From Mesotoga sp. Brook.08.105.5.1 (GTDB lineage Bacteria; Thermotogota; Thermotogae; Petrotogales; Kosmotogaceae): 64,000 bases of DNA. Of this stretch, positions 1-64,000 are shown one piece after another. The stretch covers positions 1 through 64,000 of the forward strand of contig NZ_AYTW01000036.1 of the NCBI RefSeq assembly GCF_002752635.1. The letters are read 5' to 3'. Every line of letters starts with the position of its first letter. Position 1 is the stretch's first letter. Below the pieces are notes generated by a model that saw only the letters and a program-made list of their open reading frames with translations, did not search any database and was not told the origin of the DNA. The position numbers and the translations under genes were made by a program.

Positions 1-938
1 CAACCCGACAAGGTAACGCCTCAACAAGAACTCACTCTCTGAATACAGAGTTTGTAGTGGCAAAATTCTTCGTTTCTAAAAATACTTTCGCTTGTTTAGC
101 TGTTTTCAGAAGATTAAGTGATAAACTCAAGAGAGAACAAAGGATGTATTCCTTTATTACGCCGATGGTTCAACTCTTCAAATCTGATCTCCATAAGTCA
201 TTTTAGACTGTATCTGGTGATCGTGGTTCTCGACGATCTTGGATAGTTTTTTCATTTCGAGAAGAGACGGTGTTGAGCTGAGTGTGGAGCTGAATGGCTG
301 TTACAAACTCTGATTGCGTCAGTTTCGGATCTAGAGCCCGGGATATCCTACAATTACCAGGATGGTTTTTGATGGCGTCAATTGTCGGGACTCAATGCAG
401 TAATGAAATCTACACAAAGAGTCAGTTTTGCTTTGATTGCAATCTTTGGTATGATTCGATAATTGGTGTCTGTATCAAGATTCTTTCTGTTTCATAAAGA
501 CACACTCTGAAGATGAGATGGAAGATGAAGGTCGAAAGTGACAAGCAGATCCAAGTGATGGCAATAGTCCTTATGACATCAGAGCTGAATCAAAGTGCAA
601 ATCAGAAGCCCCACAGACACCACCCTCTCTGTTTGGATACAGAGAACTTCATTCTAGGCAATAAGGTACGCTTTCATGAGCTTGAAAGGTTATTGAGAGA
701 TGGAACACCGTCCTATTTCTTCTTCACTTACATTCTTAGCCATTCATGACCTGGTCTCAAGCCAATTGGATTTCCGCCATTTCTCGAAAGATACGAACCG
801 GGTTTGCATAGGAGCGGTTTGAACAGGGAGATTAGGGGGTTCTCGAGTTCGGAACTCTGGAGAAACTCCAGGAAAGCCAGAAGACGCTATAGAATGAGGT
901 TGAGAAAGACGCTATCGAAGCTTTGATCGGTAATAGTA
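1..938. other. gene-poor stretch with no convincing coding region
   Basis: I see no reading frame here with a ribosome site and a recognisable protein pattern. The two rightward frames at 294-497 and 513-749 have low-complexity, non-family-like translations and no clear ribosome site. Near the right end the sequence gacgctat occurs twice and a short inverted repeat (CTGGAG, AAA, CTCCAG) is present around 855-872. The stretch could be decayed coding sequence or the regulatory region of the next gene. Confidence 0.5.
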
Positions 939-1565
939 TTGAGAGAGTTAGTGGCGGTTTTTTGGAATAATTACAAAGAACTTATTTTCGCTCCAAATCC
1001 GCTTTTCCCTGAACTTGTTTCTCTTGGTGCATCTGGATCTGACTGGCTCTACAGTATTGCAAGATATCCAGGTAGAGCGACCGAGAAGTGGCCCTATGAG
1101 CCAGGGGTCACGGCGCCCGATGAAGAATTCTCCAGTTATCTTGAGAACTTCGTCTGGTCTAGAATCGTTGCTTTTAACGAGTTCTGTCACCCGCTTGCAG
1201 ACCTCTTTCTCTCGCGGATTGCCGAACTCGTCAAAAGACTCGAGCACTCACCTTTCGCACTTGGAATTCTCGAGTCTTACGGAGAGAAGCATCCTTCCCG
1301 GGAGGATATGTTCGCCGAGTTTCTTATCTTCGGGATGACATATGCCCATCTGCTGGACGAATTTGGAGAGGAAGTTACAGAAAGCTTCCGTAAGACCATG
1401 GAAGACAAAGCAGGCTTCACGATGAGCAATGTTGTTGGAAGACAGCTTCACCTTTACCTGAAAGCTTCAAAAGATGGTGAGGAATGTGGATTTGAAGATG
1501 AGCTTGCCGAGATTTCGGCACAGAATAGACAGCATCTTCTCGACAGAGCTCTGAGTGTTAACTGA
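939..1565 (+). CDS. hypothetical protein, 208 aa
   Basis: I do not recognise this protein. The frame runs 208 codons with a composition typical of a soluble, mostly helical bacterial protein. There is no signal peptide or membrane segment, and acidic and aromatic residues are frequent, as in a helical bundle. The TTG start has no good ribosome site, and a GTG four codons later is an alternative. The protein could also be the remaining part of a longer gene whose upstream end has decayed, since the 900 bases before it are gene-poor. It ends 20 bases before the convergent transporter operon. The coding call is likely and the function is unknown. Confidence 0.6.
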   Translation: MRELVAVFWNNYKELIFAPNPLFPELVSLGASGSDWLYSIARYPGRATEKWPYEPGVTAPDEEFSSYLENFVWSRIVAFNEFCHPLADLFLSRIAELVKRLEHSPFALGILESYGEKHPSREDMFAEFLIFGMTYAHLLDEFGEEVTESFRKTMEDKAGFTMSNVVGRQLHLYLKASKDGEECGFEDELAEISAQNRQHLLDRALSVN

Positions 1566-1585
1566 GAAGGATCGCCTAGAGTTCT

Positions 1586-2398
1586 CTAGCCTTTGACAGA
1601 GCCCGCAAGAAGTCCTCTCAGGAAGTATTTACCAAGCAGTACATAGACAACCAGCGTTGGTAGAGCAGCCAGCAGCGCTCCAGCCATCTGAACATTCCAT
1701 TCAACAACCTGACTCCCGGCAAGATTGACCAAAGCGACTGTAATTGGCTGCTTTGTGGGATCACTCGTTACAGTTACCGCGAAGAGAAACTCGTTCCAGA
1801 TATTAGTGAACTGCCAGATCACAACTACTACGAAGCCGGGTAGAGAAATTGGAAAGAGAACTTTCAGGTAGGTCCTGAATATACCGGCGCCATCTATTCC
1901 AGCCGCTTCAATTAGCTCCGTAGGTACTTCACTGTAGTAATTGCGGAAGATCAAAGTTGTTATTGGCAATCCATAAACTACATGGACCAAAATCAATCCC
2001 CAAAGTGAGCCGTAAAGACCTATGTCTTGCAGGAAACGAATAAGAGGGAAGAGGACACTCTGGTAAGGAATAAACATCCCGAAGAGAACTAGAGCGAAAA
2101 GCAAATCGGAACCTCTGAATTTCAGTTTCGATAAAACGTAACCGTTAATAGAGCCAATTATGGCTGATAAGAGCGTTGCAGGAATCACCAAAATGAATGA
2201 ATTCCTCAGGTTAGGAGCGAGACGGTTGAAAGCCTTTGCGAAGCCATCAAGAGAGGGTTCCTTAGGCAGGAACCACATTTTCTCCAGGCCGACTTCTCTG
2301 AGAGGTTTGAGACTTGTCGCCAGAAGGACATAGATTGGCATCAGAAAGAACAATGCAAATACAACCAGAAGAATGTAAGTGACGATTTTCTTGATCAT
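1586..2398 (-). CDS. sugar ABC transporter permease, MalG type
   Basis: Inner-membrane permease of a carbohydrate uptake ABC transporter (MalG/CUT1 class), 270 aa. About six hydrophobic segments are visible. The cytoplasmic coupling loop has the family signature EAAGIDGAG near residues 165-175, where the ATPase docks. The protein ends in the MalG-like LLAGSVKG. The start ATG overlaps the stop of the upstream permease by 4 bases (ATGA), so the two are translationally coupled, and GGAGAAGAGGGT serves as ribosome site. It is the last gene of a leftward operon (binding protein, MalF-like, MalG-like). No ATPase gene is present, so a shared MsmK/MalK-type ATPase encoded elsewhere probably powers it. 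The substrate is unknown; the divergent GH4 gene suggests an oligosaccharide. Confidence 0.92.
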
Positions 2399-3324
2399 AC
2401 CCTCTTCTCCTTTCTGAAAGCCGAGGCAAGATATGGGATAATTACAACGGCTACCAACAAGAGCATAATGATAGCTATTGCCGATCCAGTTGCGTATTTG
2501 TTTGCTCTGAAAGTCGTTTCAAACATATACAGCGCAGGCATATCGGTTACGTTGTTTGGCCCGCTTCCGGTCATCGCATAGACCAGATCAAATATCTTCA
2601 ACGATATGTGACCGAGAATGATCATCGCACTCAAAGTGATCGGCCTGAGAATAGGAAATTTGATTTTCCAGAAGATCTGCCAGCCCGTCGCTCCGTCCAC
2701 TTCAGCTGCCTCGATCAGATCTTGCGATATTCCGCGCAACCCTGCAAGGTACATTGCCATAGTATATCCTGACATTTGCCAGACAGCGGCAACTATTACA
2801 GGAATAAGCGCAACATTGAAGTTCAGGAAGCTCTCCGTACTTGTGAACCACTTCCACTGCAAGAGATCGAGCCCAAAAATATCGAGAAGAAGGTTCATGC
2901 CCTGAGGGCTATTTGGAAGTATTCCAGGAGCGAATATCCATCTCCAGACGGCACCGGTTACTACAAACGATAGCGCCATCGGGAAGAGATATATGTTTCT
3001 GAAGATACTGGATGCCTTGAGGTTTCGATCGATGAGTGTAGCAAGAATTATCCCTAGAATCAAGCATCCCAATATGAAGAAAAGAGTGAAATACAGGGTG
3101 TTCCATAGATCCGTCTGGAACCTCGGATCTTCGAAGAGTCTCAAGTAATTTCTTAATCCGACAAATTCAAATTCGCCTTTAAGGAGTCTCGCGAAACTGT
3201 TCCAGTTGGAAACAGATGTTCTGATCGTCTGACCGATGAAAAAATAGACGAAGATTCCTATTGCTGCGAATGTTGGTGAAAGAATCAGGAAGGAGATAAT
3301 TCCACGTCTTGTCTTCCTCTTGAT
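2395..3324 (-). CDS. sugar ABC transporter permease, MalF type, with probable ATC start
   Basis: Inner-membrane permease partner of the MalG-like protein, with the coupling-loop signature [11 protein letters not shown] and several membrane segments. From the first conventional start (TTG at 3144) the protein would be only 249 aa and would lack its first membrane helix. The same frame stays open and family-like upstream to 3324. It encodes a basic N-terminus, a hydrophobic helix ([19 protein letters not shown]) and the segment leading to [12 protein letters not shown], giving 309 aa, the usual MalF size. No ATG, GTG or TTG exists in that stretch. An in-frame TAA lies at 3325-3327, and a strong GGGGGTG ribosome site (3331-3337) sits 6 bases before the ATC codon at 3322-3324. 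I therefore place the start at this ATC; a point mutation of ATG or a sequencing error are the alternatives. Confidence 0.85.
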
Positions 3325-3342
3325 TTAGAACACCCCCAAATA

Positions 3343-3367
3343 AGGGGCCTGCTACTTGCAGGCCCCT
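3343..3367 (-). terminator. intercistronic stem-loop between binding protein and permease genes
   Basis: AGGGGCCTGC and GCAGGCCCCT form a perfect 10-bp stem with a 5-base loop. On the leftward transcript it lies 11 bases after the binding-protein stop and just before the permease ribosome site. There is no strong U run, so it is more likely a partial terminator or an mRNA 3'-end stabiliser, which would make binding protein more abundant than permease. Its CCCC arm could also pair with the GGGGG of the downstream ribosome site. Confidence 0.7.
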
Positions 3368-3378
3368 ACTAACAAGGA

Positions 3379-4611
3379 TTAATCAATATAGTCTTCAGCG
3401 GCATTTCTTATTGCTCTCATCAAGGCCGCTCTGTCCTTTGTGGTTATGAAGATGTTCACTGCATCGTTCAACTCCGTTACGAACCCTTCCGGAGCGGCTG
3501 ATCCATGGGCAATAGAGGGACATAGAGCGTTGGTCGAGAAATCCTCCATCGACCAGATTAGATAGGGATCATAGAGAGACTTGTCTGCATCGAGTCTTGC
3601 CGGAATCGAACCCTTTATCGGGTTGAAGGCATCCTGCCCTTCTACCGAAGCGACAATTTCTAACCACTTGAGAGCATTCTCTCTATTTGGTGCGTTCATA
3701 GGCAGTCCAAAAGTATCCGTAACAACCATGAAGGAGCCCTCTGTTCCTGGAACTGCCATCCAGCTGAACTCTACTCCCGGTGTCCAGCCAAGCGTCTTCA
3801 GGTAACCTTCTGCCCAGTCTCCCATTACATTGAACGCTACCTTTCCTTCAAAGACCATTCTTGTTGCGTCCTGCCAGGTGAGAGCGGCATGATCTTCATT
3901 CACATACTTGATCAATTCTTCAAACACGACTATTGCTCTTTCAACCCCTGGGTCACTGAAGCTTGTCGCGCCGTTCCACAAACCATTATAACCATCAGGT
4001 CCGAGAGTTGAAAGCAAGATCGTCTCAAAGAGATGCCCAGCTTCCCACTTGTCCTTGTCTCCTAGCGATAGGGGTATATACCCTGCTTCCTTAATCTTTG
4101 CACATACTTCAAGGAAGCCGGGTACATCGGTAGGCACTTCGTCGATTCCAACCTTGTGGAGGATTTCATTGTTTATGAAGACCACGTTTCCTCTGTGCAC
4201 GTTAACGGGAATCGAGTAAACCTCGCCTTCGTAGCTACAGATGGTCATAATGTCCTCAGGGAACTTGTCAAGTATTCCCCAGCTTTCGAGAATGGCGGTA
4301 AGAGGTTCCATCATTCCCGTAACAACGTACGTGTCGATCAATTCCATGCCCCCATGGACCTGGAATGAATCGGGAGGATTACCACCGAGCATTCTGGTCT
4401 TCAAGACTGCCTTAGCATTCGTCCCTGCTCCGCCGGCAACCGTTGCGTTGATTATCTCTACGTCTGGATACTTAGCTTTGAAGACATCGTAGATTGCGGC
4501 TAGTCCTTCCTCTTCCCCTCCACCGGTCCACCAGCTGAAGATCTCAACACTTCCCGAAGAAAAAAGCAGACTTACGGACAAAAGAAGAACTGCCAACAAA
4601 CACTTTTTCAT
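3379..4611 (-). CDS. sugar ABC transporter substrate-binding protein
   Basis: Periplasmic extracellular solute-binding protein, family 1 (MalE-like), 410 aa. Residues 1-20 form a signal peptide (MKKCLLAVLLLSVSLLFSSG). The mature protein opens with VEIFSWWTGGGEEEGLAAI, the typical start of Thermotogota sugar-binding proteins. Later features include NNEILHKVGIDEVP, TWQDATRMVFEGKVAFNVMGDW and a C-terminal helical tail, all usual for the family. It is the first gene of the leftward transporter operon, preceded by GGGGGTG and a promoter with a TATAAT box at 4690-4695. A stem-loop separates it from the permeases. The ligand cannot be read from sequence; the divergent GH4 enzyme hints at an alpha-linked sugar or uronide oligomer. 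Confidence 0.93.
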   Translation of the reverse strand: MKKCLLAVLLLSVSLLFSSGSVEIFSWWTGGGEEEGLAAIYDVFKAKYPDVEIINATVAGGAGTNAKAVLKTRMLGGNPPDSFQVHGGMELIDTYVVTGMMEPLTAILESWGILDKFPEDIMTICSYEGEVYSIPVNVHRGNVVFINNEILHKVGIDEVPTDVPGFLEVCAKIKEAGYIPLSLGDKDKWEAGHLFETILLSTLGPDGYNGLWNGATSFSDPGVERAIVVFEELIKYVNEDHAALTWQDATRMVFEGKVAFNVMGDWAEGYLKTLGWTPGVEFSWMAVPGTEGSFMVVTDTFGLPMNAPNRENALKWLEIVASVEGQDAFNPIKGSIPARLDADKSLYDPYLIWSMEDFSTNALCPSIAHGSAAPEGFVTELNDAVNIFITTKDRAALMRAIRNAAEDYID

Positions 4612-4689
4612 CTAAACACCCCCTGTTATTCGGCATAAAGCCGATTGATAGTCTTCTTCGTCCCTCAAACCGAATACAGCTCACTAGAT

Positions 4690-4695
4690 ATTATA
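4690..4695 (-). promoter_or_regulatory. -10 box for the leftward sugar transporter operon
   Basis: On the minus strand this reads TATAAT, about 80 bases upstream of the binding-protein start. A clear -35 is not obvious; TGCTTA at 18-bp spacing or TTATTG at 15 are weak candidates. The 294-base interval 4612-4905 separates divergent genes and must also hold the GH4 promoter, for which I see only a weak TGGTATCAT around 4868-4876. No clear operator palindrome is visible. Confidence 0.55.
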
Positions 4696-4905
4696 CTACG
4701 GTTAATATTGCAATAAGCATTTGCTTTGAAAAAGGTTTTAAAAGGTCCTGAATGAGACACGTCTTTCTGGAACATCTACAGCAATTTGACCGAGCGACGC
4801 ATTTGTTTGTTTAACTGTCCATAAGTTGTCTACATGGTCTTGAGTTTCTGAGCAGCAGTTAATTAGTGGTATCATTTATCTAAACGACGACTGGGAGGGA
4901 TTGGT

Positions 4906-6324
4906 TTGTCTGCAGTGAATATCTGCATAATAGGTGCAGGAAGCGCAGTGTTTTCGCTTAGGCTAGTGAGCGATATTTGCAAGACAAAGGGACTTCACAA
5001 AAGCAAGGTAACTCTAATGGACATTGATGAGGGAAGACTTGAAGCGGTGCATGTTCTAGCCTCGAAATTAGCTGCAGAGATGAAAACTGATCTCAACTTT
5101 TCGAAGACAACGGAGCTAGAAGAAGCGGTCGCGGGAAGCGACTTCGTGATTAATACGGCTCTAGTAGGTGGACACGGATTCCTGGACAGAATCAGGACAA
5201 TCGGAGAGAAGCATGGTTACTATAGAGGGATAGACACACAGGAATTCAACATGGTTTCAGACTACTACACACTGACAAATTGGAATCAGCTTTCGTTCTT
5301 TTTGAAGATTGCCGAGACCATGGAAAGACTGGCGCCGGAAGCATGGATGCTTCAGGCGGCTAACCCGGTATTCGAAGGGACCACGCTCATAAGAAGAAAA
5401 TCAAAGATCAGAATGATCGGATTCTGTCACGGTCATTACGATGTTATGGAAGTTGCAGAGACCCTTGGTGTTCACAAAGATGAATTAGACTGGCAGGTTG
5501 CCGGTGTCAACCACGGAATATGGCTCAATAGGTTTAGAAGAAGAGGAGAGGACTTGTATCCATTATTCGAGAAATACGCTTCGAAATTCGATGCGAGTGA
5601 GTTCAGGCCGTCTAATCCTTTCAATGTTCAGATGTCTCCCGCGACGATTGACATGTATTCATTCTATGGTCTGGTTCCTATTGGAGACACGGTTCGAAAC
5701 AGCAGCTGGAAGTACCATTATGATCAAGATACTCTGGAGAAGTGGTATGGAAGTCCGTGGGGCAGTCCCGACTCAGAACTGGGGTGGAAGTGGTACAAGG
5801 AGCAGCTGGGTGAAGTCACGAACGCAACCATAGCGCTTTCGAAAGCTATCGAACAGTTTCCCGGAGCGAGTCTGGAGAAGCTTATAATCGAGGGATCGAA
5901 AGGTCTTTCGGGCGATTTCACAAGAGAAGCTGCCCAACTATATGATAGGAATTCAATGAGCGGTGAGCAGCATATACCTTTTATTGATGCGATTGTCAAC
6001 GGAAACTCTGCGAGATTCATTGTCAACACTCTTAATCAGGGTGCGATTAAAGGGATTGATGACGATGTTGCCGTTGAAGTTCCGGCAATCGTTGATAGTG
6101 ATGGAATCCATATAGAAGAGATTGAACCTGCCTTGCCTGAGAGAGTTGTTCAATGGTATCTGAAACCAAGAATACTGAGAATGGAGTGGGCACTTGAGGC
6201 ATTCAACGAAAGAAATCCCGAACTTATAATCGAAATACTGTTGAGAGATCCTAGAACGAAATCCTACGAACAGGCCAAAGCGGTTGTCGGGGAGATATTC
6301 GATTCAGAAGGTGAATATGTATAG
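4906..6324 (+). CDS. GH4 family glycosidase, TM0752-like (alpha-galacturonidase or alpha-glucosidase)
   Basis: NAD- and Mn-dependent glycoside hydrolase of family 4, 472 aa. The N-terminal Rossmann motif is IIGAGSAVFSLRL. The metal-site region contains GFCHGHYDVME (the Cys ligand region) and VAGVNHGIWLNRF. Further family blocks are QAANPVFEGTT and SGEQHIPFIDAIVNG. By memory it is very close to Thermotoga maritima TM0752, first annotated as alpha-glucosidase and belonging to the LplD-like group for which alpha-galacturonidase activity has been reported. The CHGH motif, rather than CHS, fits that subgroup. The start is TTG at 4906, behind GGGAGG. It is divergent from the sugar transporter and probably hydrolyses what that system imports. 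The family is certain; the sugar specificity is inferred. Confidence 0.9.
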   Translation: MSAVNICIIGAGSAVFSLRLVSDICKTKGLHKSKVTLMDIDEGRLEAVHVLASKLAAEMKTDLNFSKTTELEEAVAGSDFVINTALVGGHGFLDRIRTIGEKHGYYRGIDTQEFNMVSDYYTLTNWNQLSFFLKIAETMERLAPEAWMLQAANPVFEGTTLIRRKSKIRMIGFCHGHYDVMEVAETLGVHKDELDWQVAGVNHGIWLNRFRRRGEDLYPLFEKYASKFDASEFRPSNPFNVQMSPATIDMYSFYGLVPIGDTVRNSSWKYHYDQDTLEKWYGSPWGSPDSELGWKWYKEQLGEVTNATIALSKAIEQFPGASLEKLIIEGSKGLSGDFTREAAQLYDRNSMSGEQHIPFIDAIVNGNSARFIVNTLNQGAIKGIDDDVAVEVPAIVDSDGIHIEEIEPALPERVVQWYLKPRILRMEWALEAFNERNPELIIEILLRDPRTKSYEQAKAVVGEIFDSEGEYV

Positions 6325-6455
6325 ATAGATGAACCTGTTCTTTCAAAAACTAGATGATCACATGAAAATGATCTCTTCTCTTCTTGGCGTGAATCTTCAA
6401 CAGATGCCCCAGCCGAGTCATTTGGAAAAAGTATTTGGGTGACGGAGTGATTACT

Positions 6456-7028
6456 ATGTCGGAAATTGAACGCTGTCCATGGTCAGAAGTAGACGAATTG
6501 TATATTGAATATCATGATAGAGAATGGGGAGTTCCAGTTCATGACGACAAGAAGTGGTTTGAGTTCTTAATTCTTGAAGGGGCCCAGGCTGGTCTTAATT
6601 GGCACACTGTGCTCAAAAAGCGAGAGAGCTATAGAGAAGCCTTTGCTGGATTCGTTCCTCGTGTGGTGGCTGATTTTGGAAGTGGCGAAGTCGAAGAGTT
6701 GTTCAAGAACGCGGGTATAATCAGGAACAGGAGAAAGATTGAATCGGCAATAAACAACGCAAAGAGATTTTTAGAGATTGAAGCTGAATTTGGCGCTTTC
6801 GATACTTACATCTGGGGTTTTGTCGGAAATAGACCTATAGTCAACAAATGGGAAAGTCTTTCTGAGATTCCGCCTCTTACTGAAAAGTCCGCTGAGATAT
6901 CTCGCTCACTCAAACAGCGCGGATTTACTTTCGTTGGGCCGACAATCGTCTATGCTCTTATGCAGGCAACCGGGTTGGTGAACGATCACTTAGTGCATTG
7001 TTTCAGGTACACAGAGGTGTGGGACTGA
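6456..7028 (+). CDS. tag: DNA-3-methyladenine glycosylase I
   Basis: Base-excision repair enzyme that removes N3-methyladenine from DNA, 190 aa. The family pattern is complete. ERCPWSE near the N-terminus carries the first zinc Cys. YHDREWGVP carries the first zinc His. ILEGAQAGLNWHTVLKKRESYREAF is the helix-hairpin-helix and base-pocket region, and NDHLVHCFRY carries the last His and Cys ligands. I choose ATG 6456 because GGAGTG lies 6 bases upstream and homologs begin near this Met. The longer TTG start at 6435 would add seven residues and has a worse ribosome site. It is probably transcribed alone or as read-through from the GH4 gene 130 bases upstream. Confidence 0.95.
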   Translation: MSEIERCPWSEVDELYIEYHDREWGVPVHDDKKWFEFLILEGAQAGLNWHTVLKKRESYREAFAGFVPRVVADFGSGEVEELFKNAGIIRNRRKIESAINNAKRFLEIEAEFGAFDTYIWGFVGNRPIVNKWESLSEIPPLTEKSAEISRSLKQRGFTFVGPTIVYALMQATGLVNDHLVHCFRYTEVWD

Positions 7029-7106
7029 CCCGCTAGCTTCTATGCCTCGCCAAGATTGATGGTATAGTATCTCTTGCCTATTGACGACTTCACGGGGGGG
7101 ATTCAA

Positions 7107-8078
7107 TTGAGCTGGATTCATACAGAGGAGATCTTCGCTCTCATTGATCTGGTAGATTCCGGTAGAGGTTCTTGCAAGGAGAAAGCGAGTAAGGTTCTCG
7201 ATTCACCTCTTTCGAACATGTTTACACAGTTTCATGTGCACGCTTCTGAGACAAAGGAATGCTTGCTTGCTGCCATTTCCCGGAGGGAGGACACTTTCGG
7301 GTCTTTCGAAGGATTGCACAGAGCTCATAACATAGTTGGACAAGATCAGGGAGAGAAGGCCCGAGTTGAGGGTCTTTCTGGACCTAATTGTGAAAAACGA
7401 ATCAAAGATAAGATCTTCAGCCATCTCAAAGGCGAAGATGTACCTTCCGGATCAAGTGTCTTTTGAGGGTTTTAACGTCTATCTCATTCCGATGCCTTAC
7501 AATGCGAATGCCGATCATAGGGGAGTCTAGTTCGATCCTGTTTTTGCCTTGGATATAGGTTTCGATGCGATTGAGGAAGTTTTGGCTCATGAGGCACATC
7601 ACATCGGAAGAAACTCTATCACTGACGAAAGGATTGTGTTTGACGAGACTCCTCTTGATCAGCTCGTGTAGAGATTTGTGAGTATGGAGTACGAAGAAAT
7701 AGCGAACCTTGTTAGTGATTCATCGAAGATACCTGCGATGAGACGTGTTACACTGTCGAGATCGAAAGTCATGGAAGGTTTTGAGAAACATCTCGAGTTG
7801 CTTCAGGAAGTCTTCCTTAGTCTTGTGCAGAAGAGTATTTCGACGATGAAGCTAGAATGATTATGGAGAGAAGTTGGTTCGGTATCGGTAGTTTGGTTCC
7901 GGTGGGGATGAAAATGGCCATGGAAATAGAGAAAGAGGTAGGCAAGAAAAGACTTGTGGAGACAATTGGCGACGCAGTCGCATTTCTAGAAGCATACCAG
8001 GAGGCGGCACTGAAAAAATCTTACTACCTCCTGGAAGACGAAACGTTTCACAAATTGAGAACACTACTCAAAGCTTAG
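7107..8078 (+). pseudogene. broken zinc-metalloprotease-like gene (DUF2268/DUF5700-like)
   Basis: Three reading frames here join into one protein only if several lesions are repaired. The 5' part starts at TTG 7107 behind GGGGGG. Around 7320-7340 the coherent frame shifts to the frame of 7336. That frame carries FEGFNVYLIPMPYNANADHRG, is cut by TAG at 7528-7530, then continues with the zinc motif HEAHH in FDAIEEVLAHEAHHIGRN. It is cut again by TAG at 7669-7671. A further shift near 7825 leads to AEEYFDDEARMIMERSWFGIG and a helical C-terminus ending at 8078. The HExxH motif, the surrounding pattern and the GWxM-like end suggest the putative Zn-dependent protease families DUF2268 or DUF5700. 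At least two frameshifts and two stops make it non-functional. Confidence 0.8.
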
Positions 8079-8085
8079 GGGTATA

Positions 8086-9273
8086 TCAGAGCTTAGAAGC
8101 AAATTCAGAACCGAACTCTCTGCAGTCGGTCAAGTTTGCGTCGTCGGGGGACCACATTTTCTTCAGGCCAGCCTGGACTACTTCAAATCCGGCTTCTTCC
8201 ACCATCTTTCCCAGGACTTCTACTGATTCTCCACTCCATCCATAAGTGCCGAACACCGCTGCCTTCTTGTTCTTAAAAGCCAGTCCCTTCACTTCATGAA
8301 GCATGCCGGAAAGAGGTGCGAGGATTCCCTTATTGACTGTCGGAGAGCCAAAGAGAACAGCCTTCGACTTGAATATCTCTGTTACAATGTCGTTTTTGTC
8401 TGTTTTACCAGCGTTGTAGAGTTTCAAAGCCGTGTTTTTGCTTACTCTTCCTATACCATCGGCAATGGCTTCAGCCATCATCTTCGTGCCTTCCCACATA
8501 GTATCGTAGACGATAGTCACCTGATCTTCCTGGTAGTCGTTTGCCCACTGCAGATACTTTTTGACTATCTGTGTCGGATCTTCTCTCCAGATAATCCCAT
8601 GGCTAGGGCATATCATGTTCACCGGTAAATTGAAGGAAAGAACTTCTTCTATCTTTCTGATTACGAGCTTGCTGAAAGGAGTTAGAATGTTGGCATAATA
8701 CTTCACTGCCTCTTGATACAGCTCGGCTTGATCCACAAGATCGTTGTACAGAAGCTCTGTGGCGTAGTGCTGTCCAAATGCGTCATTACTAAACAGTATC
8801 GCATCTCCGTCAAGGTACTCGAACATTGAATCTGGCCAGTGAAGCATAGGCGCTTCCACAAAGGTTAGGGTCTTCTTGCCGAGAGTGAGAGTGTCGCCCG
8901 TCTTCACTGTCACGAAATTCCAGTCCTTATGGAACTGCCCTTTAAGAGACTTCACCGCATTAGCCGTGCAGTAGATTGGCGTGTCTGGAATCTCTCTCAT
9001 TAGTGCAACGAGACCGCCGCTGTGATCAATCTCCCCATGGTTCGCAATGACATAGTCAATCTCGGACAGATCAATCTCCTTCTTCAGGTTCTCCACAAAT
9101 TCCTCTGCAAAGGGTGCCCATACTGTATCTATCAGGGCTGTCTTCTCGTCCCATATTAGGTAAGAGTTGTAACTTGACCCTCTGTGAGTCGAATAATCTT
9201 CTCCGTGAAACTTCTTAAGTTCCCAATCGATCTTGCCGACCCATGTAACGCTATCTGTTATCTTCCTTCCCAT
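8086..9273 (-). CDS. fprA: flavodiiron protein, FprA type
   Basis: A-type flavoprotein that reduces O2 to water (and/or NO to N2O) in anaerobes, 395 aa, cytoplasmic. The N-terminal metallo-beta-lactamase domain (about 1-250) carries the diiron ligands in NHGEIDHSGG, LHWPDSMFEY, FSNDAFGQHY and CPSHGIIW. The C-terminal flavodoxin domain (about 255-395) has the FMN loop VTIVYDTMWEGTKMMAE and YGWSGESVE. Length and motif spacing match the two-domain form without rubredoxin or flavin-reductase extensions, so a separate rubredoxin or NADH-rubredoxin reductase is needed as electron donor; none is in this window. The start is ATG behind GGGAGGTG. It is a single-gene unit that protects oxygen-sensitive enzymes such as the hydrogenase at 42939. 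Confidence 0.96.
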   Translation of the reverse strand: MGRKITDSVTWVGKIDWELKKFHGEDYSTHRGSSYNSYLIWDEKTALIDTVWAPFAEEFVENLKKEIDLSEIDYVIANHGEIDHSGGLVALMREIPDTPIYCTANAVKSLKGQFHKDWNFVTVKTGDTLTLGKKTLTFVEAPMLHWPDSMFEYLDGDAILFSNDAFGQHYATELLYNDLVDQAELYQEAVKYYANILTPFSKLVIRKIEEVLSFNLPVNMICPSHGIIWREDPTQIVKKYLQWANDYQEDQVTIVYDTMWEGTKMMAEAIADGIGRVSKNTALKLYNAGKTDKNDIVTEIFKSKAVLFGSPTVNKGILAPLSGMLHEVKGLAFKNKKAAVFGTYGWSGESVEVLGKMVEEAGFEVVQAGLKKMWSPDDANLTDCREFGSEFASKL

Positions 9274-9687
9274 ATCGACACCTCCCGTTTGTTCATTAAT
9301 ACTCTACCAAAAGTGACAGCTTTACTCGGTAACATTTGTTACGTGTATTTGAGTCATACGTTGAAGGAACTCTTCTCCTATATTGCTCAGAAAGAGTGAT
9401 GATGCCATTATCTGAGAGCATGAATGAAGTTACTCGTCTCTTGACTGTGTCACTCACTTCAGCTTGCTCAGCGAAGAGCTCTGTTCATTATCCTCTATTC
9501 TTGCTGGTCTTGCCGGGTCAATGTCTGAACTGAAAGTGAAGAGATCTTCACTGTCAAGGTGGAAGGTCTGGCAGTATATGTCCGATCATGATAATCTTAA
9601 AATGTGAAATGTTTCTATAGGGACTGCCGGAAATTGTGATTTCTTACAGGCATTTGCGAAAAAGAAACTTGCGATAGGAGTGGAGAT
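9274..9687. other. intergenic stretch, no supported gene
   Basis: These 414 bases lie between divergent genes. The left end holds the fprA ribosome site (minus-strand GGGAGGTG) and an AT-rich promoter-like segment. A 65-codon rightward frame at 9336-9533 lacks a ribosome site and a plausible protein pattern. The end near 9675 carries the ribosome site GGAGTGGAG for the HAD gene. I see no terminator, repeat or RNA gene. Confidence 0.5.
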
Positions 9688-10347
9688 TTGAAAAGGTTAA
9701 CAACATATCTGTTTGATCTTGATGGGACGCTAAGTTCTGTTTCTGACGAGGATTTTGCCAGACGTTATTTTCAGCTAATAGCAGACTTTGCTGAGGGTAG
9801 AGTCGATTTCGAAAGATTCATGGCATCTCTGCACACATCGCTGAAGAGTCTTTTCGGTGAAAGAGACGGACTAGTAAATAACTACGATCATTTCATGGAG
9901 AAGTTCACCGATTCTATGGGGCAGTTTGACAGGAACAGGAAATGGTATGAACTGTTCTTCAACAACTTCTATGACAGTGAGTACAATAGGCTTCAGGAAC
10001 TGATTGTACCGCGCGAAAGGGTTGTTAAGTCACTTAAAAACCTGAAAAGGGCAGGAAGCGAGATTATTATCGCTACAAATCCGATATTCCCCGAGAAGGC
10101 TATTAACAAAAGATTACAGTGGGTAGGATTAGAAAGCGGATTCATCGATTATGTAACTACAATGGAAAACTCTCATTATGTGAAACCCGATGTTAGATAC
10201 TATCGTGAGATTCTTGAGATAAATAACCTCGAGGCAAAGAACTGCGTGATGATTGGGAACGATATTACCATGGACGGTGTTTGCACGGCTGCAGGAATAG
10301 AATACATAGATGTATCTTCAATTGAAGCTATCTGGAAAACAACCTAG
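9688..10347 (+). CDS. HAD-superfamily hydrolase
   Basis: Cytoplasmic phosphatase-like protein of the haloacid dehalogenase superfamily, 219 aa. Motif I is YLFDLDGTLSS at the N-terminus, with the nucleophile Asp and the acid Asp two residues later. Motif II is in IIIATNPIFP. The motif III lysine is in VKPDVRYYREIL. Motif IV is MIGNDITMDG. The helical cap is inserted after motif I (subfamily I). The TTG start is chosen because GGAGTGGAG lies just upstream and motif I follows closely. The substrate is unknown. The 3' end overlaps the convergent deoxynucleoside kinase gene by 20 bases. Confidence 0.88.
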   Translation: MKRLTTYLFDLDGTLSSVSDEDFARRYFQLIADFAEGRVDFERFMASLHTSLKSLFGERDGLVNNYDHFMEKFTDSMGQFDRNRKWYELFFNNFYDSEYNRLQELIVPRERVVKSLKNLKRAGSEIIIATNPIFPEKAINKRLQWVGLESGFIDYVTTMENSHYVKPDVRYYREILEINNLEAKNCVMIGNDITMDGVCTAAGIEYIDVSSIEAIWKTT

Positions 10348-10972
10348 ACTGCACTCCTGCCACAAGCTCAGCCGTGAACCTTGAAATCAGGTGAAGAACG
10401 TCTTCTCTGTCTTGAGGACTCTCTATGAAATCATATCTATCTCCGTCAATAACTAACTTACGACAGAAGGTGACGCTGTTGATCCATTCGCTGTAAAGAC
10501 CATTCAGTCTTTCGATGTAGTCCTCGCTGACACCACTCTCGAAACCACGCCCTCTCTTCCTTATTCTCTTCAACAACACGTTCTTCGAGCACTTAAGATA
10601 GACAATTCCGTCTGGGGCCGTCAGATGTTCAGAAAGTGTCTGGTAAGTGTCCATGTATAATTGCCAGTCCCTTTCATCGATATAACCCATAAGCTGAAGA
10701 TTGCGAGCAAATATCTCAACGTCCTCATATATAGTTCTGTCTTGAAGAATCACTGCGCCCTCTGTCACGACTCTCTTGAGGAAGTCGAATCTCTTTATCA
10801 AAAAAAATAGTTGCGAGTGGAAGGCCCATCGCTCCATGTTGGAGTAAAAATCCTTCAGAAACGGGTTTTCATCCACTGCTTCGTAGACCCCTCTGAATCC
10901 CAGAGTCTCCTCAAGAAGCGAGGTGAGAGATGATTTTCCTGCTCCAATGTTTCCGCAAATTCCAATAATCAT
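10328..10972 (-). CDS. deoxynucleoside kinase (second of a tandem pair)
   Basis: Phosphorylates deoxynucleosides for dNTP salvage; family of bacterial dGK/dAK/dCK kinases, about 214 aa. The P-loop is GICGNIGAGKSS. VDENPFLKDFYSNMERWAFH carries the conserved Glu-Asn substrate site, and QDRTIYEDVEIFA holds the catalytic D-R pair. KRIRKRGRGFE is the lid arginine segment. The ATG at 10972 overlaps the stop of the upstream kinase (ATGA); an ATG at 10978 is also possible. The pair resembles the dgk-dck arrangement of Bacillus, where the two enzymes have different base specificity. Which base this one prefers cannot be read here. Confidence 0.88.
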   Translation of the reverse strand: MIIGICGNIGAGKSSLTSLLEETLGFRGVYEAVDENPFLKDFYSNMERWAFHSQLFFLIKRFDFLKRVVTEGAVILQDRTIYEDVEIFARNLQLMGYIDERDWQLYMDTYQTLSEHLTAPDGIVYLKCSKNVLLKRIRKRGRGFESGVSEDYIERLNGLYSEWINSVTFCRKLVIDGDRYDFIESPQDREDVLHLISRFTAELVAGVQSRLFSR

Positions 10973-11586
10973 AAACATGCCTCTATTCTGTTGAAAATAG
11001 TGTTAAGGTCATCATGGTTCCTCACAAAGTCGATGTTTGACGTATCTATCCTGAGCACTTTGCTTTCCTTCACGTCTTTCATATATTCTTCATACGCGTC
11101 TCCAAGCATTGCTATGTAAGTTCTGTCCATTCTTCTCTCGAAGGGTCTGTCCCTCAAAGCGATTCTGTTCATCAAAATGTCTACCTCAGCAAAGAGATAG
11201 ACTATGAGGTCGGGATGGAGGACCTGCTCTTTAAGAGCATTGAAGATCTTCTCATAGAGTCTTAGCTGTTCGCCTTTCAGAGTTAGCGAAGCGAACAAGT
11301 GATCCTTCACAAATGCATAGTCGGAGATTACTCCTTGGCCTTGAGAAGCCGCCTTTTTCAGTAGTGACTGTTGATCAAATCGGCTTATCAAGAAGAAGAG
11401 TTGAGTTTGAAAGGCCCACCTGTCCATGTCTTCGTAGAAGTTCGTGAGAAAAGGATTTTCCTCGACTACTTCCAGTACAGTGGGCATCGTGTACTTCTGA
11501 GATAGCAATTTGACCAGGGTAGTTTTACCAACCCCGATTACACCCTCAACAGAAACGTATTTTCCACTAACTTTTGAAAACATCAT
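10969..11586 (-). CDS. deoxynucleoside kinase (first of a tandem pair)
   Basis: Second member of the deoxynucleoside kinase family in this operon, 205 aa. The P-loop is VEGVIGVGKTT. VVEENPFLTNFYEDMDRWAFQ is the substrate pocket. SDYAFVKDHLFA is a variant of the D-R-S motif: the residue after Asp is Tyr where the neighbour has Arg. LRDRPFERRMD is the lid. Sequence divergence from the downstream kinase is large, so this is an old duplication rather than a recent one. Deoxyguanosine/deoxyadenosine versus deoxycytidine specificity is unresolved. The ribosome site is weak (GGGAG about 13 bases before ATG). About 100 non-coding bases separate it from the MoaB-like gene upstream. Confidence 0.87.
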   Translation of the reverse strand: MMFSKVSGKYVSVEGVIGVGKTTLVKLLSQKYTMPTVLEVVEENPFLTNFYEDMDRWAFQTQLFFLISRFDQQSLLKKAASQGQGVISDYAFVKDHLFASLTLKGEQLRLYEKIFNALKEQVLHPDLIVYLFAEVDILMNRIALRDRPFERRMDRTYIAMLGDAYEEYMKDVKESKVLRIDTSNIDFVRNHDDLNTIFNRIEACL

Positions 11587-11685
11587 ATGAATTCAGTACT
11601 CCCTTACACTCAAGACTTAGTAAAGATCTATATCAAAAATCCGAAATGACAATAAGAAGCGATTTTCTCGTGATTGCTCACCGTA

Positions 11686-12183
11686 TCACAAATTTACATT
11701 GACATCATTGCCAAGAATCTTCTCCGGCGCCCTCAGTCCATCAAAAAAAGGTTTCAGGTAATCCAGAACAGCCTCCAGATAGTAATGAACTGTCTCATGA
11801 TATCCTGGTACAGAAAGTACTATTGAGTCTTTTATCGTTCCTGCTCCCACCCTGTAAAGACACAGAGATGGATCGGCAACAATTGCGTTTCTCAACATGG
11901 CAGTCTCGATTCCTGTTGCTCTCTTGTCTACAAGAGATAAGACAACCTCAGGACCAATGTCTTCTCTGTATAGACCAGTTCCTCCAAGAACCAGAACAAC
12001 ATCGTTTGAACAGGAGTCTGCATATATCGCTTCTTTCAGGTCGCTCATTACTGGAGCGACATCAGTGGAGCCGGTATACGTGAAATCATGGTCTTCAAGA
12101 ATTCTCTTTGAGATTTCTATTGACCGAGAGATTTCCTCAAAGAAGCCTGACTCAAGTATTCTGATTATCTTGCAGCTGTACAT
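11686..12183 (-). CDS. MoaB/MogA-like molybdopterin-binding domain protein
   Basis: Single-domain protein of the MoaB/MogA fold, 165 aa. Visible motifs are VVLVLGGTGLYREDIGPEV (the GGTG pterin-phosphate loop followed by the acidic metal residue), ATGIETAMLRNA and SIVLSVPGYHET, which corresponds to the LPGxP loop. The last motif has VPGYH instead of LPGSP. The family adenylylates molybdopterin or, in degenerate members, has no known role. No other molybdenum cofactor gene is nearby; it lies between a pullulanase gene and deoxynucleoside kinases on the same strand. It has a GGAGGTG ribosome site and follows the pullulanase stop by 15 bases, so the two are probably cotranscribed. Confidence 0.75.
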   Translation of the reverse strand: MYSCKIIRILESGFFEEISRSIEISKRILEDHDFTYTGSTDVAPVMSDLKEAIYADSCSNDVVLVLGGTGLYREDIGPEVVLSLVDKRATGIETAMLRNAIVADPSLCLYRVGAGTIKDSIVLSVPGYHETVHYYLEAVLDYLKPFFDGLRAPEKILGNDVNVNL

Positions 12184-12198
12184 AACACACCTCCGAAA

Positions 12199-14751
12199 TC
12201 ACTTGTGAAGGATATAAGTGGATACCGGTGCAAGTATTACCTTTCCGGACAGCCTTTCAAACGCATCTTCTGAGACTCTGTCTTTGTCAGCAACAAGATT
12301 CCAGCTTTCATCTGGTAAGTTTATCTCGCTTGGTTCAAGATTACCGTTGAAGATTACGAGAATTTCATCCCAAGAATCGCCTACCGCTCTGCCATCTATA
12401 GTGAAAGCGACTATGTTCCTAGGAGCGTCTAGGAATTTGAGATTTTTGCTTATTTCTTCGGCTGAGCCCATCCTGAATGCGGGATGATTGTTCCTCAGGT
12501 GTATCAGAGCCTTGTAGTACTCGAACAGGTCAATGAATTCCGCTTTTCTGGAATAGTCCATCTTGTTCAGCTCTACCCCAGCGTTGTAACTGTTCTCGTT
12601 TCCGTATTTCGTGCGCGCAAAATCAACTCCTCCATGTAGGAACGGAATCCCCTGCGAAAGAATAACAATGGCGTTTGAAAGCTTCTGAGCACTAATCAGG
12701 AGCTCTTTTGGGGCATCGGGCATCGCTGCACTGTTCTTGTCCCAGAGTGTCTGATTGTCATGAGCCGAAACATAGTTTATTGTCTCTGCCGGGTCATCAG
12801 CAAAGTCCTTAATATCGTTGCTGTAATCAATACTACCTACAATTCCACGCATTATCCTTCGTTCTTTTGCGCGGCTTCCAAGTGCAAAACCCTTTACCTT
12901 TGGATCGAAAACGCTACCTCTTATCGCATCGCGAAGATTATCATTGAAGACCGCTACTCCGGTACCCCTCTGATCTCCCTTGCCAAAGGTGATCGTTGCT
13001 CCCCAGCCTCCCCAAGGTTCACCGTATAGGAGAATCGATTCATCAATAGCATGTAGTTCTCTGTCTATTGCAAGAACAGTGTCGCGGTCTATCAAACCCA
13101 TCAGATCAAACCTAAAACCGTCGATTCGGTAATCTTGGACCCACATCTTTACTGTATCGAGAATATGCTTCCTCATCATCGGCCTTTCGGTAGCTATTTC
13201 GTTTCCAACCCCAGTTCCATTAAGATAGTCGCCTGTTCTGTCCGTTCTGTAGAAGTAATAGGGAACAGTCTGGTCAAATGGTGAGGAAGAACCTGTTGTT
13301 GCAGTATGGTTATATACTGTATCAAGAATCACCCTGATTCCATTATCGTGGAAGGCTTTGATCATCATTTTCGACTCAGCAATCCTGCTTAGTGGGTCAT
13401 AGGGATCTGTGCTATAGTGTCCTTCCGGAACCATGTATAGATATGGATCATACCCCCAGCCGTATTGTCCGTCAACGCCCTCATCGATATAGTGAATGTC
13501 ATTGAATGGCATAATATGAACGTGAGTTACGCCAAGTTCAATTATATGATCCAGTCCGGCGGTGACCCCATCAGGCCCAGTCTTTCCTCTTTCGGTTAGT
13601 CCCAGGTACTTTCCTTTACTCTCTATGTCGGTATTTGAGTCTGATGTCATATCGCCAACATGGATCTCGTAAATAACCGCGTCCTCCGGCTTCGCAAAAG
13701 GCGGGATTTTATGGCCTGTCCAGCCATCGAACACTGCCTTGTTATGATCGATTACGACTGATCTCTCGCTGTTTCTAGTTACTGCTCTAGAGTAGATGTC
13801 TACAGTCTCTCTTTCCTTACCGTAAGAGAAAAACCGGTACTTGTAGGCTTTTAAATGCTGATCACCCTCAACCGTCGCTTCCCACACACCTGCCTCGATT
13901 TTGCTCATGGGGACCTCTGTGTAGACTTCGGAATAGAGGTCTTCAAAGAGTATGACTGTAGCCGAAGAAGATACGGGAGACCAAACTCTGAATACTGTTT
14001 TACTCTCCGAGTAGATTGATCCAAGTTCTTTGTCGTAGTAAAACTGTGGATCATCCAGCGCCTTTCTAATGATCACTTCGCTTGACAGAAACCCTTCGAT
14101 CTCTAGAGAGAGTTGTTTGTTCACGTTTTCAGCGGCAATCGGTTCGGAAAGCACAATCTTCACGTAGTTTGTGGTTGATATGTCTGTCGGATCAGCCTTC
14201 TCAAACCTCTCGATTTTGAGAACAGAGCCGTTCAAGGTAACTTTTGGAGCTGCCGTTTTAGTGTCAACCGGGGCGGATAGAGAGGCCAGAATCTCAGTCA
14301 ATGAATCCAGGAAAGCGATCTTAACTTTTGGTGTAAGATCTATCTTTTCCGGATCGAACAAGAATTCTTCTTCACCCTCAACTACCCAAATCTCTACTAC
14401 ACCGGATTCAGGAATATCTACAAATCTATCAACGGCTATGTCCTTTTTTTCCCACTCGCGAAGTCTAACAATGAATCCGAGTCTCGAATGTTTGTCGGGA
14501 AGCCTTACTATCGAAGTGACTCCGAAATCGTCGATTTTGTCGAAAGAATATGACTTTCCATCCATGCTCTTTGGTTTATCGGGCCATACCCAGAGATTCC
14601 AACCGTCGTAGTTGTTATCGTACCTATGATAGTGGATTATAATTACAGTTTCTGCGCTGTAATCAGCTGAACTTTTCCCCATGCTTTCTCCTGTAAAAGC
14701 AAAAATCGTTGTTCCGAAGATAATTACCAAGAAGAACAACACTCTTTTCAT
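12199..14751 (-). CDS. pulA: secreted type I pullulanase
   Basis: Alpha-1,6-glucan debranching enzyme (GH13), 850 aa, exported by an N-terminal signal peptide (MKRVLFFLVIIFGTTIFAF). Order of parts: a CBM41-like starch-binding module (about 30-125, IIHYHRYDNNYDGWNLWVW); a linker beta domain; a CBM48-type N-domain (about 245-330); the GH13 barrel; a C-terminal beta domain. The type I motif appears as YGWGYDPYLY near 432, with Gly where YNWGYDP is usual. The catalytic Asp is in IDGFRFDLMG (about 547), the acid Glu in LYGEPWGGWG (about 580), and the last conserved block is YVSAHDNQT (about 660). It degrades pullulan, starch and glycogen outside the cytoplasm. GGGAGGC precedes the ATG. The downstream MoaB-like gene follows closely. 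Confidence 0.95.
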   Translation of the reverse strand: MKRVLFFLVIIFGTTIFAFTGESMGKSSADYSAETVIIIHYHRYDNNYDGWNLWVWPDKPKSMDGKSYSFDKIDDFGVTSIVRLPDKHSRLGFIVRLREWEKKDIAVDRFVDIPESGVVEIWVVEGEEEFLFDPEKIDLTPKVKIAFLDSLTEILASLSAPVDTKTAAPKVTLNGSVLKIERFEKADPTDISTTNYVKIVLSEPIAAENVNKQLSLEIEGFLSSEVIIRKALDDPQFYYDKELGSIYSESKTVFRVWSPVSSSATVILFEDLYSEVYTEVPMSKIEAGVWEATVEGDQHLKAYKYRFFSYGKERETVDIYSRAVTRNSERSVVIDHNKAVFDGWTGHKIPPFAKPEDAVIYEIHVGDMTSDSNTDIESKGKYLGLTERGKTGPDGVTAGLDHIIELGVTHVHIMPFNDIHYIDEGVDGQYGWGYDPYLYMVPEGHYSTDPYDPLSRIAESKMMIKAFHDNGIRVILDTVYNHTATTGSSSPFDQTVPYYFYRTDRTGDYLNGTGVGNEIATERPMMRKHILDTVKMWVQDYRIDGFRFDLMGLIDRDTVLAIDRELHAIDESILLYGEPWGGWGATITFGKGDQRGTGVAVFNDNLRDAIRGSVFDPKVKGFALGSRAKERRIMRGIVGSIDYSNDIKDFADDPAETINYVSAHDNQTLWDKNSAAMPDAPKELLISAQKLSNAIVILSQGIPFLHGGVDFARTKYGNENSYNAGVELNKMDYSRKAEFIDLFEYYKALIHLRNNHPAFRMGSAEEISKNLKFLDAPRNIVAFTIDGRAVGDSWDEILVIFNGNLEPSEINLPDESWNLVADKDRVSEDAFERLSGKVILAPVSTYILHK

Positions 14752-14764
14752 TATAAAGCCTCCC

Positions 14765-15721
14765 TCAGTTAAGTGGGGTTACAATGAAGCCACTAATTCT
14801 TCTATCGTATTCATATTCGAAAAGGGTTTCGCTACCACTTGGAGCCCTTACCCTCAGGTAGCCTCCTCTAGGATCAAGGAAGCTTTCCCAGAGAAAATCA
14901 TACTCATAAGAAACGGTTCGTGATCTGTCAAGTGTTACAAGTATTGTTATTTGCTCGTGGACTTCAGCCTCTTTTCCTGAAGCGAAGAAGAAGACATCCT
15001 CATCAACACTTCTATCTGACTTTGAGACTATCGAGATTGAATAACCTTCTGAACTTCCTCTCTCTTCAGCGGCTAGGACTATAAGGGCATACTCGCCGTT
15101 ATCGAAGATCTTGATTTCTGAAATCACGAGTTTTGCATTCTGGACTGACGAGTCTTGGACAGGCGGCTGATCTTCTTGCCCATAATCTTCTTCTATTCGT
15201 GATTCCAGAGAGTTTGCTTCATCTGCCCAGATACCCAGTTTCTCCTTGGAAGCGTATTCCTCGGCATAACTCAGTTCGATTTCTCCATCTGCAACGGAAA
15301 TAGCAAGACCGCTTGATACGATTATTGATTGAAGTAGATAGACTTCATCTTCGATCGAGATCCATACGTAAGCAGAAGAAGGTTCTTCAGAAGATATCTT
15401 CTGGATCCTTGCCCAAGACCCTATTGTACTTCTTAGAAGACTAAGAAGCGCTCTGCTATGAAGTCTTGACCAGTCATACTTCGGAATCTCGATTCCTTCC
15501 AAAACTACTCTTTCAAGAAGACCTTCTTTCAAAATAAGGAGATCAAAGTTGTTCACAGTCCCTACTATGAGGGCTGGAAACCCGGAAGGTGTAGCATCCG
15601 GAGAAACATAATGAGTATTAACCATAATAGATGGCTCTGCCATAACGACCATGGGCGAAAGGCTTATCATAAACGATATCAGAAAGATTGATAGCAACTT
15701 CACTGAGTTTCTCTCTTTCAA
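14765..15721 (-). CDS. exported protein with degenerate TNase-like domain
   Basis: A 318-aa protein with a signal peptide or anchor at about residues 8-28 (LLSIFLISFMISLSPMVVMA). Residues about 50-170 recall the staphylococcal-nuclease-like fold: VVLEGIEIPKYDWSRLHSRALLSLL followed by beta strands and GLAISVADGEIELSYAEEYASKEKLGIW. The catalytic Arg/Glu pattern of active thermonucleases is not evident. After a Gln/Glu-rich linker a second beta domain follows (about 195-318), rich in alternating hydrophobic strands. It starts at TTG behind GGGGAGGTG and ends 13 bases before the pullulanase start, so the two exported proteins are probably cotranscribed. The fold call is tentative and the function unknown. 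Confidence 0.6.
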   Translation of the reverse strand: MKERNSVKLLSIFLISFMISLSPMVVMAEPSIMVNTHYVSPDATPSGFPALIVGTVNNFDLLILKEGLLERVVLEGIEIPKYDWSRLHSRALLSLLRSTIGSWARIQKISSEEPSSAYVWISIEDEVYLLQSIIVSSGLAISVADGEIELSYAEEYASKEKLGIWADEANSLESRIEEDYGQEDQPPVQDSSVQNAKLVISEIKIFDNGEYALIVLAAEERGSSEGYSISIVSKSDRSVDEDVFFFASGKEAEVHEQITILVTLDRSRTVSYEYDFLWESFLDPRGGYLRVRAPSGSETLFEYEYDRRISGFIVTPLN

Positions 15722-15830
15722 GAATTACACCTCCCCTCACGATCAAAAAGAAGTATATCATCTTAGCTTATTAGAAGAATAATTTGAAGGTCTGCGTTGA
15801 AAGTTGGACGTTGCTGATCAAGTGGTTTTA

Positions 15831-16244
15831 TCAATGAGAATCTCTGTTTTTCAGTAGAACCATGCAGCGTTCAACAATCGAAAAAACGGTTGCAGGAACA
15901 ATCCAGCCAAGGTAGTTGAACAAGATATCCAGAGTGTCGAACTGTCTGTAAGGAGATATGATTTGAAGAGATTCGAGGACTAAAGGTCCAATCACCAAGA
16001 AGAACCCAAGGGCAAGCCTGTTCAGACGGCTGGCTCCGATTCTTGAAATCAGAATCAGAAGAACACCTCCGGAGAAGAATCCTACGAAATGAAGGAACTT
16101 GTCGCTTCCAACTACAAAAGTTTGTACTCCCGGTCTCAAATAAAAGTAGACTGTTGCAATCACGTATGTGATTGACAGAATCGCAGGTATTATCTTCTTC
16201 ATAACTAAGATTATGCTTGTGACAAACATGAAAGTCAACGACAT
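15831..16244 (-). CDS. VanZ-like membrane protein
   Basis: Small integral membrane protein, 137 aa, with four hydrophobic helices. The motif SDKFLHFVGFFSGGVLL is the VanZ-family signature (DK-hydrophobic-H-F), and FDTLDILFNYLGWIVPATV matches the family end, usually D-x-x-N-x-x-G. VanZ-like proteins have no settled general function; in some bacteria they affect teicoplanin sensitivity. The ATG at 16244 has GGGAGG 14 bases upstream. An internal ATG at 16202 (MKKIIPAIL) would give a more typical family N-terminus but lacks a ribosome site. It diverges from rpmB. Confidence 0.75.
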   Translation of the reverse strand: MSLTFMFVTSIILVMKKIIPAILSITYVIATVYFYLRPGVQTFVVGSDKFLHFVGFFSGGVLLILISRIGASRLNRLALGFFLVIGPLVLESLQIISPYRQFDTLDILFNYLGWIVPATVFSIVERCMVLLKNRDSH

Positions 16245-16271
16245 TTCAAGAAGTGAAACCTCCCAAGCGAG

Positions 16272-16300
16272 TTGAAAAGCTGATCTTTCTTTACTATAAT
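16272..16300 (+). promoter_or_regulatory. sigma-70-type promoter for rpmB
   Basis: TTGAAA (16272-16277), a 17-base spacer and TATAAT (16295-16300) lie 36 bases before the rpmB start. It is among the best promoter matches in the window and probably also feeds the following alr-yhaM-topA-ddl-hslVU-dprA run. Confidence 0.85.
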
Positions 16301-16335
16301 GAATTGTATTGCGAATCGAGAGGAGGACAAATCAA

Positions 16336-16527
16336 ATGTCCAAAGTTTGTGAAGTTTGTGGTAAGGCACCAAGAACCGGAAATATGGTCTCTCACTCAAA
16401 TAAAAAGGCCAAGCGCTGGTGGAAGCCGAATGTTCACAAAGTCCGTGCCGTAGTTGATGGTGAGGTAAAGAGAATTAATGTTTGTGTGAAGTGCCTTAAA
16501 GCTGGGAAAGTCACAAGAGCAATTTAG
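16336..16527 (+). CDS. rpmB: 50S ribosomal protein L28
   Basis: Structural protein of the large ribosomal subunit, 63 aa. MSKVCEVCGKAPRTGN and VCVKCLKAGKV give the four-cysteine (CxxC...CxxC) zinc-binding form of L28. HSNKKAKRWWKPNV is the conserved core. ATG 16336 is preceded by GAGGAGG; starting ten residues earlier would give a non-family N-terminus. It is the first gene of a long rightward gene run and is driven by the strong promoter at 16272-16300. The length is typical. Confidence 0.97.
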   Translation: MSKVCEVCGKAPRTGNMVSHSNKKAKRWWKPNVHKVRAVVDGEVKRINVCVKCLKAGKVTRAI

Positions 16528-16566
16528 TTATAGCATACCGAGCGTGTTTTGCCAAAAAGGTATTCC

Positions 16567-17703
16567 ATGAATAGTAGAAAGACCTACGCCTTAGTAAATC
16601 TGTCTGCCTATAGACAGAATCTTCTTTATTTAGCTGGGAAAGCATATCCAGCGAGACTGATGGCAGTTGTGAAAGCAGATGCGTACGGCCATGGCGCTGA
16701 ACAGCTGTCCAAAGTAGCCGAGGAAGCTGGCGTTGAAAGGCTTGCAGTTGCTTTTCTTGAAGAGGGGATAAAGCTTCGAGAGAGCGGAATATCTCTTCCG
16801 ATTCTTGTCCTGAACTATGTGGATAATGAAGAGATACTTGCTGCAAAGGAGTACGGTCTTACATTGTCGCTCTTTTCCTCCGGTCAGCTTGATAGCATTT
16901 CTGGCCTCAACGAAACCCTTCCTGATTTTGAGATTGCAGTAGATACAGGGATGAGACGGCTTGGGATGAAATGGGAAGAATCGATCAAGTTATATGAGTC
17001 GGCGGTCGCTAATGGAATTAAGATAACGGGTGCTTACACACACTTTGCTACCGCCGATGAAAAGGATAGCGATTTCGTTTCCGAGCAGAGTGAGGAGTTC
17101 AGAAAGTTCCTCCAGGGCATTGGTAAGAGCAGGGGCAGGGACTTCGTGGTTCACATTTCGAATAGTGCCGGTACCATCTTTCTTGATAACAAAGACTACG
17201 ATTATGTTAGAGTGGGTATTGCAACATATGGTCTTCAGCCATCGAGCGTTATTGACTACAATCTCAAGCCGATAATCGAGTGGAAAACCTGCATTTCCTT
17301 CCTAAAGAAGATTCGAGCCGGTGATTCGGTTAGTTATGGAAGAACCTTTGTTGCCGGACGAGAGATGCTTGTTGCCACTATTCCTGTTGGCTATGCAGAC
17401 GGCTTTAATAGACTGCTCTCTAACAGAGGTTGTGTTATTATTGCGGGCAGGAGATGTAGAGTCCTGGGTAGGGTTTGCATGGATCAATTTGTGGTTGACG
17501 TATCACATGTCGATAGTAAGCTGTCGGTGGGAGACGAAGTAGTTATAATCGGTTCACAGAAAGAAGAGACGATAACTGCGGAGGAAATTGCAGAACTGTG
17601 CGGTACCATAAATTACGAAGTGGTTTGCTCTATCACTTCTAGAGTTCCCAGGATCTATTGGAAAGGAGAAGATTATGAAACTCCGCGACATAATAGGAAA
17701 TGA
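16567..17703 (+). CDS. alr: alanine racemase
   Basis: PLP enzyme that interconverts L- and D-alanine for peptidoglycan, 378 aa. The PLP lysine is in MAVVKADAYGHGA near residue 35. The catalytic tyrosine region is VRVGIATYGLQPS, and GRVCMDQFVVDVS carries the C-terminal-domain motif. I choose ATG 16567 because AAAGG lies 6 bases upstream; a TTG at 16549 would add six residues. The 3' end overlaps the next gene by 29 bases, which suggests translational coupling. The product feeds D-alanine to the Ddl ligase encoded three genes downstream. Confidence 0.96.
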   Translation: MNSRKTYALVNLSAYRQNLLYLAGKAYPARLMAVVKADAYGHGAEQLSKVAEEAGVERLAVAFLEEGIKLRESGISLPILVLNYVDNEEILAAKEYGLTLSLFSSGQLDSISGLNETLPDFEIAVDTGMRRLGMKWEESIKLYESAVANGIKITGAYTHFATADEKDSDFVSEQSEEFRKFLQGIGKSRGRDFVVHISNSAGTIFLDNKDYDYVRVGIATYGLQPSSVIDYNLKPIIEWKTCISFLKKIRAGDSVSYGRTFVAGREMLVATIPVGYADGFNRLLSNRGCVIIAGRRCRVLGRVCMDQFVVDVSHVDSKLSVGDEVVIIGSQKEETITAEEIAELCGTINYEVVCSITSRVPRIYWKGEDYETPRHNRK

Positions 17704-18727
17704 GATTCTTAGTCAGATAAATGACGACCAGGATAAAACTAATAAGGACGGTCTTCCGTTTGTTTCAGACCTGCGCCCGGGAAGTTCTGTCCTTTCAATA
17801 TTTAAGGTTCATTCTAAGAGAATTCAGGAGGCTCGAGATGGGAAGAAATTCCTTCTTCTCACTCTTTCTGACAAGACAGGCGCGATAAGAGCTATCGATT
17901 GGTTCAACGCAGAGCACAACGATGACACTCTGGAACAGGGAACCGTTGTAAGAATCTCGGGGCGGGTAGTTGTATATGAAGATAGGCAGCAGCTGAATCT
18001 TGATTCGGAAGGTATTCAAGTTCTAGAAATCGGACAGTATGATCCCGAAAGATTCATGGCTGTAACAACCAAAGATATCCCGCAGATGTATGATGAACTT
18101 TTGGGTCTTATAAACAATATGAGTGAAGAGCATATCAAGGCCTTGCTGAGAGATATCTTCGAAAACGATAAGAAGTTCATTGAGAAGTTCATTATCTCCC
18201 CTGCAGCGGCAAAGGTACACCATGCTTACAAGGGTGGTCTTCTGGAGCATACAATGTCTGTTGCAGAGCTTTGCGTTTTCTTCGCAACGAAGTACAGTGA
18301 TTCTATAGACGGGGATCTTCTGATAGCAGGTGCATTGCTGCATGATATAGGCAAAGTTTATGAATACGCGGTAACGCCTGCCGGAATCGATCGAACTAAC
18401 GACGGTGAGCTTGTTGGTCATATCGCTATGGGAATTGAGATGGTAGGCAGAGCAATAGCGAAGATACAGGGCTTCCCGCGCTATCTTCAAACCGAGATCA
18501 AACATCTTCTTCTATCTCATCACGGAGAGATGGAGTGGGGTTCCCCTGTTATTCCAAAGACAACTGAAGCGATTGTTCTTCACATGGCCGACGACCTCGA
18601 TTCCAAAGTTGCCCAGTTTCGTGAGATTGAAGAGAGAGAATTCAACGGGTCAACGGCTTCTTGGAGCAACTATGATCGTTTTCTGAATAGAAGGGTCTTC
18701 ATGAAGAACAGAAGATCAGGTGACTGA
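17675..18727 (+). CDS. OB-fold and HD-domain nuclease, YhaM-like
   Basis: A 350-aa protein with two parts. Residues about 25-130 are an OB-fold nucleic-acid-binding domain (LLLTLSDKTGAIRAIDWF, GTVVRISGRVVVYEDRQQL). Residues about 165-335 are an HD phosphohydrolase domain with HHAYKGGLLEHTMSVAELC, GALLHDIGKVYEY (the HD pair), LLLSHHGEMEWGSPVIP and HMADDLDSKV. This is the architecture of YhaM 3'-to-5' exoribonucleases, which trim short RNAs and take part in mRNA turnover. It overlaps the end of alr and is followed by topA after 18 bases. The family call is firm; the exact substrate is inferred from Bacillus and Staphylococcus YhaM. Confidence 0.88.
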   Translation: MKLRDIIGNEILSQINDDQDKTNKDGLPFVSDLRPGSSVLSIFKVHSKRIQEARDGKKFLLLTLSDKTGAIRAIDWFNAEHNDDTLEQGTVVRISGRVVVYEDRQQLNLDSEGIQVLEIGQYDPERFMAVTTKDIPQMYDELLGLINNMSEEHIKALLRDIFENDKKFIEKFIISPAAAKVHHAYKGGLLEHTMSVAELCVFFATKYSDSIDGDLLIAGALLHDIGKVYEYAVTPAGIDRTNDGELVGHIAMGIEMVGRAIAKIQGFPRYLQTEIKHLLLSHHGEMEWGSPVIPKTTEAIVLHMADDLDSKVAQFREIEEREFNGSTASWSNYDRFLNRRVFMKNRRSGD

Positions 18728-18745
18728 GGAATTGGGAGTGATATC

Positions 18746-20965
18746 TTGCCTGACAAGCTTGTTATAGTTGAGTCGCCCGCAAAGGCGAAGACGATTGGTA
18801 GATACTTGGGAAAAAACTACGAAGTTGCAGCTTCAAAGGGACATGTTAGGGATCTCCCCGAATCTAATCTCGGATTGAATCCTGAGAATTTCGAACCCAC
18901 ATATGAAGTCCTGAAAGGGAAGGAAAAAGTTGTACAGGAACTCAAAAAGAAGTCAAAAGGCAAGAAAGTCTTTCTGGCTTCTGACCTTGACCGTGAAGGA
19001 GAGGCTATTGCGTGGCATATTTCAGAGCTTCTTGGCCTTCCCAGAGATGAAAAGAACAGGATAGTCTTCAACGAGATTACTGAATCTGCAATAAAGAGCG
19101 CAATTCTTAGTCCAAGAAATATCGACATGTCAAAGGTTGAAGCTCAAGTAGCTAGAAGGGTTCTGGACAGAATTGTGGGCTACAAGATAAGCCCGCTTCT
19201 ATGGAGAACTATGACTAAGGGTTTGAGCGCCGGCAGAGTTCAGTCGGTGGCTCTGAAGTTAATGGTTGAGCTTGAGAAGAAGATCGCAGTCTTTGTTCCG
19301 CACAGATTTTTCAAGATTTTTGCTAAGACTGCCGAGGATCGGTTCGCTCTTTCGCAAATTGAAGGAAAGAAGTTTAACAACAAATCCGTGACTACTGAAG
19401 AAAAGAGAGATGAGATCATTGAAGAGCTCTCGAAAAGCGTTCTCCGTGTTAAGGATGTTAAGAAACGAACTTCCAAGAGAAGCGCTCCGATGCCTTTTAT
19501 TACTTCAACTCTTCAACAAAGCGCGAATGGGGAGCTAGGATGGAGCGCCAGCAAGACCATGAAAGTTGCTCAACAGCTGTATGAAGGAATTGAGACGGAT
19601 CAGGGCCAGATAGCCTTCATCACATACATGAGAACAGACTCCACAAGGATTTCGAGTCAGGCAAGAGATAAGGCAGTAGAGATAATCAGCAACAGCTTCG
19701 GAAGCGAATACGTCGGTCCCGTTAGATCAGGCGGTAAAGGTAAGAAAATTCAGGATGCTCATGAAGCGATCAGACCAACATATCCCGAAAATGATCCGGA
19801 GATGGCCAAGAAGCTACTGTCAGGAGATAATCTCCGTCTCTATGTCCTAATATGGAATAGATTCATTGCTTCTCAGATGGCGAGTGCAGAGTATGCGGTG
19901 ACAGATGTTGAATTGGCTGACGAAAGCGGCAAGTACATTCTGAGTTTGACCGGAGAAAGAAAACTATTCGACGGGTTTGAAAGGATTATCTCAAGATCCT
20001 CAAAGAGCGAAATTGGCCACGACTACAAAAAGGGAGAATTAGTCAAGCCTTCCAAACTAGAATGGGAAGAGGATACAACCAAACCGCCTTCCAGATTCAG
20101 TGAGGCCTCCCTGGTTAAAGAACTTGAGAAGAGAGGTATAGGGCGTCCGTCAACATATGCAACGATAATTTCCACACTTCTCGACAGGAAATATGTGCTG
20201 AGACAATCTAGAGAACTAAGACCGACATTGCTGGGCTCTATTGTTAATGAGTTCTTAAACGAGTATTTTCCGGATGTTGTTAACACGAATTTCACAGCAA
20301 ACATGGAAGAAGAACTCGATGGTGTTGAAAACGGATCAAAAAAGTGGCGAGATGTTGTTCACGATTTCTATGAAGGTTTTAGAATAGATCTTGATCAGAT
20401 TGACAAGAAGATCAAGAAGGGAGAGCTAAGAATCGAATTCGAGACCGATAGGGAGTGTTCTTGCGGCGGAGCCTTCAAGGTTGTATTCGGAAGGTACGGC
20501 GGATATCTTAAGTGTCAGTCTTGCGACAAAAACGAGTCTGTGGACATGACGTCCTTCACCTGTGTTATCGATGGAAAAGTTCTTCTGAAAGATGTTGCCC
20601 CGAATCAGAAATTAGAAGTTGAGATAGATGAAAGCTGTCCCGAATGCGGATCCAATTTGGTTAAGAGAAAAGGAAGATACGGAGAATTCATTGCCTGTTC
20701 TGCCTATCCGAAATGCAAGTACACAAGGAACGTCAGGATTGATGCACATTGCCCGAAATGCGGCGGGGTTGTTGAAAAGCTTAGAAGCAAGAAGGGGAAA
20801 AACTACTACAAGTGTTCCAGTTGTGGGGAAATGTTCTGGAACGAACCTACAGAAGAGAAGTGCGAGATCTGTGGCTCCAATCTCTTCCTCAAGGTGAAGC
20901 GAGGCGGAAAGAGAGTCAAGTACTGTGAAAACTGCAAGAAGGAATTCGAGGTGGGAGAAGCTTGA
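18746..20965 (+). CDS. topA: DNA topoisomerase I
   Basis: Type IA topoisomerase that relaxes negative supercoils, 739 aa. The Toprim domain opens with VIVESPAKAKTIGRYLG, and its metal triad lies in ASDLDREGEAIAWHI. The active-site tyrosine is in FITYMRTDSTRIS (about residue 291), and RGIGRPSTYATI is the conserved cleavage-domain block. The C-terminus (about 570-739) has four cysteine-rich zinc ribbons: CSCGG...CQSC, CPECGSN...C...C, CPKCGG...CSSC and CEICGSN...CENC. The start is TTG 18746 behind GGGAGTGAT. The stop overlaps the ddl ATG by one base (TGATG). Length and domains are normal for Thermotogota. Confidence 0.97.
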   Translation: MPDKLVIVESPAKAKTIGRYLGKNYEVAASKGHVRDLPESNLGLNPENFEPTYEVLKGKEKVVQELKKKSKGKKVFLASDLDREGEAIAWHISELLGLPRDEKNRIVFNEITESAIKSAILSPRNIDMSKVEAQVARRVLDRIVGYKISPLLWRTMTKGLSAGRVQSVALKLMVELEKKIAVFVPHRFFKIFAKTAEDRFALSQIEGKKFNNKSVTTEEKRDEIIEELSKSVLRVKDVKKRTSKRSAPMPFITSTLQQSANGELGWSASKTMKVAQQLYEGIETDQGQIAFITYMRTDSTRISSQARDKAVEIISNSFGSEYVGPVRSGGKGKKIQDAHEAIRPTYPENDPEMAKKLLSGDNLRLYVLIWNRFIASQMASAEYAVTDVELADESGKYILSLTGERKLFDGFERIISRSSKSEIGHDYKKGELVKPSKLEWEEDTTKPPSRFSEASLVKELEKRGIGRPSTYATIISTLLDRKYVLRQSRELRPTLLGSIVNEFLNEYFPDVVNTNFTANMEEELDGVENGSKKWRDVVHDFYEGFRIDLDQIDKKIKKGELRIEFETDRECSCGGAFKVVFGRYGGYLKCQSCDKNESVDMTSFTCVIDGKVLLKDVAPNQKLEVEIDESCPECGSNLVKRKGRYGEFIACSAYPKCKYTRNVRIDAHCPKCGGVVEKLRSKKGKNYYKCSSCGEMFWNEPTEEKCEICGSNLFLKVKRGGKRVKYCENCKKEFEVGEA

Positions 20966-21876
20966 TGCAGCGAAGGGTTGCCGTTGTTTACGGCGGGCTT
21001 TCTAATGAGAGAAACGTTTCGATTAAGAGCGGAATGAACGTAGTAACTTCTCTTGAGAAGCTCGGTGTGGAAGTAGTGCCCTTTGATCTCAGAAGGGAGA
21101 CGATTCCTGCTCTTCTTACTTTAAAGGTAGACCTCATGTTTTTGGCTCTACATGGTAAGTTCGGTGAAGATGGGACGCTTCAGGGTATGCTAGAGCTGGC
21201 AGAAATGCCCTACACCGGCTCTGATTCCAGGACCAGTTCAATTTGCTTCGACAAGGAGATTACATACAGGCTTGTCAGGGATATCGTCGATCTGCCCGTA
21301 TGGAGAAGAATTGGCGGCGAGGTCGATCTTGAGGGGTGGGAGACATTTCCCTGTGTGGTGAAGCCGGTAAGAGAAGGATCGAGCATCGGCGTATTCATCT
21401 GTGACGACCTTGCGGTATTGAAGGAAAGAACAAGGGAACTTCTTGGCACTTACGATTTTCTTCTCCTTGAAGAATACGTAGAAGGAAGAGAAATCACCAT
21501 ATCTATCATTGATTCGGAAGATGACCATATGGTTCTTCCGATTCTAGAGATAAGACCGAAGAGACGTTTTTATGATTATGAAGCTAAATACACGGCAGGG
21601 TTGACGGATTTTGTGGTCCCGGCTCCAATGAATAATGACGTGTATGAAACGATTATCGAAAAGTCTGCTGCAATCTACGATCTTCTCGGATGCAAGGATC
21701 TTGCCAGAATTGATGGAATACTGAGGGATGAGATTTTCTTCTTTCTCGAGGTAAATACTATACCTGGAATGACTGACCTGAGCGATCTTCCTATGTCTGC
21801 CAGGGCTGCGGGTATGTCTTTCGAGGACATTGTTCGGGGAGTGATTGAGTCTGCTGAGAAGAGGAACAGGAGGTAA
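20965..21876 (+). CDS. ddl: D-alanine--D-alanine ligase
   Basis: ATP-grasp ligase making D-Ala-D-Ala for peptidoglycan precursors, 303 aa. [19 protein letters not shown] is the N-terminal signature (the Ser-Glu pair of Ddl). [27 protein letters not shown] is the second. [14 protein letters not shown] binds ATP and [26 protein letters not shown] carries the metal ligands. The chain is slightly short (usual about 305-360), as in other Thermotogota. The ATG overlaps the topA stop, so translation is coupled. It works with alr upstream; hslV follows 3 bases later. Confidence 0.96.
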
Positions 21877-21878
21877 TC

Positions 21879-22424
21879 ATGAAGACGATGCACGGTACAA
21901 CGATACTGGTTCTGAGAAGAAACGGAAATACTGTTATGGTAGGAGATGGTCAGATCACGATCGGAGATACAGTGATGAAAGGCACAGCCAGAAAAGTAAG
22001 GAAGCTTGGCGATGGAGCGGTATTAGCGGGTTTCGCGGGTTCTGTAGCCGACGCAATGACTCTCTTCGAGAAATTCGAGGAAAAGCTCAAGGAAGTCAAC
22101 TCAAATCTTAAGAGAGCAGCCGTGAATCTTGCTAAGGAGTGGAGAACAAACAAGATTCTTAAGAACCTTCAGGCTCTTCTACTCGTTGCTGACAAAGAGA
22201 GCATTCTTCTCGTATCTGGAAATGGCGAAGTGATAGAGCCCGACGAAGAAGTGCTGGCAATTGGTTCTGGCGGTTCTTACGCACTTGCTGCTGCAAGAGC
22301 TCTGATGAGGAATAGCGATCTCGATGCAGAAGAGATAGCAAGGAGGTCAATGACTATAGCCAGTGAGATATGCATCTACACCAACACGAATTTCACTCTG
22401 GAAACACTTGGAGGAGATAAGTAA
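21879..22424 (+). CDS. hslV: HslUV protease, peptidase subunit HslV
   Basis: Proteasome-like peptidase of the ATP-dependent HslUV (ClpYQ) complex, 181 aa. The catalytic residue is the Thr following Gly in [13 protein letters not shown]; four residues must be removed to expose it. [25 protein letters not shown] is the family block, and [16 protein letters not shown] is the conserved helix. [10 protein letters not shown] lies at the C-terminus that docks with HslU. Ribosome site AGGAGG. The stop overlaps the hslU start by 1 base. Confidence 0.97.
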
Positions 22425-23812
22425 TGAAGAGAGAAGAATTGGATGAGTTGACTCCAAAGAGAATAGTCGAAGAACTCGATAAGTATATAGTAGGTCAAGA
22501 CAAGGCTAAGAGAGCTGTCGCAGTAGCCATGAGAAATAGGATCCGTAGACAGAAACTTCCTGAAGAGATGCGAAAAGACGTAATACCAAAGAACATACTT
22601 ATGATGGGCCCTACGGGGGTTGGCAAGACTGAAATAGCAAGAAGACTGGCGGAGTTGACTGGTTCTCCGTTTACTAAGGTCGAAGCAACTAGGTTCACGG
22701 AAGTTGGTTATGTTGGAAAGAATGTTGAGTCGATAATAAGGGAGCTCGTTGAAGTCGGGGTCAATATGGTCAAGCAGGAGAAGATCAGCGAGGTTGAGGG
22801 GAAGGCGATCTTCCAGGTTGAGGAGAGAATCCTTGAAGCCCTGGTTCCCGGTCCTCAGACGAAAGGAAGTGGACCGAGGAACATTCTTGAGTTATTTCAG
22901 GGACAACAGCAGTCTAAACCCAGTCAGGAGGAACTTGAAAGAATAAAGGACCGCAGGGAAGACTATAGAGAGAGATTGAGAAGCGGAGATCTTGAAGATC
23001 TCGATATTGAGGTTGAGATAGAGGATCACAGTCAACCGATGATAATGATTCCCGGTATGGAAGACATGGGAATCGATATGTCGGGTGTTCTGGGAGGTAT
23101 GGTGCCGAAGAAGACGAAAAAGAGGAGAATGAGAATTGTCGATGCTCGAAGGGCACTCTTACCGGTTGAAGCTGAAAAACTTCTTGATATGGATAAGGTC
23201 ATAGCAGAAGCGATTGAAAGAGTTCAAAATAGAGGAATTGTATTCATTGATGAGATAGACAAGATAACTTTCCGAAGCGGTTCCCATGGACCAGATGTCT
23301 CTCGCGAGGGTGTTCAGAGGGATTTACTGCCGATCATTGAGGGAACAACTGTCACAACCAAACATGGCCAGATAAGAACCGATTACATACTTTTCATTGC
23401 GGCAGGAGCTTTTCATGCGGCAAAACCCTCTGATTTGATACCTGAATTTCAGGGAAGGTTTCCTATAAGAGTTGAGCTTGACGCGTTGACCCAGGGGGAT
23501 TTCTTAAGAATCCTGGTTGAGCCTAAGAATGCAATAACGAAACAATACGTTGCTTTGCTGGAAACTGAAGGTGTAGAAGTAAAGTTCACCGAAGATGGCC
23601 TCAATGAGATAGCCAGGGTATCCCACAATCTTAATGAAAGTATAGAGAACATAGGAGCTAGAAGATTATACACGGTTGTTGAGAAGGTTCTAGAAGAGGT
23701 ATCGTTTAAGGCTCCGGACGTTAGTGATGAAGTTCTTATTGATTTGAAGTATGTTGATGAAAGAATCGGCGAAATCGCGGCCGACGAGGATCTCAGTGCT
23801 TTCATTTTGTGA
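22424..23812 (+). CDS. hslU: HslUV protease, ATPase subunit HslU
   Basis: AAA+ unfoldase partner of HslV, 462 aa. The N-terminus LTPKRIVEELDKYIVGQDKAK is characteristic. Walker A is GPTGVGKTEIARRLA, and the pore motif GYVGKNVES follows. The I-domain (about 110-240) contains an acidic helical stretch and PMIMIPGMEDMG. Walker B is GIVFIDEIDKI, and the sensor 2 region is NIGARRLYTVVEKVLEE. The C-terminus EDLSAFIL is the conserved tail that inserts into HslV. It is translationally coupled to hslV and dprA. Confidence 0.97.
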   Translation: MKREELDELTPKRIVEELDKYIVGQDKAKRAVAVAMRNRIRRQKLPEEMRKDVIPKNILMMGPTGVGKTEIARRLAELTGSPFTKVEATRFTEVGYVGKNVESIIRELVEVGVNMVKQEKISEVEGKAIFQVEERILEALVPGPQTKGSGPRNILELFQGQQQSKPSQEELERIKDRREDYRERLRSGDLEDLDIEVEIEDHSQPMIMIPGMEDMGIDMSGVLGGMVPKKTKKRRMRIVDARRALLPVEAEKLLDMDKVIAEAIERVQNRGIVFIDEIDKITFRSGSHGPDVSREGVQRDLLPIIEGTTVTTKHGQIRTDYILFIAAGAFHAAKPSDLIPEFQGRFPIRVELDALTQGDFLRILVEPKNAITKQYVALLETEGVEVKFTEDGLNEIARVSHNLNESIENIGARRLYTVVEKVLEEVSFKAPDVSDEVLIDLKYVDERIGEIAADEDLSAFIL

Positions 23813-24831
23813 TGGATAGACTAGAATATGCTGCAATTGCGCTTTCGGGCGACTTCAACCCTTCTGAAATGGAGAAGATAGAGAGTTCTGGATTCGATAG
23901 CTCTCTGCTTTTTCGTTCGCCAATAGAATTGAATAGAAACAAACTGAAGAATTTCGCAAGGAATTTCTCCAGTGTTATTAGAACTCTTTCAACATACGGC
24001 AACTTCATAACTCACAGGGATGAGGAGTATCCCGATTCTCTGAAGCACATCTTCGAACCGCCTTCAGTGCTTTTCTTTCGGGGAAAAGTCTCATTGCTCG
24101 ATTCAAAAAGCGTCTTAGCGGTTGTCGGATCAAGGAAGGCCGACAAGTACGGAACTTCAGTTGCCAGAGAGTACTCAAGGTTGCTTTCCGAAAGAGGAAT
24201 CACGATAGTCAGCGGTCTTGCTGTCGGAATAGATGCCGAAGCTCACATTGGTGCTCTTGACGGATCTGGAACGACTGTAGGTGTTTTGGGAACGGGAATC
24301 GACGTCTATTACCCTGCGTCAAACAGCTCTCTTATCAGATCGGTCATGGAAAAAGGTTGCGTAATTTCGGAGTATCTGCCTGGAACGCCCCCCTTGAAAC
24401 AGAATTTCCCAAGAAGGAATAGAATAATTGCCGGTCTAGCTAGGGCGGTCTTAGTGGTACAGGCGACTATACGAAGTGGCTCCTTGATCACCGCTAGGCT
24501 CGCGCTTGAAAATGGAAGAGATGTCTACGCTGTTCCCGGGGATATCAACCGAAAGAACTCTGAGGGAACAAACTGGCTCATAAAGAATGGTGCAAAGCTC
24601 GTTGCGGAATTCGGTGACGTAATTGAAGAATTCCCTGAGATTGACATTGGAGAGTTACACGAAGGGAGTGTAGATTCAGAGGTTCTAGAAGTTCTCGGAA
24701 CCGGTTCCCTAACGTTTGGAGAGCTTCTTCTCAAAACGAAACTACCTAGCAAAGATTTGATAGTTGAGTTAACGAACCTTCAACTCGAAGGTTACGTTTA
24801 TGAGGAAAACGGGCGATGGAATAGAACTTAG
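23812..24831 (+). CDS. dprA: DNA-processing protein DprA
   Basis: Single-strand DNA-binding protein that loads RecA onto incoming DNA in natural transformation, 339 aa. The Rossmann-like core carries VVGSRKADKYGTSVA, ITIVSGLAVGIDAEAHIGAL, GVLGTGIDVYYPASN and FPRRNRIIAGLARAVLVV, all standard DprA blocks. The C-terminal segment (about 285-339) looks like the DprA winged helix. ATG 23812 overlaps the hslU stop (TGATG); a GTG codon directly before it is an alternative. DprA presence is consistent with DNA uptake, but no com genes are in this window. Confidence 0.95.
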   Translation: MDRLEYAAIALSGDFNPSEMEKIESSGFDSSLLFRSPIELNRNKLKNFARNFSSVIRTLSTYGNFITHRDEEYPDSLKHIFEPPSVLFFRGKVSLLDSKSVLAVVGSRKADKYGTSVAREYSRLLSERGITIVSGLAVGIDAEAHIGALDGSGTTVGVLGTGIDVYYPASNSSLIRSVMEKGCVISEYLPGTPPLKQNFPRRNRIIAGLARAVLVVQATIRSGSLITARLALENGRDVYAVPGDINRKNSEGTNWLIKNGAKLVAEFGDVIEEFPEIDIGELHEGSVDSEVLEVLGTGSLTFGELLLKTKLPSKDLIVELTNLQLEGYVYEENGRWNRT

Positions 24832-24845
24832 CCGTTTTGAGCTGG

Positions 24846-24851
24846 TATAAT
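24846..24851 (+). promoter_or_regulatory. -10 box upstream of fba
   Basis: TGGTATAAT forms an extended -10 (TG at 24843-24844, TATAAT at 24846-24851), 43 bases before the aldolase ATG and just after the dprA stop. No strong -35 is visible, as often with extended -10 promoters. Confidence 0.65.
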
Positions 24852-24894
24852 CTTGATGAAATGTTGATCTAGAGACGAGATTGGAGGGAGAAAA

Positions 24895-25839
24895 ATGCCT
24901 TACGTTAACACAAAACTGATACTTGATAGGGCTAACAAAGAATCCTACGCGGTACCAGCACTAAATATCAACAATCTAGAATTCCTTCAAGCGATTATCG
25001 ATGCTGGAGTTGAAGAGCGCTCTCCAGTGATAATCGAAACCTCTGAAGGTGCAATCAAGTATGCAGGAAACGGCAATGTTATGCTGGGAGCAAGGCTTTT
25101 TGTTTCGATGGTAAGGAGTTATGCGGAGACCGTCGATATTCCAGTTTCACTACATGTCGATCATGGAAAGAACTTCAAAATACTCATGGCCGCCATTCAG
25201 GCAGGCTATTCTTCTATAATGATTGATGCTTCCGAATTTCCCTTTGAGAAGAACGTTATAGAGACGAAGAAAATGGTGGAAATTGCCCACAGTCTTGGAG
25301 TATCGGTTGAAGCGGAACTCGGCAGATTGGTTGGGATAGAGGACAATGTTGTGGTTGAGTCCCATGAAGCGGCTCTTGTCGATCCCAAGGAGGCAGAGCA
25401 GTTTGTTAAAGAGACTGGGGTGGACTTTCTTGCTCCTGCTATAGGAACTAGCCATGGGGCCTTTAAGTTCAAAGGAGAAGCGAGACTTGACTTTGAGAGA
25501 CTGAAGATGGTTAAGAAGCTTACCGGTATTCCTCTTGTTCTACATGGAGCTTCGAGCGTTCCCAAGGAGGTCAAGGACCTGGCCGAGGAGTATGGAGCTG
25601 ACTTCAAAGGGGCAAAGGGAGTTCCTGGCGAGATTCTTGCTGAATCAGTGAAATTCGGAATAAACAAAGTTAACACAGATACAGATTTGAGAATGGCTTT
25701 CATCGCTTCGTTGAGAGAGTTTCTTGCAAAGAATCCTGGGGAGTTTGATCCGAGGAAATACTTCAAGACACCGAAAGAACTGGTCAAGAATGTGATAAGG
25801 GAAAGGTTGAGACTTCTAGGATGTTCTAATAAAGCATAA
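24895..25839 (+). CDS. fba: class II fructose-bisphosphate aldolase
   Basis: Zinc-dependent aldolase of glycolysis that splits fructose-1,6-bisphosphate into DHAP and GAP, 314 aa. SYAVPALNINNLEFLQAII is the N-terminal block. LHVDHGKNF carries the first zinc His and the catalytic Asp. SIMIDASEFPFEKNV, VEAELGRLVGIED and LAPAIGTSHGAFKF follow, and LVLHGASSVPKE carries another zinc His and the DHAP phosphate site. KVNTDTDLRMAF is the C-terminal block. ATG with GGAGGG. The next gene, ackA, follows after 13 bases, so a glycolytic enzyme and an ATP-yielding fermentation enzyme are cotranscribed. Confidence 0.96.
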   Translation: MPYVNTKLILDRANKESYAVPALNINNLEFLQAIIDAGVEERSPVIIETSEGAIKYAGNGNVMLGARLFVSMVRSYAETVDIPVSLHVDHGKNFKILMAAIQAGYSSIMIDASEFPFEKNVIETKKMVEIAHSLGVSVEAELGRLVGIEDNVVVESHEAALVDPKEAEQFVKETGVDFLAPAIGTSHGAFKFKGEARLDFERLKMVKKLTGIPLVLHGASSVPKEVKDLAEEYGADFKGAKGVPGEILAESVKFGINKVNTDTDLRMAFIASLREFLAKNPGEFDPRKYFKTPKELVKNVIRERLRLLGCSNKA

Positions 25840-25852
25840 ACGGGGGTGTCAA

Positions 25853-27082
25853 ATGAAGATTCTTGTAATCAATTGCGGCTCGTCCTCAATCAAGTACCAG
25901 CTTCTCGATGCCGCAAGTGAAAATGTTCTGGCAAAAGGTCTACTCGAAAGAATAGGAATTCCTGGATCCAAACTGACTCACAAGAAGAGCGACCAGAAGT
26001 TTGAGTTCGAGAACGACATTGCCGACCACACTGAAGGCCTAGAACTTATAATAGAAGTTTTGCAGGCTGAGAAGACTGGAGTTGTGAAAGACATTAACGA
26101 GATTGAAGCGGTAGGTCATCGTGTAGTCCACGGTGGTGAAAGATTTGCTTCTTCAGTGCTCATTGACGATGAAGTGATAAAGGAAATAGAATCCAACAAC
26201 TTCCTTGCACCTCTTCATAATCCGGCGAACATAGAAGGGATCGTTGCTGCAAAGAAGATCCTTCCATCGGTTCCTCAAGTGGGCGTCTTTGATACGGCAT
26301 TCCATCAATCAATGCCCGAATCCTCTTACCTTTACGCAATACCTTATGGTCTGTATAGGAAGTATAAAATAAGAAGATACGGCTTCCATGGCACAAGCCA
26401 CAGATACGTTTCGGAAAGGGTTGCATCCATTCTAGGGAAACCACTCAAGGAGCTAAAGATAATAACTGCTCACATAGGCAATGGCGCTTCGATCACAGCC
26501 GTTAAGAATGGCAGATCTTTCGATACTTCAATGGGGTTCACGCCTCTTGAGGGATTGGTTATGGGAACTCGCTCTGGAGATATTGATCCTGCAATAGTGC
26601 CTTTCTTGCAAGAACAAGAAGGGCTCTCACCTGGCGAAGTCAACAATCTGCTAAACAAGGAAAGCGGTATGTACGGACTCACAGACAGGCAGTTCAGTGA
26701 TATGAGAGACATTGAGATGCGCGCAATTGATAATGAACCTCTGTGTAAACGAGCTCATGACGTATATGAGCACAGATTGGCTAAGTACATTGGTGCTTAT
26801 GCAGCCGCTATGAACGGAGTCGATGCAATAGTCTTCACAGCTGGAGTCGGAGAAAACAGCGCATATCTGAGAGCCAATATCATAAATAAGTATCTTGGCC
26901 ACCTTGGGATATCTCTTGACGAAGAAAACAACAGAGCCAGGGGAAAGGAAGTAATGATTTCAACTGCAGACTCTAGAGTCAAGGTTTTTGTGATTCCTAC
27001 GAACGAAGAACTCGTTATTGCAAGGGATACAAGTAAGATAGTTAAGAACGGACTTAAGGAACTGAAACTTTGGGAAGACTGA
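25853..27082 (+). CDS. ackA: acetate kinase
   Basis: Converts acetyl phosphate and ADP to acetate and ATP, the energy-conserving end step of sugar fermentation, 409 aa. ILVINCGSSSIKYQLLDA is the N-terminal phosphate-binding signature, and AVGHRVVHGGERF the second. FDTAFHQSMPE, YGFHGTSHRYVS and ITAHIGNGASI form the active site, and TAGVGENSAYLR closes it. Length is typical. No phosphotransacetylase gene lies in the window. It is preceded by fba and followed after 76 bases by a cNMP-fold gene. Confidence 0.97.
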   Translation: MKILVINCGSSSIKYQLLDAASENVLAKGLLERIGIPGSKLTHKKSDQKFEFENDIADHTEGLELIIEVLQAEKTGVVKDINEIEAVGHRVVHGGERFASSVLIDDEVIKEIESNNFLAPLHNPANIEGIVAAKKILPSVPQVGVFDTAFHQSMPESSYLYAIPYGLYRKYKIRRYGFHGTSHRYVSERVASILGKPLKELKIITAHIGNGASITAVKNGRSFDTSMGFTPLEGLVMGTRSGDIDPAIVPFLQEQEGLSPGEVNNLLNKESGMYGLTDRQFSDMRDIEMRAIDNEPLCKRAHDVYEHRLAKYIGAYAAAMNGVDAIVFTAGVGENSAYLRANIINKYLGHLGISLDEENNRARGKEVMISTADSRVKVFVIPTNEELVIARDTSKIVKNGLKELKLWED

Positions 27083-27158
27083 AAGGCGATGAAGGATTAT
27101 AAGGGAAATTGTTCTAGAGGGAGATACGAAACTTGCAGGTCGTGGTGAGAAGGCAGAC

Positions 27159-28175
27159 TTGTATTATATTGTCTCGTCAGGTGGCCTTATTCTTAAGGGA
27201 TTCAATTCGGATGACAAGGTCTATATGGAAGGAGATCTAGCAGACCCAATGTCTATAGTTGGTGAAAAGTACAGCGGAGATCTTCTTTCCATAGGGGATT
27301 CTTCAATTCTTGTTGGCGATAGGGATGAGCTCAGAGAATATCTGGTTGCCAGGCCGGAGAGACTCGAGAAGTTCCTTCAGAATGTCGAAGAAGATTTGAG
27401 ATCATGTTCCGAATCGAAGGGTCTTGATCTTGACGGTTTGGTTTCGATTTTGGTATCCATGAAGCAGCACTGGTTGAAGGAATACCCTCCACTATTGTTC
27501 GGCGAAAAGTCTCTTTACAGAAAGGGCATAAAGCTGATAGAGAGGAGGGAATACCCATCTGCTCAGGAAGTTCTGAAGAGTTATCTGGAACAGTATCAGA
27601 ACTCACCTTTGTCAAGACCGGTGAAACTCTACTATTCATTAAGCTGTTTTCTAAATAACTCTTTAGATCTGGCATTGACATCGATTCTGGAGATTGTTGA
27701 AGGAGAGGCAGACGAGATAGCTGGAATAGCTAGGTTCTTTGCTTGTCGCATGGGACTTCTAGAATCGGGATTCAAGTTCCTCTATAAGGGACCCGATTAC
27801 AGTTCAAACCTCTTCAGGAATTTGAGAAGGGACTCACGGAAAATCAGAAAGACCGATTCGGACAAGATTGTTGTTGAGGAGGGGAAAAGAGCCGGCAGTG
27901 CTATCTTTCTTCTCAAAGGAGAGATGATTCTCTCGAAAAGAAGAGAGAATGAAAACTCTGTTCTATTCTCGCTTAAATCTCCAAATTCTATCGGCGAAGT
28001 TCAGTTGCTGGCGAAGAGTAAGTGGGACACGACAGTTGTTGTTCGGAGAAATTCCGAGTATGTGCTCTTGGACAGAAGCCGGCTTGTTCAACACCTGATA
28101 CACAAATCTCCTCAAGACGGATTCAAGATGGTGGAGTATATTCTCGGGTATATGAGGCAGTCACTAATTTCATGA
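27159..28175 (+). CDS. cyclic nucleotide-binding-fold protein of unknown role
   Basis: A 338-aa protein with pieces of two cNMP-binding-like beta-rolls flanking a helical middle. N-terminal YYIVSSGGLILKGF and later SAIFLLKGEMILSKRRENENSVLFSLKSP with GEVQLLAKSKWDTTVVVRRNSEYVLLDR are Crp-like strands. Residues about 115-215 look like TPR-type helices (SAQEVLKSYLEQYQNSPLS). There is no helix-turn-helix. The TTG at 27159 has AGAAGG 5 bases upstream. However, the same frame stays open to 27093 and reads REIVLEGD...LYYIVSSG, the classical cNMP pattern, without a standard start codon. A one-base lesion after ATG 27089 or a non-canonical start may therefore have shortened it. It is possibly cotranscribed with ackA. 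Confidence 0.65.
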   Translation: MYYIVSSGGLILKGFNSDDKVYMEGDLADPMSIVGEKYSGDLLSIGDSSILVGDRDELREYLVARPERLEKFLQNVEEDLRSCSESKGLDLDGLVSILVSMKQHWLKEYPPLLFGEKSLYRKGIKLIERREYPSAQEVLKSYLEQYQNSPLSRPVKLYYSLSCFLNNSLDLALTSILEIVEGEADEIAGIARFFACRMGLLESGFKFLYKGPDYSSNLFRNLRRDSRKIRKTDSDKIVVEEGKRAGSAIFLLKGEMILSKRRENENSVLFSLKSPNSIGEVQLLAKSKWDTTVVVRRNSEYVLLDRSRLVQHLIHKSPQDGFKMVEYILGYMRQSLIS

Positions 28176-28178
28176 TGT

Positions 28179-29018
28179 TCAATGAATCTTGTAAATCATC
28201 TCGCTCTGCTTTAGCAAAACCTCAGGATCGAGTTCTGTTGCTTCCAGAAATAGCGGATCGTCATCCGGAACGGTAGGAAAGAGAGGAGTGAGCCCTTTGT
28301 CCTTAGCGATTCCGCAAAGCCCTCCTATTATTTCCCTATATGAGGAACTCTTTACTGGGCCAGCGTCTCTCACATAGAAGAGAGAATCCTTTTCCTGCCA
28401 GATGCAGTAGCCTCTTTCCTTTCCCTCGGAATTCTCAACGAAGTCAAAGTTGTACTGCTCTAGATGAGTGAAGCTAGAAGGCTCTCTTTCCCACTCGGGA
28501 TTTCTCTTGAAGTTGCTAATTGCAGAAAGAGCGCACTCTATAATTCTGCTTGAATCGGATTTCTTGAGTGAGAATCCCTTTGTGCCGGGTCTTTTGATGA
28601 AGAAAGTGATCAGATTACGTTTGTGCCTGAAGCCATACTTTTCATAAAAGGCGATTGCTGCAGAATCCTTTTCCGGGACCTCCAGAACAATTTGCTCACA
28701 ACCATTCCACTTTGCGATTTTAAGTGCCTCATCGACCATTCGGAAGCCAATTCCTTCTCTTCTGAAAGAAGACAAGACTCCCATCAGGTCGATTTTTGCT
28801 CTTTTGCCCCTGAAACTCAACAGCACAACTCCCGCATACTCTCCCTTTACTTCCATAACGAAGGATTCCGAAAGCGATATGTTGTTCTCTCTCACATCTC
28901 TCTCGAAACTCTCCAGAGTCCAGTGCATTCTGAGAACATAGTCCGAAAAAATCGAATTCAGAAGATTTACTAATTCAACTTTTGAGAGATCCTCAAGTTT
29001 ATGGAACAAGTTATCCAT
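28179..29018 (-). CDS. GNAT family N-acetyltransferase
   Basis: Acetyl-CoA-dependent N-acetyltransferase-like protein, 279 aa. The acetyl-CoA loop is in LSSFRREGIGFRMVDEAL (the RxxGxG motif), followed by GCEQIVLEVPEKDSAAIAFY and EKYGFRHKRNL, the standard end of a GNAT domain (about 40-145). The C-terminal half (about 150-279) looks like a second, degenerate GNAT half. ATG 29018 overlaps the upstream gene's end by 8 bases. The substrate is unknown. The 3' end is 3 bases from the convergent cNMP-fold gene. Confidence 0.82.
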   Translation of the reverse strand: MDNLFHKLEDLSKVELVNLLNSIFSDYVLRMHWTLESFERDVRENNISLSESFVMEVKGEYAGVVLLSFRGKRAKIDLMGVLSSFRREGIGFRMVDEALKIAKWNGCEQIVLEVPEKDSAAIAFYEKYGFRHKRNLITFFIKRPGTKGFSLKKSDSSRIIECALSAISNFKRNPEWEREPSSFTHLEQYNFDFVENSEGKERGYCIWQEKDSLFYVRDAGPVKSSSYREIIGGLCGIAKDKGLTPLFPTVPDDDPLFLEATELDPEVLLKQSEMIYKIH

Positions 29019-29400
29019 CAAGTTTTTCCCGCCTCGCTTTCACAAAGTAGTTGTGTTCCTCCGCCAATTCAGAAAGTAAATCACTCATCTTCCAGTTCAT
29101 ATTCGATTCAGTGGTGGTTGCGAATACCAAGTCTCTCCCAAGATACCGACGGATTTGTTTAATGATCTGACCAATATAACTGTTCTCAAACCCACTAAAA
29201 ATCACATAACATAGAACCTCGCCGGAAGTCAAGGGAGCCTCCTTCTTTGGACATTCCGAATTCAGAATTTCCTTCAGAGTTAAGTTCTCCAACCCACGGC
29301 AGTCGATTACCGTGGTGTCCTTGAATGATTTTCGAAGGACCTCTGTTGCCGCTTCGTCACAGTGAAGAAGGACCGCACGCTGGAGCTCGAAAGTACTCAT
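29011..29400 (-). CDS. DUF3783-like protein
   Basis: A 129-aa cytoplasmic protein. RAVLLHCDEAATEVLRKSF at the start and the C-terminal LVFATTTESNMNWKMSDLLSELAEEHNYF match my memory of DUF3783, a small domain of unknown function in anaerobic Firmicutes and Thermotogota. It has GAGGTGATTGA before ATG and is translationally coupled to the acetyltransferase downstream. A minus-strand promoter-like TAGAAT lies a short distance upstream. The function is unknown. Confidence 0.7.
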   Translation of the reverse strand: MSTFELQRAVLLHCDEAATEVLRKSFKDTTVIDCRGLENLTLKEILNSECPKKEAPLTSGEVLCYVIFSGFENSYIGQIIKQIRRYLGRDLVFATTTESNMNWKMSDLLSELAEEHNYFVKARREKLDG

Positions 29401-29580
29401 TCAATCACCTCAGAACAATTCTAGCACAGCCATACCCGCTCAAAGCCAACGGTTACCTATGGGCTAACTTTGTGAGCTGCTCGCTGTAAATCCGTGCAGA
29501 CTGTTATTAATGGGAAGCCAATGGAAAAACGGAGACATTGATCGAAGCCTCAGGTTATAATAAATGAGGGAGGCGGGCTT

Positions 29581-30555
29581 GTGATAGTCCATGTTGGAAG
29601 ATTTAGAAGTAGCAAGAGACAAGAATTCTGGGGAGTTGTTGAAGAGGGTTTTGTCCGTCCTCTGGATGTGGAATGTTCAACGACGGGTGACTTTCTTAGC
29701 TCGGTATCTGAGGATCTCAAGCAACTCAAGGACCTTGCTTCCGAAGAAAAGATCGTTCTCTCCGAGATTGAGGTTCTATCTCCTATAACAAAACCATGCA
29801 GGGTTATTTGCCAGGGAAAGAACTATCTGGATCATCTTCTGGATACGGGAACAAGGCAGAAAGACAAGAAGTACAACATGTTCTTCAACAAATCCTCTGC
29901 TTCAATATCAGATCCTTGTTCACCAATTGTTAGGCCACTTGGGGTACGGCTTCTAGATTATGAAGTGGAGCTGGGCCTTGTCATCAGAGCTCAAATAAGC
30001 CGAAGTATCGATGTTGACTCATCGCAACTCACTACTTACGTAGGTGGAATCGTTATGGCGAATGATGTTTCAGCGAGGGATGTCCAGTTACCTCAGTCTC
30101 AGTTCTTTAAGGGTAAAAGCTATCGTACTTTCTGCCCTATAGGTCCGTTCATGGCGATGTTTGATGAAGAGGAGACGGAATGTGTCGCGAATCTCAATCT
30201 CGAACTGAGTGTAAATGGTTCCGTCAGGCAGAGTGCTTCGACATCTAGCATGATTTATAGCCCTGCAGAGACGATTTCGGAGCTGAGTCGGTTTTCAGAT
30301 CTTTACCCTGGAGACGTTATTCTCACGGGTACTCCGAAAGGGACCGCACTCAGTACAAAAAAGGGGTTTCGTTCGTGGTTCATTGGTCAGCTTTCTGAGT
30401 CCAAAAGATGGGAGATCTTTGTTAGAGATCAGCAGAAGAGCGGGAGATATTTGAACCCCGGGGATGTTGTTGAATCCAGGATATTCTCTTCAGATGGCAG
30501 AATAAGTCTTGGTTTGCAAAGAAACGTGGTTGTTGGTGAGGAGGAAGCGTATTAA
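29581..30555 (+). CDS. fumarylacetoacetate hydrolase family protein
   Basis: Metal-dependent enzyme of the FAH superfamily, 324 aa (hydrolases, decarboxylases or isomerases acting on 2-oxo or acylpyruvate compounds). RVICQGKNYLDHLLDTG leads into the fold. DYEVELGLVI carries the ExE-type metal ligands. YVGGIVMANDVSARDVQ, KGKSYRTFCPIGPFM and YPGDVILTGTPKGTA are the family blocks. A C-terminal extension after TGTPKG is longer than usual. GTG start with GGGAGG. It overlaps the degV start by one base. The substrate cannot be inferred. Confidence 0.9.
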   Translation: MIVHVGRFRSSKRQEFWGVVEEGFVRPLDVECSTTGDFLSSVSEDLKQLKDLASEEKIVLSEIEVLSPITKPCRVICQGKNYLDHLLDTGTRQKDKKYNMFFNKSSASISDPCSPIVRPLGVRLLDYEVELGLVIRAQISRSIDVDSSQLTTYVGGIVMANDVSARDVQLPQSQFFKGKSYRTFCPIGPFMAMFDEEETECVANLNLELSVNGSVRQSASTSSMIYSPAETISELSRFSDLYPGDVILTGTPKGTALSTKKGFRSWFIGQLSESKRWEIFVRDQQKSGRYLNPGDVVESRIFSSDGRISLGLQRNVVVGEEEAY

Positions 30556-31415
30556 TGATAGGAATTATTTGTGACTCAATCGTCGATCTTCCTTTGGAGC
30601 TGGCTGAAAGAGAAGATGTGTACATCGTTCCTGTGATGGTTGTTCTGGGAGAAAAGTCCTTTCGCGAGGGCGTAGAAATAAGCAAGGCCGAAATTGCGGA
30701 CTTTCTTGACGACAACTTTGCCAGAACGTCACTCCCTAGCCCTGGTGACGTGATGAAGGCCTTCGAGACAATGTATGCAAGAGGTTACGATGAACTTCTT
30801 GTTGTCAATCTTTCCGGTGGGCTTAGCGGAACTCATAATTTATTCAAGACGATAGGTGAACAGTTTGCTAGCGAGCGCAAGTCGGTTGTCATAGAATCGG
30901 TAGATTCTTTGTCACTTTCGGGCGGAATAGCCATGCTTGTCTACAAGGCAATAAAGATGAAAGAACGTGGAGACTCTTTGAGAGTAATCGCATCAGACCT
31001 TAGAAGTTGCGCAGGAATCAAGAACATAGTCTTCTTCACTTTGCCGACATTGAAGTATCTCAAACAGAGCGGGAGAATAGGAAGGCTTGAGGGTTCTGTA
31101 GGAGAAATACTCAATGTGAAACCTATAGGAACAATCGACAGTAGTGGTGTTTTCACCCTCTCCGGCAAAGCCAGGGGGATGAAAAAGGCCGTTGAAAAGA
31201 TGGTAGATCGTCTGCTAGACACAGTCAAAGGAAAGAAAGTCCTTTGTGTTGCTCTGTATCATTCTGGAGATGACAGCAATACGGTCTCCCTGGTTGATTG
31301 GGTCAGAACGAAAATCTCTTCGCTTTCTGAGAATTTGCTTGCAGGAGAGTTATCCTCTGGAATCCTGGTCCACGGAGGGAAAGGAATTATTGGGATAGGG
31401 GCCTTGATTGCGTAG
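30555..31415 (+). CDS. DegV family fatty-acid-binding protein
   Basis: DegV (FakB-like) protein, 286 aa, of a family whose characterised members hand bound fatty acids to a kinase. IGIICDSIVDLPLELAE is the N-terminal block. DDNFARTSLPSPGDVMKAFE carries the TSxPS-type loop, and VVNLSGGLSGTHN the ligand-contacting Ser. RIGRLEGSVGEILNVKPIG and the C-terminal HGGKGIIGIGAL complete the fold. The start ATG overlaps the stop of the FAH gene (TAATG). The role here is inferred from family only. Confidence 0.92.
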   Translation: MIGIICDSIVDLPLELAEREDVYIVPVMVVLGEKSFREGVEISKAEIADFLDDNFARTSLPSPGDVMKAFETMYARGYDELLVVNLSGGLSGTHNLFKTIGEQFASERKSVVIESVDSLSLSGGIAMLVYKAIKMKERGDSLRVIASDLRSCAGIKNIVFFTLPTLKYLKQSGRIGRLEGSVGEILNVKPIGTIDSSGVFTLSGKARGMKKAVEKMVDRLLDTVKGKKVLCVALYHSGDDSNTVSLVDWVRTKISSLSENLLAGELSSGILVHGGKGIIGIGALIA

Positions 31416-31610
31416 GAATAATAAGATCCAGTAATCTTAACTAATGCACTGAAATCGTTGGAAGAAGCGTATCAAGTAAATCGATTGCCCAACAAGAAGC
31501 AACAGTGAGCAACGGAAAGATCTCAGGATTTATCTGCAGGATACAACAGCTAATTTGCCTTTTTCTTCGATATTTATTCTTCATTCACTCAAATAAAGGA
31601 TATTCACGTT
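31416..31610. other. intergenic stretch before the lacI-type promoter
   Basis: AT-rich, no gene. Beyond the promoter starting at 31611 I find no terminator or other element in it. Confidence 0.5.
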
Positions 31611-31651
31611 TTGACTGACTTAATTGAATTGTTATAATGGAAGCGATTCCA
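31611..31651 (+). promoter_or_regulatory. promoter with overlapping LacI-type operator
   Basis: TTGACT (31611-31616), a 16-base spacer and TATAAT (31633-31638) form a near-consensus promoter. The -10 runs directly into TGGAAGCGATTCCA (31638-31651), an inverted repeat with a central CG as usual for LacI/GalR operators. Since the next gene encodes a LacI-family regulator, this is probably its autoregulatory operator, with the repressor blocking the transcription start. Confidence 0.8.
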
Positions 31652-31680
31652 AATTCCTATTGATTATAGGAGCGATCTCT

Positions 31681-32670
31681 TTGAAGAAGCCAACTATTAA
31701 GGATGTTGCAGCTCTTTCCGGAGTTGGAACCGGTACCGTTTCGCGTGTACTAAATGGCGGTTCTGTTAAAGAGGCAACCAGGATTAAGGTTGTTAGAGCG
31801 ATTGAGAAATTAGGTTATCAACCGAATCAAACGGCAAGAACACTGGCGGGAGGCAAGACAAGAAGAATTCTCTTCCTGATGCCGGAAGTCAGGACTGAGT
31901 TCCATTGGAGAGTTATGAAGTCGTTTGATGACTATCTCGACATGAAAAACTACGAGATGGTAATTTATCCTGTGTTTTCGGAAAGGAGACTGAGCAGACT
32001 TAGGAGAGATCTTGCTTTGCTTCATGACTCAGATGGGGCTGTAGTTTGTACAATGAACACAGAATTCTTGCTTAAGAACGGTATTGACTTCGGAACAAAC
32101 ATAGTCTTTTTTGAGGCTCAATCCGAGGAGTACGACTGTGTTTATCTGGATAATGTCATGGGCGGAAGGATGGCTGCCGAGCTGCTCATTGAGTGTGGCT
32201 CATCAGATTTCTTTGTGATCTCTTTTGAGGAAGAAAACACTATTCTAGCAACTGAGAATTTCGAAAAGAGAATTGAGGGCTTTATCGACATTCTCCGGGA
32301 CAAGGGATATGATTTTGACCCAGAGAGGCTCGTCTACACATCGTTCTTCTTCGAAACGGCTCACGAAAAGATTGCACGGATCCTTTCTGAAAACACTAAA
32401 CCCGGCATTTTCGCATTGGCCGACAATTTTGCCCTTGAGGTTCTTCAGACTGCTGCTGCTATGAAGAAGATTCCTGGAAAGGATTTTTTCCTTGTGGGAT
32501 ATGATAATCAGAGTTGGACTCAAAGAGCTGGTTTGACTACAATCGAGCAGCCAATGGAAGAAATGGGGAAGAAAACAGCGGAGCTGATAATCCAAAAGAT
32601 AGAAGCACCAGGACAGTATGTTCAGCCGGTTAGATTCCTGCCCAAGCTAAAACGCAGGAGGACGGCCTGA
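31681..32670 (+). CDS. LacI family transcriptional regulator of the trehalose-type locus
   Basis: DNA-binding repressor, 329 aa. The N-terminus KKPTIKDVAALSGVGTGTVS is the LacI helix-turn-helix, followed by RVLNGG and the hinge YQPNQTARTLAGGKT. The rest is the periplasmic-binding-protein-like effector domain (VYLDNVMGGRMAAELLIE, DNFALEVLQTA, TTIEQPMEEMGKKTAELI). I start at TTG 31681, behind ATAGGAG; a TTG at 31624 would add 19 non-family residues and lies inside the promoter. It is followed after 26 bases by the transporter permeases and, farther on, treT. It probably senses the imported sugar. Confidence 0.93.
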   Translation: MKKPTIKDVAALSGVGTGTVSRVLNGGSVKEATRIKVVRAIEKLGYQPNQTARTLAGGKTRRILFLMPEVRTEFHWRVMKSFDDYLDMKNYEMVIYPVFSERRLSRLRRDLALLHDSDGAVVCTMNTEFLLKNGIDFGTNIVFFEAQSEEYDCVYLDNVMGGRMAAELLIECGSSDFFVISFEEENTILATENFEKRIEGFIDILRDKGYDFDPERLVYTSFFFETAHEKIARILSENTKPGIFALADNFALEVLQTAAAMKKIPGKDFFLVGYDNQSWTQRAGLTTIEQPMEEMGKKTAELIIQKIEAPGQYVQPVRFLPKLKRRRTA

Positions 32671-32696
32671 TTTATCTCTAATAGTGAGGAGGATTT

Positions 32697-33773
32697 ATGG
32701 CCAGGAAAGATAAGCTATCACTTGCTCAGAAGGAACAGAGAACCGCTTACAAATTGCTTATTCCAGCTCTGCTGATCCTAGCGGCCGTTGCTTTTTATCC
32801 CCTGTTTCAGGTTTTCTACACGAGTCTCACCGACAAGGTCTTCGCCTCGGGAAAGGACGAGGCGCCTGAGTTCATAGGGCTAGAAAACTATAAGAGTCTG
32901 CTCGGGCTTACAATACGGGAACTACCTGCAGTGTTAGATGATTCAACCGGAGAAACATTGATTGACGAGTCAACGGGTAGACCAGTATATGAAAGAGCGA
33001 TTAGAGTCTTGCCCAGAAGTCCGATCAGGTACAGAGAGTGGTTTCAGTTTTCTTTTTTCGGACGGCGTTATGTAGTAGGTGCGAGAGATCCTGAGTTCAT
33101 GAAGGCGATCTGGAATACGCTGGTCTTCACTGTTATTTCGGTCTTTCTAGAGACTATTCTTGGTCTTGGAGTTGCACTTGTAGTGAACAGCAACTTCAAG
33201 GGGAAAGGAATTATGAGAGCTACAATGCTTGTTCCCTGGGCCGTTATTACCGTTGTCTCAGCAAGGATATGGGAGTGGATGCTTCAACCAACGAGAGCTG
33301 GTCTTTTCAACATGGTCATTAGTAGACTGGGCTTGGGCGATGGAGATCTTTCGTTCCTCAGTATGTCAGGTCTGCAAATGCCCACTCTCATAGCTGTAGA
33401 TGTTTGGAAAACAACGCCGTTCATGGCGCTTCTGATTCTTGCGGGATTGCAGCTTATCCCGAGAGAACTCTATGAAGCTGGAAGGGTTGATGGAGCAAGT
33501 AGAATTAGACAGTTTCTCTCTATCACAATGCCGCTTTTAAAGCCTACGTTAGCTGTAGCGCTCATCTTCAGAACGCTTGACGCCCTAAGAGTGTTTGACG
33601 TATTTCAGGTCTTGATGGGCAACCGGATGTACTCTATGGCCTCATACAATTATTATCAGCTGATCGGGAACAGGAATATGGGACTAGCTTCGGCAATAGG
33701 CGTAATAATATTCTTCCTAATCGGTATCTTCGCTGTGATTTACATGAGGCTTATGGGAGTTGATGAAGAATGA
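32697..33773 (+). CDS. sugar ABC transporter permease, MalF type (trehalose/maltose locus)
   Basis: Inner-membrane permease, 358 aa. The first helix is LLIPALLILAAVAFYPLFQVFY and there are about six membrane segments in total. The coupling loop is YEAGRVDGASRIRQF. An insertion of about 70 residues between helices 1 and 2 (roughly 65-135, with DDSTGETLIDESTGRPVYE) faces the periplasm, resembling the large P2 loop of MalF-type maltose and trehalose permeases. RBS GAGGAGG. It overlaps the next permease gene by 4 bases. Confidence 0.93.
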   Translation: MARKDKLSLAQKEQRTAYKLLIPALLILAAVAFYPLFQVFYTSLTDKVFASGKDEAPEFIGLENYKSLLGLTIRELPAVLDDSTGETLIDESTGRPVYERAIRVLPRSPIRYREWFQFSFFGRRYVVGARDPEFMKAIWNTLVFTVISVFLETILGLGVALVVNSNFKGKGIMRATMLVPWAVITVVSARIWEWMLQPTRAGLFNMVISRLGLGDGDLSFLSMSGLQMPTLIAVDVWKTTPFMALLILAGLQLIPRELYEAGRVDGASRIRQFLSITMPLLKPTLAVALIFRTLDALRVFDVFQVLMGNRMYSMASYNYYQLIGNRNMGLASAIGVIIFFLIGIFAVIYMRLMGVDEE

Positions 33774-34636
33774 AGAAGAATAGATTGCTCTGGTTCATAG
33801 GGAGAGTAGCTTTCTGGGTACTCGTACTGTTCATATTCTTTTACATGCTATTTCCGTTCTACTGGGCAGTTAACTCCTCGCTGAAGTCTGAGGCTCAACT
33901 ACAGATGACCCCCGCTACTTTTGTTCCTGTGGACGGAAATGGAAAGTTCTCGCCGACACTTCAGAATTATGTTGCTGTGTTCAATGACGGGACCTTCGTT
34001 AGAGCTTTGTGGAACAGCACCATAGTTGCAGGACTAACTACAGTTCTTGCTCTAGGAGTTGGGTCTTTTGCGGCCTACGCAATGGGAAAACTTAGGTTCA
34101 AAGGGAAGAAGATAACACTCTATCTAATCCTTTCGCTAACCATGTTTCCTCAAATCACTGTACTCTCTGGGTTATACGCGGTAATCACAACGCTGAATCT
34201 AGGTGCTAGATTGAGTTTGATCCTCTCTTATATGATTTTTACTTTGCCTTTTACAACATGGGTTCTTACAGCTTTTTTCAAAGAGCTTCCTACGGAGATT
34301 ATGCAGTCGGCATGGGTCGACGGTGCAACTCCATTCCAAACTTTCTATATGATCTTGCTGCCTTTGACAGCGCCGGCCCTAGTAACAGCAGGATTACTGG
34401 CATTTATAGCTGCTTGGAACGAGTACATATTTGCTCTTACATTCACAACTATTGCGCCTCAAGCAAGGACAATTCCCGTCGCGATTTCGTTGTTCACAGG
34501 GAGTGTCTCGAGACAGGTTCCCTTTGGCGAGATCATGGCTGGCGCAGTAGTGGTTACAGTACCGGTTGTAGTTCTTGTTTTCATCTTCCAAAGACGAATT
34601 GTGCAAGGATTGACTGCCGGGGCGGTAAAGGGATAG
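33770..34636 (+). CDS. sugar ABC transporter permease, MalG type (trehalose/maltose locus)
   Basis: Inner-membrane permease, 288 aa, six helices. The coupling loop is MQSAWVDGATPFQTF, with SAW where EAA is usual. It ends in the typical VQGLTAGAVKG. The ATG overlaps the stop of the MalF-like gene (ATGA). The ATPase is not encoded in the operon. The 125 bases that follow, before the binding-protein gene, hold only a strong ribosome site and no clear gene. Confidence 0.93.
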   Translation: MKKNRLLWFIGRVAFWVLVLFIFFYMLFPFYWAVNSSLKSEAQLQMTPATFVPVDGNGKFSPTLQNYVAVFNDGTFVRALWNSTIVAGLTTVLALGVGSFAAYAMGKLRFKGKKITLYLILSLTMFPQITVLSGLYAVITTLNLGARLSLILSYMIFTLPFTTWVLTAFFKELPTEIMQSAWVDGATPFQTFYMILLPLTAPALVTAGLLAFIAAWNEYIFALTFTTIAPQARTIPVAISLFTGSVSRQVPFGEIMAGAVVVTVPVVVLVFIFQRRIVQGLTAGAVKG

Positions 34637-34761
34637 CGATGCTGAAATTATATGAATGTTTCGTTTCAATGCTAACGGGAGGTGATTTGAAGAGTCAAAG
34701 TAACTAAATGAGATTTGAGGATTGATGAAACTCAAAAAAACTCTTTTGAAGGAGGGGTATT

Positions 34762-36030
34762 ATGAAAAAGGTACTTTTAACTCTCATGGTAGTATCATTC
34801 GCGTTAATGGCCATTTCCCAAACTGTGATTACGGTAGCCGCAGGAGCTGTCGGTCAGGAACTCGAGCTAACAAGGAAGGCTGCTGAGATGTATATGGAGA
34901 TCCATCCGGATGTCACGGTAAGAGTTCTCGACACTCCAGATATGGTACAGGACAGACTAGGTCTCTATCTCCAGTTCCTCGAAGCAAGAAGTCCCGAGAT
35001 TGACGTTTATCAGGTGGACGTAATCTGGCCCGGCGACCTCGCAGAACACTTCGTAGATCTTTACGAGTACAACGCCGACAAGGTTGTATCGATGCACTTT
35101 CCGGCAATAGTTGAGAATAACACAGTAGATGGAAAACTGGTTGCCATTCCATGGTTCACGGATGCCGGACTTCTCTACTACAGGACCGACCTTCTTGAAA
35201 AGTATGGGCTTGCTGTGCCGAAGACCTGGGACGAACTGGAAGAGACAGCAAGAATAATACAGGAAGGCGAGAGGAAAACAAATCCCGACTTTTGGGGATT
35301 TGTTTGGCAGGGAAACGCCTATGAGGGCTTAACATGTGACGCTCTTGAATGGCTTGCTTCAAACGATGCAGGTACGATTATCAGCGCCGACAAGAAGATA
35401 ACAATTGCCAATGCAAACGCCGTTGAGATACTTGAAAAGGCCGCCGGCTGGGTAGGCACGATTTCTCCAAGTGGTGTCTTGACATTTGCCGAAGAGGATG
35501 CAAGAGCGGTATGGCAGACAGGGAACGCTGCTTTCATGAGAAACTGGCCATACGCTTATTCACTAAGCAGAGGCGAGGACAGCGCCGTAGCAGGAAAGTT
35601 TGACGTCTCTCCTCTACCTGCAGGAAAGAGCGGTAGCGGAGCGGCAACGCTTGGCGGTTGGCAGCTCTCGGTTAGCAAGTACAGCAGAAATCCGGAAATT
35701 GCAGCCGATGTGGCGCTCTTCATGGCTGGATATGAAGTTCAGAAGATGAGGGCAGTAGAAGGCTCCTTTAACCCCACAATTGGGGCTCTTTATGCGGATT
35801 ACGAAGTGCTAAAAGCCAATCCGTTTTTTGGTTCATTGTATGATGTGTTTATAAATGCCGTTGCTAGACCTTCAACGGCGACCGCGCCACGATATAATGA
35901 AGTGTCTACTCTCTTCTTCAAGGCGGTTCATAACATCCTCTTGGGTACAGCAGATGCTCAGAACGCTCTTGAAGAACTCGCTCTTGATCTGGAAGATCTA
36001 ACAGGTTTTGAAGTAGTTTGGGGCTTCTAG
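34762..36030 (+). CDS. sugar ABC transporter substrate-binding protein (probable trehalose/maltose)
   Basis: Periplasmic binding protein, 422 aa, with signal peptide MKKVLLTLMVVSFALMAIS. VITVAAGAVGQELELTRKAA starts the mature domain. YQVDVIWPGDLAEHFVDLY and AIPWFTDAGLLYYRTDLLEKYG are strongly like the trehalose/maltose-binding protein (MalE/TreE) group of Thermotogota and Thermococcus. GGWQLSVSKYSRNPE and the C-terminal helices are normal. Ribosome site AAGGAGGGG. A 14-bp hairpin lies just after its stop, before treT. The ligand is inferred from family likeness and treT linkage. Confidence 0.93.
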   Translation: MKKVLLTLMVVSFALMAISQTVITVAAGAVGQELELTRKAAEMYMEIHPDVTVRVLDTPDMVQDRLGLYLQFLEARSPEIDVYQVDVIWPGDLAEHFVDLYEYNADKVVSMHFPAIVENNTVDGKLVAIPWFTDAGLLYYRTDLLEKYGLAVPKTWDELEETARIIQEGERKTNPDFWGFVWQGNAYEGLTCDALEWLASNDAGTIISADKKITIANANAVEILEKAAGWVGTISPSGVLTFAEEDARAVWQTGNAAFMRNWPYAYSLSRGEDSAVAGKFDVSPLPAGKSGSGAATLGGWQLSVSKYSRNPEIAADVALFMAGYEVQKMRAVEGSFNPTIGALYADYEVLKANPFFGSLYDVFINAVARPSTATAPRYNEVSTLFFKAVHNILLGTADAQNALEELALDLEDLTGFEVVWGF

Positions 36031-36044
36031 TAACTGTCTAACTT

Positions 36045-36076
36045 GGTTAGCTGGTCCCAATCGGGACCAGCTAACC
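36045..36076 (+). terminator. 14-bp hairpin between binding-protein gene and treT
   Basis: A perfect 14-bp stem (arms 36045-36058 and 36063-36076, tetraloop AATC), followed by TTTT, starts 15 bases after the binding-protein stop. It is likely a partial terminator or 3'-end stabiliser that keeps binding protein abundant relative to TreT, because treT follows only 30 bases later with no promoter in between. Confidence 0.85.
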
Positions 36077-36105
36077 TTTTGCCAAAGCAGAAAGAAGGTG
36101 TGGAC

Positions 36106-37341
36106 GTGAAGACTACGCAAGTACAGAGAAAGAGTCTGAAGGACTATGAGCCTTTTATAGAAAGTGATCTATTGGAGAGTATTCTTAAGCTTTCGAGCGA
36201 ACTCAGGGGTCTGAGAGTTTTGCATGTCAACGCAACATCTTTTGGAGGAGGCGTGGCGGAAATACTACACACTCTGATTCCTTTAATGAAAGACTGTGGC
36301 CTCAATGTCGATTGGAAAGTAATTGACGCTCCTTCTCGGTTTTTCGACCTTACAAAAAGGATGCACAACGCACTTCAGGGTAAGGAGGATCGACTATCAG
36401 ATGAAGATAGGGACCTTTTTGAAAACGTTTCAAAAGACAACGCGAGTTTCATAAAACCAGGTGAATACGATATTGCGGTGATACATGACCCTCAACCGGT
36501 AGGTCTTCCTGCCTTTGCAGACTTCGGAAGTTGCAGGCTTGTATGGAGATGTCACATAGATACTTCCTCACCCAATCGGGTCTTCTGGGATTATCTAAAC
36601 GGCTTCCTGTCTTACTATAATGCAGCTGTATTCACACTCAAAGACTATGCTAAAGACGGGATTTCAATCGACAAGATCTACGAAATTCCACCTTCAATTG
36701 ATCCTCTAAGCAACAAGAACAGGGAACTGTCGAAGGAAGAGATGCAACAGGCACTAAGAAAACTCGGAATCGAGAGTGGAAAACCCGTTATAACTCAAGT
36801 ATCAAGGTTCGATCCGTGGAAGGATCCGTTGGGAGTTGTAGATGCGTATAGAAAGCTGAAGGAGAGGTTTAGAGAGCTTCAGCTTCTGCTAATAGGGTCG
36901 ATGGCTTCAGATGATCCTGAGGGCTGGAAGATCTATGAAGACCTTCTAAGATACAGTGGAATGGATTACGACATCAAGGTTCTCTCGAACTTCCAGAATA
37001 TCAGTGATATCGAGGTGAACGCAGCTCAAAGAGTAAGCAAAGTCGTTCTTCAGAAATCACTTCGCGAGGGTTTTGCTTTGACTGTGAGCGAGGCAATGTG
37101 GAAGAAGACTCCCGTAGTTGGGGGAAACGTTGGAGGCATTCCTCTTCAGGTTCACCACGGAATTAACGGCTATCTCGTTGAAAGCGTTGAAGATACCATT
37201 GAGTACACTGGAAGAATACTTGATGATCCCGGTCTTGCAAAGGAAATGGGGAACAAGGGATATGAAATAGTGAAGAAAGACTTCCTAAGTACGAGACATC
37301 TACATCAATATCTTCAACTTTTCCGAGATCTTACGAATTGA
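36106..37341 (+). CDS. treT: trehalose synthase (glycosyl-transferring), TreT
   Basis: GT4 glycosyltransferase of the TreT group, which interconverts NDP-glucose plus glucose with trehalose and in hyperthermophiles works mainly to split imported trehalose; 411 aa. VLHVNATSFGGGVAEILHTL is the TreT N-terminal signature. HDPQPVGLPAF and WRCHIDTSSPN line the acceptor site. ITQVSRFDPWKDPLGVVDA and VVLQKSLREGFALTVSEAMWK (with the E-x7-E motif) form the nucleotide-sugar domain. I start at GTG 36106, with AGAAGG 7 bases upstream. The alternative start at 36043 would put the hairpin 36045-36076 inside coding sequence. It is the last gene of the LacI-regulated operon and may give NDP-glucose from trehalose. 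Confidence 0.92.
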   Translation: MKTTQVQRKSLKDYEPFIESDLLESILKLSSELRGLRVLHVNATSFGGGVAEILHTLIPLMKDCGLNVDWKVIDAPSRFFDLTKRMHNALQGKEDRLSDEDRDLFENVSKDNASFIKPGEYDIAVIHDPQPVGLPAFADFGSCRLVWRCHIDTSSPNRVFWDYLNGFLSYYNAAVFTLKDYAKDGISIDKIYEIPPSIDPLSNKNRELSKEEMQQALRKLGIESGKPVITQVSRFDPWKDPLGVVDAYRKLKERFRELQLLLIGSMASDDPEGWKIYEDLLRYSGMDYDIKVLSNFQNISDIEVNAAQRVSKVVLQKSLREGFALTVSEAMWKKTPVVGGNVGGIPLQVHHGINGYLVESVEDTIEYTGRILDDPGLAKEMGNKGYEIVKKDFLSTRHLHQYLQLFRDLTN

Positions 37342-37384
37342 GAAGGCCCCCGTCCCGGCCATATGCGGAACGGGGAGCTTCATA

Positions 37385-38614
37385 TCAGAGGAGCTTCTCC
37401 ACCTTTCTTCTTTCAAGATTCTCGTATATGGGCAGACCATGTAGATAGAGATTTGGAGCTTCACCCTGTATGAGCGGTAGTGCATAGGATCTGAACTCCT
37501 CAGTAACGTGAAATCCGTCTTCCGAGATGAATTCTTTAGGAAGGTCTTTCGTTCCGTTGGCGATCCTCTCCAGATCAACTGTGCAGTATTTCTTCAGATA
37601 GGGCCTATTACTTAATCGGCGAATTGAGACCATCACTCCGCTTACCCCTTCTAGTGCTTCCCTGACTGCTAGTGCTCCTACCTCAACTGCTTCTTGCCAA
37701 TCTATAAGGCTTGCAATGTGTCTTGAAGACCTCTGAAGATAATCCGGGATAGCGACATGCACTTTGCACTTCAAGGAATCGCGAATTGTCTTTTCGAGGT
37801 ATTGCCCTATCTTCCCGAGCTGCACATTTCCGAAGGAATCGTAGTATCCGGCAGTAGATATGTATGATCCATCAGGCCTCTTAAGAGCCTCTGACGCAAC
37901 GATCGAACAATAGCCCTCTCTTACGATTACATCATCTACTTTTGCAATGAAGGCATCTTCGTTGAAGGGTACTTCCGGGAAAAGTATGATCTGAGGACCG
38001 TGGAATCGGTCACTACTTGCAAGTGAACCTGAAGCAGCAAGCCAGCCTGAATGACGCCCCATAGACTCCATAATGAAAACCTTTGTGGAATCGCTGTACA
38101 TTGATCTCTTATCTCTCGTCGCCTCCATTATCGAAATCGCAGTGAATCTTGCAGCGGAACCATATCCAGGACAGTGATCGGTTTCCATGAGATCATTATC
38201 AACAGTCTTGGGTATTCCTATCACTTGCAATGGAATGCCGAGTTCTTTTGCTTTGTTATCGATCTTGTTGGCGGTATCCATTGAATCATTGCCCCCGTTA
38301 TAGAAGAAGTAACGGATGGAATGAGCGTCGAAGACTCTGAACAATCTATCGAAGTCCTCATCGCTGTCGATTTTCGTTCTGCAAGAGCCGAATACCGCGC
38401 CAGGAGTGTAGGGAATCCTGTCTATCTCACTCCGTGTTTCTTCCGTCAAGTCAAGAAGCTCTTCGTTGAGGATTCCTTTGATACCATTTATTCCGGCAAA
38501 TATCCTGTCGATTCCTTCACTCTCAAGCGCCGCAACAATCGTCCCATAAGCTGATGCGTTGATTACGGATGTAACGCCCCCGGATTGAGCATATAACGCG
38601 TTTTTCACTTTCAT
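37385..38614 (-). CDS. pfp: phosphofructokinase, pyrophosphate-dependent type
   Basis: Glycolytic enzyme phosphorylating fructose-6-phosphate, 409 aa. AQSGGVTSVINASAYG is the N-terminal phosphate loop. YNGGNDSMDTA shows Asp at the position that is Gly in ATP enzymes, and GIPKTVDNDL has the Lys that marks PPi specificity. FIMESMGRHSGWLAA is the substrate block. Both donor-site features indicate PPi as phosphoryl donor, as in Thermotoga's PPi-PFK. The ATG follows GGGGGGAGGTG. It is convergent with treT and probably a single-gene unit. Confidence 0.92.
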   Translation of the reverse strand: MKVKNALYAQSGGVTSVINASAYGTIVAALESEGIDRIFAGINGIKGILNEELLDLTEETRSEIDRIPYTPGAVFGSCRTKIDSDEDFDRLFRVFDAHSIRYFFYNGGNDSMDTANKIDNKAKELGIPLQVIGIPKTVDNDLMETDHCPGYGSAARFTAISIMEATRDKRSMYSDSTKVFIMESMGRHSGWLAASGSLASSDRFHGPQIILFPEVPFNEDAFIAKVDDVIVREGYCSIVASEALKRPDGSYISTAGYYDSFGNVQLGKIGQYLEKTIRDSLKCKVHVAIPDYLQRSSRHIASLIDWQEAVEVGALAVREALEGVSGVMVSIRRLSNRPYLKKYCTVDLERIANGTKDLPKEFISEDGFHVTEEFRSYALPLIQGEAPNLYLHGLPIYENLERRKVEKLL

Positions 38615-38839
38615 GATCCACCTCCCCCCATCATTTCGTAACTATGATATCAGACACACTAAACCGGAGGGAAGTTGCTCACTCGCTGTAGCATCAACTA
38701 GTAGGGTTGAAAAGAGCTCGTGCCAGCTTGCTTTGTCTGAAATGCTTCATACTCATAGATTAGATCTATGGCATCTTTCCTGTAAAAAATTCTCGTAATA
38801 AGCAAGGACAAAATGCTTACCGCAACGCTAAAATGAGAA

Positions 38840-38868
38840 AAGGAATCCATAACTGCCATGGACTCCTT
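38840..38868 (-). terminator. intrinsic terminator after the aminotransferase gene
   Basis: On the minus strand AAGGAGTCCAT and ATGGATTCCTT form an 11-bp stem with one mismatch and a 7-base loop, followed by TTTCTCATTTT. It starts about 45 bases after the aminotransferase stop. The rest of 38615-38839 holds the leftward pfp promoter region and no gene that I can see. Confidence 0.8.
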
Positions 38869-38914
38869 CCTTTGTTCTGAAATAGTCGATAGAGCTCGAT
38901 TTTTGGAAAGTCTA

Positions 38915-40114
38915 CTAGACAGAAACGAACAAGCGATTATATTCCTTTAGACCTAAAGCCAATACTTCAATGGCGATCTTCATCTTTTCTGAAGAAAGAA
39001 CATAAGCAATCCTAACTTCTTTTCGTCCAATGCCTTCACTCGAATAGAATCCCTCCAGCGGCGCCACCATTACAGTGCTTCCATCATAGGAAAAGTCTGT
39101 AAGCATCCATTTGACGAATTCTTCAGCGTCTTCAACAGGAAGCTTGACCGAGATATAGAAAGCACCAGAGGGTTTTTGCATCTCTATTCCATCGATTTTG
39201 CTCAGTTCTTTAAAGACCACATTTCTTCTGAGTTCATACTCTCTTCTCACCGAATCAGTGTATTCTTTACCAAGCGTTAGAAGGCCAATTGTTCCAAGCT
39301 GAGCAATGGTTGGAGGAGATAATCTTGCCTGAGCAAACTTCATCATTGTTCTGTAAAGCTCACTGTTTTTTGTTGCCACACAACCAATTCTTGCGCCACA
39401 GCTGCTGAATCTCTTAGAAATACTATCAACGATAATTATGTCCTGTCCTGAATCAAGCGTCATTATTGAAGAAGGCTTTATTTCATCAAAAACGATTTCT
39501 CGATACACCTCGTCGCAGATAATATATAGATCATTTCTTCTTGCGAAGTCGATAAGTCTCCTTAACTCACGCTCTGTATAAACTACTCCCGTGGGATTAG
39601 AAGGATTTGAGAATAGAATCGCCCTCGTCCTTTTTGTCAAGGCCTTTGATAGTTCTTCGTCAGCGGGCAGCCGATATCCGTTTGATATTTTCGACGTAGC
39701 GGACCTCACATTGAGTCCCAGCATGTTGGCAAAGCCTTTGTAATTTGCGTAGAATGGCTCGATCAACATAATCTCATCGCCAGGATCAGCGACAGCAGCA
39801 AGGGCGAAAAGAATCGCCTCGCTGCCACCCGAAGTGACAAGAAGCTCATCGGCCGAAACGTCTATTTCCCATGACTGGAAATAGTCTGAAAAAGCTTGCT
39901 TTAGCTCTCTTATTCCATCTGAAGGCGAGTATGAGACTACAGAATCTGATAGCTTATTCATGTAATCATAAAACACTCTTGGAGTTTCAATGTCAGGCTG
40001 ACCGATATTGAGATGATAGACTTTCACACCTTTCTCCTTCGCTTTCTGTGCAAAAGGCACTAGTTTTCTTATAGGAGAAGATGGCATAAGAATTCCGCGT
40101 TTCGATATTTCCAT
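38915..40114 (-). CDS. class I/II pyridoxal-phosphate aminotransferase
   Basis: PLP-dependent aminotransferase (aspartate-aminotransferase-like, fold type I), 399 aa. VYHLNIGQPDIETP is the N-terminal substrate-lid motif. LVTSGGSEAILFAL is the cofactor phosphate loop. FSNPSNPTGVVY and YIICDEVYREIVFDE hold the Asn and Asp that contact PLP, and IIVDSISKRFSSCGARIG carries the Schiff-base lysine. ATG 40114 has AAGGGGGC just upstream and matches family N-termini; an upstream ATG at 40234 would add 40 non-family residues and lies before the promoter. The amino acid specificity is unknown. Confidence 0.92.
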   Translation of the reverse strand: MEISKRGILMPSSPIRKLVPFAQKAKEKGVKVYHLNIGQPDIETPRVFYDYMNKLSDSVVSYSPSDGIRELKQAFSDYFQSWEIDVSADELLVTSGGSEAILFALAAVADPGDEIMLIEPFYANYKGFANMLGLNVRSATSKISNGYRLPADEELSKALTKRTRAILFSNPSNPTGVVYTERELRRLIDFARRNDLYIICDEVYREIVFDEIKPSSIMTLDSGQDIIIVDSISKRFSSCGARIGCVATKNSELYRTMMKFAQARLSPPTIAQLGTIGLLTLGKEYTDSVRREYELRRNVVFKELSKIDGIEMQKPSGAFYISVKLPVEDAEEFVKWMLTDFSYDGSTVMVAPLEGFYSSEGIGRKEVRIAYVLSSEKMKIAIEVLALGLKEYNRLFVSV

Positions 40115-40154
40115 GATTTGCCCCCTTAAGTCAAAATGATAACCTTTCTGAATC

Positions 40155-40160
40155 ATTATA
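40155..40160 (-). promoter_or_regulatory. -10 box for the aminotransferase gene
   Basis: Minus-strand TATAAT, 41 bases before the ATG at 40114, with TTATGC at 16-base spacing as a possible -35. It shows that the aminotransferase does not depend on the small gene upstream. Confidence 0.65.
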
Positions 40161-40240
40161 CAATAAGTAGATCTGAGCATAAAGGGTAACGTTAGCCCTT
40201 CAGAAGGCGTTAGTTGGATTTCCAGTTGCATCATCTAGCG

Positions 40241-40263
40241 AAAAAGGCTGCATACGCAGCCTT
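40241..40263 (-). terminator. intrinsic terminator of the 37-aa small gene
   Basis: Minus-strand AAGGCTGC, GTAT, GCAGCCTT, an 8-bp perfect stem followed directly by TTT (five T in all counting the stem end). It lies 48 bases after the small gene's stop. Confidence 0.85.
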
Positions 40264-40311
40264 CGTTATGAATAGCATCAAAACCTGTTTTCTAGTGACA
40301 AGAACAAATGA

Positions 40312-40425
40312 TTATTTTCTTCTGTCCTCGAATGATACCTCAACTAGATTAAGGGTTCTATCTGTCTCGAGTTCGAGTCCCTTCTGATCTCCTGATGGAG
40401 TTCTCTTCAATTCTTTTTCAATCAT
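40312..40425 (-). CDS. unrecognised 37-aa small protein, single-gene unit
   Basis: A 37-codon frame with an unusually good expression setting: extended -10 promoter TGCTATAAT at 40470-40478, AGGAGG (40434-40439) 8 bases before ATG, and an intrinsic terminator at 40241-40263. The product begins MIEKELKRTPSGDQKGLE and ends EVSFEDRRK. It is highly charged (about 8 basic, 9 acidic residues), has no Cys and no hydrophobic segment, so it is a soluble, possibly partly disordered peptide. It shows no excess of one amino acid, so it is not an obvious leader peptide. An even shorter frame of 9 codons (40447-40418), with its own GGGGGAG, overlaps the start and may tune translation. I do not recognise the family. 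Confidence 0.65.
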   Translation of the reverse strand: MIEKELKRTPSGDQKGLELETDRTLNLVEVSFEDRRK

Positions 40426-40469
40426 GTAACAAACCTCCTGTATTCATCTTCTCCCCCGCTACCAAACTT

Positions 40470-40478
40470 ATTATAGCA
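40470..40478 (-). promoter_or_regulatory. extended -10 promoter of the 37-aa small gene
   Basis: Minus-strand TGCTATAAT is a consensus extended -10. With 17-base spacing the -35 would be TTTCGC, which is weak. The expected transcript start near 40463 gives a leader of about 38 bases. Confidence 0.8.
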
Positions 40479-40601
40479 TACTTCAGTACTAAGCGAAAGG
40501 AATAGAGAGCGCCAACAAGATAATAGCTCATAATCAAGTCTAGTTGGTATTAATATCCCTTGAACCCGAAAGGCAACCTAAGATGGCAAACAGTGAGTAT
40601 A

Positions 40602-42632
40602 TTATCTTACGGTTATTGTAAAAGCAGCTGTAGCCTCCCCGCCTTTGAGATCACTAGCTCTAAGCATAACTGTGCTTGATCCAAGTGTTTCAGGAATGAA
40701 TGAGTAGATGCTACCGGTCAACACTCCAGGTCCATAGATTAGTTCGTATCTAAGATAGTCTCCGTCGGGGTCGCTGCTGAACTGTCTCAAGTCAAGCCGA
40801 AGAGTTCTTGAGATTATTGTGGTTTGATCTGGAATATTGAATTCGGGCGGCCTGTTCGTATCTGTAACGAGCACGTCAAAAGAAGCATTTGCCGTACCTC
40901 CCTTACCGTCTGATGCACTTACGACGAATGTGTAGAAGCCGTAATCCTCGTACCCAGGTTCAATTATCAGCCTGCTTCCTTCAATCGTTCCCATTCCCTG
41001 AACGATCTCAAATGATAGATTGTCATTGTCCGGATCAGATGAGTATTCATTCAGATCAACAACAAGTCTAGAACCTTCTGCTATCGTGAACCCTGGTATG
41101 TTCAAAACAGGGGGTCTATTGCTCTCTCTGACATCAATTCTTACCGTTGCTCTTGCCGATCCGCCCTTTCCATCGCTCACTGAAACAACCGCTTCGTAGC
41201 TTCCCGCGCTGCCATAGTCTGCGTCAAAAGTGTAAGTTCTTCCCTGAATTGTTCCCGGACCTGAAACTAGTGAGTAGTTAAGCGGGTCATTATCTGGATC
41301 GGAAGCGTGATCTGAAAGGTTAATCGTCAGCCTTTCTCCCTCAGAAATCCTCCTCGGAAGAATTGAGATCACAGGCGGGTTATTTGTTTGACTTACATTG
41401 AATGTCACTGTTCTGTCTACCGATCCGCCCTTTCCATCGGAGGCTCTGATAGTTGCTGAGTATCTTCCTGGATCAGATGATTGAAAAGTATACTGACTAC
41501 CGGCGATTCTTCCGGAACCGCTGACAAGCTGGTATGAAAGTATGTCTCCGTCAGGATCTGAGAAGTAATTGCCGAGGTTAAGCGTAAGTTGTTCATTAAC
41601 TTCAATCGTTCTCTCGGGAATGTTCGAAGCTACCGGTACTCTGTTTTTAGTGGCGATACTGATTTGAAAGCTATCTTCAACAGTATTTAAACCGTCCGAA
41701 ATCTGTAGAACAACGGTCTTTATGCCTGAGTCATTCTCGGTACTTGTGTATGAATAGAGTGATCTCTCTACCTCACCAGGGCCCGAACTAATTCTTATCG
41801 AAACTGGATCATTTTCCGGATCCCTTATGAAGGTTCGGAGATCCAGAACGAGTGTATTGCCCTGGTCCAGAGTCTGATCAGGGATGCTCGACACCGGTGG
41901 AAGATTTCTTGTTTCAGCTGTTACTAATCGCGAAGAAGCGTCTGTTCCTTCGGGAGTAATGGTGACTGCTGTTGCTGACTCGATTGTTGTGGAGTCAGCT
42001 GATGGTGTTGATGGAGTTGTAATGAACGCCTTATTCAATATCAAGAATGTTGAATCATCATTTCCTCCGCGACCGTCAAGAACTGTTATGGTTATACTTT
42101 CCTCTGTTCTTGTTGCAAAGTCCGGTTTGTATGTGTAACTGCTGCCAATTATCTGACCGTTGCCAGAAGAGATTCTGTACGTAAGAGGATCCAAATCTGG
42201 ATCTTCTGCGAACTCATCAAGATCTATGGAAACGGTTTCGTTGTGCGCAATTACCTGATCCGGCACTGATAGCACTGGTGGACGATTCACTTCCCTAACG
42301 GTAATGACAAATGTGGATTCGGCAGTTTGCTCTTTCTGGTCAGCAACCGAAATCGTAACTGTGTGTTTTCCAGACTGCTGATAACTCGGCGAGAATGTAT
42401 AGAATGTGTCCCTGATTTCTCCAGGGCCCGCTAACTTTCTGTAGGTGAGAGACGCCATCTTTTCGTCGCTTGAGTAATCGTGTAGATCTATAGAAAGAAT
42501 ATCACCCTCGTTGATTATCATGTCTGGAATGCTCATCACAGGGGGTTTGTTAAGCACATCAGGAAGCAATCTGATGGCAAATACGACTGCTACCACGACC
42601 ATCAACAACGCCCAGAAGAACCATTTTCTCAT
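40602..42632 (-). CDS. membrane-anchored protein with seven Ig/cadherin-like repeats
   Basis: A 676-aa surface protein. Residues about 4-23 form one hydrophobic helix (WFFWALLMVVVAVVFAIRLL) without an obvious cleavage site, so it is likely an anchor in the inner membrane with the rest in the periplasm. Seven tandem beta-sandwich repeats of about 85-95 residues follow. Each opens with a variant of NRPPVLxIPDQxIxEG and carries SxDPDxDxLxYxxxSGxG, then YxFxP and SDGKGGxAxxxFxVxV, as in cadherin-like and Ig-like repeats with Ca-binding Asp clusters. The third region includes a Thr/Ser-rich linker (STPSADSTTIES). The repeats may serve adhesion or structural bridging between membrane and the outer sheath (toga). 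The function is inferred. Confidence 0.82.
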   Translation of the reverse strand: MRKWFFWALLMVVVAVVFAIRLLPDVLNKPPVMSIPDMIINEGDILSIDLHDYSSDEKMASLTYRKLAGPGEIRDTFYTFSPSYQQSGKHTVTISVADQKEQTAESTFVITVREVNRPPVLSVPDQVIAHNETVSIDLDEFAEDPDLDPLTYRISSGNGQIIGSSYTYKPDFATRTEESITITVLDGRGGNDDSTFLILNKAFITTPSTPSADSTTIESATAVTITPEGTDASSRLVTAETRNLPPVSSIPDQTLDQGNTLVLDLRTFIRDPENDPVSIRISSGPGEVERSLYSYTSTENDSGIKTVVLQISDGLNTVEDSFQISIATKNRVPVASNIPERTIEVNEQLTLNLGNYFSDPDGDILSYQLVSGSGRIAGSQYTFQSSDPGRYSATIRASDGKGGSVDRTVTFNVSQTNNPPVISILPRRISEGERLTINLSDHASDPDNDPLNYSLVSGPGTIQGRTYTFDADYGSAGSYEAVVSVSDGKGGSARATVRIDVRESNRPPVLNIPGFTIAEGSRLVVDLNEYSSDPDNDNLSFEIVQGMGTIEGSRLIIEPGYEDYGFYTFVVSASDGKGGTANASFDVLVTDTNRPPEFNIPDQTTIISRTLRLDLRQFSSDPDGDYLRYELIYGPGVLTGSIYSFIPETLGSSTVMLRASDLKGGEATAAFTITVR

Positions 42633-42673
42633 ACCGCATAACCTCCATAGAGACCATAATAGTAATCAAGTCT

Positions 42674-42703
42674 ATTATAGTCTTATTCCTGTTCCATGCC
42701 CAA
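42674..42703 (-). promoter_or_regulatory. promoter of the Ig-repeat protein gene
   Basis: Minus strand: TTGGGC (42703-42698), an 18-base spacer and TATAAT (42679-42674), about 40 bases before the start codon. Confidence 0.75.
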
Positions 42704-42858
42704 ATGGAATGGGTTCTGAATACCTTTAGTGAGAACTCCTCCCAATCGTTAGTCGGAGACTCGCATACTGTTTAACACGTCTAACCATGTTGCCTTTCAT
42801 TTGTTTCCCTGTGGGTAAATTTTAACCTAATACCTGGCATAAGGGGCGATCAATATGC

Positions 42859-42864
42859 TAGAAT
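42859..42864 (+). promoter_or_regulatory. -10 box for the hydrogenase gene
   Basis: TGCTAGAAT is an extended -10 with TAGAAT at 42859-42864; TGGCAT lies 18 bases upstream as a possible -35. The leader to the GTG at 42939 is about 70 bases. The interval 42633-42938 holds this and the divergent promoter, and no gene. Confidence 0.6.
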
Positions 42865-42938
42865 CTATTTGATAGAAAAATCACAATCTAGTTTCTTCTC
42901 TCTCAATAACTGAAGATTTCGAATGGAGGTGCTGTTCG

Positions 42939-44699
42939 GTGCCCGTGACAATTACCATTAACGGCAAGGACTATTCCGTGAAAGAGGATCAGAGTATTCT
43001 TGAGGCTTGCCGTGAAGTTGGAATGGATATTCCAACGCTCTGTTATCACCCTGCCCTCTCTGTTGTTGGATCATGCAGGGTCTGTGTCGTCGAGGTTGAG
43101 GGAGCTCGTAGTCTCTCGCCCGCATGCGCAACTCAGGTCGCTGATGGAATGAAGATTAAGACGAATTCTGAAAGAGTGAACAAGGCCGTAAGATTCAACC
43201 TTGGTCTTCTGCTTTCAAATCACCCCAATGACTGTATGACCTGTGATGTGAATGGTAGATGCGAGTTTCAGGATCTGATATATCAATACGATGTTAAAGA
43301 CATGTTCCCGAAGACCCTCAGAAATGTTTCTTATGACACTTCCAGTCCATCGCTGTTCAGAGACATGAACAAGTGTATTGATTGTGGAAGATGCGTTAGA
43401 GCATGTGATGAACTCCAGGGCCTATCAATTCTATCACCTGTAAATAGGGGATATCATGTTCTGCCTTTACCCGCTCTCGGAGCCCCTATTGCAGCTACTG
43501 ACTGTATAAATTGTGGTCAGTGTTCAGCGGTATGCCCGGTTGGAGCTATTACCGAAAGGATGGAGTTCAGAGATGTTGTTGCCGAACTGAAGAGACATGA
43601 TAAAGTTCTCATTGCGCAGACGGCTCCTTCAGTGCGCGTTGCGTTGGCTGAAGAGTTTGGAGAACTTCCCGGAACCGTTAGCACCGGCAAGATGGTTGCT
43701 GCACTCAGAAAGCTAGGGTTCGACTATGTGTTCGATACGAATTTCTCTGCTGACCTGACAATTCTGGAGGAAGGCTCTGAACTACTCGAAAGAGTTAAGG
43801 AAGGTGGAAAGTTCCCGATGTTCACCTCTTGTTGCCCTGGATGGGTTAACATGATGGAGAAACTATACCCGGAGTACACCGAGAACCTTTCAACTGCCAA
43901 GTCTCCTCAAGAAATGATGAGTGCTCTTGTCAAGACTTTCTTCGCGGAGAAGATTGGTAAAAGGCCGGAAGACATTTACCTGGTCTCCATCATGCCTTGT
44001 ACTGCTAAGAAAGATGAGAAGGGGAGAGATACACTTCAAGTAAGAGGTGCCCAATCGACGGATGCAGTTCTGGTAACCAGGGAGCTCGGGAAACTTATCA
44101 AAATGCATAAGATACCCTTCGAGTCGCTTGAAGAGGAAGAATACGACAATCCTCTTGGGATCTCAACAGGAGCTGCAGCTATCTTCGGAGCAACTGGAGG
44201 CGTCATGGAAGCGGCTTTGAGAACCGCGTACGAGGTATACACCGGGGAAGAGTTGCCCAGACTTGACTTCGACTTTGCTCGCGGATTCGAAGGTGTGAAG
44301 GAAGCTGAAATAGAAATGAAGGGCACTAAAGTAAAAGTTGCGATTGCTCATGGTGGAAGCAATGTTGTCAAGTTGATGGACAAGATACGTTCAGGTGAAG
44401 CCTTCTACCATTTTGTCGAGATAATGGCATGTCCAGGTGGCTGTATAGGTGGCGGCGGTCAACCGAAATCGAGTGTTCCTGGTTATTTGGAAAAGAGAAT
44501 GGAAGCAATATATAGTATTGACAAGTCTTCCAAAATCAGGAAATCTCATGAAAATCCGGGAATTCTAAAGCTTTACGAAGAGTATTTGGAGAAGCCCCTA
44601 GGACACCTCTCACACGAACTACTCCATACTCATTACAAGAACAACAGCAAGAGCGTAATTGAGAGAAAGAAGGAGCTTGAGGAAATCGCCAAAGGGTAG
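42939..44699 (+). CDS. hydA: [FeFe]-hydrogenase catalytic subunit HydA, orphan
   Basis: Catalyses reversible H2 formation, cytoplasmic, 586 aa. A plant-type [2Fe-2S] domain comes first (Cys 35, 46, 49, 63), then the NHPNDCMTC...C [4Fe-4S] site with its His ligand. Two [4Fe-4S] clusters follow (CIDCGRCVRACDE and CINCGQCSAVCPV). The H-cluster domain has all three signatures: TSCCPGW (about 296), MPCTAKKDE (about 352) and ACPGGCIGGGG (about 497). The chain ends about 75 residues after the last motif, lacking the extra C-terminal [2Fe-2S] domain that I recall in Thermotoga's 645-aa HydA. No hydB or hydC flanks it, so it is not in a bifurcating-hydrogenase operon here. GTG start with GGAGGTG. A terminator follows. 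Confidence 0.95.
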   Translation: MPVTITINGKDYSVKEDQSILEACREVGMDIPTLCYHPALSVVGSCRVCVVEVEGARSLSPACATQVADGMKIKTNSERVNKAVRFNLGLLLSNHPNDCMTCDVNGRCEFQDLIYQYDVKDMFPKTLRNVSYDTSSPSLFRDMNKCIDCGRCVRACDELQGLSILSPVNRGYHVLPLPALGAPIAATDCINCGQCSAVCPVGAITERMEFRDVVAELKRHDKVLIAQTAPSVRVALAEEFGELPGTVSTGKMVAALRKLGFDYVFDTNFSADLTILEEGSELLERVKEGGKFPMFTSCCPGWVNMMEKLYPEYTENLSTAKSPQEMMSALVKTFFAEKIGKRPEDIYLVSIMPCTAKKDEKGRDTLQVRGAQSTDAVLVTRELGKLIKMHKIPFESLEEEEYDNPLGISTGAAAIFGATGGVMEAALRTAYEVYTGEELPRLDFDFARGFEGVKEAEIEMKGTKVKVAIAHGGSNVVKLMDKIRSGEAFYHFVEIMACPGGCIGGGGQPKSSVPGYLEKRMEAIYSIDKSSKIRKSHENPGILKLYEEYLEKPLGHLSHELLHTHYKNNSKSVIERKKELEEIAKG

Positions 44700-44719
44700 C
44701 TATGATGAAGAAGGTAATC

Positions 44720-44740
44720 CGAGGGGCCAGGTGCCCCTCG
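44720..44740 (+). terminator. intrinsic terminator after hydA
   Basis: CGAGGGGC, five-base loop, GCCCCTCG: a perfect 8-bp stem followed by TTTCT, 20 bases after the hydA stop and just before the end of the convergent sugar transferase gene. Confidence 0.85.
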
Positions 44741-44747
44741 TTTCTAT

Positions 44748-45659
44748 TCAGCCATCGCTTCTCAGCAGAGCCAGAAACACTGCAAAGGGTGTTTTCAAGA
44801 GACACCTGAAGTCTAGCATCAACGACCTGTTCTTGACATAATAGAGGTCGTAAGCAGTTTTTACTTTGTACTCTTCAAGTGTTGTTGTGTACTTGTAATT
44901 GATCTGCGCCCAACCTGTGAGTCCGGGTTTGACTAAGAGTCTTAGTGGGTAATCGGGTATGTTCTCCATTCCGAGGCTGTGAAATGATGGGAGCTCTGGC
45001 CTTGGCCCGACTAAGCTCATGTCTCCCTTTATGATGTTGATTATCTGAGGAAGTTCATCCAATCTTAGAGGTCTCAAGAATCTGCCTAGGCGAGTAATCC
45101 TATCTTTACCCGCCTTTGTTTCAAAAGTTCTAAACTTATACATTTCGAATTCCCTGCAGTCCTTTCCGATCCTCTTCTGGCAAATAAATACAGGTCTTCC
45201 GCTAGAGATAACTGAGGTCAGCACAATTACTCCGATGACAGGGCCGAACAGGACGAGCATCGCGACTCCGAGGACTATGTCAAGTACTCTCTTGATTCTG
45301 TCGTAGGTTTTCTTGGTTTCTATTGGTTCTCTTTCAATAAGCATCAACTTCTCTTCATTGAAGCTCTCGTGAGAAAGCCTGTATAGAAAGAAGTATCTCA
45401 GAGCGGTAAGTGTCAGAGTAGGTAGGGCTATCCATGGTGATAAACGAATCAACAAAGCCCCGAATAAGCAAGACAAAACAACGGATCCAAGGGAAGAAGC
45501 CTTCTGCTTATCTGGATCGGAAAAAGTGATTCCCTCGTAACCGCGCATAGAAAAGCTAATAAAGACACATACACCAAGAGCTGCGATAAACGCATCAAAA
45601 CCGTTCAATAAGAGCGGCAAAGCTAGAGAAAGATCCAGCAAATACCATAGCCTGTCCAT
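44748..45659 (-). CDS. undecaprenyl-phosphate sugar phosphotransferase, short form
   Basis: Membrane enzyme that transfers a sugar-1-phosphate to the lipid carrier, starting surface polysaccharide synthesis, 303 aa. The N-terminal 90 residues hold about three or four hydrophobic helices. The catalytic bacterial sugar transferase domain (about 118-303) shows YDRIKRVLDIVLGVAMLV, QKRIGKDCREFEMYKFRTF, TRLGRFLRPLRLDELPQ, KGDMSLVGPRPELP and KPGLTGWAQINYKYTTTLEE. It is shorter than the usual WbaP/CpsE forms (about 460) because the soluble middle Rossmann-like domain is missing. No other polysaccharide gene is beside it. Confidence 0.9.
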   Translation of the reverse strand: MDRLWYLLDLSLALPLLLNGFDAFIAALGVCVFISFSMRGYEGITFSDPDKQKASSLGSVVLSCLFGALLIRLSPWIALPTLTLTALRYFFLYRLSHESFNEEKLMLIEREPIETKKTYDRIKRVLDIVLGVAMLVLFGPVIGVIVLTSVISSGRPVFICQKRIGKDCREFEMYKFRTFETKAGKDRITRLGRFLRPLRLDELPQIINIIKGDMSLVGPRPELPSFHSLGMENIPDYPLRLLVKPGLTGWAQINYKYTTTLEEYKVKTAYDLYYVKNRSLMLDFRCLLKTPFAVFLALLRSDG

Positions 45660-45760
45660 CGTTATATTGTCTCATCTTTACAACGATATTGGAACCAGCA
45701 ATTTCGCGAAATATTGAATCTTGAAAGAGGATTTGCGGTATCATGTAAATTAGGAGGTCC

Positions 45761-47053
45761 ATGGTGAAAAAACTATATCTGAGTGATCTTCACATAGGTG
45801 ACGGAACGTTAAAGGATGACTTCAAGTTCGATTCGGATCTCATCGAGCTGATACTCAGCTCCAAGGACAAAGGTTTCGGCGAGATCGTAATTGTTGGTGA
45901 TGGTCTTGAGTTGCTGATGTCAGAGTTTATTAGAAGCAGACGGATGTTGCCTTTTGACAGATTGCTGAAAGAGATCGATGTATCGATTGTCGATGCTATT
46001 GAGAGCAAACATCAGGAAGTGTTCAGAGCATTCAGAGAGTTCGCCGAGAGTGGAAGAGTGAAATACGTTGTTGGAAACCATGATTCCCTTTTGCTTTTCA
46101 GTGAGAGACTCCGTCACAAGTTGAAGGAGTTACTGGGAGACGAAGAGAAGGTTGAAATCCTGCCTTATTATCTTGACAGAGAGTTCAAGACTTTGGCCAT
46201 TCACGGCAATCAGTACGACATTGTGAACAGATTCTTCAGAGATAGGAAGAACGGCAATCTTATGCAGCCTTTTGGTGACTATATGGCCCGGTTCATGATG
46301 GAGAACTTTGACAAATGTCTCATGAGAACCGAGCTTCCCGAGCAGGTGGTAAGGGATTATCAGAATGTGCACCCTACTCTCGATGTATTTCAGTGGCTTG
46401 AATACTTAAGGAGAGTGTATGAGGTCGACTCGGACTTACAGGCGGAGTGGTCAAGGCAATTTCTTATTCTTTTGAAGAGCCATGATGCACAACGTTGGAT
46501 AGATGCTAACTGGCCGGTTTTGAAGGTCGTTGAGGGGTTGTTTGTGAACAGGCACGGCGGTATGAAACTCGGAAGTCTGATGGTGAGAATCGTGATGGCA
46601 GTCAGAAAGTTGAAGAAGACTGACAATCTATATAGGCAAGGGAGAAGACTGCTTGGTGCGGAGGGAAAGAAAGGCTTTCAAAAGGCCATGAACAGTGAGT
46701 TCTTTCTGATGTATGGTGACAAAGCCCCGCCTATCGTTCCAGGTGAACTGAAAGGTGTTGTGATGGGTCATAATCACCGCCACGTATTGCGGATGATTTC
46801 GAGCAACGGAGAAGAGAAATTCTACGCTAATGCCGGGACATGGAAGCCCGTCGTAGAGATGATTGATGATAATCCTAAAAACGGTTTTGCAAGAAGAGTT
46901 GAGCTGGGGTACATCACTATAGAGATGATTTCTAACGAGTTTCTTGTTCAGTCGAACCATATCAAGAAACTTAGTGGCCTGCGGTTATCCGAGGATACAA
47001 TAGAGCGGAATGCCGACAATTCTATTTCGCACGAGATTGGACTAAGAGTCTGA
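45761..47053 (+). CDS. calcineurin-like metallophosphoesterase
   Basis: Two-metal phosphoesterase, 430 aa, probably cytoplasmic (no signal peptide). The metal motifs are in order: LYLSDLHIGDG (DxH), IVGDGLELL (GD), VGNHDSLLLF (GNHD), AIHGNQYD (GxH-like) and VVMGHNHRHVL (GHxH). A long insertion between the third and last motifs (about 165-330) is mostly helical. ATG 45761 is only 3 bases after AGGAGG, so GTG 45764 (6 bases after it) may be the real start. It precedes the giant FN3-repeat gene by 13 bases, so the two are cotranscribed. The substrate is unknown. Confidence 0.85.
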   Translation: MVKKLYLSDLHIGDGTLKDDFKFDSDLIELILSSKDKGFGEIVIVGDGLELLMSEFIRSRRMLPFDRLLKEIDVSIVDAIESKHQEVFRAFREFAESGRVKYVVGNHDSLLLFSERLRHKLKELLGDEEKVEILPYYLDREFKTLAIHGNQYDIVNRFFRDRKNGNLMQPFGDYMARFMMENFDKCLMRTELPEQVVRDYQNVHPTLDVFQWLEYLRRVYEVDSDLQAEWSRQFLILLKSHDAQRWIDANWPVLKVVEGLFVNRHGGMKLGSLMVRIVMAVRKLKKTDNLYRQGRRLLGAEGKKGFQKAMNSEFFLMYGDKAPPIVPGELKGVVMGHNHRHVLRMISSNGEEKFYANAGTWKPVVEMIDDNPKNGFARRVELGYITIEMISNEFLVQSNHIKKLSGLRLSEDTIERNADNSISHEIGLRV

Positions 47054-47066
47054 GGAGGGATTCACG

Positions 47067-50000
47067 TTGCACTATTACAGAGGTTCCACGATAGTGCCGA
47101 TTATCATTACTTTGCTCCTGGTAATTGTAGCTGCCGTAGTTGCAGCATTTTTCCTCTGGCCCGTTCCAGAACCGAAAATACTTATCTCGAATGTCTCGCC
47201 AATTCCGAAAAATGCAGAGAGAATCCAATATGCTGAAAAGGTAGAATTAAGATGGGAAGCTGTATATGAACGTCCAAGGCATGGCCTCTTAGCAGAAGTC
47301 TTCGCTGGCAAGGACAGAAATAGTTTGACCAGATTGGCACTTGACCTTCAGGGTGATCTGACCTCCCCTACTGAGGGGATATTTTCCTTCTCTCATGAGT
47401 TTGAGGTTGACCCTCATTCTCAGTATTGGTGGAAAGTAAGGGTTTACACAGAAGGCGGAAAATCTGCAGAAAGTGAAATCTGGACGTTCGTACTCATGAA
47501 TACTTATCCTAGAAGACCAGAGCTAATTCCACCCAGCAGAAACCTGGGAAATGTCCCCCTAAAAGATCTTACACTTAACTGGAGTTCCAATGATCCTGAT
47601 GGAGATGAGTTAGTATACGACGTGTATTTTGGCAGAGAGCCAAGATTAGATGAGAAGGACCTTCTCATTAGAGGAACGCACGAAACGATGGTTGACGTTT
47701 CGTTACTAAAGAGACTTGATTACTCGACGAAGTATTACTGGAAAGTCGTTGCGAAGGACTCGTATGGAGGTGAATCTACTTCTTATACTGAGAGTTTCAC
47801 AACACAGATGAGGGCAGATCTTCCTGCAGTTACGCCGGAAAACCCAAGAAGCGGAGCTAGCGATTTCGATGCTGGAAGGAGGAGCCTCTCATGGAAGACC
47901 TCACTTCCTCTCGAGTACTATCCCGAACCACTTTATTTCGATGTCTATCTTGCGGAAGGTCAGTCGAGGCATTCCCTCATCGGAACCACGAATTCAACGG
48001 ATATAGTTATTCCTTCTCTTAAAGGACACACAACTTACAGCTGGTATGTTGTAGTGAGGGACGCATCAGGTAAGGAGAAGAAGAGCGAAGAGTGGATCTT
48101 CCGGACTTCAAACAGAGCTCCTGTAATTGATATGAAGTATCCCTTTGCGCCTCCCGGGCAGTCCTCAATACCGGTAACTTGGAGCGTAGTGGATCCCGAT
48201 GGGGATAGTGTTACAACCGAGGTCTTCTTCGGGGCTGAAGATGAAGAACCTGTCAGGATTGCTTCGGGCAGAATGACATCCGTTTTTCTTTCAGCTCTGG
48301 ACGAGGGGACTAGTTACAGTTTAGTCATAAAAGCCAGTGACAATCATGGTGGCGAGGCAAGCAAAGAGATGCAAATAGTACCGGGAAACCGAGCTCCTAG
48401 TGTAGCCGTTGTTAACCCGGTTTCTCGGGAAGGGGTAGAGCCATCGGCTGTCTCTTTCAGGTGGGTCGGCGAGGATCAAGATGGCGACTCGATAAGCTAT
48501 GAGCTTCATCTGAAGTCGCTAGATGATTCTAGAGTAATTGGACCTATAGATTCTCAAGAACGTGTAGTACGAGATCTTGGAGAAAACGAAGAGTACAGTT
48601 GGTATGTTGTTGCGACTGACTCTAGGGGCGCATTTGTCAGAAGCGAAGAAGCGGTCTTCAGAACGGGAGATAAGTCGCTGGCAGTAGTTCTACCGGTATC
48701 GCCCAGACCTGGAGAAGAAGAAGTACCCCGTTCGCACACCCGTTTCATTTGGGAAATCGATGGAGAGAGAGAGGGCCTTTCTTACAGGTTTGTTCTTGCA
48801 AATGACATCGAGATGAACAACACAGTCATCGAACGCGTCCTCGATAGACCGGATATTGAGCTTACTCAGGATATATTGAGCAACACCAGGTACTTCTGGC
48901 GGGTAGATTTGATCAAGGACGGTTCCGAGATTGCAGGAGAAATCTGGTCTTTTGAGACCGAAAACCTCCCACCCGAGGTTCCGCGCCTCATATTCCCAAT
49001 GGACGGTGCTTCGGAAGTCTCTACAAGGGATCTGACCCTGAGATGGGAAGGTAACGACCCGGACGGGGTAATCGTTTCAACAAAGATCTACTTGCGCGGA
49101 ACCGAATTCGTTGAGAAAGTGTATTCTGCCTCAGAGAGTTCTTTCACTATCGGTGAGCTTGAACCTGGGCGAAGATATGAGTGGGCCGTGGAGATTATTG
49201 ATGATGGTGGGAAGAGCTCCAAGAGCAGGTACTCATCGTTTGTTACAGGCAACCAGAAGCCAGTCATTAAGCTTCTTCAACCTTCTCGCATGTTCCTGGA
49301 GGGGGCAACGACGCCTCTTGTTGTTGAATGGGAGCTGGACGATCCTGAAGGAGAAGACCTTGAGGTGGGAGTATATGTCGACCTTGCCGAAGAGTCGTTG
49401 GGGCGCCCGGTAGCTATCGGAAATAACCTTGAGAGATATGTCATAACCAATCTCATTTCCGGAAGGGATTACTTGTTGACAATCGTGGCAGAGGATCCCG
49501 GAGGTGAAAAAGGGATTCTCGAAATACCTATAAAAAGCCGTGTTTCGGGACTAGACTACATTTATCCTTCCGGTGGAGTATTCGAGAACGACAGAGAGTT
49601 CTCTTGGTCATATTCACAACAGAGTTCGGGATACGTCTTCCGACTTTATGATTCAGATCATAACCCCATTGTCAGAAGAGTTGTTCAGGACAACAAATAC
49701 AGACCCGAACTATCTTTTGAGGACGGTAGACAGTACTTCTGGGCTGTATCTGTCTTGAGAGACAACGTCGAGTATGCAGGCGAGCCGGTCAGTTTCATTT
49801 CCGGACAGCCGTTTGGAGTGTTGCTTGAAGCGCCGAGGAACGGAGAAAAAGTGTCGGCTTCGGGAGTAACATTGAAATGGGTTTTAGACGGTGATACAGA
49901 AATGATAAGGCAGAAGGAAGTCTATTTTGGAGAACTGGGTAGCCTTTCACGTTACACGGTTTCGAGCGACAGTTATCAAACAGGAAGGCTTCTTCCGGGA

Positions 50001-51524
50001 CGAACATATGAATGGTTCGTTCAGTTGACAGACAATAGTGGAGCCACAATAAGAAGCGAGACTTTCCGATTCTCAGTTGAAAACAGACCTCCAGAACTGT
50101 CTTTAATCAGTCCCGTCGATGGAAGGGCGATCGGTGAAACCTATGTTGATTTGACATGGTCAGGCTATGATCCTGACGGAGATCAGCTCAGGTATTCGGT
50201 GTATTTTGGTTCGGGATCTGATCTTGAGCTTTATAGAGAGTCAATGCAGACAAATCAAATCAGAATATCCGGTCTAATCATGAATCGAATCTATAGATGG
50301 TACGTTGTGGCAACGGACGGCGAAAACACAGTTACCTCAGAGACGAGGACCCTTTATGTGGTAACGAGTCAAGTCGATCTGCAGGTAGAAGCTCCAGCTG
50401 CAGATTCAGTTGCCGATATCAGACCTGTCTTCTCATGGAAGGTTACGGGAGCGCAGGCGGGAGAGTTCAGAATTTATCTGGGCGAGTATCAAGATCAGAT
50501 GTCTCTAGTAGCTACGACAGCGGGTAACTCATTTCAGTATCAGGACCGACTGAAGGAAGACAGTACGTATTACTGGAAAGTTGAACTGTGGAGGGACGGG
50601 AGTCTGCTTGCATCAACTTCAACAGTTCAGTTCAGAACGCAGTCTTCTGGAGAACCGGAACTTCATGATCAAAGAAGTGTAACAGCGATCTACTTCGGAG
50701 AGGCATTGAATATAGTTTCTTTGGATACTTCGGGCCTCGATATCATGGAGGTTCGTTATAACTATGATGGTGAAGTGCCTGTTGTGGTTAAAGGGAATCT
50801 TGTCTACGTGATAGAAGGGACGGGAAGACTAACAACCATTGATTATAGTTCGGGTGAGGCACAGGTTATTGGAACGATCGCAACAAATACCTCTCCGGTC
50901 AAAATAGTGCTTGAGGGAGGTTACCTTTGGATTCTAGACAATAAGAGCGCTGGAGTCGTTGTCAGAGTCTCCCTTAATAGCAGCGGAATTCCCGAAGGGA
51001 TGGATGTTGTTTACAGAGATTGGACAACGCCGGTAGATTTGTTCGTTACTGAGGACCTTTCAAGAATCTATTTGGCCGATGCTCTCTCAGGAATAAAGAT
51101 TCTTCAGAGAGAAGGGACGGGATACGTCGATCGCACTTCAAGCTTCGATCTTTCTCTCGAAGGTTATTCTAGAGCCGTTGCCGAGAAGAACGGCATTGTC
51201 TTTTCCGGGGAAGCGGGCATAAACGGTGGACTGAAACTTATAGATACTTTGAGATCGCTGAAGAGCACCGTTGGAAGGTACTACATTGTCTTGAAGATCG
51301 AAGTCTCAGACGATATTCTCTACGCTTCAACCGACAAAGGAGTAGCGATTGTTGACATAAGCACTCCGGCATCACCAGTTGTGCTAAGAGATCTGGAGCT
51401 TACGCAGGTCGATGAAATCTCAGTCTCGGGGAGGCTTATGATAGTGAAATCGGGAAACAGGATGTTAATATACGACGTAGAAAGACCAAATGATCCTATT
51501 TTGTTGGAAAGTAGAAATCAATAG
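47067..51524 (+). CDS. giant anchored protein with about twelve FN3-like repeats and a C-terminal propeller
   Basis: A 1485-aa protein. Residues about 8-32 are one hydrophobic helix (STIVPIIITLLLVIVAAVVA), likely an uncleaved anchor. I count about twelve fibronectin-III-like repeats of about 85-110 residues to about residue 1195. Each opens with a P-x-x-L-x-x-P line, then W-x-x-DPDGDxLxYxVYFG and YxWxVxAxDxxGG. The last 290 residues form a beta-propeller-like domain with LVIVD-type repeats: VVVKGNLVYVIEGTGRLTTID, VAIVDISTPASPVVLRD and MLIYDVERPNDPILLES. The TTG start has GAGGAGGG 7 bases upstream. The extended shape suits spanning the wide Thermotogota periplasm. It lies in one operon with the phosphoesterase and a transport system; the function is unknown. 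Confidence 0.85.
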   Translation: MHYYRGSTIVPIIITLLLVIVAAVVAAFFLWPVPEPKILISNVSPIPKNAERIQYAEKVELRWEAVYERPRHGLLAEVFAGKDRNSLTRLALDLQGDLTSPTEGIFSFSHEFEVDPHSQYWWKVRVYTEGGKSAESEIWTFVLMNTYPRRPELIPPSRNLGNVPLKDLTLNWSSNDPDGDELVYDVYFGREPRLDEKDLLIRGTHETMVDVSLLKRLDYSTKYYWKVVAKDSYGGESTSYTESFTTQMRADLPAVTPENPRSGASDFDAGRRSLSWKTSLPLEYYPEPLYFDVYLAEGQSRHSLIGTTNSTDIVIPSLKGHTTYSWYVVVRDASGKEKKSEEWIFRTSNRAPVIDMKYPFAPPGQSSIPVTWSVVDPDGDSVTTEVFFGAEDEEPVRIASGRMTSVFLSALDEGTSYSLVIKASDNHGGEASKEMQIVPGNRAPSVAVVNPVSREGVEPSAVSFRWVGEDQDGDSISYELHLKSLDDSRVIGPIDSQERVVRDLGENEEYSWYVVATDSRGAFVRSEEAVFRTGDKSLAVVLPVSPRPGEEEVPRSHTRFIWEIDGEREGLSYRFVLANDIEMNNTVIERVLDRPDIELTQDILSNTRYFWRVDLIKDGSEIAGEIWSFETENLPPEVPRLIFPMDGASEVSTRDLTLRWEGNDPDGVIVSTKIYLRGTEFVEKVYSASESSFTIGELEPGRRYEWAVEIIDDGGKSSKSRYSSFVTGNQKPVIKLLQPSRMFLEGATTPLVVEWELDDPEGEDLEVGVYVDLAEESLGRPVAIGNNLERYVITNLISGRDYLLTIVAEDPGGEKGILEIPIKSRVSGLDYIYPSGGVFENDREFSWSYSQQSSGYVFRLYDSDHNPIVRRVVQDNKYRPELSFEDGRQYFWAVSVLRDNVEYAGEPVSFISGQPFGVLLEAPRNGEKVSASGVTLKWVLDGDTEMIRQKEVYFGELGSLSRYTVSSDSYQTGRLLPGRTYEWFVQLTDNSGATIRSETFRFSVENRPPELSLISPVDGRAIGETYVDLTWSGYDPDGDQLRYSVYFGSGSDLELYRESMQTNQIRISGLIMNRIYRWYVVATDGENTVTSETRTLYVVTSQVDLQVEAPAADSVADIRPVFSWKVTGAQAGEFRIYLGEYQDQMSLVATTAGNSFQYQDRLKEDSTYYWKVELWRDGSLLASTSTVQFRTQSSGEPELHDQRSVTAIYFGEALNIVSLDTSGLDIMEVRYNYDGEVPVVVKGNLVYVIEGTGRLTTIDYSSGEAQVIGTIATNTSPVKIVLEGGYLWILDNKSAGVVVRVSLNSSGIPEGMDVVYRDWTTPVDLFVTEDLSRIYLADALSGIKILQREGTGYVDRTSSFDLSLEGYSRAVAEKNGIVFSGEAGINGGLKLIDTLRSLKSTVGRYYIVLKIEVSDDILYASTDKGVAIVDISTPASPVVLRDLELTQVDEISVSGRLMIVKSGNRMLIYDVERPNDPILLESRNQ

Positions 51525-51548
51525 CATCTAAACTTGGGAGGTGTTAGT

Positions 51549-53042
51549 GTGAGAAAGTATCTGGCATTGCTTCTAATAACTGTATTGTCTGTAGCGCTGT
51601 TCGCAGTAAGCGGCGTATTGGTGATGGCTATCGAAACCGAACCTGTAGGATTCGATCCGACTCTTGTGACTGCTTTTGCTTCGCACAGAGTTCTTGAAAA
51701 CGTCTATGACGGTCTCCTGAAGTACGATGAGAACATGAACCTAATACCTAACCTTGCTGTAGACTTCGAAGTTGTCGATCCTTATACCATCGTGTTCGAG
51801 ATCAGAGAAGGAGTCAAATTCCACAACGGAGAATCCCTAACTGTTGAAGATGTTTTGTTCACATTTGAAAGGATTAGAGACCCGGAAGTGAAAGCTCCCG
51901 CAGCCACTTACTATGGTGAAGTCGAATCTATAAAGGCCATAGAAGGCAACAAAGTCGAGTTCAAGTTAAAGATTCCAATGGCCTCTTCTCTCTTACCTAA
52001 CTTTGCAGGTGTCAATAGCGCAATACTTTCGAAGAGTTTTGTAGAGTCAGGAGCAAATCTTCAGCTCGTGACGAATGGAACAGGCCCGTTCTTTATGGCC
52101 GAATTTGTAGCAGGTAACTACATAACGCTGAGAAAGAACACCGAGTACTTTGTGGAGGGACTTCCTTATCTAAGCGAAATAAAGATGATGATCATGCCTG
52201 AGGAGGTAACACGGGTCTCCGCGCTAAGAAACGGAGATGTCGATCTGGCAAAGATTAGCGAGCCGCTTAGTTTGAGACAACTGCCCTCAGATAGATTCAA
52301 GATATATAGAACACCTGTTCTAAGCTATTACTTGTTGGGGTTCAACACAACCAGAGGTCCTCTAAGTAAGCCAGAGGTTAGGAATGCTCTGAATTATGCA
52401 GTAAACAGAGAGATGATCGTCAAGGCGGTTGCATTCGACGAAGCAACTATAACAGGTCCTCTAAACCCGGAACTTGATTTTTGGGCGCTCCAGCCAAATG
52501 AGTTTGAGGAGTACACTTACAACCCAGCAAAGGCGAAACAGCTGCTAACGGAGGCAGGCTATCCAAATGGTTTTGAGTTTGAGATAGTTGCTGCCCAGAG
52601 ATATAACTTCGACAAGGTTGCCCAAGTTATTCAAGCTCAGCTTGCGGAAGTTGGCGTCACAGCAAAGATAAACATTGTGGAATGGGGTATCTTCATTAGC
52701 AAATGGAGAGAAAGCGATTTCGATTCTTTCATTTCCATGAACAGTGGTTCTATTGATCCGGATATTCAGTTCAACAGGACCTTCAGAACCGGTGGATCAA
52801 CCAATGTATTCCTTTACAGCAATCCCGAGGTCGATGAACTCCTTGACAGAGGAAGAAGCGAGTCGGATATTGTTGCAAGACAGAAGATCTATGGAGAGCT
52901 CCAGAAAAAGCTTGTGGAAGACTCACCGATTCTGTTCCTGTATTCGGCAAACACGATATTCGCTTCGAATAACGCTGTTCAAGGGTTCAGATCTCTGGCT
53001 AACGAGAGTCTTGTTTTCTTGAGAGAAACTCGCAAAGAGTAA
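51549..53042 (+). CDS. ABC transporter substrate-binding protein, family 5 (oligopeptide/oligosaccharide)
   Basis: Periplasmic binding protein of the DppA/OppA class, about 497 aa, with signal peptide VRKYLALLLITVLSVALFAVSG. ETEPVGFDPTLVTAFASHRVLENVYDGLL is the family opening, VEFEIREGVKFHNGESLTVEDVLFTFERI the signature block, and VRNALNYAVNREMIVKAV the lobe-2 hinge. In Thermotogota many members bind oligosaccharides rather than peptides, so the ligand is open. GTG 51549 is chosen because GGGAGGTG lies 5 bases upstream; the TTG at 51534 would add five residues. Two permease genes follow. Confidence 0.93.
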   Translation: MRKYLALLLITVLSVALFAVSGVLVMAIETEPVGFDPTLVTAFASHRVLENVYDGLLKYDENMNLIPNLAVDFEVVDPYTIVFEIREGVKFHNGESLTVEDVLFTFERIRDPEVKAPAATYYGEVESIKAIEGNKVEFKLKIPMASSLLPNFAGVNSAILSKSFVESGANLQLVTNGTGPFFMAEFVAGNYITLRKNTEYFVEGLPYLSEIKMMIMPEEVTRVSALRNGDVDLAKISEPLSLRQLPSDRFKIYRTPVLSYYLLGFNTTRGPLSKPEVRNALNYAVNREMIVKAVAFDEATITGPLNPELDFWALQPNEFEEYTYNPAKAKQLLTEAGYPNGFEFEIVAAQRYNFDKVAQVIQAQLAEVGVTAKINIVEWGIFISKWRESDFDSFISMNSGSIDPDIQFNRTFRTGGSTNVFLYSNPEVDELLDRGRSESDIVARQKIYGELQKKLVEDSPILFLYSANTIFASNNAVQGFRSLANESLVFLRETRKE

Positions 53043-53056
53043 TAAGCAGGTAGAGA

Positions 53057-54010
53057 ATGGAGTTCGGATACATTGTCAGGAGGTTGCTTTCGGCAATCCC
53101 CACTGTTCTCTTAGTAACATTTTTGGTTTTCATTGCAATCCACATAGTTCCCGGCGATGTGGTGGACATGATGCTAGGAACTCAGAACTATCTTAGTGAA
53201 AGCCAAATAGAGCAGCTCTATACTGAATATGGTCTAGATAAGCCTTTAGTCGTTCAGTATGGAATATGGGTGAGAAACCTCCTTTCTTTCAATCTAGGAA
53301 CTTCACTTAGAACGGGAAGAACCGTAACCGAACTAATAAGAGAGAGATTTCCCGTTACTCTTGAACTGTCATTATTCTCTCTTGGATTCGCTATGTTGTT
53401 TGGTATTCCAATGGGAATCATATCTGCAATCAAAAGAAATGGTTTCATTGACAATTTCGTAAGGATAATCGGCCTCATCGGTCTTTCGTCCCCATCCTTT
53501 TGGGTGGGGGCGATCTTCATAGTTCTCTTCTCAGGTACCTTTCACGGCTTCAATCTCTTTGGCTATGTAAGACCGGGAGTAGATCTAATTTCCAATCTTC
53601 AAGTGATGTTTCTTCCTTCGCTCACATTGGGTTTGATGGTTGCTGCCCAGATCTTAAGGATTACGAGAACCTCGATGCTGGACGTGCTGAATCAGGATTA
53701 TGTTAGGACGGCAAGAGCAAAGGGGGTAAGTGTGCGAAATGTTATTTTTAAGCATTCACTGAGAAACGCTCTGGTTCCTGTGGTAACGCTTTCCGGCATT
53801 CAGCTTGGATATCTTCTTGGCGGGACAATCGTTATTGAGAATATGTTTGCGCTTCCGGGAATGGGAAGACTTCTTCTCAATGTAGTGAATGAAAGAGACT
53901 ACCCAGTTGTTCAGGGAATTGTTCTTTTTATAGGTATTCTGATAGTTATGTTGAACATAGCGGTAGACATAATATACACACTCATCGATCCTCGTGTTGA
54001 ACTTCGGTAG
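53057..54010 (+). CDS. ABC transporter permease, DppB type
   Basis: Inner-membrane permease, 317 aa, six helices. YIVRRLLSAIPTVLLVTFLVF is the DppB N-terminus, followed by HIVPGDVVDMMLG and GLDKPLVVQYGIWV. The coupling loop is VRTARAKGVSVRNVIFKHSLRNAL. It ends TLIDPRVELR as expected. It pairs with the DppC-type protein that follows after 10 bases. Confidence 0.94.
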   Translation: MEFGYIVRRLLSAIPTVLLVTFLVFIAIHIVPGDVVDMMLGTQNYLSESQIEQLYTEYGLDKPLVVQYGIWVRNLLSFNLGTSLRTGRTVTELIRERFPVTLELSLFSLGFAMLFGIPMGIISAIKRNGFIDNFVRIIGLIGLSSPSFWVGAIFIVLFSGTFHGFNLFGYVRPGVDLISNLQVMFLPSLTLGLMVAAQILRITRTSMLDVLNQDYVRTARAKGVSVRNVIFKHSLRNALVPVVTLSGIQLGYLLGGTIVIENMFALPGMGRLLLNVVNERDYPVVQGIVLFIGILIVMLNIAVDIIYTLIDPRVELR

Positions 54011-54020
54011 GTGAGAGAGA

Positions 54021-54851
54021 TTGCTTAATGTATTCAGAAGACTTATCAATAATCCAATTTACATAGTGAGTATGGCGATTATCATAGTTATAATCATGGT
54101 GACTCTGCTTCCTGGTTTGTTTGCTCCGTACGATCCGTATAAGATGAATATGGATTCTTTCATGAGCAAACCCACCTGGAGTCATCTGTTTGGTGGAGAC
54201 CAGTTTGGAAGAGACGTGTTCTCAAGATCAATATATGGAGTTCAGAAGAGTGTGATCATTGCGTCCAGCGCAATAGCACTATCTGCTATTATAGGGACCT
54301 TGTTGGGACTCCTTTCCGGCTACATAGGCGGCTGGACTGATCTGATAATCATGAGGATCATGGACAGTTTTTTTGCCTTCCCTTCGTTAATACTGGCTCT
54401 CTTCATTATTGCACTATTTGGTTCAAGCATGGCCAATCTGATATTCGCAATAGGGTTGGTCTACGTCCCGATTTTTGCAAGGACTGTTAGGGGAGCCACT
54501 TTGTCTCTGAAGGACAGTCTGTATGTAAAGGCATCAAAGGCGTTGGGAAAGAAGGGTATTTCAATAATGTTGACCGACATCCTTCCAAACATCTCCTCTA
54601 TACTCATAGTCACTTTCACAACAAACGTATCAACTGCCCTTCTTACAGAAGCATCTCTTGGGTTTCTTGGTCTTGGTTTACCTCCACCAGAACCTACTTT
54701 GGGAGGTATGGTAGGTCAAGGCACATCTTATCTACTTAGCGCACCATGGATCGTCCTCTTTCCCGGTCTTATGATCGCCATAATCGTACTGAGCCTGAAT
54801 ATTCTCGGAGATGGTCTTAGGGATGCGCTTGATCCAAGAATCAGCAGATAA
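54021..54851 (+). CDS. ABC transporter permease, DppC type
   Basis: Inner-membrane permease, 276 aa. The family marks are HLFGGDQFGRDVFSRSIYG, the coupling loop YVKASKALGKKGISIMLTDILPN, and EASLGFLGLGLPPPEPTLG. It ends GDGLRDALDPRISR. TTG start with a weak GGTGAG. This is the last gene of the operon: the two ATPase genes (DppD/DppF) that usually follow are absent and the next gene is convergent with no gap. The ATPases must come from another locus, or the system is shared. Confidence 0.93.
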   Translation: MLNVFRRLINNPIYIVSMAIIIVIIMVTLLPGLFAPYDPYKMNMDSFMSKPTWSHLFGGDQFGRDVFSRSIYGVQKSVIIASSAIALSAIIGTLLGLLSGYIGGWTDLIIMRIMDSFFAFPSLILALFIIALFGSSMANLIFAIGLVYVPIFARTVRGATLSLKDSLYVKASKALGKKGISIMLTDILPNISSILIVTFTTNVSTALLTEASLGFLGLGLPPPEPTLGGMVGQGTSYLLSAPWIVLFPGLMIAIIVLSLNILGDGLRDALDPRISR

Positions 54852-55394
54852 TTACCATCTGTAGGACCATAGGGTCGTGGAACTTGTGGAAACGGCATCC
54901 ACGTGTTTTTTGAGAGTCTCAATCTCTTCAGCGGTATCTATGAGTCCAGCGGCGACAATCGTTATGTCGGGTGCGTGTGCTCTGATCTTTGGGGCGATTT
55001 TCGCCGCAACAATTCCAGGGAGTATCTCAATATTTCTTATACCATTAGATACGATTTGCTGTATTCCTTTGTCAACGGCCCTCGAGTCAAGAACGAAGAA
55101 CCTCAACAAGCTCTGATTCAAACCAACGTTAACGGCTTGCTTAAAAATCCTTAGTTTAGCCGTGATTATCCCATCTACCCCGCTCTTCTTAAGGTAGATA
55201 ACGCTGTCTTCATCTCCAGAAAGTCCAGACACGAAATCGATATCAACAAATACCCTTTTGCCAGCAGATTTGAACTGGTCTATTCTCTCTTGAACTTCAA
55301 ACAAACCTCCATTGAGAAAAAAAACCGTCTCCGGTATAACGGCTTCCGGCCTCTCTTTTCTATCCCATAAAGCTGCAATGATTCCCTTAAGCAT
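54852..55394 (-). CDS. glpP: glycerol-3-phosphate-responsive antiterminator
   Basis: RNA-binding antiterminator of the GlpP family, 180 aa (Bacillus subtilis GlpP is about 190). It resembles a TIM-barrel: VFFLNGGLFEVQERIDQFKSAGKRVFVDIDFVSGLSGDEDSVIYL is the conserved N-terminal half, GVDGIITAKLRIFKQAVNVGL the middle, and IEILPGIVAAKI and IVAAGLIDTAEEIETLKKHVDAVSTSSTTLW the C-terminal phosphate-binding part. In Bacillus, GlpP with glycerol-3-phosphate lets RNA polymerase pass a leader terminator ahead of glpD. Here it is divergent from the glycerol-3-phosphate oxidoreductase operon, which has exactly such a leader. ATG with GGGAGG. Confidence 0.92.
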   Translation of the reverse strand: MLKGIIAALWDRKERPEAVIPETVFFLNGGLFEVQERIDQFKSAGKRVFVDIDFVSGLSGDEDSVIYLKKSGVDGIITAKLRIFKQAVNVGLNQSLLRFFVLDSRAVDKGIQQIVSNGIRNIEILPGIVAAKIAPKIRAHAPDITIVAAGLIDTAEEIETLKKHVDAVSTSSTTLWSYRW

Positions 55395-55487
55395 AGTAAA
55401 CCTCCCTTAATCGATGATACACCATGTTCTGTAGATCGCTTATGTGCTCTTTGCTTTTCAGGTATCCGTAATCTGAAAAAACATTTG

Positions 55488-55496
55488 TGATATAAT
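55488..55496 (+). promoter_or_regulatory. extended -10 promoter of the glycerol-3-phosphate operon
   Basis: TGATATAAT (TG at 55488-55489, TATAAT at 55491-55496); the -35 is not evident. Transcripts should begin near 55503, immediately before the antitermination leader. Confidence 0.8.
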
Positions 55497-55505
55497 TCGA
55501 GTAAA

Positions 55506-55556
55506 CGTGGTAGAGTTTATGAGAAAACCACGCCATAAGTTGATGGCGTGGTTTTC
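55506..55556 (+). promoter_or_regulatory. transcription antitermination leader, probable GlpP target
   Basis: A perfect 14-bp stem (arms 55523-55536 and 55543-55556, 6-base loop AAGTTG) whose 3' arm ends in TTTTC and is followed by TTATT makes an intrinsic terminator between promoter and ribosome site. Upstream, CGTGGT (55506-55511) can pair with ACCACG (55527-55532), which is part of the terminator's 5' arm, so the two structures exclude each other. The ribosome site GGAGGTG starts 6 bases after the hairpin. With glpP divergent next door, GlpP binding is the likely switch. I infer binding; the pairings are read directly. Confidence 0.85.
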
Positions 55557-55573
55557 TTATTGGAGGTGCCGGA

Positions 55574-57016
55574 ATGCAGGCGGTGGTTATTGGTGGTGGA
55601 GTTGTCGGTTCGCTAATTGCCCGAGAACTCACAAGATACAAAATTGAAGTCGTTCTGGTTGAGAAGTCCGAGGATATAGGTCAAGGCGTTACCAAGGCGA
55701 ATTCGGCGATTTTGCATGGTGGTTACGATGATCCGCCAGATACTCTAAGAGCGAAACTTTGTGCCGCCGGGAATTCGATGTTTACCAGGCTTTCTGAAGA
55801 GCTAAAGTTTCCTGTTAAGAGGACAGGGTCACTTGTGGTCGCCAGAGGCAGAGACGAACTGCCAAGACTTGAGGAGCTCCTTGAAAACGGCATCAGAAAT
55901 GGTGTGGAAGGACTCAGAATTGTTGAGAAGAGTGAACTGAAGAGTCTAGAACCATACATTTCTGATGAGTTCAACTTTGCACTTCTTTGCAGCAGTGCCG
56001 GTATTACCGAGCCATGGATGGTAGCTATCTCTTCATCGATAAACGTCTCTGAAAACGGAGGCAAAATAATCACAAGCGATGAGGTAGTGGGCGGTACTAT
56101 GAGAAATGGGAGGATTGAGAAGGTTCTTCTAAGATCGGGAAGAAAGCTAAGGGCTGATTTAGTGATAAACGCTGCGGGGGTATTCTTCGAGAGAGTTGCA
56201 TCAAGCTTCGGAGTTGATGTGCCTTCCGTTAAATTGAGAAAGGGAGAGTACATTCTTTTGGATAAGAAAGCAAGTTCGCTTGTAAAAAGGATTATCTTTC
56301 CACTCCCAACTGCCGAAGGGAAAGGAAGACTCGTTGTTCCAACGGTTGATGGAGGTGTTCTACTTGGTCCCACTTCTGTCGAGTTGCCGGGATTTACTCC
56401 TGAAGATGTAAGTACTACTTATGAGGGGCTGGTCTCTGTTAGAAATTCCGGGGAGTATCTGATTCCCGGAATAGACAATCCAGGCTGGTATGTCAAGTCC
56501 TTTGCCGGACTAAGACCGGAGACAGATCAGAAGGATTTCTACATAAGAAAGGCAGAAGAACTAGAGAACTTCATCACGGTTGGAGCCATCAGGTCTCCCG
56601 GATTAACTGCAGCACCGGCGATTGCAGAATATGTTGTGACTAGAATAGTCCCCGAAACAGGAATTCGCCTGGTCGAAAGAGATGATTTCGTTTCTAGCAT
56701 CAAAGAGAGAGAGAGAATAAAAGAGCTTTCGTTTGAGCGAGCATCACAACTCATTGACAAGGATCCCGCCTATGGAAGGATTGTATGCCAGTGCAACGAG
56801 GTATCTGAGACAGAGGTGATTCAGGCAATAAGAGATGGAGCGAGGACTGTGGATGGAATTAAGTTTAGAACAAGAGCTGGTTTTGGTAGATGTCAAGGCG
56901 GATTTTGCAGTTCAAGTATTGCCAGAATTCTGGCCAGAGAGCTGAAAAAAGACCTGTCGGAGATTAGACAGAACAATGAAAGAAGCTGGATAGTAAGCGA
57001 GAAGGTGAGACAATGA
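55574..57016 (+). CDS. FAD-dependent glycerol-3-phosphate dehydrogenase, GlpA-like with BFD domain
   Basis: Oxidises glycerol-3-phosphate to dihydroxyacetone phosphate, 480 aa. VVIGGGVVGSLIARELTRY is the FAD-binding Rossmann motif, and GVTKANSAILHGGYDD the DAO-family block. VKSFAGLRPETDQKDFYI and VGAIRSPGLTAAPAIAEYV hold the C-terminal flavin contacts. Residues about 395-455 are a BFD-like [2Fe-2S] domain (VCQCNEVSETEVIQAIRDG and GRCQGGFC). This architecture matches the anaerobic GlpA-type subunit of Thermotogota. The ATG has GGAGGTGCC and the gene sits behind the GlpP-type leader. It overlaps the next gene by 4 bases. Confidence 0.9.
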   Translation: MQAVVIGGGVVGSLIARELTRYKIEVVLVEKSEDIGQGVTKANSAILHGGYDDPPDTLRAKLCAAGNSMFTRLSEELKFPVKRTGSLVVARGRDELPRLEELLENGIRNGVEGLRIVEKSELKSLEPYISDEFNFALLCSSAGITEPWMVAISSSINVSENGGKIITSDEVVGGTMRNGRIEKVLLRSGRKLRADLVINAAGVFFERVASSFGVDVPSVKLRKGEYILLDKKASSLVKRIIFPLPTAEGKGRLVVPTVDGGVLLGPTSVELPGFTPEDVSTTYEGLVSVRNSGEYLIPGIDNPGWYVKSFAGLRPETDQKDFYIRKAEELENFITVGAIRSPGLTAAPAIAEYVVTRIVPETGIRLVERDDFVSSIKERERIKELSFERASQLIDKDPAYGRIVCQCNEVSETEVIQAIRDGARTVDGIKFRTRAGFGRCQGGFCSSSIARILARELKKDLSEIRQNNERSWIVSEKVRQ

Positions 57017-58251
57017 AGAGACTCATCACAGACGTACTTGTAATTGGCGGGGGAGCCGCAGGAATGGCCGGTGCCTTCAGCGCAGCGAAACAGGGTGTCA
57101 AAGTAACCCTGCTCGAAAGAGAGGCAGTAGTTGGCGGCGTCTTGAATCAGTGCATTCACAATGGTTTTGGACTTCAGTTTTATCATGAAGAACTTACTGG
57201 TCCGGAGTTTGCAGCTCGACTACAGAGTGAGATGAGTCAGGAAAGGGTAGATGTGATAGGTGAATCATATGTTCGGGAAATTGATGTCCGGAGGAAGGAA
57301 GCTTTGGTGTTGTCACCACAAGGTGCCTTCAAAATAGAGTCAAGGGCTCTCGTGATTTCGACCGGTGCAAGAGAGAGACCATTTGGGTCATTGCTGATAC
57401 AAGGAGATAGACCTTCTGGGGTTCTGCCAGCTGGACTGGCACAGAGATTTGTCAATCTGGAGAACTATCTGCCGTCAAGACGTGCAGTTGTACTTGGTTC
57501 GGGGGATATTGGGTTGATAATGGCCAGAAGACTAACCCTTGAGGGTGTCGAGGTTGTGGCAGTAGTTGAGCGAATGCCGTATCCAGGTGGGCTTACGCGA
57601 AACATTGTTCAGTGTCTAGAGGACTATGGTATCCCGCTTCTTCTGTCGACAACGGTTACTGGCATTTATGGCAACGGAAGGCTTGAGGAAGTTGAGATCT
57701 CAAGAGTCGATGAGAAATTCACGCCTGTTCCTGGCACCTCGAAGAAATTGAAGACAGACACGCTGATTCTATCGGCAGGATTGTTGCCACAGGTTGAGGA
57801 TTTCGATAATGATTTGATGATAGATCCTGTTAATCGAGGTTTCATCGTTTCCAATACCGGTGAAAGTAGCATAGAAGGTGTCTTCGCTGCAGGAAACAAT
57901 GTGGCTGTGTTTGACCTGGTTGATTATGTGGCAGCTGAGGGTTGGATAGCTGGCCGACATGCTGCTCTTTTCTCACTTGGCGAGAACACGTCAGGTGACC
58001 GAGTTCCGGTCATAAGAGGAGAAAACGTGGGAGTACTGGTTCCAAGCATTGTCGATATGGAAGAACACTTGAGATTGTACATAAGACTGAGGAAGCCCAT
58101 GGATGAGGGAAGAGTAGTACTAAAGGAGTTGAACTACGAAAAGGGTTTTTCTTACGGAGTTCCAAGTGAGATGATCCAAGTGGTCATAAACAAGGATAAG
58201 CTGGCTCCTCTCCTGGATGCAGGACAACTGACTGTAGAGGTGTTAACATGA
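57013..58251 (+). CDS. FAD/NAD(P)-dependent oxidoreductase of the glycerol-3-phosphate operon
   Basis: Pyridine nucleotide-disulfide oxidoreductase-like flavoprotein, 412 aa. The FAD site is VLVIGGGAAGMAGAFSAAKQG, followed by GGVLNQCIHNGFGLQFYHEE. A second nucleotide-binding motif is VVLGSGDIGLIMARRLTLEG (NAD). GVFAAGNNVAVFDLVDYVAAEG binds FAD at the C-terminus. With the GlpA-like protein upstream and the DUF1667 protein downstream it probably forms a complex that passes electrons from glycerol-3-phosphate to NAD or another carrier. Both junctions are 4-base overlaps (ATGA), showing tight coupling. Confidence 0.88.
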   Translation: MKRLITDVLVIGGGAAGMAGAFSAAKQGVKVTLLEREAVVGGVLNQCIHNGFGLQFYHEELTGPEFAARLQSEMSQERVDVIGESYVREIDVRRKEALVLSPQGAFKIESRALVISTGARERPFGSLLIQGDRPSGVLPAGLAQRFVNLENYLPSRRAVVLGSGDIGLIMARRLTLEGVEVVAVVERMPYPGGLTRNIVQCLEDYGIPLLLSTTVTGIYGNGRLEEVEISRVDEKFTPVPGTSKKLKTDTLILSAGLLPQVEDFDNDLMIDPVNRGFIVSNTGESSIEGVFAAGNNVAVFDLVDYVAAEGWIAGRHAALFSLGENTSGDRVPVIRGENVGVLVPSIVDMEEHLRLYIRLRKPMDEGRVVLKELNYEKGFSYGVPSEMIQVVINKDKLAPLLDAGQLTVEVLT

Positions 58252-58622
58252 AACGACATATTACCTGTGTGATCTGCCCCGTAGGTTGCAAGATATCTGT
58301 AAGAAAGAAGGATGAGAAATACGAAGTAACTGGTAACAAATGCCCAAGAGGTCAGGAATACGCACTCAATGAACTCGTAATGCCGAAACGAATACTTACG
58401 ACCAGCGTGAGAGTTTTGAACGGAGAACTCCCTCTTGCTTCAGCGAAGACCACAGGCCCAATTGACAGAGCCCTAATACTCGAAAAGATGAGCTTAATCA
58501 GAAGAATAGCCGTTGAGGCGCCGGTGAAGATAGGGGACGTTTTGATAGATGACATCGACGGTGAGGGAACTTCACTTGTCGCTACTCGACCAGTCGGAAG
58601 AATCGAAACCTCCAATCAGTAG
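58248..58622 (+). CDS. DUF1667 protein of the glycerol-3-phosphate operon
   Basis: A 124-aa cysteine-motif protein: CVICPVGCKISV and NKCPRGQEYALNE resemble a [4Fe-4S] ferredoxin-like CxxCPxGC...C site, followed by the conserved LTTSVRVLNGELPLASAKTTGPIDRA. DUF1667 proteins occur almost always in this three-gene arrangement, so an electron-transfer subunit role is plausible. The start overlaps the upstream stop by 4 bases. The tRNA-Asn promoter begins 11 bases after its stop. Confidence 0.9.
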   Translation: MKRHITCVICPVGCKISVRKKDEKYEVTGNKCPRGQEYALNELVMPKRILTTSVRVLNGELPLASAKTTGPIDRALILEKMSLIRRIAVEAPVKIGDVLIDDIDGEGTSLVATRPVGRIETSNQ

Positions 58623-58632
58623 CTTTGGCTAC

Positions 58633-58661
58633 TTGAAATAACTTTAGATTCGAGTTACAAT
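58633..58661 (+). promoter_or_regulatory. tRNA-Asn promoter
   Basis: TTGAAA (58633-58638), a 17-base spacer and TACAAT (58656-58661), with the tRNA starting 11 bases later. Near-consensus. Confidence 0.85.
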
Positions 58662-58672
58662 AATCAATGTGT

Positions 58673-58747
<75 letters not shown>

Positions 58748-58748
58748 G

Positions 58749-58772
58749 AACTCCCCCGTAAGGGGGAGTTTT
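58749..58772 (+). terminator. terminator of the tRNA-Asn gene
   Basis: AACTCCCCC, GTAA, GGGGGAGTT: a 9-bp perfect stem followed by TTC after its final TT, directly after the tRNA end. It ends right at the 3' end of the convergent asparagine synthetase-like gene. Confidence 0.85.
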
Positions 58773-58774
58773 CG

Positions 58775-59713
58775 TTATATCCAGCTCTGCCCTGGAACTT
58801 TCGGGAATAGCCTGGTTTTCAGGACGTTGTCAAGAGAGCATACATATCTGGCAAGTCTTTCGACTCCAATTCCACAACCCGCTGTTGGAATGAGTTCTCT
58901 CATTTCTGCTATCTCCATGTACCAGGCAAGTTCTTCGGGGTCAGTACCTTTGAATTCCATTCTGTTAATAATCCTTGGGTGTTCCCACTCTCTCTCTCCA
59001 CCAGACAAGGTCTCTCCGAATCCTTTTGGAAGAATCAAGTCCATGTCTTTGAGTGTCTTTCCATCATCAGACAGGAGGTCGTAGAACTCCCTCTCCCAAA
59101 TTGGGAAGTCTATCAACCAGAAGGGTTCAGTGAAGCTGGAGGACAGAACGGTTTCGAAGTCTTTTCCATACTGTTCGTAAGCATCCATGAACTTCACTTT
59201 TGCGAATGGTCGGGAGGGTACTAAAGGGTCTGAAGACAGATACTCCAGTTCCCTTCTACAGCTCTCTTTAATTGTTGTAATTACGCTGGCCAGCAGATCT
59301 TCAACAAGTAACATCACGTCATCTCTGGACGCGTTCTTGATTTCCAGATCGATCTGACTGAATTCGAAAAGATGTTTTCCCGACAGCGCCTTCTCAGAAG
59401 TCTCTAGTCTCACGTTAGGAGATACTATGAAAATCCTGTCAAATGACTTGCATGCCAACTGCTTGTGGAAAATCATAGACTGCGTTAGACGATACTCCTG
59501 ATCGTAATAATGAAACTTCGCGTTATGAACTTCATGGTTCAGTGGATCGGTTATCGGAGATACAACGGTGGGAAGAAGTTCCACAAAGCCTTTTCCCCGA
59601 AGGAAGTTGTTTGCTTCTCCCAGCAGTGCGGACTTAACTCTAACTGCCGATTTTACTAGTGGGTCGCTCAGGTGTTCCAGTATCCTTGTGCTTAGTCTCC
59701 CTGTGCTTTCCAT
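58775..59713 (-). CDS. archaeal-type asparagine synthetase (AS-AR), AsnRS-core paralog
   Basis: A class II tRNA synthetase catalytic core without the N-terminal anticodon-binding domain, 312 aa. LLPTVVSPITDPLNHEV, YRLTQSMIFHKQL (motif 2 region), IFIVSPNVRLE, LFEFSQIDLEI, LILPKGFGETLSGGEREWEH and TAGCGIGVERLARYV (motif 3) match my memory of the Pyrococcus abyssi enzyme that makes asparagine from aspartate, ATP and ammonia, itself derived from AsnRS. The lack of the OB-fold argues against tRNA charging. ATG 59713 has GGGGTGAGAG just upstream; a start at 59755 would fall inside the terminator hairpin. It is preceded by an Asn-rich leader peptide and attenuator and lies beside tRNA-Asn. Free-standing catalysis is inferred. 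Confidence 0.85.
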   Translation of the reverse strand: MESTGRLSTRILEHLSDPLVKSAVRVKSALLGEANNFLRGKGFVELLPTVVSPITDPLNHEVHNAKFHYYDQEYRLTQSMIFHKQLACKSFDRIFIVSPNVRLETSEKALSGKHLFEFSQIDLEIKNASRDDVMLLVEDLLASVITTIKESCRRELEYLSSDPLVPSRPFAKVKFMDAYEQYGKDFETVLSSSFTEPFWLIDFPIWEREFYDLLSDDGKTLKDMDLILPKGFGETLSGGEREWEHPRIINRMEFKGTDPEELAWYMEIAEMRELIPTAGCGIGVERLARYVCSLDNVLKTRLFPKVPGQSWI

Positions 59714-59728
59714 TCTCTCACCCCTTAT

Positions 59729-59762
59729 AAAAAAAGAAGGCCGATGGTTATCCATCGGCCTT
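59729..59762 (-). terminator. attenuator terminator before the asparagine synthetase-like gene
   Basis: Minus-strand AAGGCCGATGG, ATAA, CCATCGGCCTT: a perfect 11-bp stem followed by C and seven T (59735-59729). It ends 15 bases before the synthetase ATG at 59713 and 30 bases after the leader-peptide stop. Its 5' arm (GGCCGAT, 59760-59754) can instead pair with ATCGGTC of the leader (59805-59799). Confidence 0.92.
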
Positions 59763-59792
59763 TTAATCTTCTAAAAGCTACAAAAGCAAAGA

Positions 59793-59864
59793 TTAACTGA
59801 CCGATCCCGGCCAGGAATTATTATCGACTACTCTATTCCCATATAAAGACTCATTATGAACCAT
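59793..59864 (-). CDS. Asn-rich 23-aa leader peptide (attenuation)
   Basis: A 23-codon frame with AGGAGG (59877-59872) 7 bases before ATG 59864. Four residues are Asn, all AAT: codons 4, 10 and the adjacent codons 15 and 16, within VVDNNSWPGS near the end. Directly after the tandem Asn codons the RNA can fold TGGCCG (59813-59808) with CGGTCA (59803-59798), and the latter overlaps the strand that competes with the terminator. That is the classical order of a leader-peptide attenuator: control codons, 1:2 hairpin, 2:3 antiterminator, 3:4 terminator. The peptide's only likely role is to report Asn-tRNA supply. A second in-frame ATG at 59870 is too close to the ribosome site. Confidence 0.85.
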   Translation of the reverse strand: MVHNESLYGNRVVDNNSWPGSVS

Positions 59865-59886
59865 AATCATTCCTCCTGATTGTTTG

Positions 59887-59895
59887 ATTGTACCA
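59887..59895 (-). promoter_or_regulatory. promoter of the asparagine leader-synthetase unit
   Basis: Minus-strand TGGTACAAT, an extended -10; at 17-base spacing the -35 would be the weak TTTTCG. The predicted transcript start near 59880 places the ribosome site almost at the 5' end. Confidence 0.75.
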
Positions 59896-59945
59896 CCTGA
59901 AAAGTAACACGAAAAGCACGCTGTTTAAGATTTGTTGAAGTATCT

Positions 59946-59975
59946 TTGTTAAATAGCGCTCGATCGGTTTATAAT
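59946..59975 (+). promoter_or_regulatory. promoter giving a probably leaderless radical SAM mRNA
   Basis: TTGTTA (59946-59951), an 18-base spacer and TATAAT (59970-59975). The ATG of the next gene begins at 59982, 7 bases after the -10, where transcription should start. No ribosome site exists. Confidence 0.75.
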
Positions 59976-59981
59976 ATTAGC

Positions 59982-60995
59982 ATGAATATCATTCCGATTT
60001 TCGTTCCACATGAGGGTTGCAGAACGCGGTGTACTTTCTGTAATGAACATTCGGCTACGGGAGTAAGTAGACTTCCCGATGAAGCCGAGGTCCATGAAAC
60101 TGTCGAGAGATACCTTTCGTTTTTCAGGGATCCCCATAAGGCAGAACTGGCTTTCTATGGCGGCACCTTTTCAGGTGAAGGCCGTCAGCAAATGTACCTT
60201 GAAATTGCAGACAGATTATTCAAGAAAGGAATCATTGGAGGTATAAGATTCTCCACGTCGCCGGGACTGCTTACTGAAGAGACGATTAATCGTATGAGAT
60301 CTTACCCAATAACCTTTGTGGAATTAGGAGTTCAGTCATTCGACGACGATGTTCTGAGAGGGTGTCACAGAGATCATGGCGCAAACGAGATTTACGAAGC
60401 CGCTCGATTATTGAGAAAGAATGGAATTGATTACGGGATCCATTTGATGACAGGATTATCTGGAGATTGCGAGGCGAAGGACATGTTCTCGACAAAGGAA
60501 GCAATCAGAGTCGGTGCATCTTGTGTGAGGCTTCATCCAGTCGTTGTACTGAAAGGATCGATTCTCGAAGAAGAGTATCATCTTGGAGCATTCACGCCGA
60601 AAGGAATTGAAGAGTCACTTGAGATTCTATGGAAGATGTACCTTTTGCTTTTGCTGTCTGAAGTGAAAGTTAGTAGAGTAGGGATCTGTCTTTACGGAAG
60701 ACAGGTGGCAAATGTAGTTGCAGGTCCTTTTCACCCTGCTCTTGGGGAACTTGTCAGAGATAGGCTGATGTTTGAGATCTTAAGAGAGTTCTGCGTGCAG
60801 AATAATCGTCGCTCTCTTTGCCTTGATAGATCGAACAGCAAATGGTTCACAGGCCATAAGAAGGGAATTCTCGCAAGAGCATTTAGAGAGGGGATTTCAA
60901 TCTCCTTTGTCGAGAATGGAGAGGATGTCGATTTGCCTTTCTACATGAAGTCTATCGGGGAAAGGATTCTGGGGGGAGTCTATGCTCAAGCTTGA
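59982..60995 (+). CDS. radical SAM protein, Elp3/B12-type fold
   Basis: A [4Fe-4S] radical SAM enzyme, 337 aa. The cluster motif is GCRTRCTFCNEH (CxxxCxxC). ELAFYGGTFSGEG is the glycine-rich SAM-binding segment, followed by IRFSTSPGLLTEETINRM and VELGVQSFDDDVLRGCHRDH, characteristic of Elp3-like radical SAM proteins. The usual acetyltransferase domain is absent. ATG 59982 gives the conserved MNIIPIFVPHEGC N-terminus; the TTG at 59946 overlaps the -35 box, so it cannot be transcribed from this promoter. The 3' end overlaps smc by 14 bases. By memory this gene often precedes smc in Thermotogota. The substrate is unknown. Confidence 0.88.
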   Translation: MNIIPIFVPHEGCRTRCTFCNEHSATGVSRLPDEAEVHETVERYLSFFRDPHKAELAFYGGTFSGEGRQQMYLEIADRLFKKGIIGGIRFSTSPGLLTEETINRMRSYPITFVELGVQSFDDDVLRGCHRDHGANEIYEAARLLRKNGIDYGIHLMTGLSGDCEAKDMFSTKEAIRVGASCVRLHPVVVLKGSILEEEYHLGAFTPKGIEESLEILWKMYLLLLLSEVKVSRVGICLYGRQVANVVAGPFHPALGELVRDRLMFEILREFCVQNNRRSLCLDRSNSKWFTGHKKGILARAFREGISISFVENGEDVDLPFYMKSIGERILGGVYAQA

Positions 60996-63900
60996 TTCAG
61001 TTTATATCAAGGGGTTCAAGAGCTTTGCCATGCCGACGAAATTTGATGTATCATCGGGAATTACAGCTGTGGTCGGTCCGAATGGAAGCGGCAAGTCGAA
61101 CGTTGTGGATGCAATAAGATGGATGTTCGGAGAACAGTCGATGAAGAACATCCGTGCTGACAGTAGAGAGGATGTGATCTTCAACGGTTCGGAGAGGTTT
61201 CCGCCATCAAACTCTGCTGAAGTAAGACTGGTGTTCGAGTCGGAGGAAGGGACCTTCTCAATAGCAAGAGAGATTTCCAGGGACGGGCAGTCGATGTATA
61301 AAGTTAACGACAAGCAGTCTAGGCTGAGAGATATCAGAGAGTTGTTCCAGGGGACAGGAGTAGGGATGGATATCTACTCGATTGTTGGTCAGGGACAGGT
61401 TGATAAGGTCGTGACAGCCTCACCTTACGAGTTAAGGGCTCTCATTGAAGAGGCCGCAGGCACGGCTGTTTACAAGGAGAGGAAAAAGGAAGCACTCGGG
61501 AAACTGGCGGCAACCGAAGAGAATCTGAGCAGGCTTGAAGACATTATCTTTGAGCTTGGCAAGCAAAGGAAGTCGCTATATCTGAAAGCGAAGAGGGCAG
61601 AAAAGTTTGTTGAGTATTCTGCGAAACAAAAGGAACTCAAGAACCTTTACTTTGGCAATATCGCAAGACTGGAAGAAGAGAAGCTTACTAGTCTGAGAGA
61701 AAGATTTGACAAAGCACGAGATGAACTGAAGGATCTTCAGAAAAAGCTAATTGAAGGTGAATCGAACTGGTCGGCCCTGAGGGCGGAGTTTTCTGAGGTC
61801 GACAAGGAGATTGAGGGTTTTACGAAACTTCTTGAAGAATATAAAAAACGTCAGAATGACTTGCTCGAGCTTAAAGAAATGTACACTCGAAGATTGAGTG
61901 AGAAAGAGAACCGACTAATTGAAGTCTCCACTAGGATAGATAATTTCAGATCGGAAATCGATGATCTCGATAAGAGAAAGGATGAGATCAAACTGATTAT
62001 TGATAGTCTTGAGCAGCAGATCTCTGATGAAGAAGCCGCCCTTTCCTCTTCCGAAGAGGAGAGAGACTCGCTGGTGAAGAATTACAGTGCGCGTGAACGA
62101 GAATGGCTGAAACACCAGGAGAGTTTTGAGTCAATCTCGAAAAGGCTTTCCAAGATAGAGAATGAGCTTGAGAGACTCGATAACAACCGTGAGGATACGG
62201 GCAAGAGGCTAAGGTTAATCGAGAGTCAGCTTGAAGCTAAGAGCGCGAGGTTTGAGACTCTCAAAGATGAGACTGAATCACTCGCCAAACAAGGTAAGGA
62301 AAGCACCGAGAAGCAGCGCAAAGTTGAGAGAGATATTGGTGCGTCAAGAGAACGCCTGAATGAACTAGATACGGAGCTTGAGAAAGCAAGAGAGAAACTC
62401 TCTAAAGATGAAAATGAGTTAAGGCGTTCTCAAATGGAAAGATCCCTACTTGAAAGACAACAGGAAGAGTATCAGGGTTTTTCCAAGGCTGTGAGAGAGG
62501 TATTCTCGAGAAAGGATAGTTTTGCAGGCCTGAGAGATGTGGTTGCGAATCTTATCCAGGTACCAGAATCATACGAAACTGCGATAACTATTCTTCTCGG
62601 TTATAGAATGCAAGATATCGTGGTTGATGATTCCATAACCGCAAAGAGAGTCATCGAGTTTCTCAAGACATATAAGATCGGCCGTGTCACACTGCTTCCT
62701 ATGGATATGATTGAAGGGAACTTCAGGAACTTCACCAGAGTGGAGTCGCATCCTGGATTCATAAACTACGCAGCCAGATTGGTTGATATTCCCTTTGGCT
62801 TCGAGAAGCTCCCGGTGTATCTCTTTGCGAATTCAGTTGTCGCCAGAAGTTTGGATGATGCAATCGAGATGAGGAAGGAAGCAGGCTTCTCGGGAAGAAT
62901 AGTCTCTGTTGACGGTCAATTGTTGAGTGCTGGCGGTTCGATTACTGGTGGCTTCATTGGGGAAGAGACGAGAACCGATTTGCTTTCGAGAAAACGAAGA
63001 ATTCAAGAGCTTCTAGAGAGAGAAACGAAACTCGAGAAAGAGATCCAGCTCGGTGGTAAGCAGATAGGTAGACTGAAAGATGAAACTATTGAAGTTCGCG
63101 GCTACCTTAAGACATTGCAGGAAGAGCTGAACGAACTTGCCTCCAAAGGGGCCGCGATAAACAGAATGATTAGTGAGCTCCTTAAATCTGCACAGGAAGT
63201 TGAAGAGGAGATATCGGAACTAACTAAGCTCGAAAATGAGTATACAAGAAGGTTGGAGGAGAATTCGAGAAAGAAGGAGATTCTTGTTGGAGAGCAGACT
63301 TCTCTGAGAGAAGAACGATTGGATTTGGAAAGGAAAGTCGAGGCCGAATCCGAAGAGTTGAAGAAACAGAAAAAGGCTCTTGAACAGCTCCAAGAGACAA
63401 TAGTAGACACTAGATTAAGGCTTTCAACTCTATATGAGAAACATGAACAGTATACGAAGGAACACGCATCTCTAATTCAGAAGAAGAAGAACGATCAGGA
63501 AAGTATTGAGCTCCTGTCTAGGGAGGTAACTGAGCTTGAGTCGGAGACAGAACGCCTAAGAAAGCAAGTAGCCGATCAGGAACGGGAGCTTTCATCGGTC
63601 AAGAAGGAAACAGAGAATCTCTTCTCTAGCATTAGATATCAAAGAGAGGGAAAGGAGCAAAGACTATCAGCCCTTCAGGAGGTTGAAGAAGAGATTAACA
63701 GGTTGAAGGATGAAAGAGAGAAGCTTCGTGAGCAATCTCATCAAATCGAAATGCATATTCAAGAAAGTGAAATGAAGCTCTCAAGGGTAAGAGAAGAGTT
63801 TGAAGAAGATGCGAGCGAGATTCAGATCCTGTCAGAAGAGAACCTTAAAGATGTAAAAGTGGAGCTTGATGATTACGAAAACAAGCTGAAGTTTCTTGGC

Positions 63901-64000
63901 AGTGTTGATCTTGAGGCAATAGACGAGTATGGAGTTGTGGACAAAGAGTATCAGGAACTCGATGAGCAGAAGCGAGATCTGGAAGAAGCCAAGGTGAAGT
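60982..64000 (+). CDS. smc: chromosome segregation protein SMC, truncated by window end
   Basis: Condensin-like ATPase that organises the chromosome; 1006 residues are visible and the frame continues past the window. MLKLDSVYIKGFKSFAMPT and Walker A VVGPNGSGKSNVVDAIRW open it, with GQGQVDKVV after about 110 residues. Two long coiled-coil stretches (about 160-500 and 670-1000, Glu/Lys/Arg-rich) flank a hinge at about 510-660 (FAGLRDVVANLIQVPE to SAGGSITGGF). The C-terminal signature motif and Walker B lie beyond the window. ATG 60982 has GGGGGGAG upstream and overlaps the radical SAM stop. Confidence 0.96.
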   Translation, partial: MLKLDSVYIKGFKSFAMPTKFDVSSGITAVVGPNGSGKSNVVDAIRWMFGEQSMKNIRADSREDVIFNGSERFPPSNSAEVRLVFESEEGTFSIAREISRDGQSMYKVNDKQSRLRDIRELFQGTGVGMDIYSIVGQGQVDKVVTASPYELRALIEEAAGTAVYKERKKEALGKLAATEENLSRLEDIIFELGKQRKSLYLKAKRAEKFVEYSAKQKELKNLYFGNIARLEEEKLTSLRERFDKARDELKDLQKKLIEGESNWSALRAEFSEVDKEIEGFTKLLEEYKKRQNDLLELKEMYTRRLSEKENRLIEVSTRIDNFRSEIDDLDKRKDEIKLIIDSLEQQISDEEAALSSSEEERDSLVKNYSAREREWLKHQESFESISKRLSKIENELERLDNNREDTGKRLRLIESQLEAKSARFETLKDETESLAKQGKESTEKQRKVERDIGASRERLNELDTELEKAREKLSKDENELRRSQMERSLLERQQEEYQGFSKAVREVFSRKDSFAGLRDVVANLIQVPESYETAITILLGYRMQDIVVDDSITAKRVIEFLKTYKIGRVTLLPMDMIEGNFRNFTRVESHPGFINYAARLVDIPFGFEKLPVYLFANSVVARSLDDAIEMRKEAGFSGRIVSVDGQLLSAGGSITGGFIGEETRTDLLSRKRRIQELLERETKLEKEIQLGGKQIGRLKDETIEVRGYLKTLQEELNELASKGAAINRMISELLKSAQEVEEEISELTKLENEYTRRLEENSRKKEILVGEQTSLREERLDLERKVEAESEELKKQKKALEQLQETIVDTRLRLSTLYEKHEQYTKEHASLIQKKKNDQESIELLSREVTELESETERLRKQVADQERELSSVKKETENLFSSIRYQREGKEQRLSALQEVEEEINRLKDEREKLREQSHQIEMHIQESEMKLSRVREEFEEDASEIQILSEENLKDVKVELDDYENKLKFLGSVDLEAIDEYGVVDKEYQELDEQKRDLEEAKVK

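Follow-up and report, generated by a model that had tools for sequence, protein, structure and literature searches.

A putative asparagine-sensing, trp-type attenuator ahead of an AS-AR-type asparagine synthetase gene in Mesotoga and other Thermotogota

It is very likely that the AS-AR-type asparagine synthetase gene of Mesotoga sp. Brook.08.105.5.1 is controlled by a ribosome-mediated transcription attenuator of the trp type, with charged tRNA-Asn as its signal. The leader concerned lies on the minus strand of the 64,000-nucleotide stretch analysed here (positions 1 to 64,000 of contig NZ_AYTW01000036.1; hereafter the window), where an initial annotation had proposed the logic of the trp attenuator applied to asparagine, a proposal that comparison with related Thermotogota supports. 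Two tandem Asn codons in a single open reading frame (ORF) would be unconvincing alone, and we regard the comparative evidence as decisive for this prediction; it establishes the parts of the putative attenuator, their order and spacing, the mutual exclusion of its predicted helices, and their conservation. The mechanism, trp-type attenuation, is already known, while the amino acid, the genes, and the lineage appear to be new. The promoter, the AGGAGG motif, and the 23-codon ORF with its four Asn codons match base for base the positions first proposed for them, and segments 1 to 4 and the U-run also lie where they had been placed. The elements of the leader and its surroundings are as follows.

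59887-59895 (-): extended -10 promoter element TGGTACAAT, read from the sequence; the -35 element is weak
59872-59877 (-): Shine-Dalgarno sequence AGGAGG of the leader ORF, 7 nt 5' of the ATG at 59864
59793-59864 (-): leader peptide ORF MVHNESLYGNRVVDNNSWPGSVS, 23 codons, with stop codon TAA at 59795-59793
59817-59822 (-): tandem Asn codons AAT AAT, the proposed sensor (2-9 tandem Asn codons in relatives)
59808-59814 (-): segment 1, CTGGCCG, 5' arm of the protector hairpin; the equivalent helix shows compensatory changes in family f5 and Caldisericum
59797-59805 (-): segment 2, ATCGGTCAG, able to pair with segment 1 (via CGGTCAG) or with segment 3 (via ATCGGTC)
59789-59796 (-): 5' strand of the second antiterminator helix, TTAATCTT; TTGGGT, CCTTTG or TGTCTTT with matching partners in relatives
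59763-59770 (-): 3' strand of the second antiterminator helix, AAGATTAA
59752-59762 (-): segment 3, 5' arm of the terminator, AAGGCCGATGG, whose GGCCGAT can also pair with segment 2
59737-59747 (-): segment 4, 3' arm of the terminator, CCATCGGCCTT
59729-59735 (-): U-run of the intrinsic terminator, seven U
58775-59713 (-): AS-AR-type asparagine synthetase, 312 aa, the controlled gene (NF005054, 361 bits against a cut-off of 309; PDB 3p8t, E 6e-56)
58673-58747 (+): tRNA-Asn(GUU), convergent with the AS-AR gene; neighbourhood kept only in the genus

The Asn codons of the leader ORF are at 59855-59853, 59837-59835, 59822-59820, and 59819-59817. A 25-codon version of the frame, starting from an ATG at 59870, is also present but lacks the Shine-Dalgarno spacing. 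The short translatable ORF with its Shine-Dalgarno sequence stands between the promoter and the structural gene, and the intrinsic terminator stands 5' of that gene. The promoter element, as TGGTAnAAT, occupies an unchanged position in members of the genus and family (TGGTAAAAT, TGGTAGAAT, TGGTATAAT). All three proposed pairings hold, although each is longer than was first described. Helix 1:2, given as 6 bp, is in fact 7 bp: CTGGCCG (59814-59808) pairs with CGGTCAG (59803-59797), and a GGAU tetraloop closes the hairpin. The antiterminator 2:3 contains the ATCGGTC/GGCCGAT helix (7 bp) already noted, followed by a 2x2 internal loop and a further 8-bp helix, TTAATCTT/AAGATTAA (59796-59789 with 59770-59763), which had been overlooked and makes up half of the structure. 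The terminator stem 3:4 was recognised, but its arms extend to 11 bp (59762-59752 with 59747-59737). In the window the antiterminator (about -19.6 kcal/mol) and the terminator hairpin (-19.3 kcal/mol) have similar predicted energies.

From this arrangement we infer ribosome stalling, a choice between RNA structures in vivo, and a response to asparagine along the following lines. When Asn-tRNA is plentiful, the ribosome would reach the leader stop codon at the end of segment 2; because the finishing ribosome covers segment 2, the 3:4 terminator would form and the gene would be off. When Asn-tRNA is scarce, the ribosome would stall on the tandem Asn codons immediately 5' of segment 1 and prevent 1:2 from forming, segment 2 would pair with segment 3 by way of the stacked 7-bp and 8-bp helices, and with the terminator excluded the gene would be transcribed. 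A short run may suffice for this; in E. coli trp, two tandem Trp codons are enough. The scheme was modelled by taking out the nucleotides under a stalled ribosome and calculating how probable the antiterminator is while segment 4 has yet to be transcribed. A ribosome positioned on the Asn codons gave a predicted probability of at least 0.75 in 49 of 50 leaders, and one positioned on the stop codon gave a value below 0.5 in 43 of the 50. The values for the window were 0.99 and 0.16, respectively. Ribosome-free RNA at equilibrium gave mixed results, with 2:3 often favoured over 1:2, so the off state without translation would depend on folding kinetics, that is, on 1:2 forming cotranscriptionally. 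Family f2 builds the 5' arm of its protector out of the Asn codons (in L041, for instance, AACAATACACAGCG pairs with CGCTGAGTGTTGTT), and a ribosome stalled on them would thus take the protector away directly.

The assignment of the controlled gene (58775-59713) as an asparagine synthetase of the AS-AR type, as in the initial annotation, is strongly supported by family membership: its product, which would make asparagine from aspartate and ammonia, scores above the curated cut-off of NF005054 ('asparagine synthetase A'), and among solved structures the best sequence match is an archaeal asparagine synthetase A, 3p8t. The product is class II aminoacyl-tRNA synthetase-like (PF00152), with a catalytic core near that of AsnRS and no N-terminal anticodon-binding domain; the extra N-terminal part is present in the 443-aa AsnRS encoded separately in the same genome (NF003037, 549 bits against a cut-off of 414). 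Since a true AsnRS is present, Asn-tRNA could be charged from free asparagine, and charging could report asparagine supply. A caveat is that 59 of 61 related genomes also encode GatB, so some Asn-tRNA might arise without free asparagine. True AsnB is rare in relatives possessing AS-AR, and three family f10 genomes without AS-AR each have AsnB; in the genome of the window a single AsnB-like protein is borderline, reaching 271 bits against a cut-off of 267 once its pieces are joined. The tRNA-Asn gene to which the initial annotation drew attention is real, but its neighbourhood is genus-only and its orientation convergent. It is probably irrelevant and was dropped as a component of the system.

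Protein matches were found in 59 of 61 related genomes, many of them AsnRS or LysRS paralogues; the comparison set consisted of 45 Thermotogota loci that are AS-AR orthologues or pieces thereof. The sequence-based checks that the initial annotation proposed all favoured it: a leader ORF with tandem Asn codons precedes AS-AR at 45/45 loci, in runs of 2 to 9, and segments forming 1:2, 2:3, and 3:4 are kept ahead of all 45. The run is shortest in the phylum in the window and its closest relatives (two codons), reaches 3-4 in other members of the genus and 5-6 in one other genus of the family, and is as long as 9 elsewhere. Runs of at least three occur in 39 of 47 Thermotogota leaders versus 0/38 archaeal orthologues (Fisher p 1.3e-16), a natural negative control in which no Asn run exceeded 2. 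No other amino acid has comparable runs in the same 400-nt upstream regions. Both codons are used (AAT:AAC = 184:61), so it is the amino acid that is kept, not the DNA, and apart from Asn the leader peptide is not conserved. One locus (L033) was considered as an orthologue without a leader, which was ruled out when an Asn7 leader was found 664 nt upstream, on the far side of an insertion; there the intact leader and its terminator are set apart from AS-AR by about 540 nt of repeat-like sequence.

The order of elements is constant in 50 terminator-type leaders: Asn run, segment 1, segment 2 with the stop codon, spacer, segment 3, segment 4, U-run. In all 50 modelled leaders the stop codon lies 6-33 nt (median 24) past the Asn run and the terminator arm begins 40-61 nt past it. 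Covariation, counted on alignments of concatenated arms with the variable spacer omitted, was found for two of the three mutually exclusive helices, the protector 1:2 and the terminator 3:4; the initial annotation had looked to covariation in all the segments, and for 2:3 it is weak. In an alignment of family f5 and one Caldisericum (A4), 98% of the cells of helix 1:2 are paired, with 5 doubly changed cells against 1.1 expected (score 0.333 versus 0.226); none of 500 shuffles scored as high, and slid registers were at most 60% paired. Across 11 distinct sequence types the terminator is 100% paired, with 5 double changes against 1.2 expected and 1/500 shuffles as high. For the first part of helix 2:3, the same 11 types are 96% paired with 3 double changes against 1.3 (32/500 shuffles as high), and within family f5 no covariation of 2:3 was seen. 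In the second 2:3 helix, read by eye and uncounted, the sequence is family-specific and the pairing is retained (TTAATCTT/AAGATTAA, CCTTTG/CAAAGG, TTGGGT/ACCCAA, TGTCTTT/AAAGACA, TTTGGGTA/TACCCAAA). The folding energy of 2:3 was better than that of dinucleotide shuffles (p<=0.05) in 36 of 50 leaders. In the window by itself, about 99% of dinucleotide shuffles gave a weaker 2:3 fold (z about -4, p 0.01), and helix 1:2 was moderately significant (p 0.025). This energy test was used in place of a shuffle test by number of base pairs with segment 3, which was uninformative because G+C-rich arms pair with anything.

These comparisons bear on three other readings of the leader. An incidental Asn-containing ORF ahead of a plain intrinsic terminator, giving constant partial termination and no Asn regulation, would suit the window by itself, with its four Asn codons, just two of them adjacent, and the modest significance of its 1:2 helix. 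Such a reading is nevertheless very improbable: Asn runs occur at every one of the related loci and at none of the archaeal ones, their spacing to the stop codon and terminator is fixed, and a plain terminator has no need of 1:2, yet that helix shows compensatory changes. Still less probable is arrest by the nascent peptide itself, in the manner of tnaC or erm, in which the Asn-rich peptide would stall the ribosome upon some ligand. Recurrent peptide ends within families, such as WPGSVS or GPGSVG, might hint at this, but they coincide with the RNA segments that they encode (TGGCCGGGATCGGTC); between families only Asn is kept in the peptide, and the run length varies from 2 to 9.

Some class II aminoacyl-tRNA synthetases autoregulate, and the AS-AR protein, as a relative of this class and an AsnRS paralogue, might bind its own leader RNA and repress itself. 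This we consider the least probable of the three, since autoregulation would not require Asn codons, no tRNA-Asn-like fold was seen, AS-AR lacks the additional N-terminal portion of AsnRS, and the same leader is also found ahead of glnA.

Attenuation by charged tRNA-Asn would place the leader close to the E. coli trp operon and other leader-peptide attenuators, with which it shares an ORF carrying tandem codons of the product amino acid; as in the E. coli trp attenuator, three mutually exclusive helices are combined with an intrinsic terminator, and the stop codon is sited so that a finishing ribosome would permit termination. It differs from the trp-type attenuators known in sensing asparagine, in controlling AS-AR (and glnA elsewhere), in its Thermotogota host, in its two stacked antiterminator helices, and, in family f2, in the use of Asn codons as the protector arm. 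T-box regulation of Asn genes in Firmicutes also reads the charging of tRNA-Asn. A T-box, unlike the leader in the window, binds tRNA directly through RNA and has no leader peptide, and no Rfam T-box match was found in the window at the gathering threshold or at E<=1; tRNA alone reached the gathering threshold there, and sub-threshold matches at E<=1 were chance-like. No Rfam family was found for an Asn leader. The amino acid attenuators in Rfam are those for His, Leu, Thr, and Trp; attenuators for Ile/Val and Phe have been described outside it, and a gamma-proteobacterial origin has been suggested for attenuators of this kind (PMC3766115). A screen of 26 genomes that included Thermotogae does not contain the word 'asparagine' in its main text; its nearest case, uORFC-8-2, is likewise a leader identified by computation, with a tandem pair of codons and the layout of ribosome-mediated attenuation, but the codons are for Cys, the gene is the aminoacyl-tRNA synthetase gene cysS, and the hosts are alpha-proteobacteria (Rhodobacterales) (PMC8632094). 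In line with the novelty claimed by the initial annotation, no earlier report of an Asn-specific leader-peptide attenuator was found in the full-text literature searched, which included few subscription journals. Asparagine would be added to the few amino acids for which sensing through leader-peptide attenuation is known, and such attenuation would be the usual means of controlling AS-AR in a phylum that branches deeply and is often thermophilic.

A covariance model of the leader was searched in the genome of the window and in its relatives. The genome of the window has one copy, with no second attenuator at the model threshold. Three relatives have a further copy upstream of a type I glutamine synthetase gene, glnA by TIGR00653 (L209, ...FANNNNNPIDTGRLG; L210, ...NAANNNWPGSACSMP; L211, MNNNNNNNPIGTGRLG), and in four other genomes (G013, G031, G033, G043) AS-AR is followed directly by glnA on the same strand, so that a single leader could serve both. 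Among the 30 glnA genes with the best scores, no upstream region contained more than two Asn codons in a row. Coupling to glnA points to Asn-tRNA charging as a possible signal of amide-nitrogen status.

Further leaders were noted in relatives. In L214 a match to the model (2173-2267, minus strand) precedes hisZ-hisG and combines a terminator with a run of four His codons (MNNRIFSTLKWHHHHSNIYK...); it is a predicted His attenuator within the same phylum, and as such favours the attenuation reading for AS-AR. At L212:613-694, a similar RNA layout with an aromatic-rich peptide (NFYEKYFVMNMYWYIF) precedes a branched-chain-type ABC transporter. At L208:589-683, an Asn5 leader with a terminator is followed after about 200 nt by an ORF of 589 aa that matches nothing in NCBIfam; AS-AR in that genome (G012) has a different, family f2-like leader, and the Asn5 leader was perhaps left behind upon gene replacement.

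Outside Thermotogota, Caldisericota relatives have the same leader architecture. A tree of AS-AR places leader-bearing bacterial genes against archaeal genes and a leaderless Caldisericota group, with a weak deepest fork; one acidobacterial-group gene with a leader (L132) falls on the archaeal side on a long branch. The Caldisericum AS-AR genes that carry a leader (L064, L066, L186, L187, L189) group with Mesoaciditogaceae, as do their leaders, pointing to a joint transfer of gene and leader between phyla. In Aminicenantia (L085, L089, L108, L109, L119, L129-L131, L144, L146, L148-L153), a GTCCCC..GGGGAC hairpin comes straight after the Asn codons, the stop codon falling within its loop or close by, and there is no U-run terminator. 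Sequestration of the Shine-Dalgarno sequence is unsupported there (just 3/16 leaders at p<=0.05); the output is perhaps Rho-dependent or translational.

Bipolaricaulota leaders have the form AAYGCCCC..GGGGC. In one clade (L106, L175, L177-L179, L181-L184; leaders ending ANTNAPLGA or ANNAPxGA), a segment 5' of the Asn codons (CCCCTTGGG) pairs with the AS-AR Shine-Dalgarno sequence (CCCAAGGGG), at p<=0.05 against shuffles in 7 of 9 leaders tested, and here the Asn-codon leader probably acts translationally. This variant, and not the leader of the window, resembles erm-type translational attenuation, from which it differs in its trigger, which would be a shortage of Asn and not an antibiotic. The chances seem about even that Asn-codon leaders have accompanied bacterial AS-AR since ancient times in four or more phyla, with an amide-nitrogen regulon (AS-AR and glnA) in Thermotogota and a translational, Shine-Dalgarno-sequestering version in part of Bipolaricaulota; if so, one codon-based sensor would have been coupled to different outputs.
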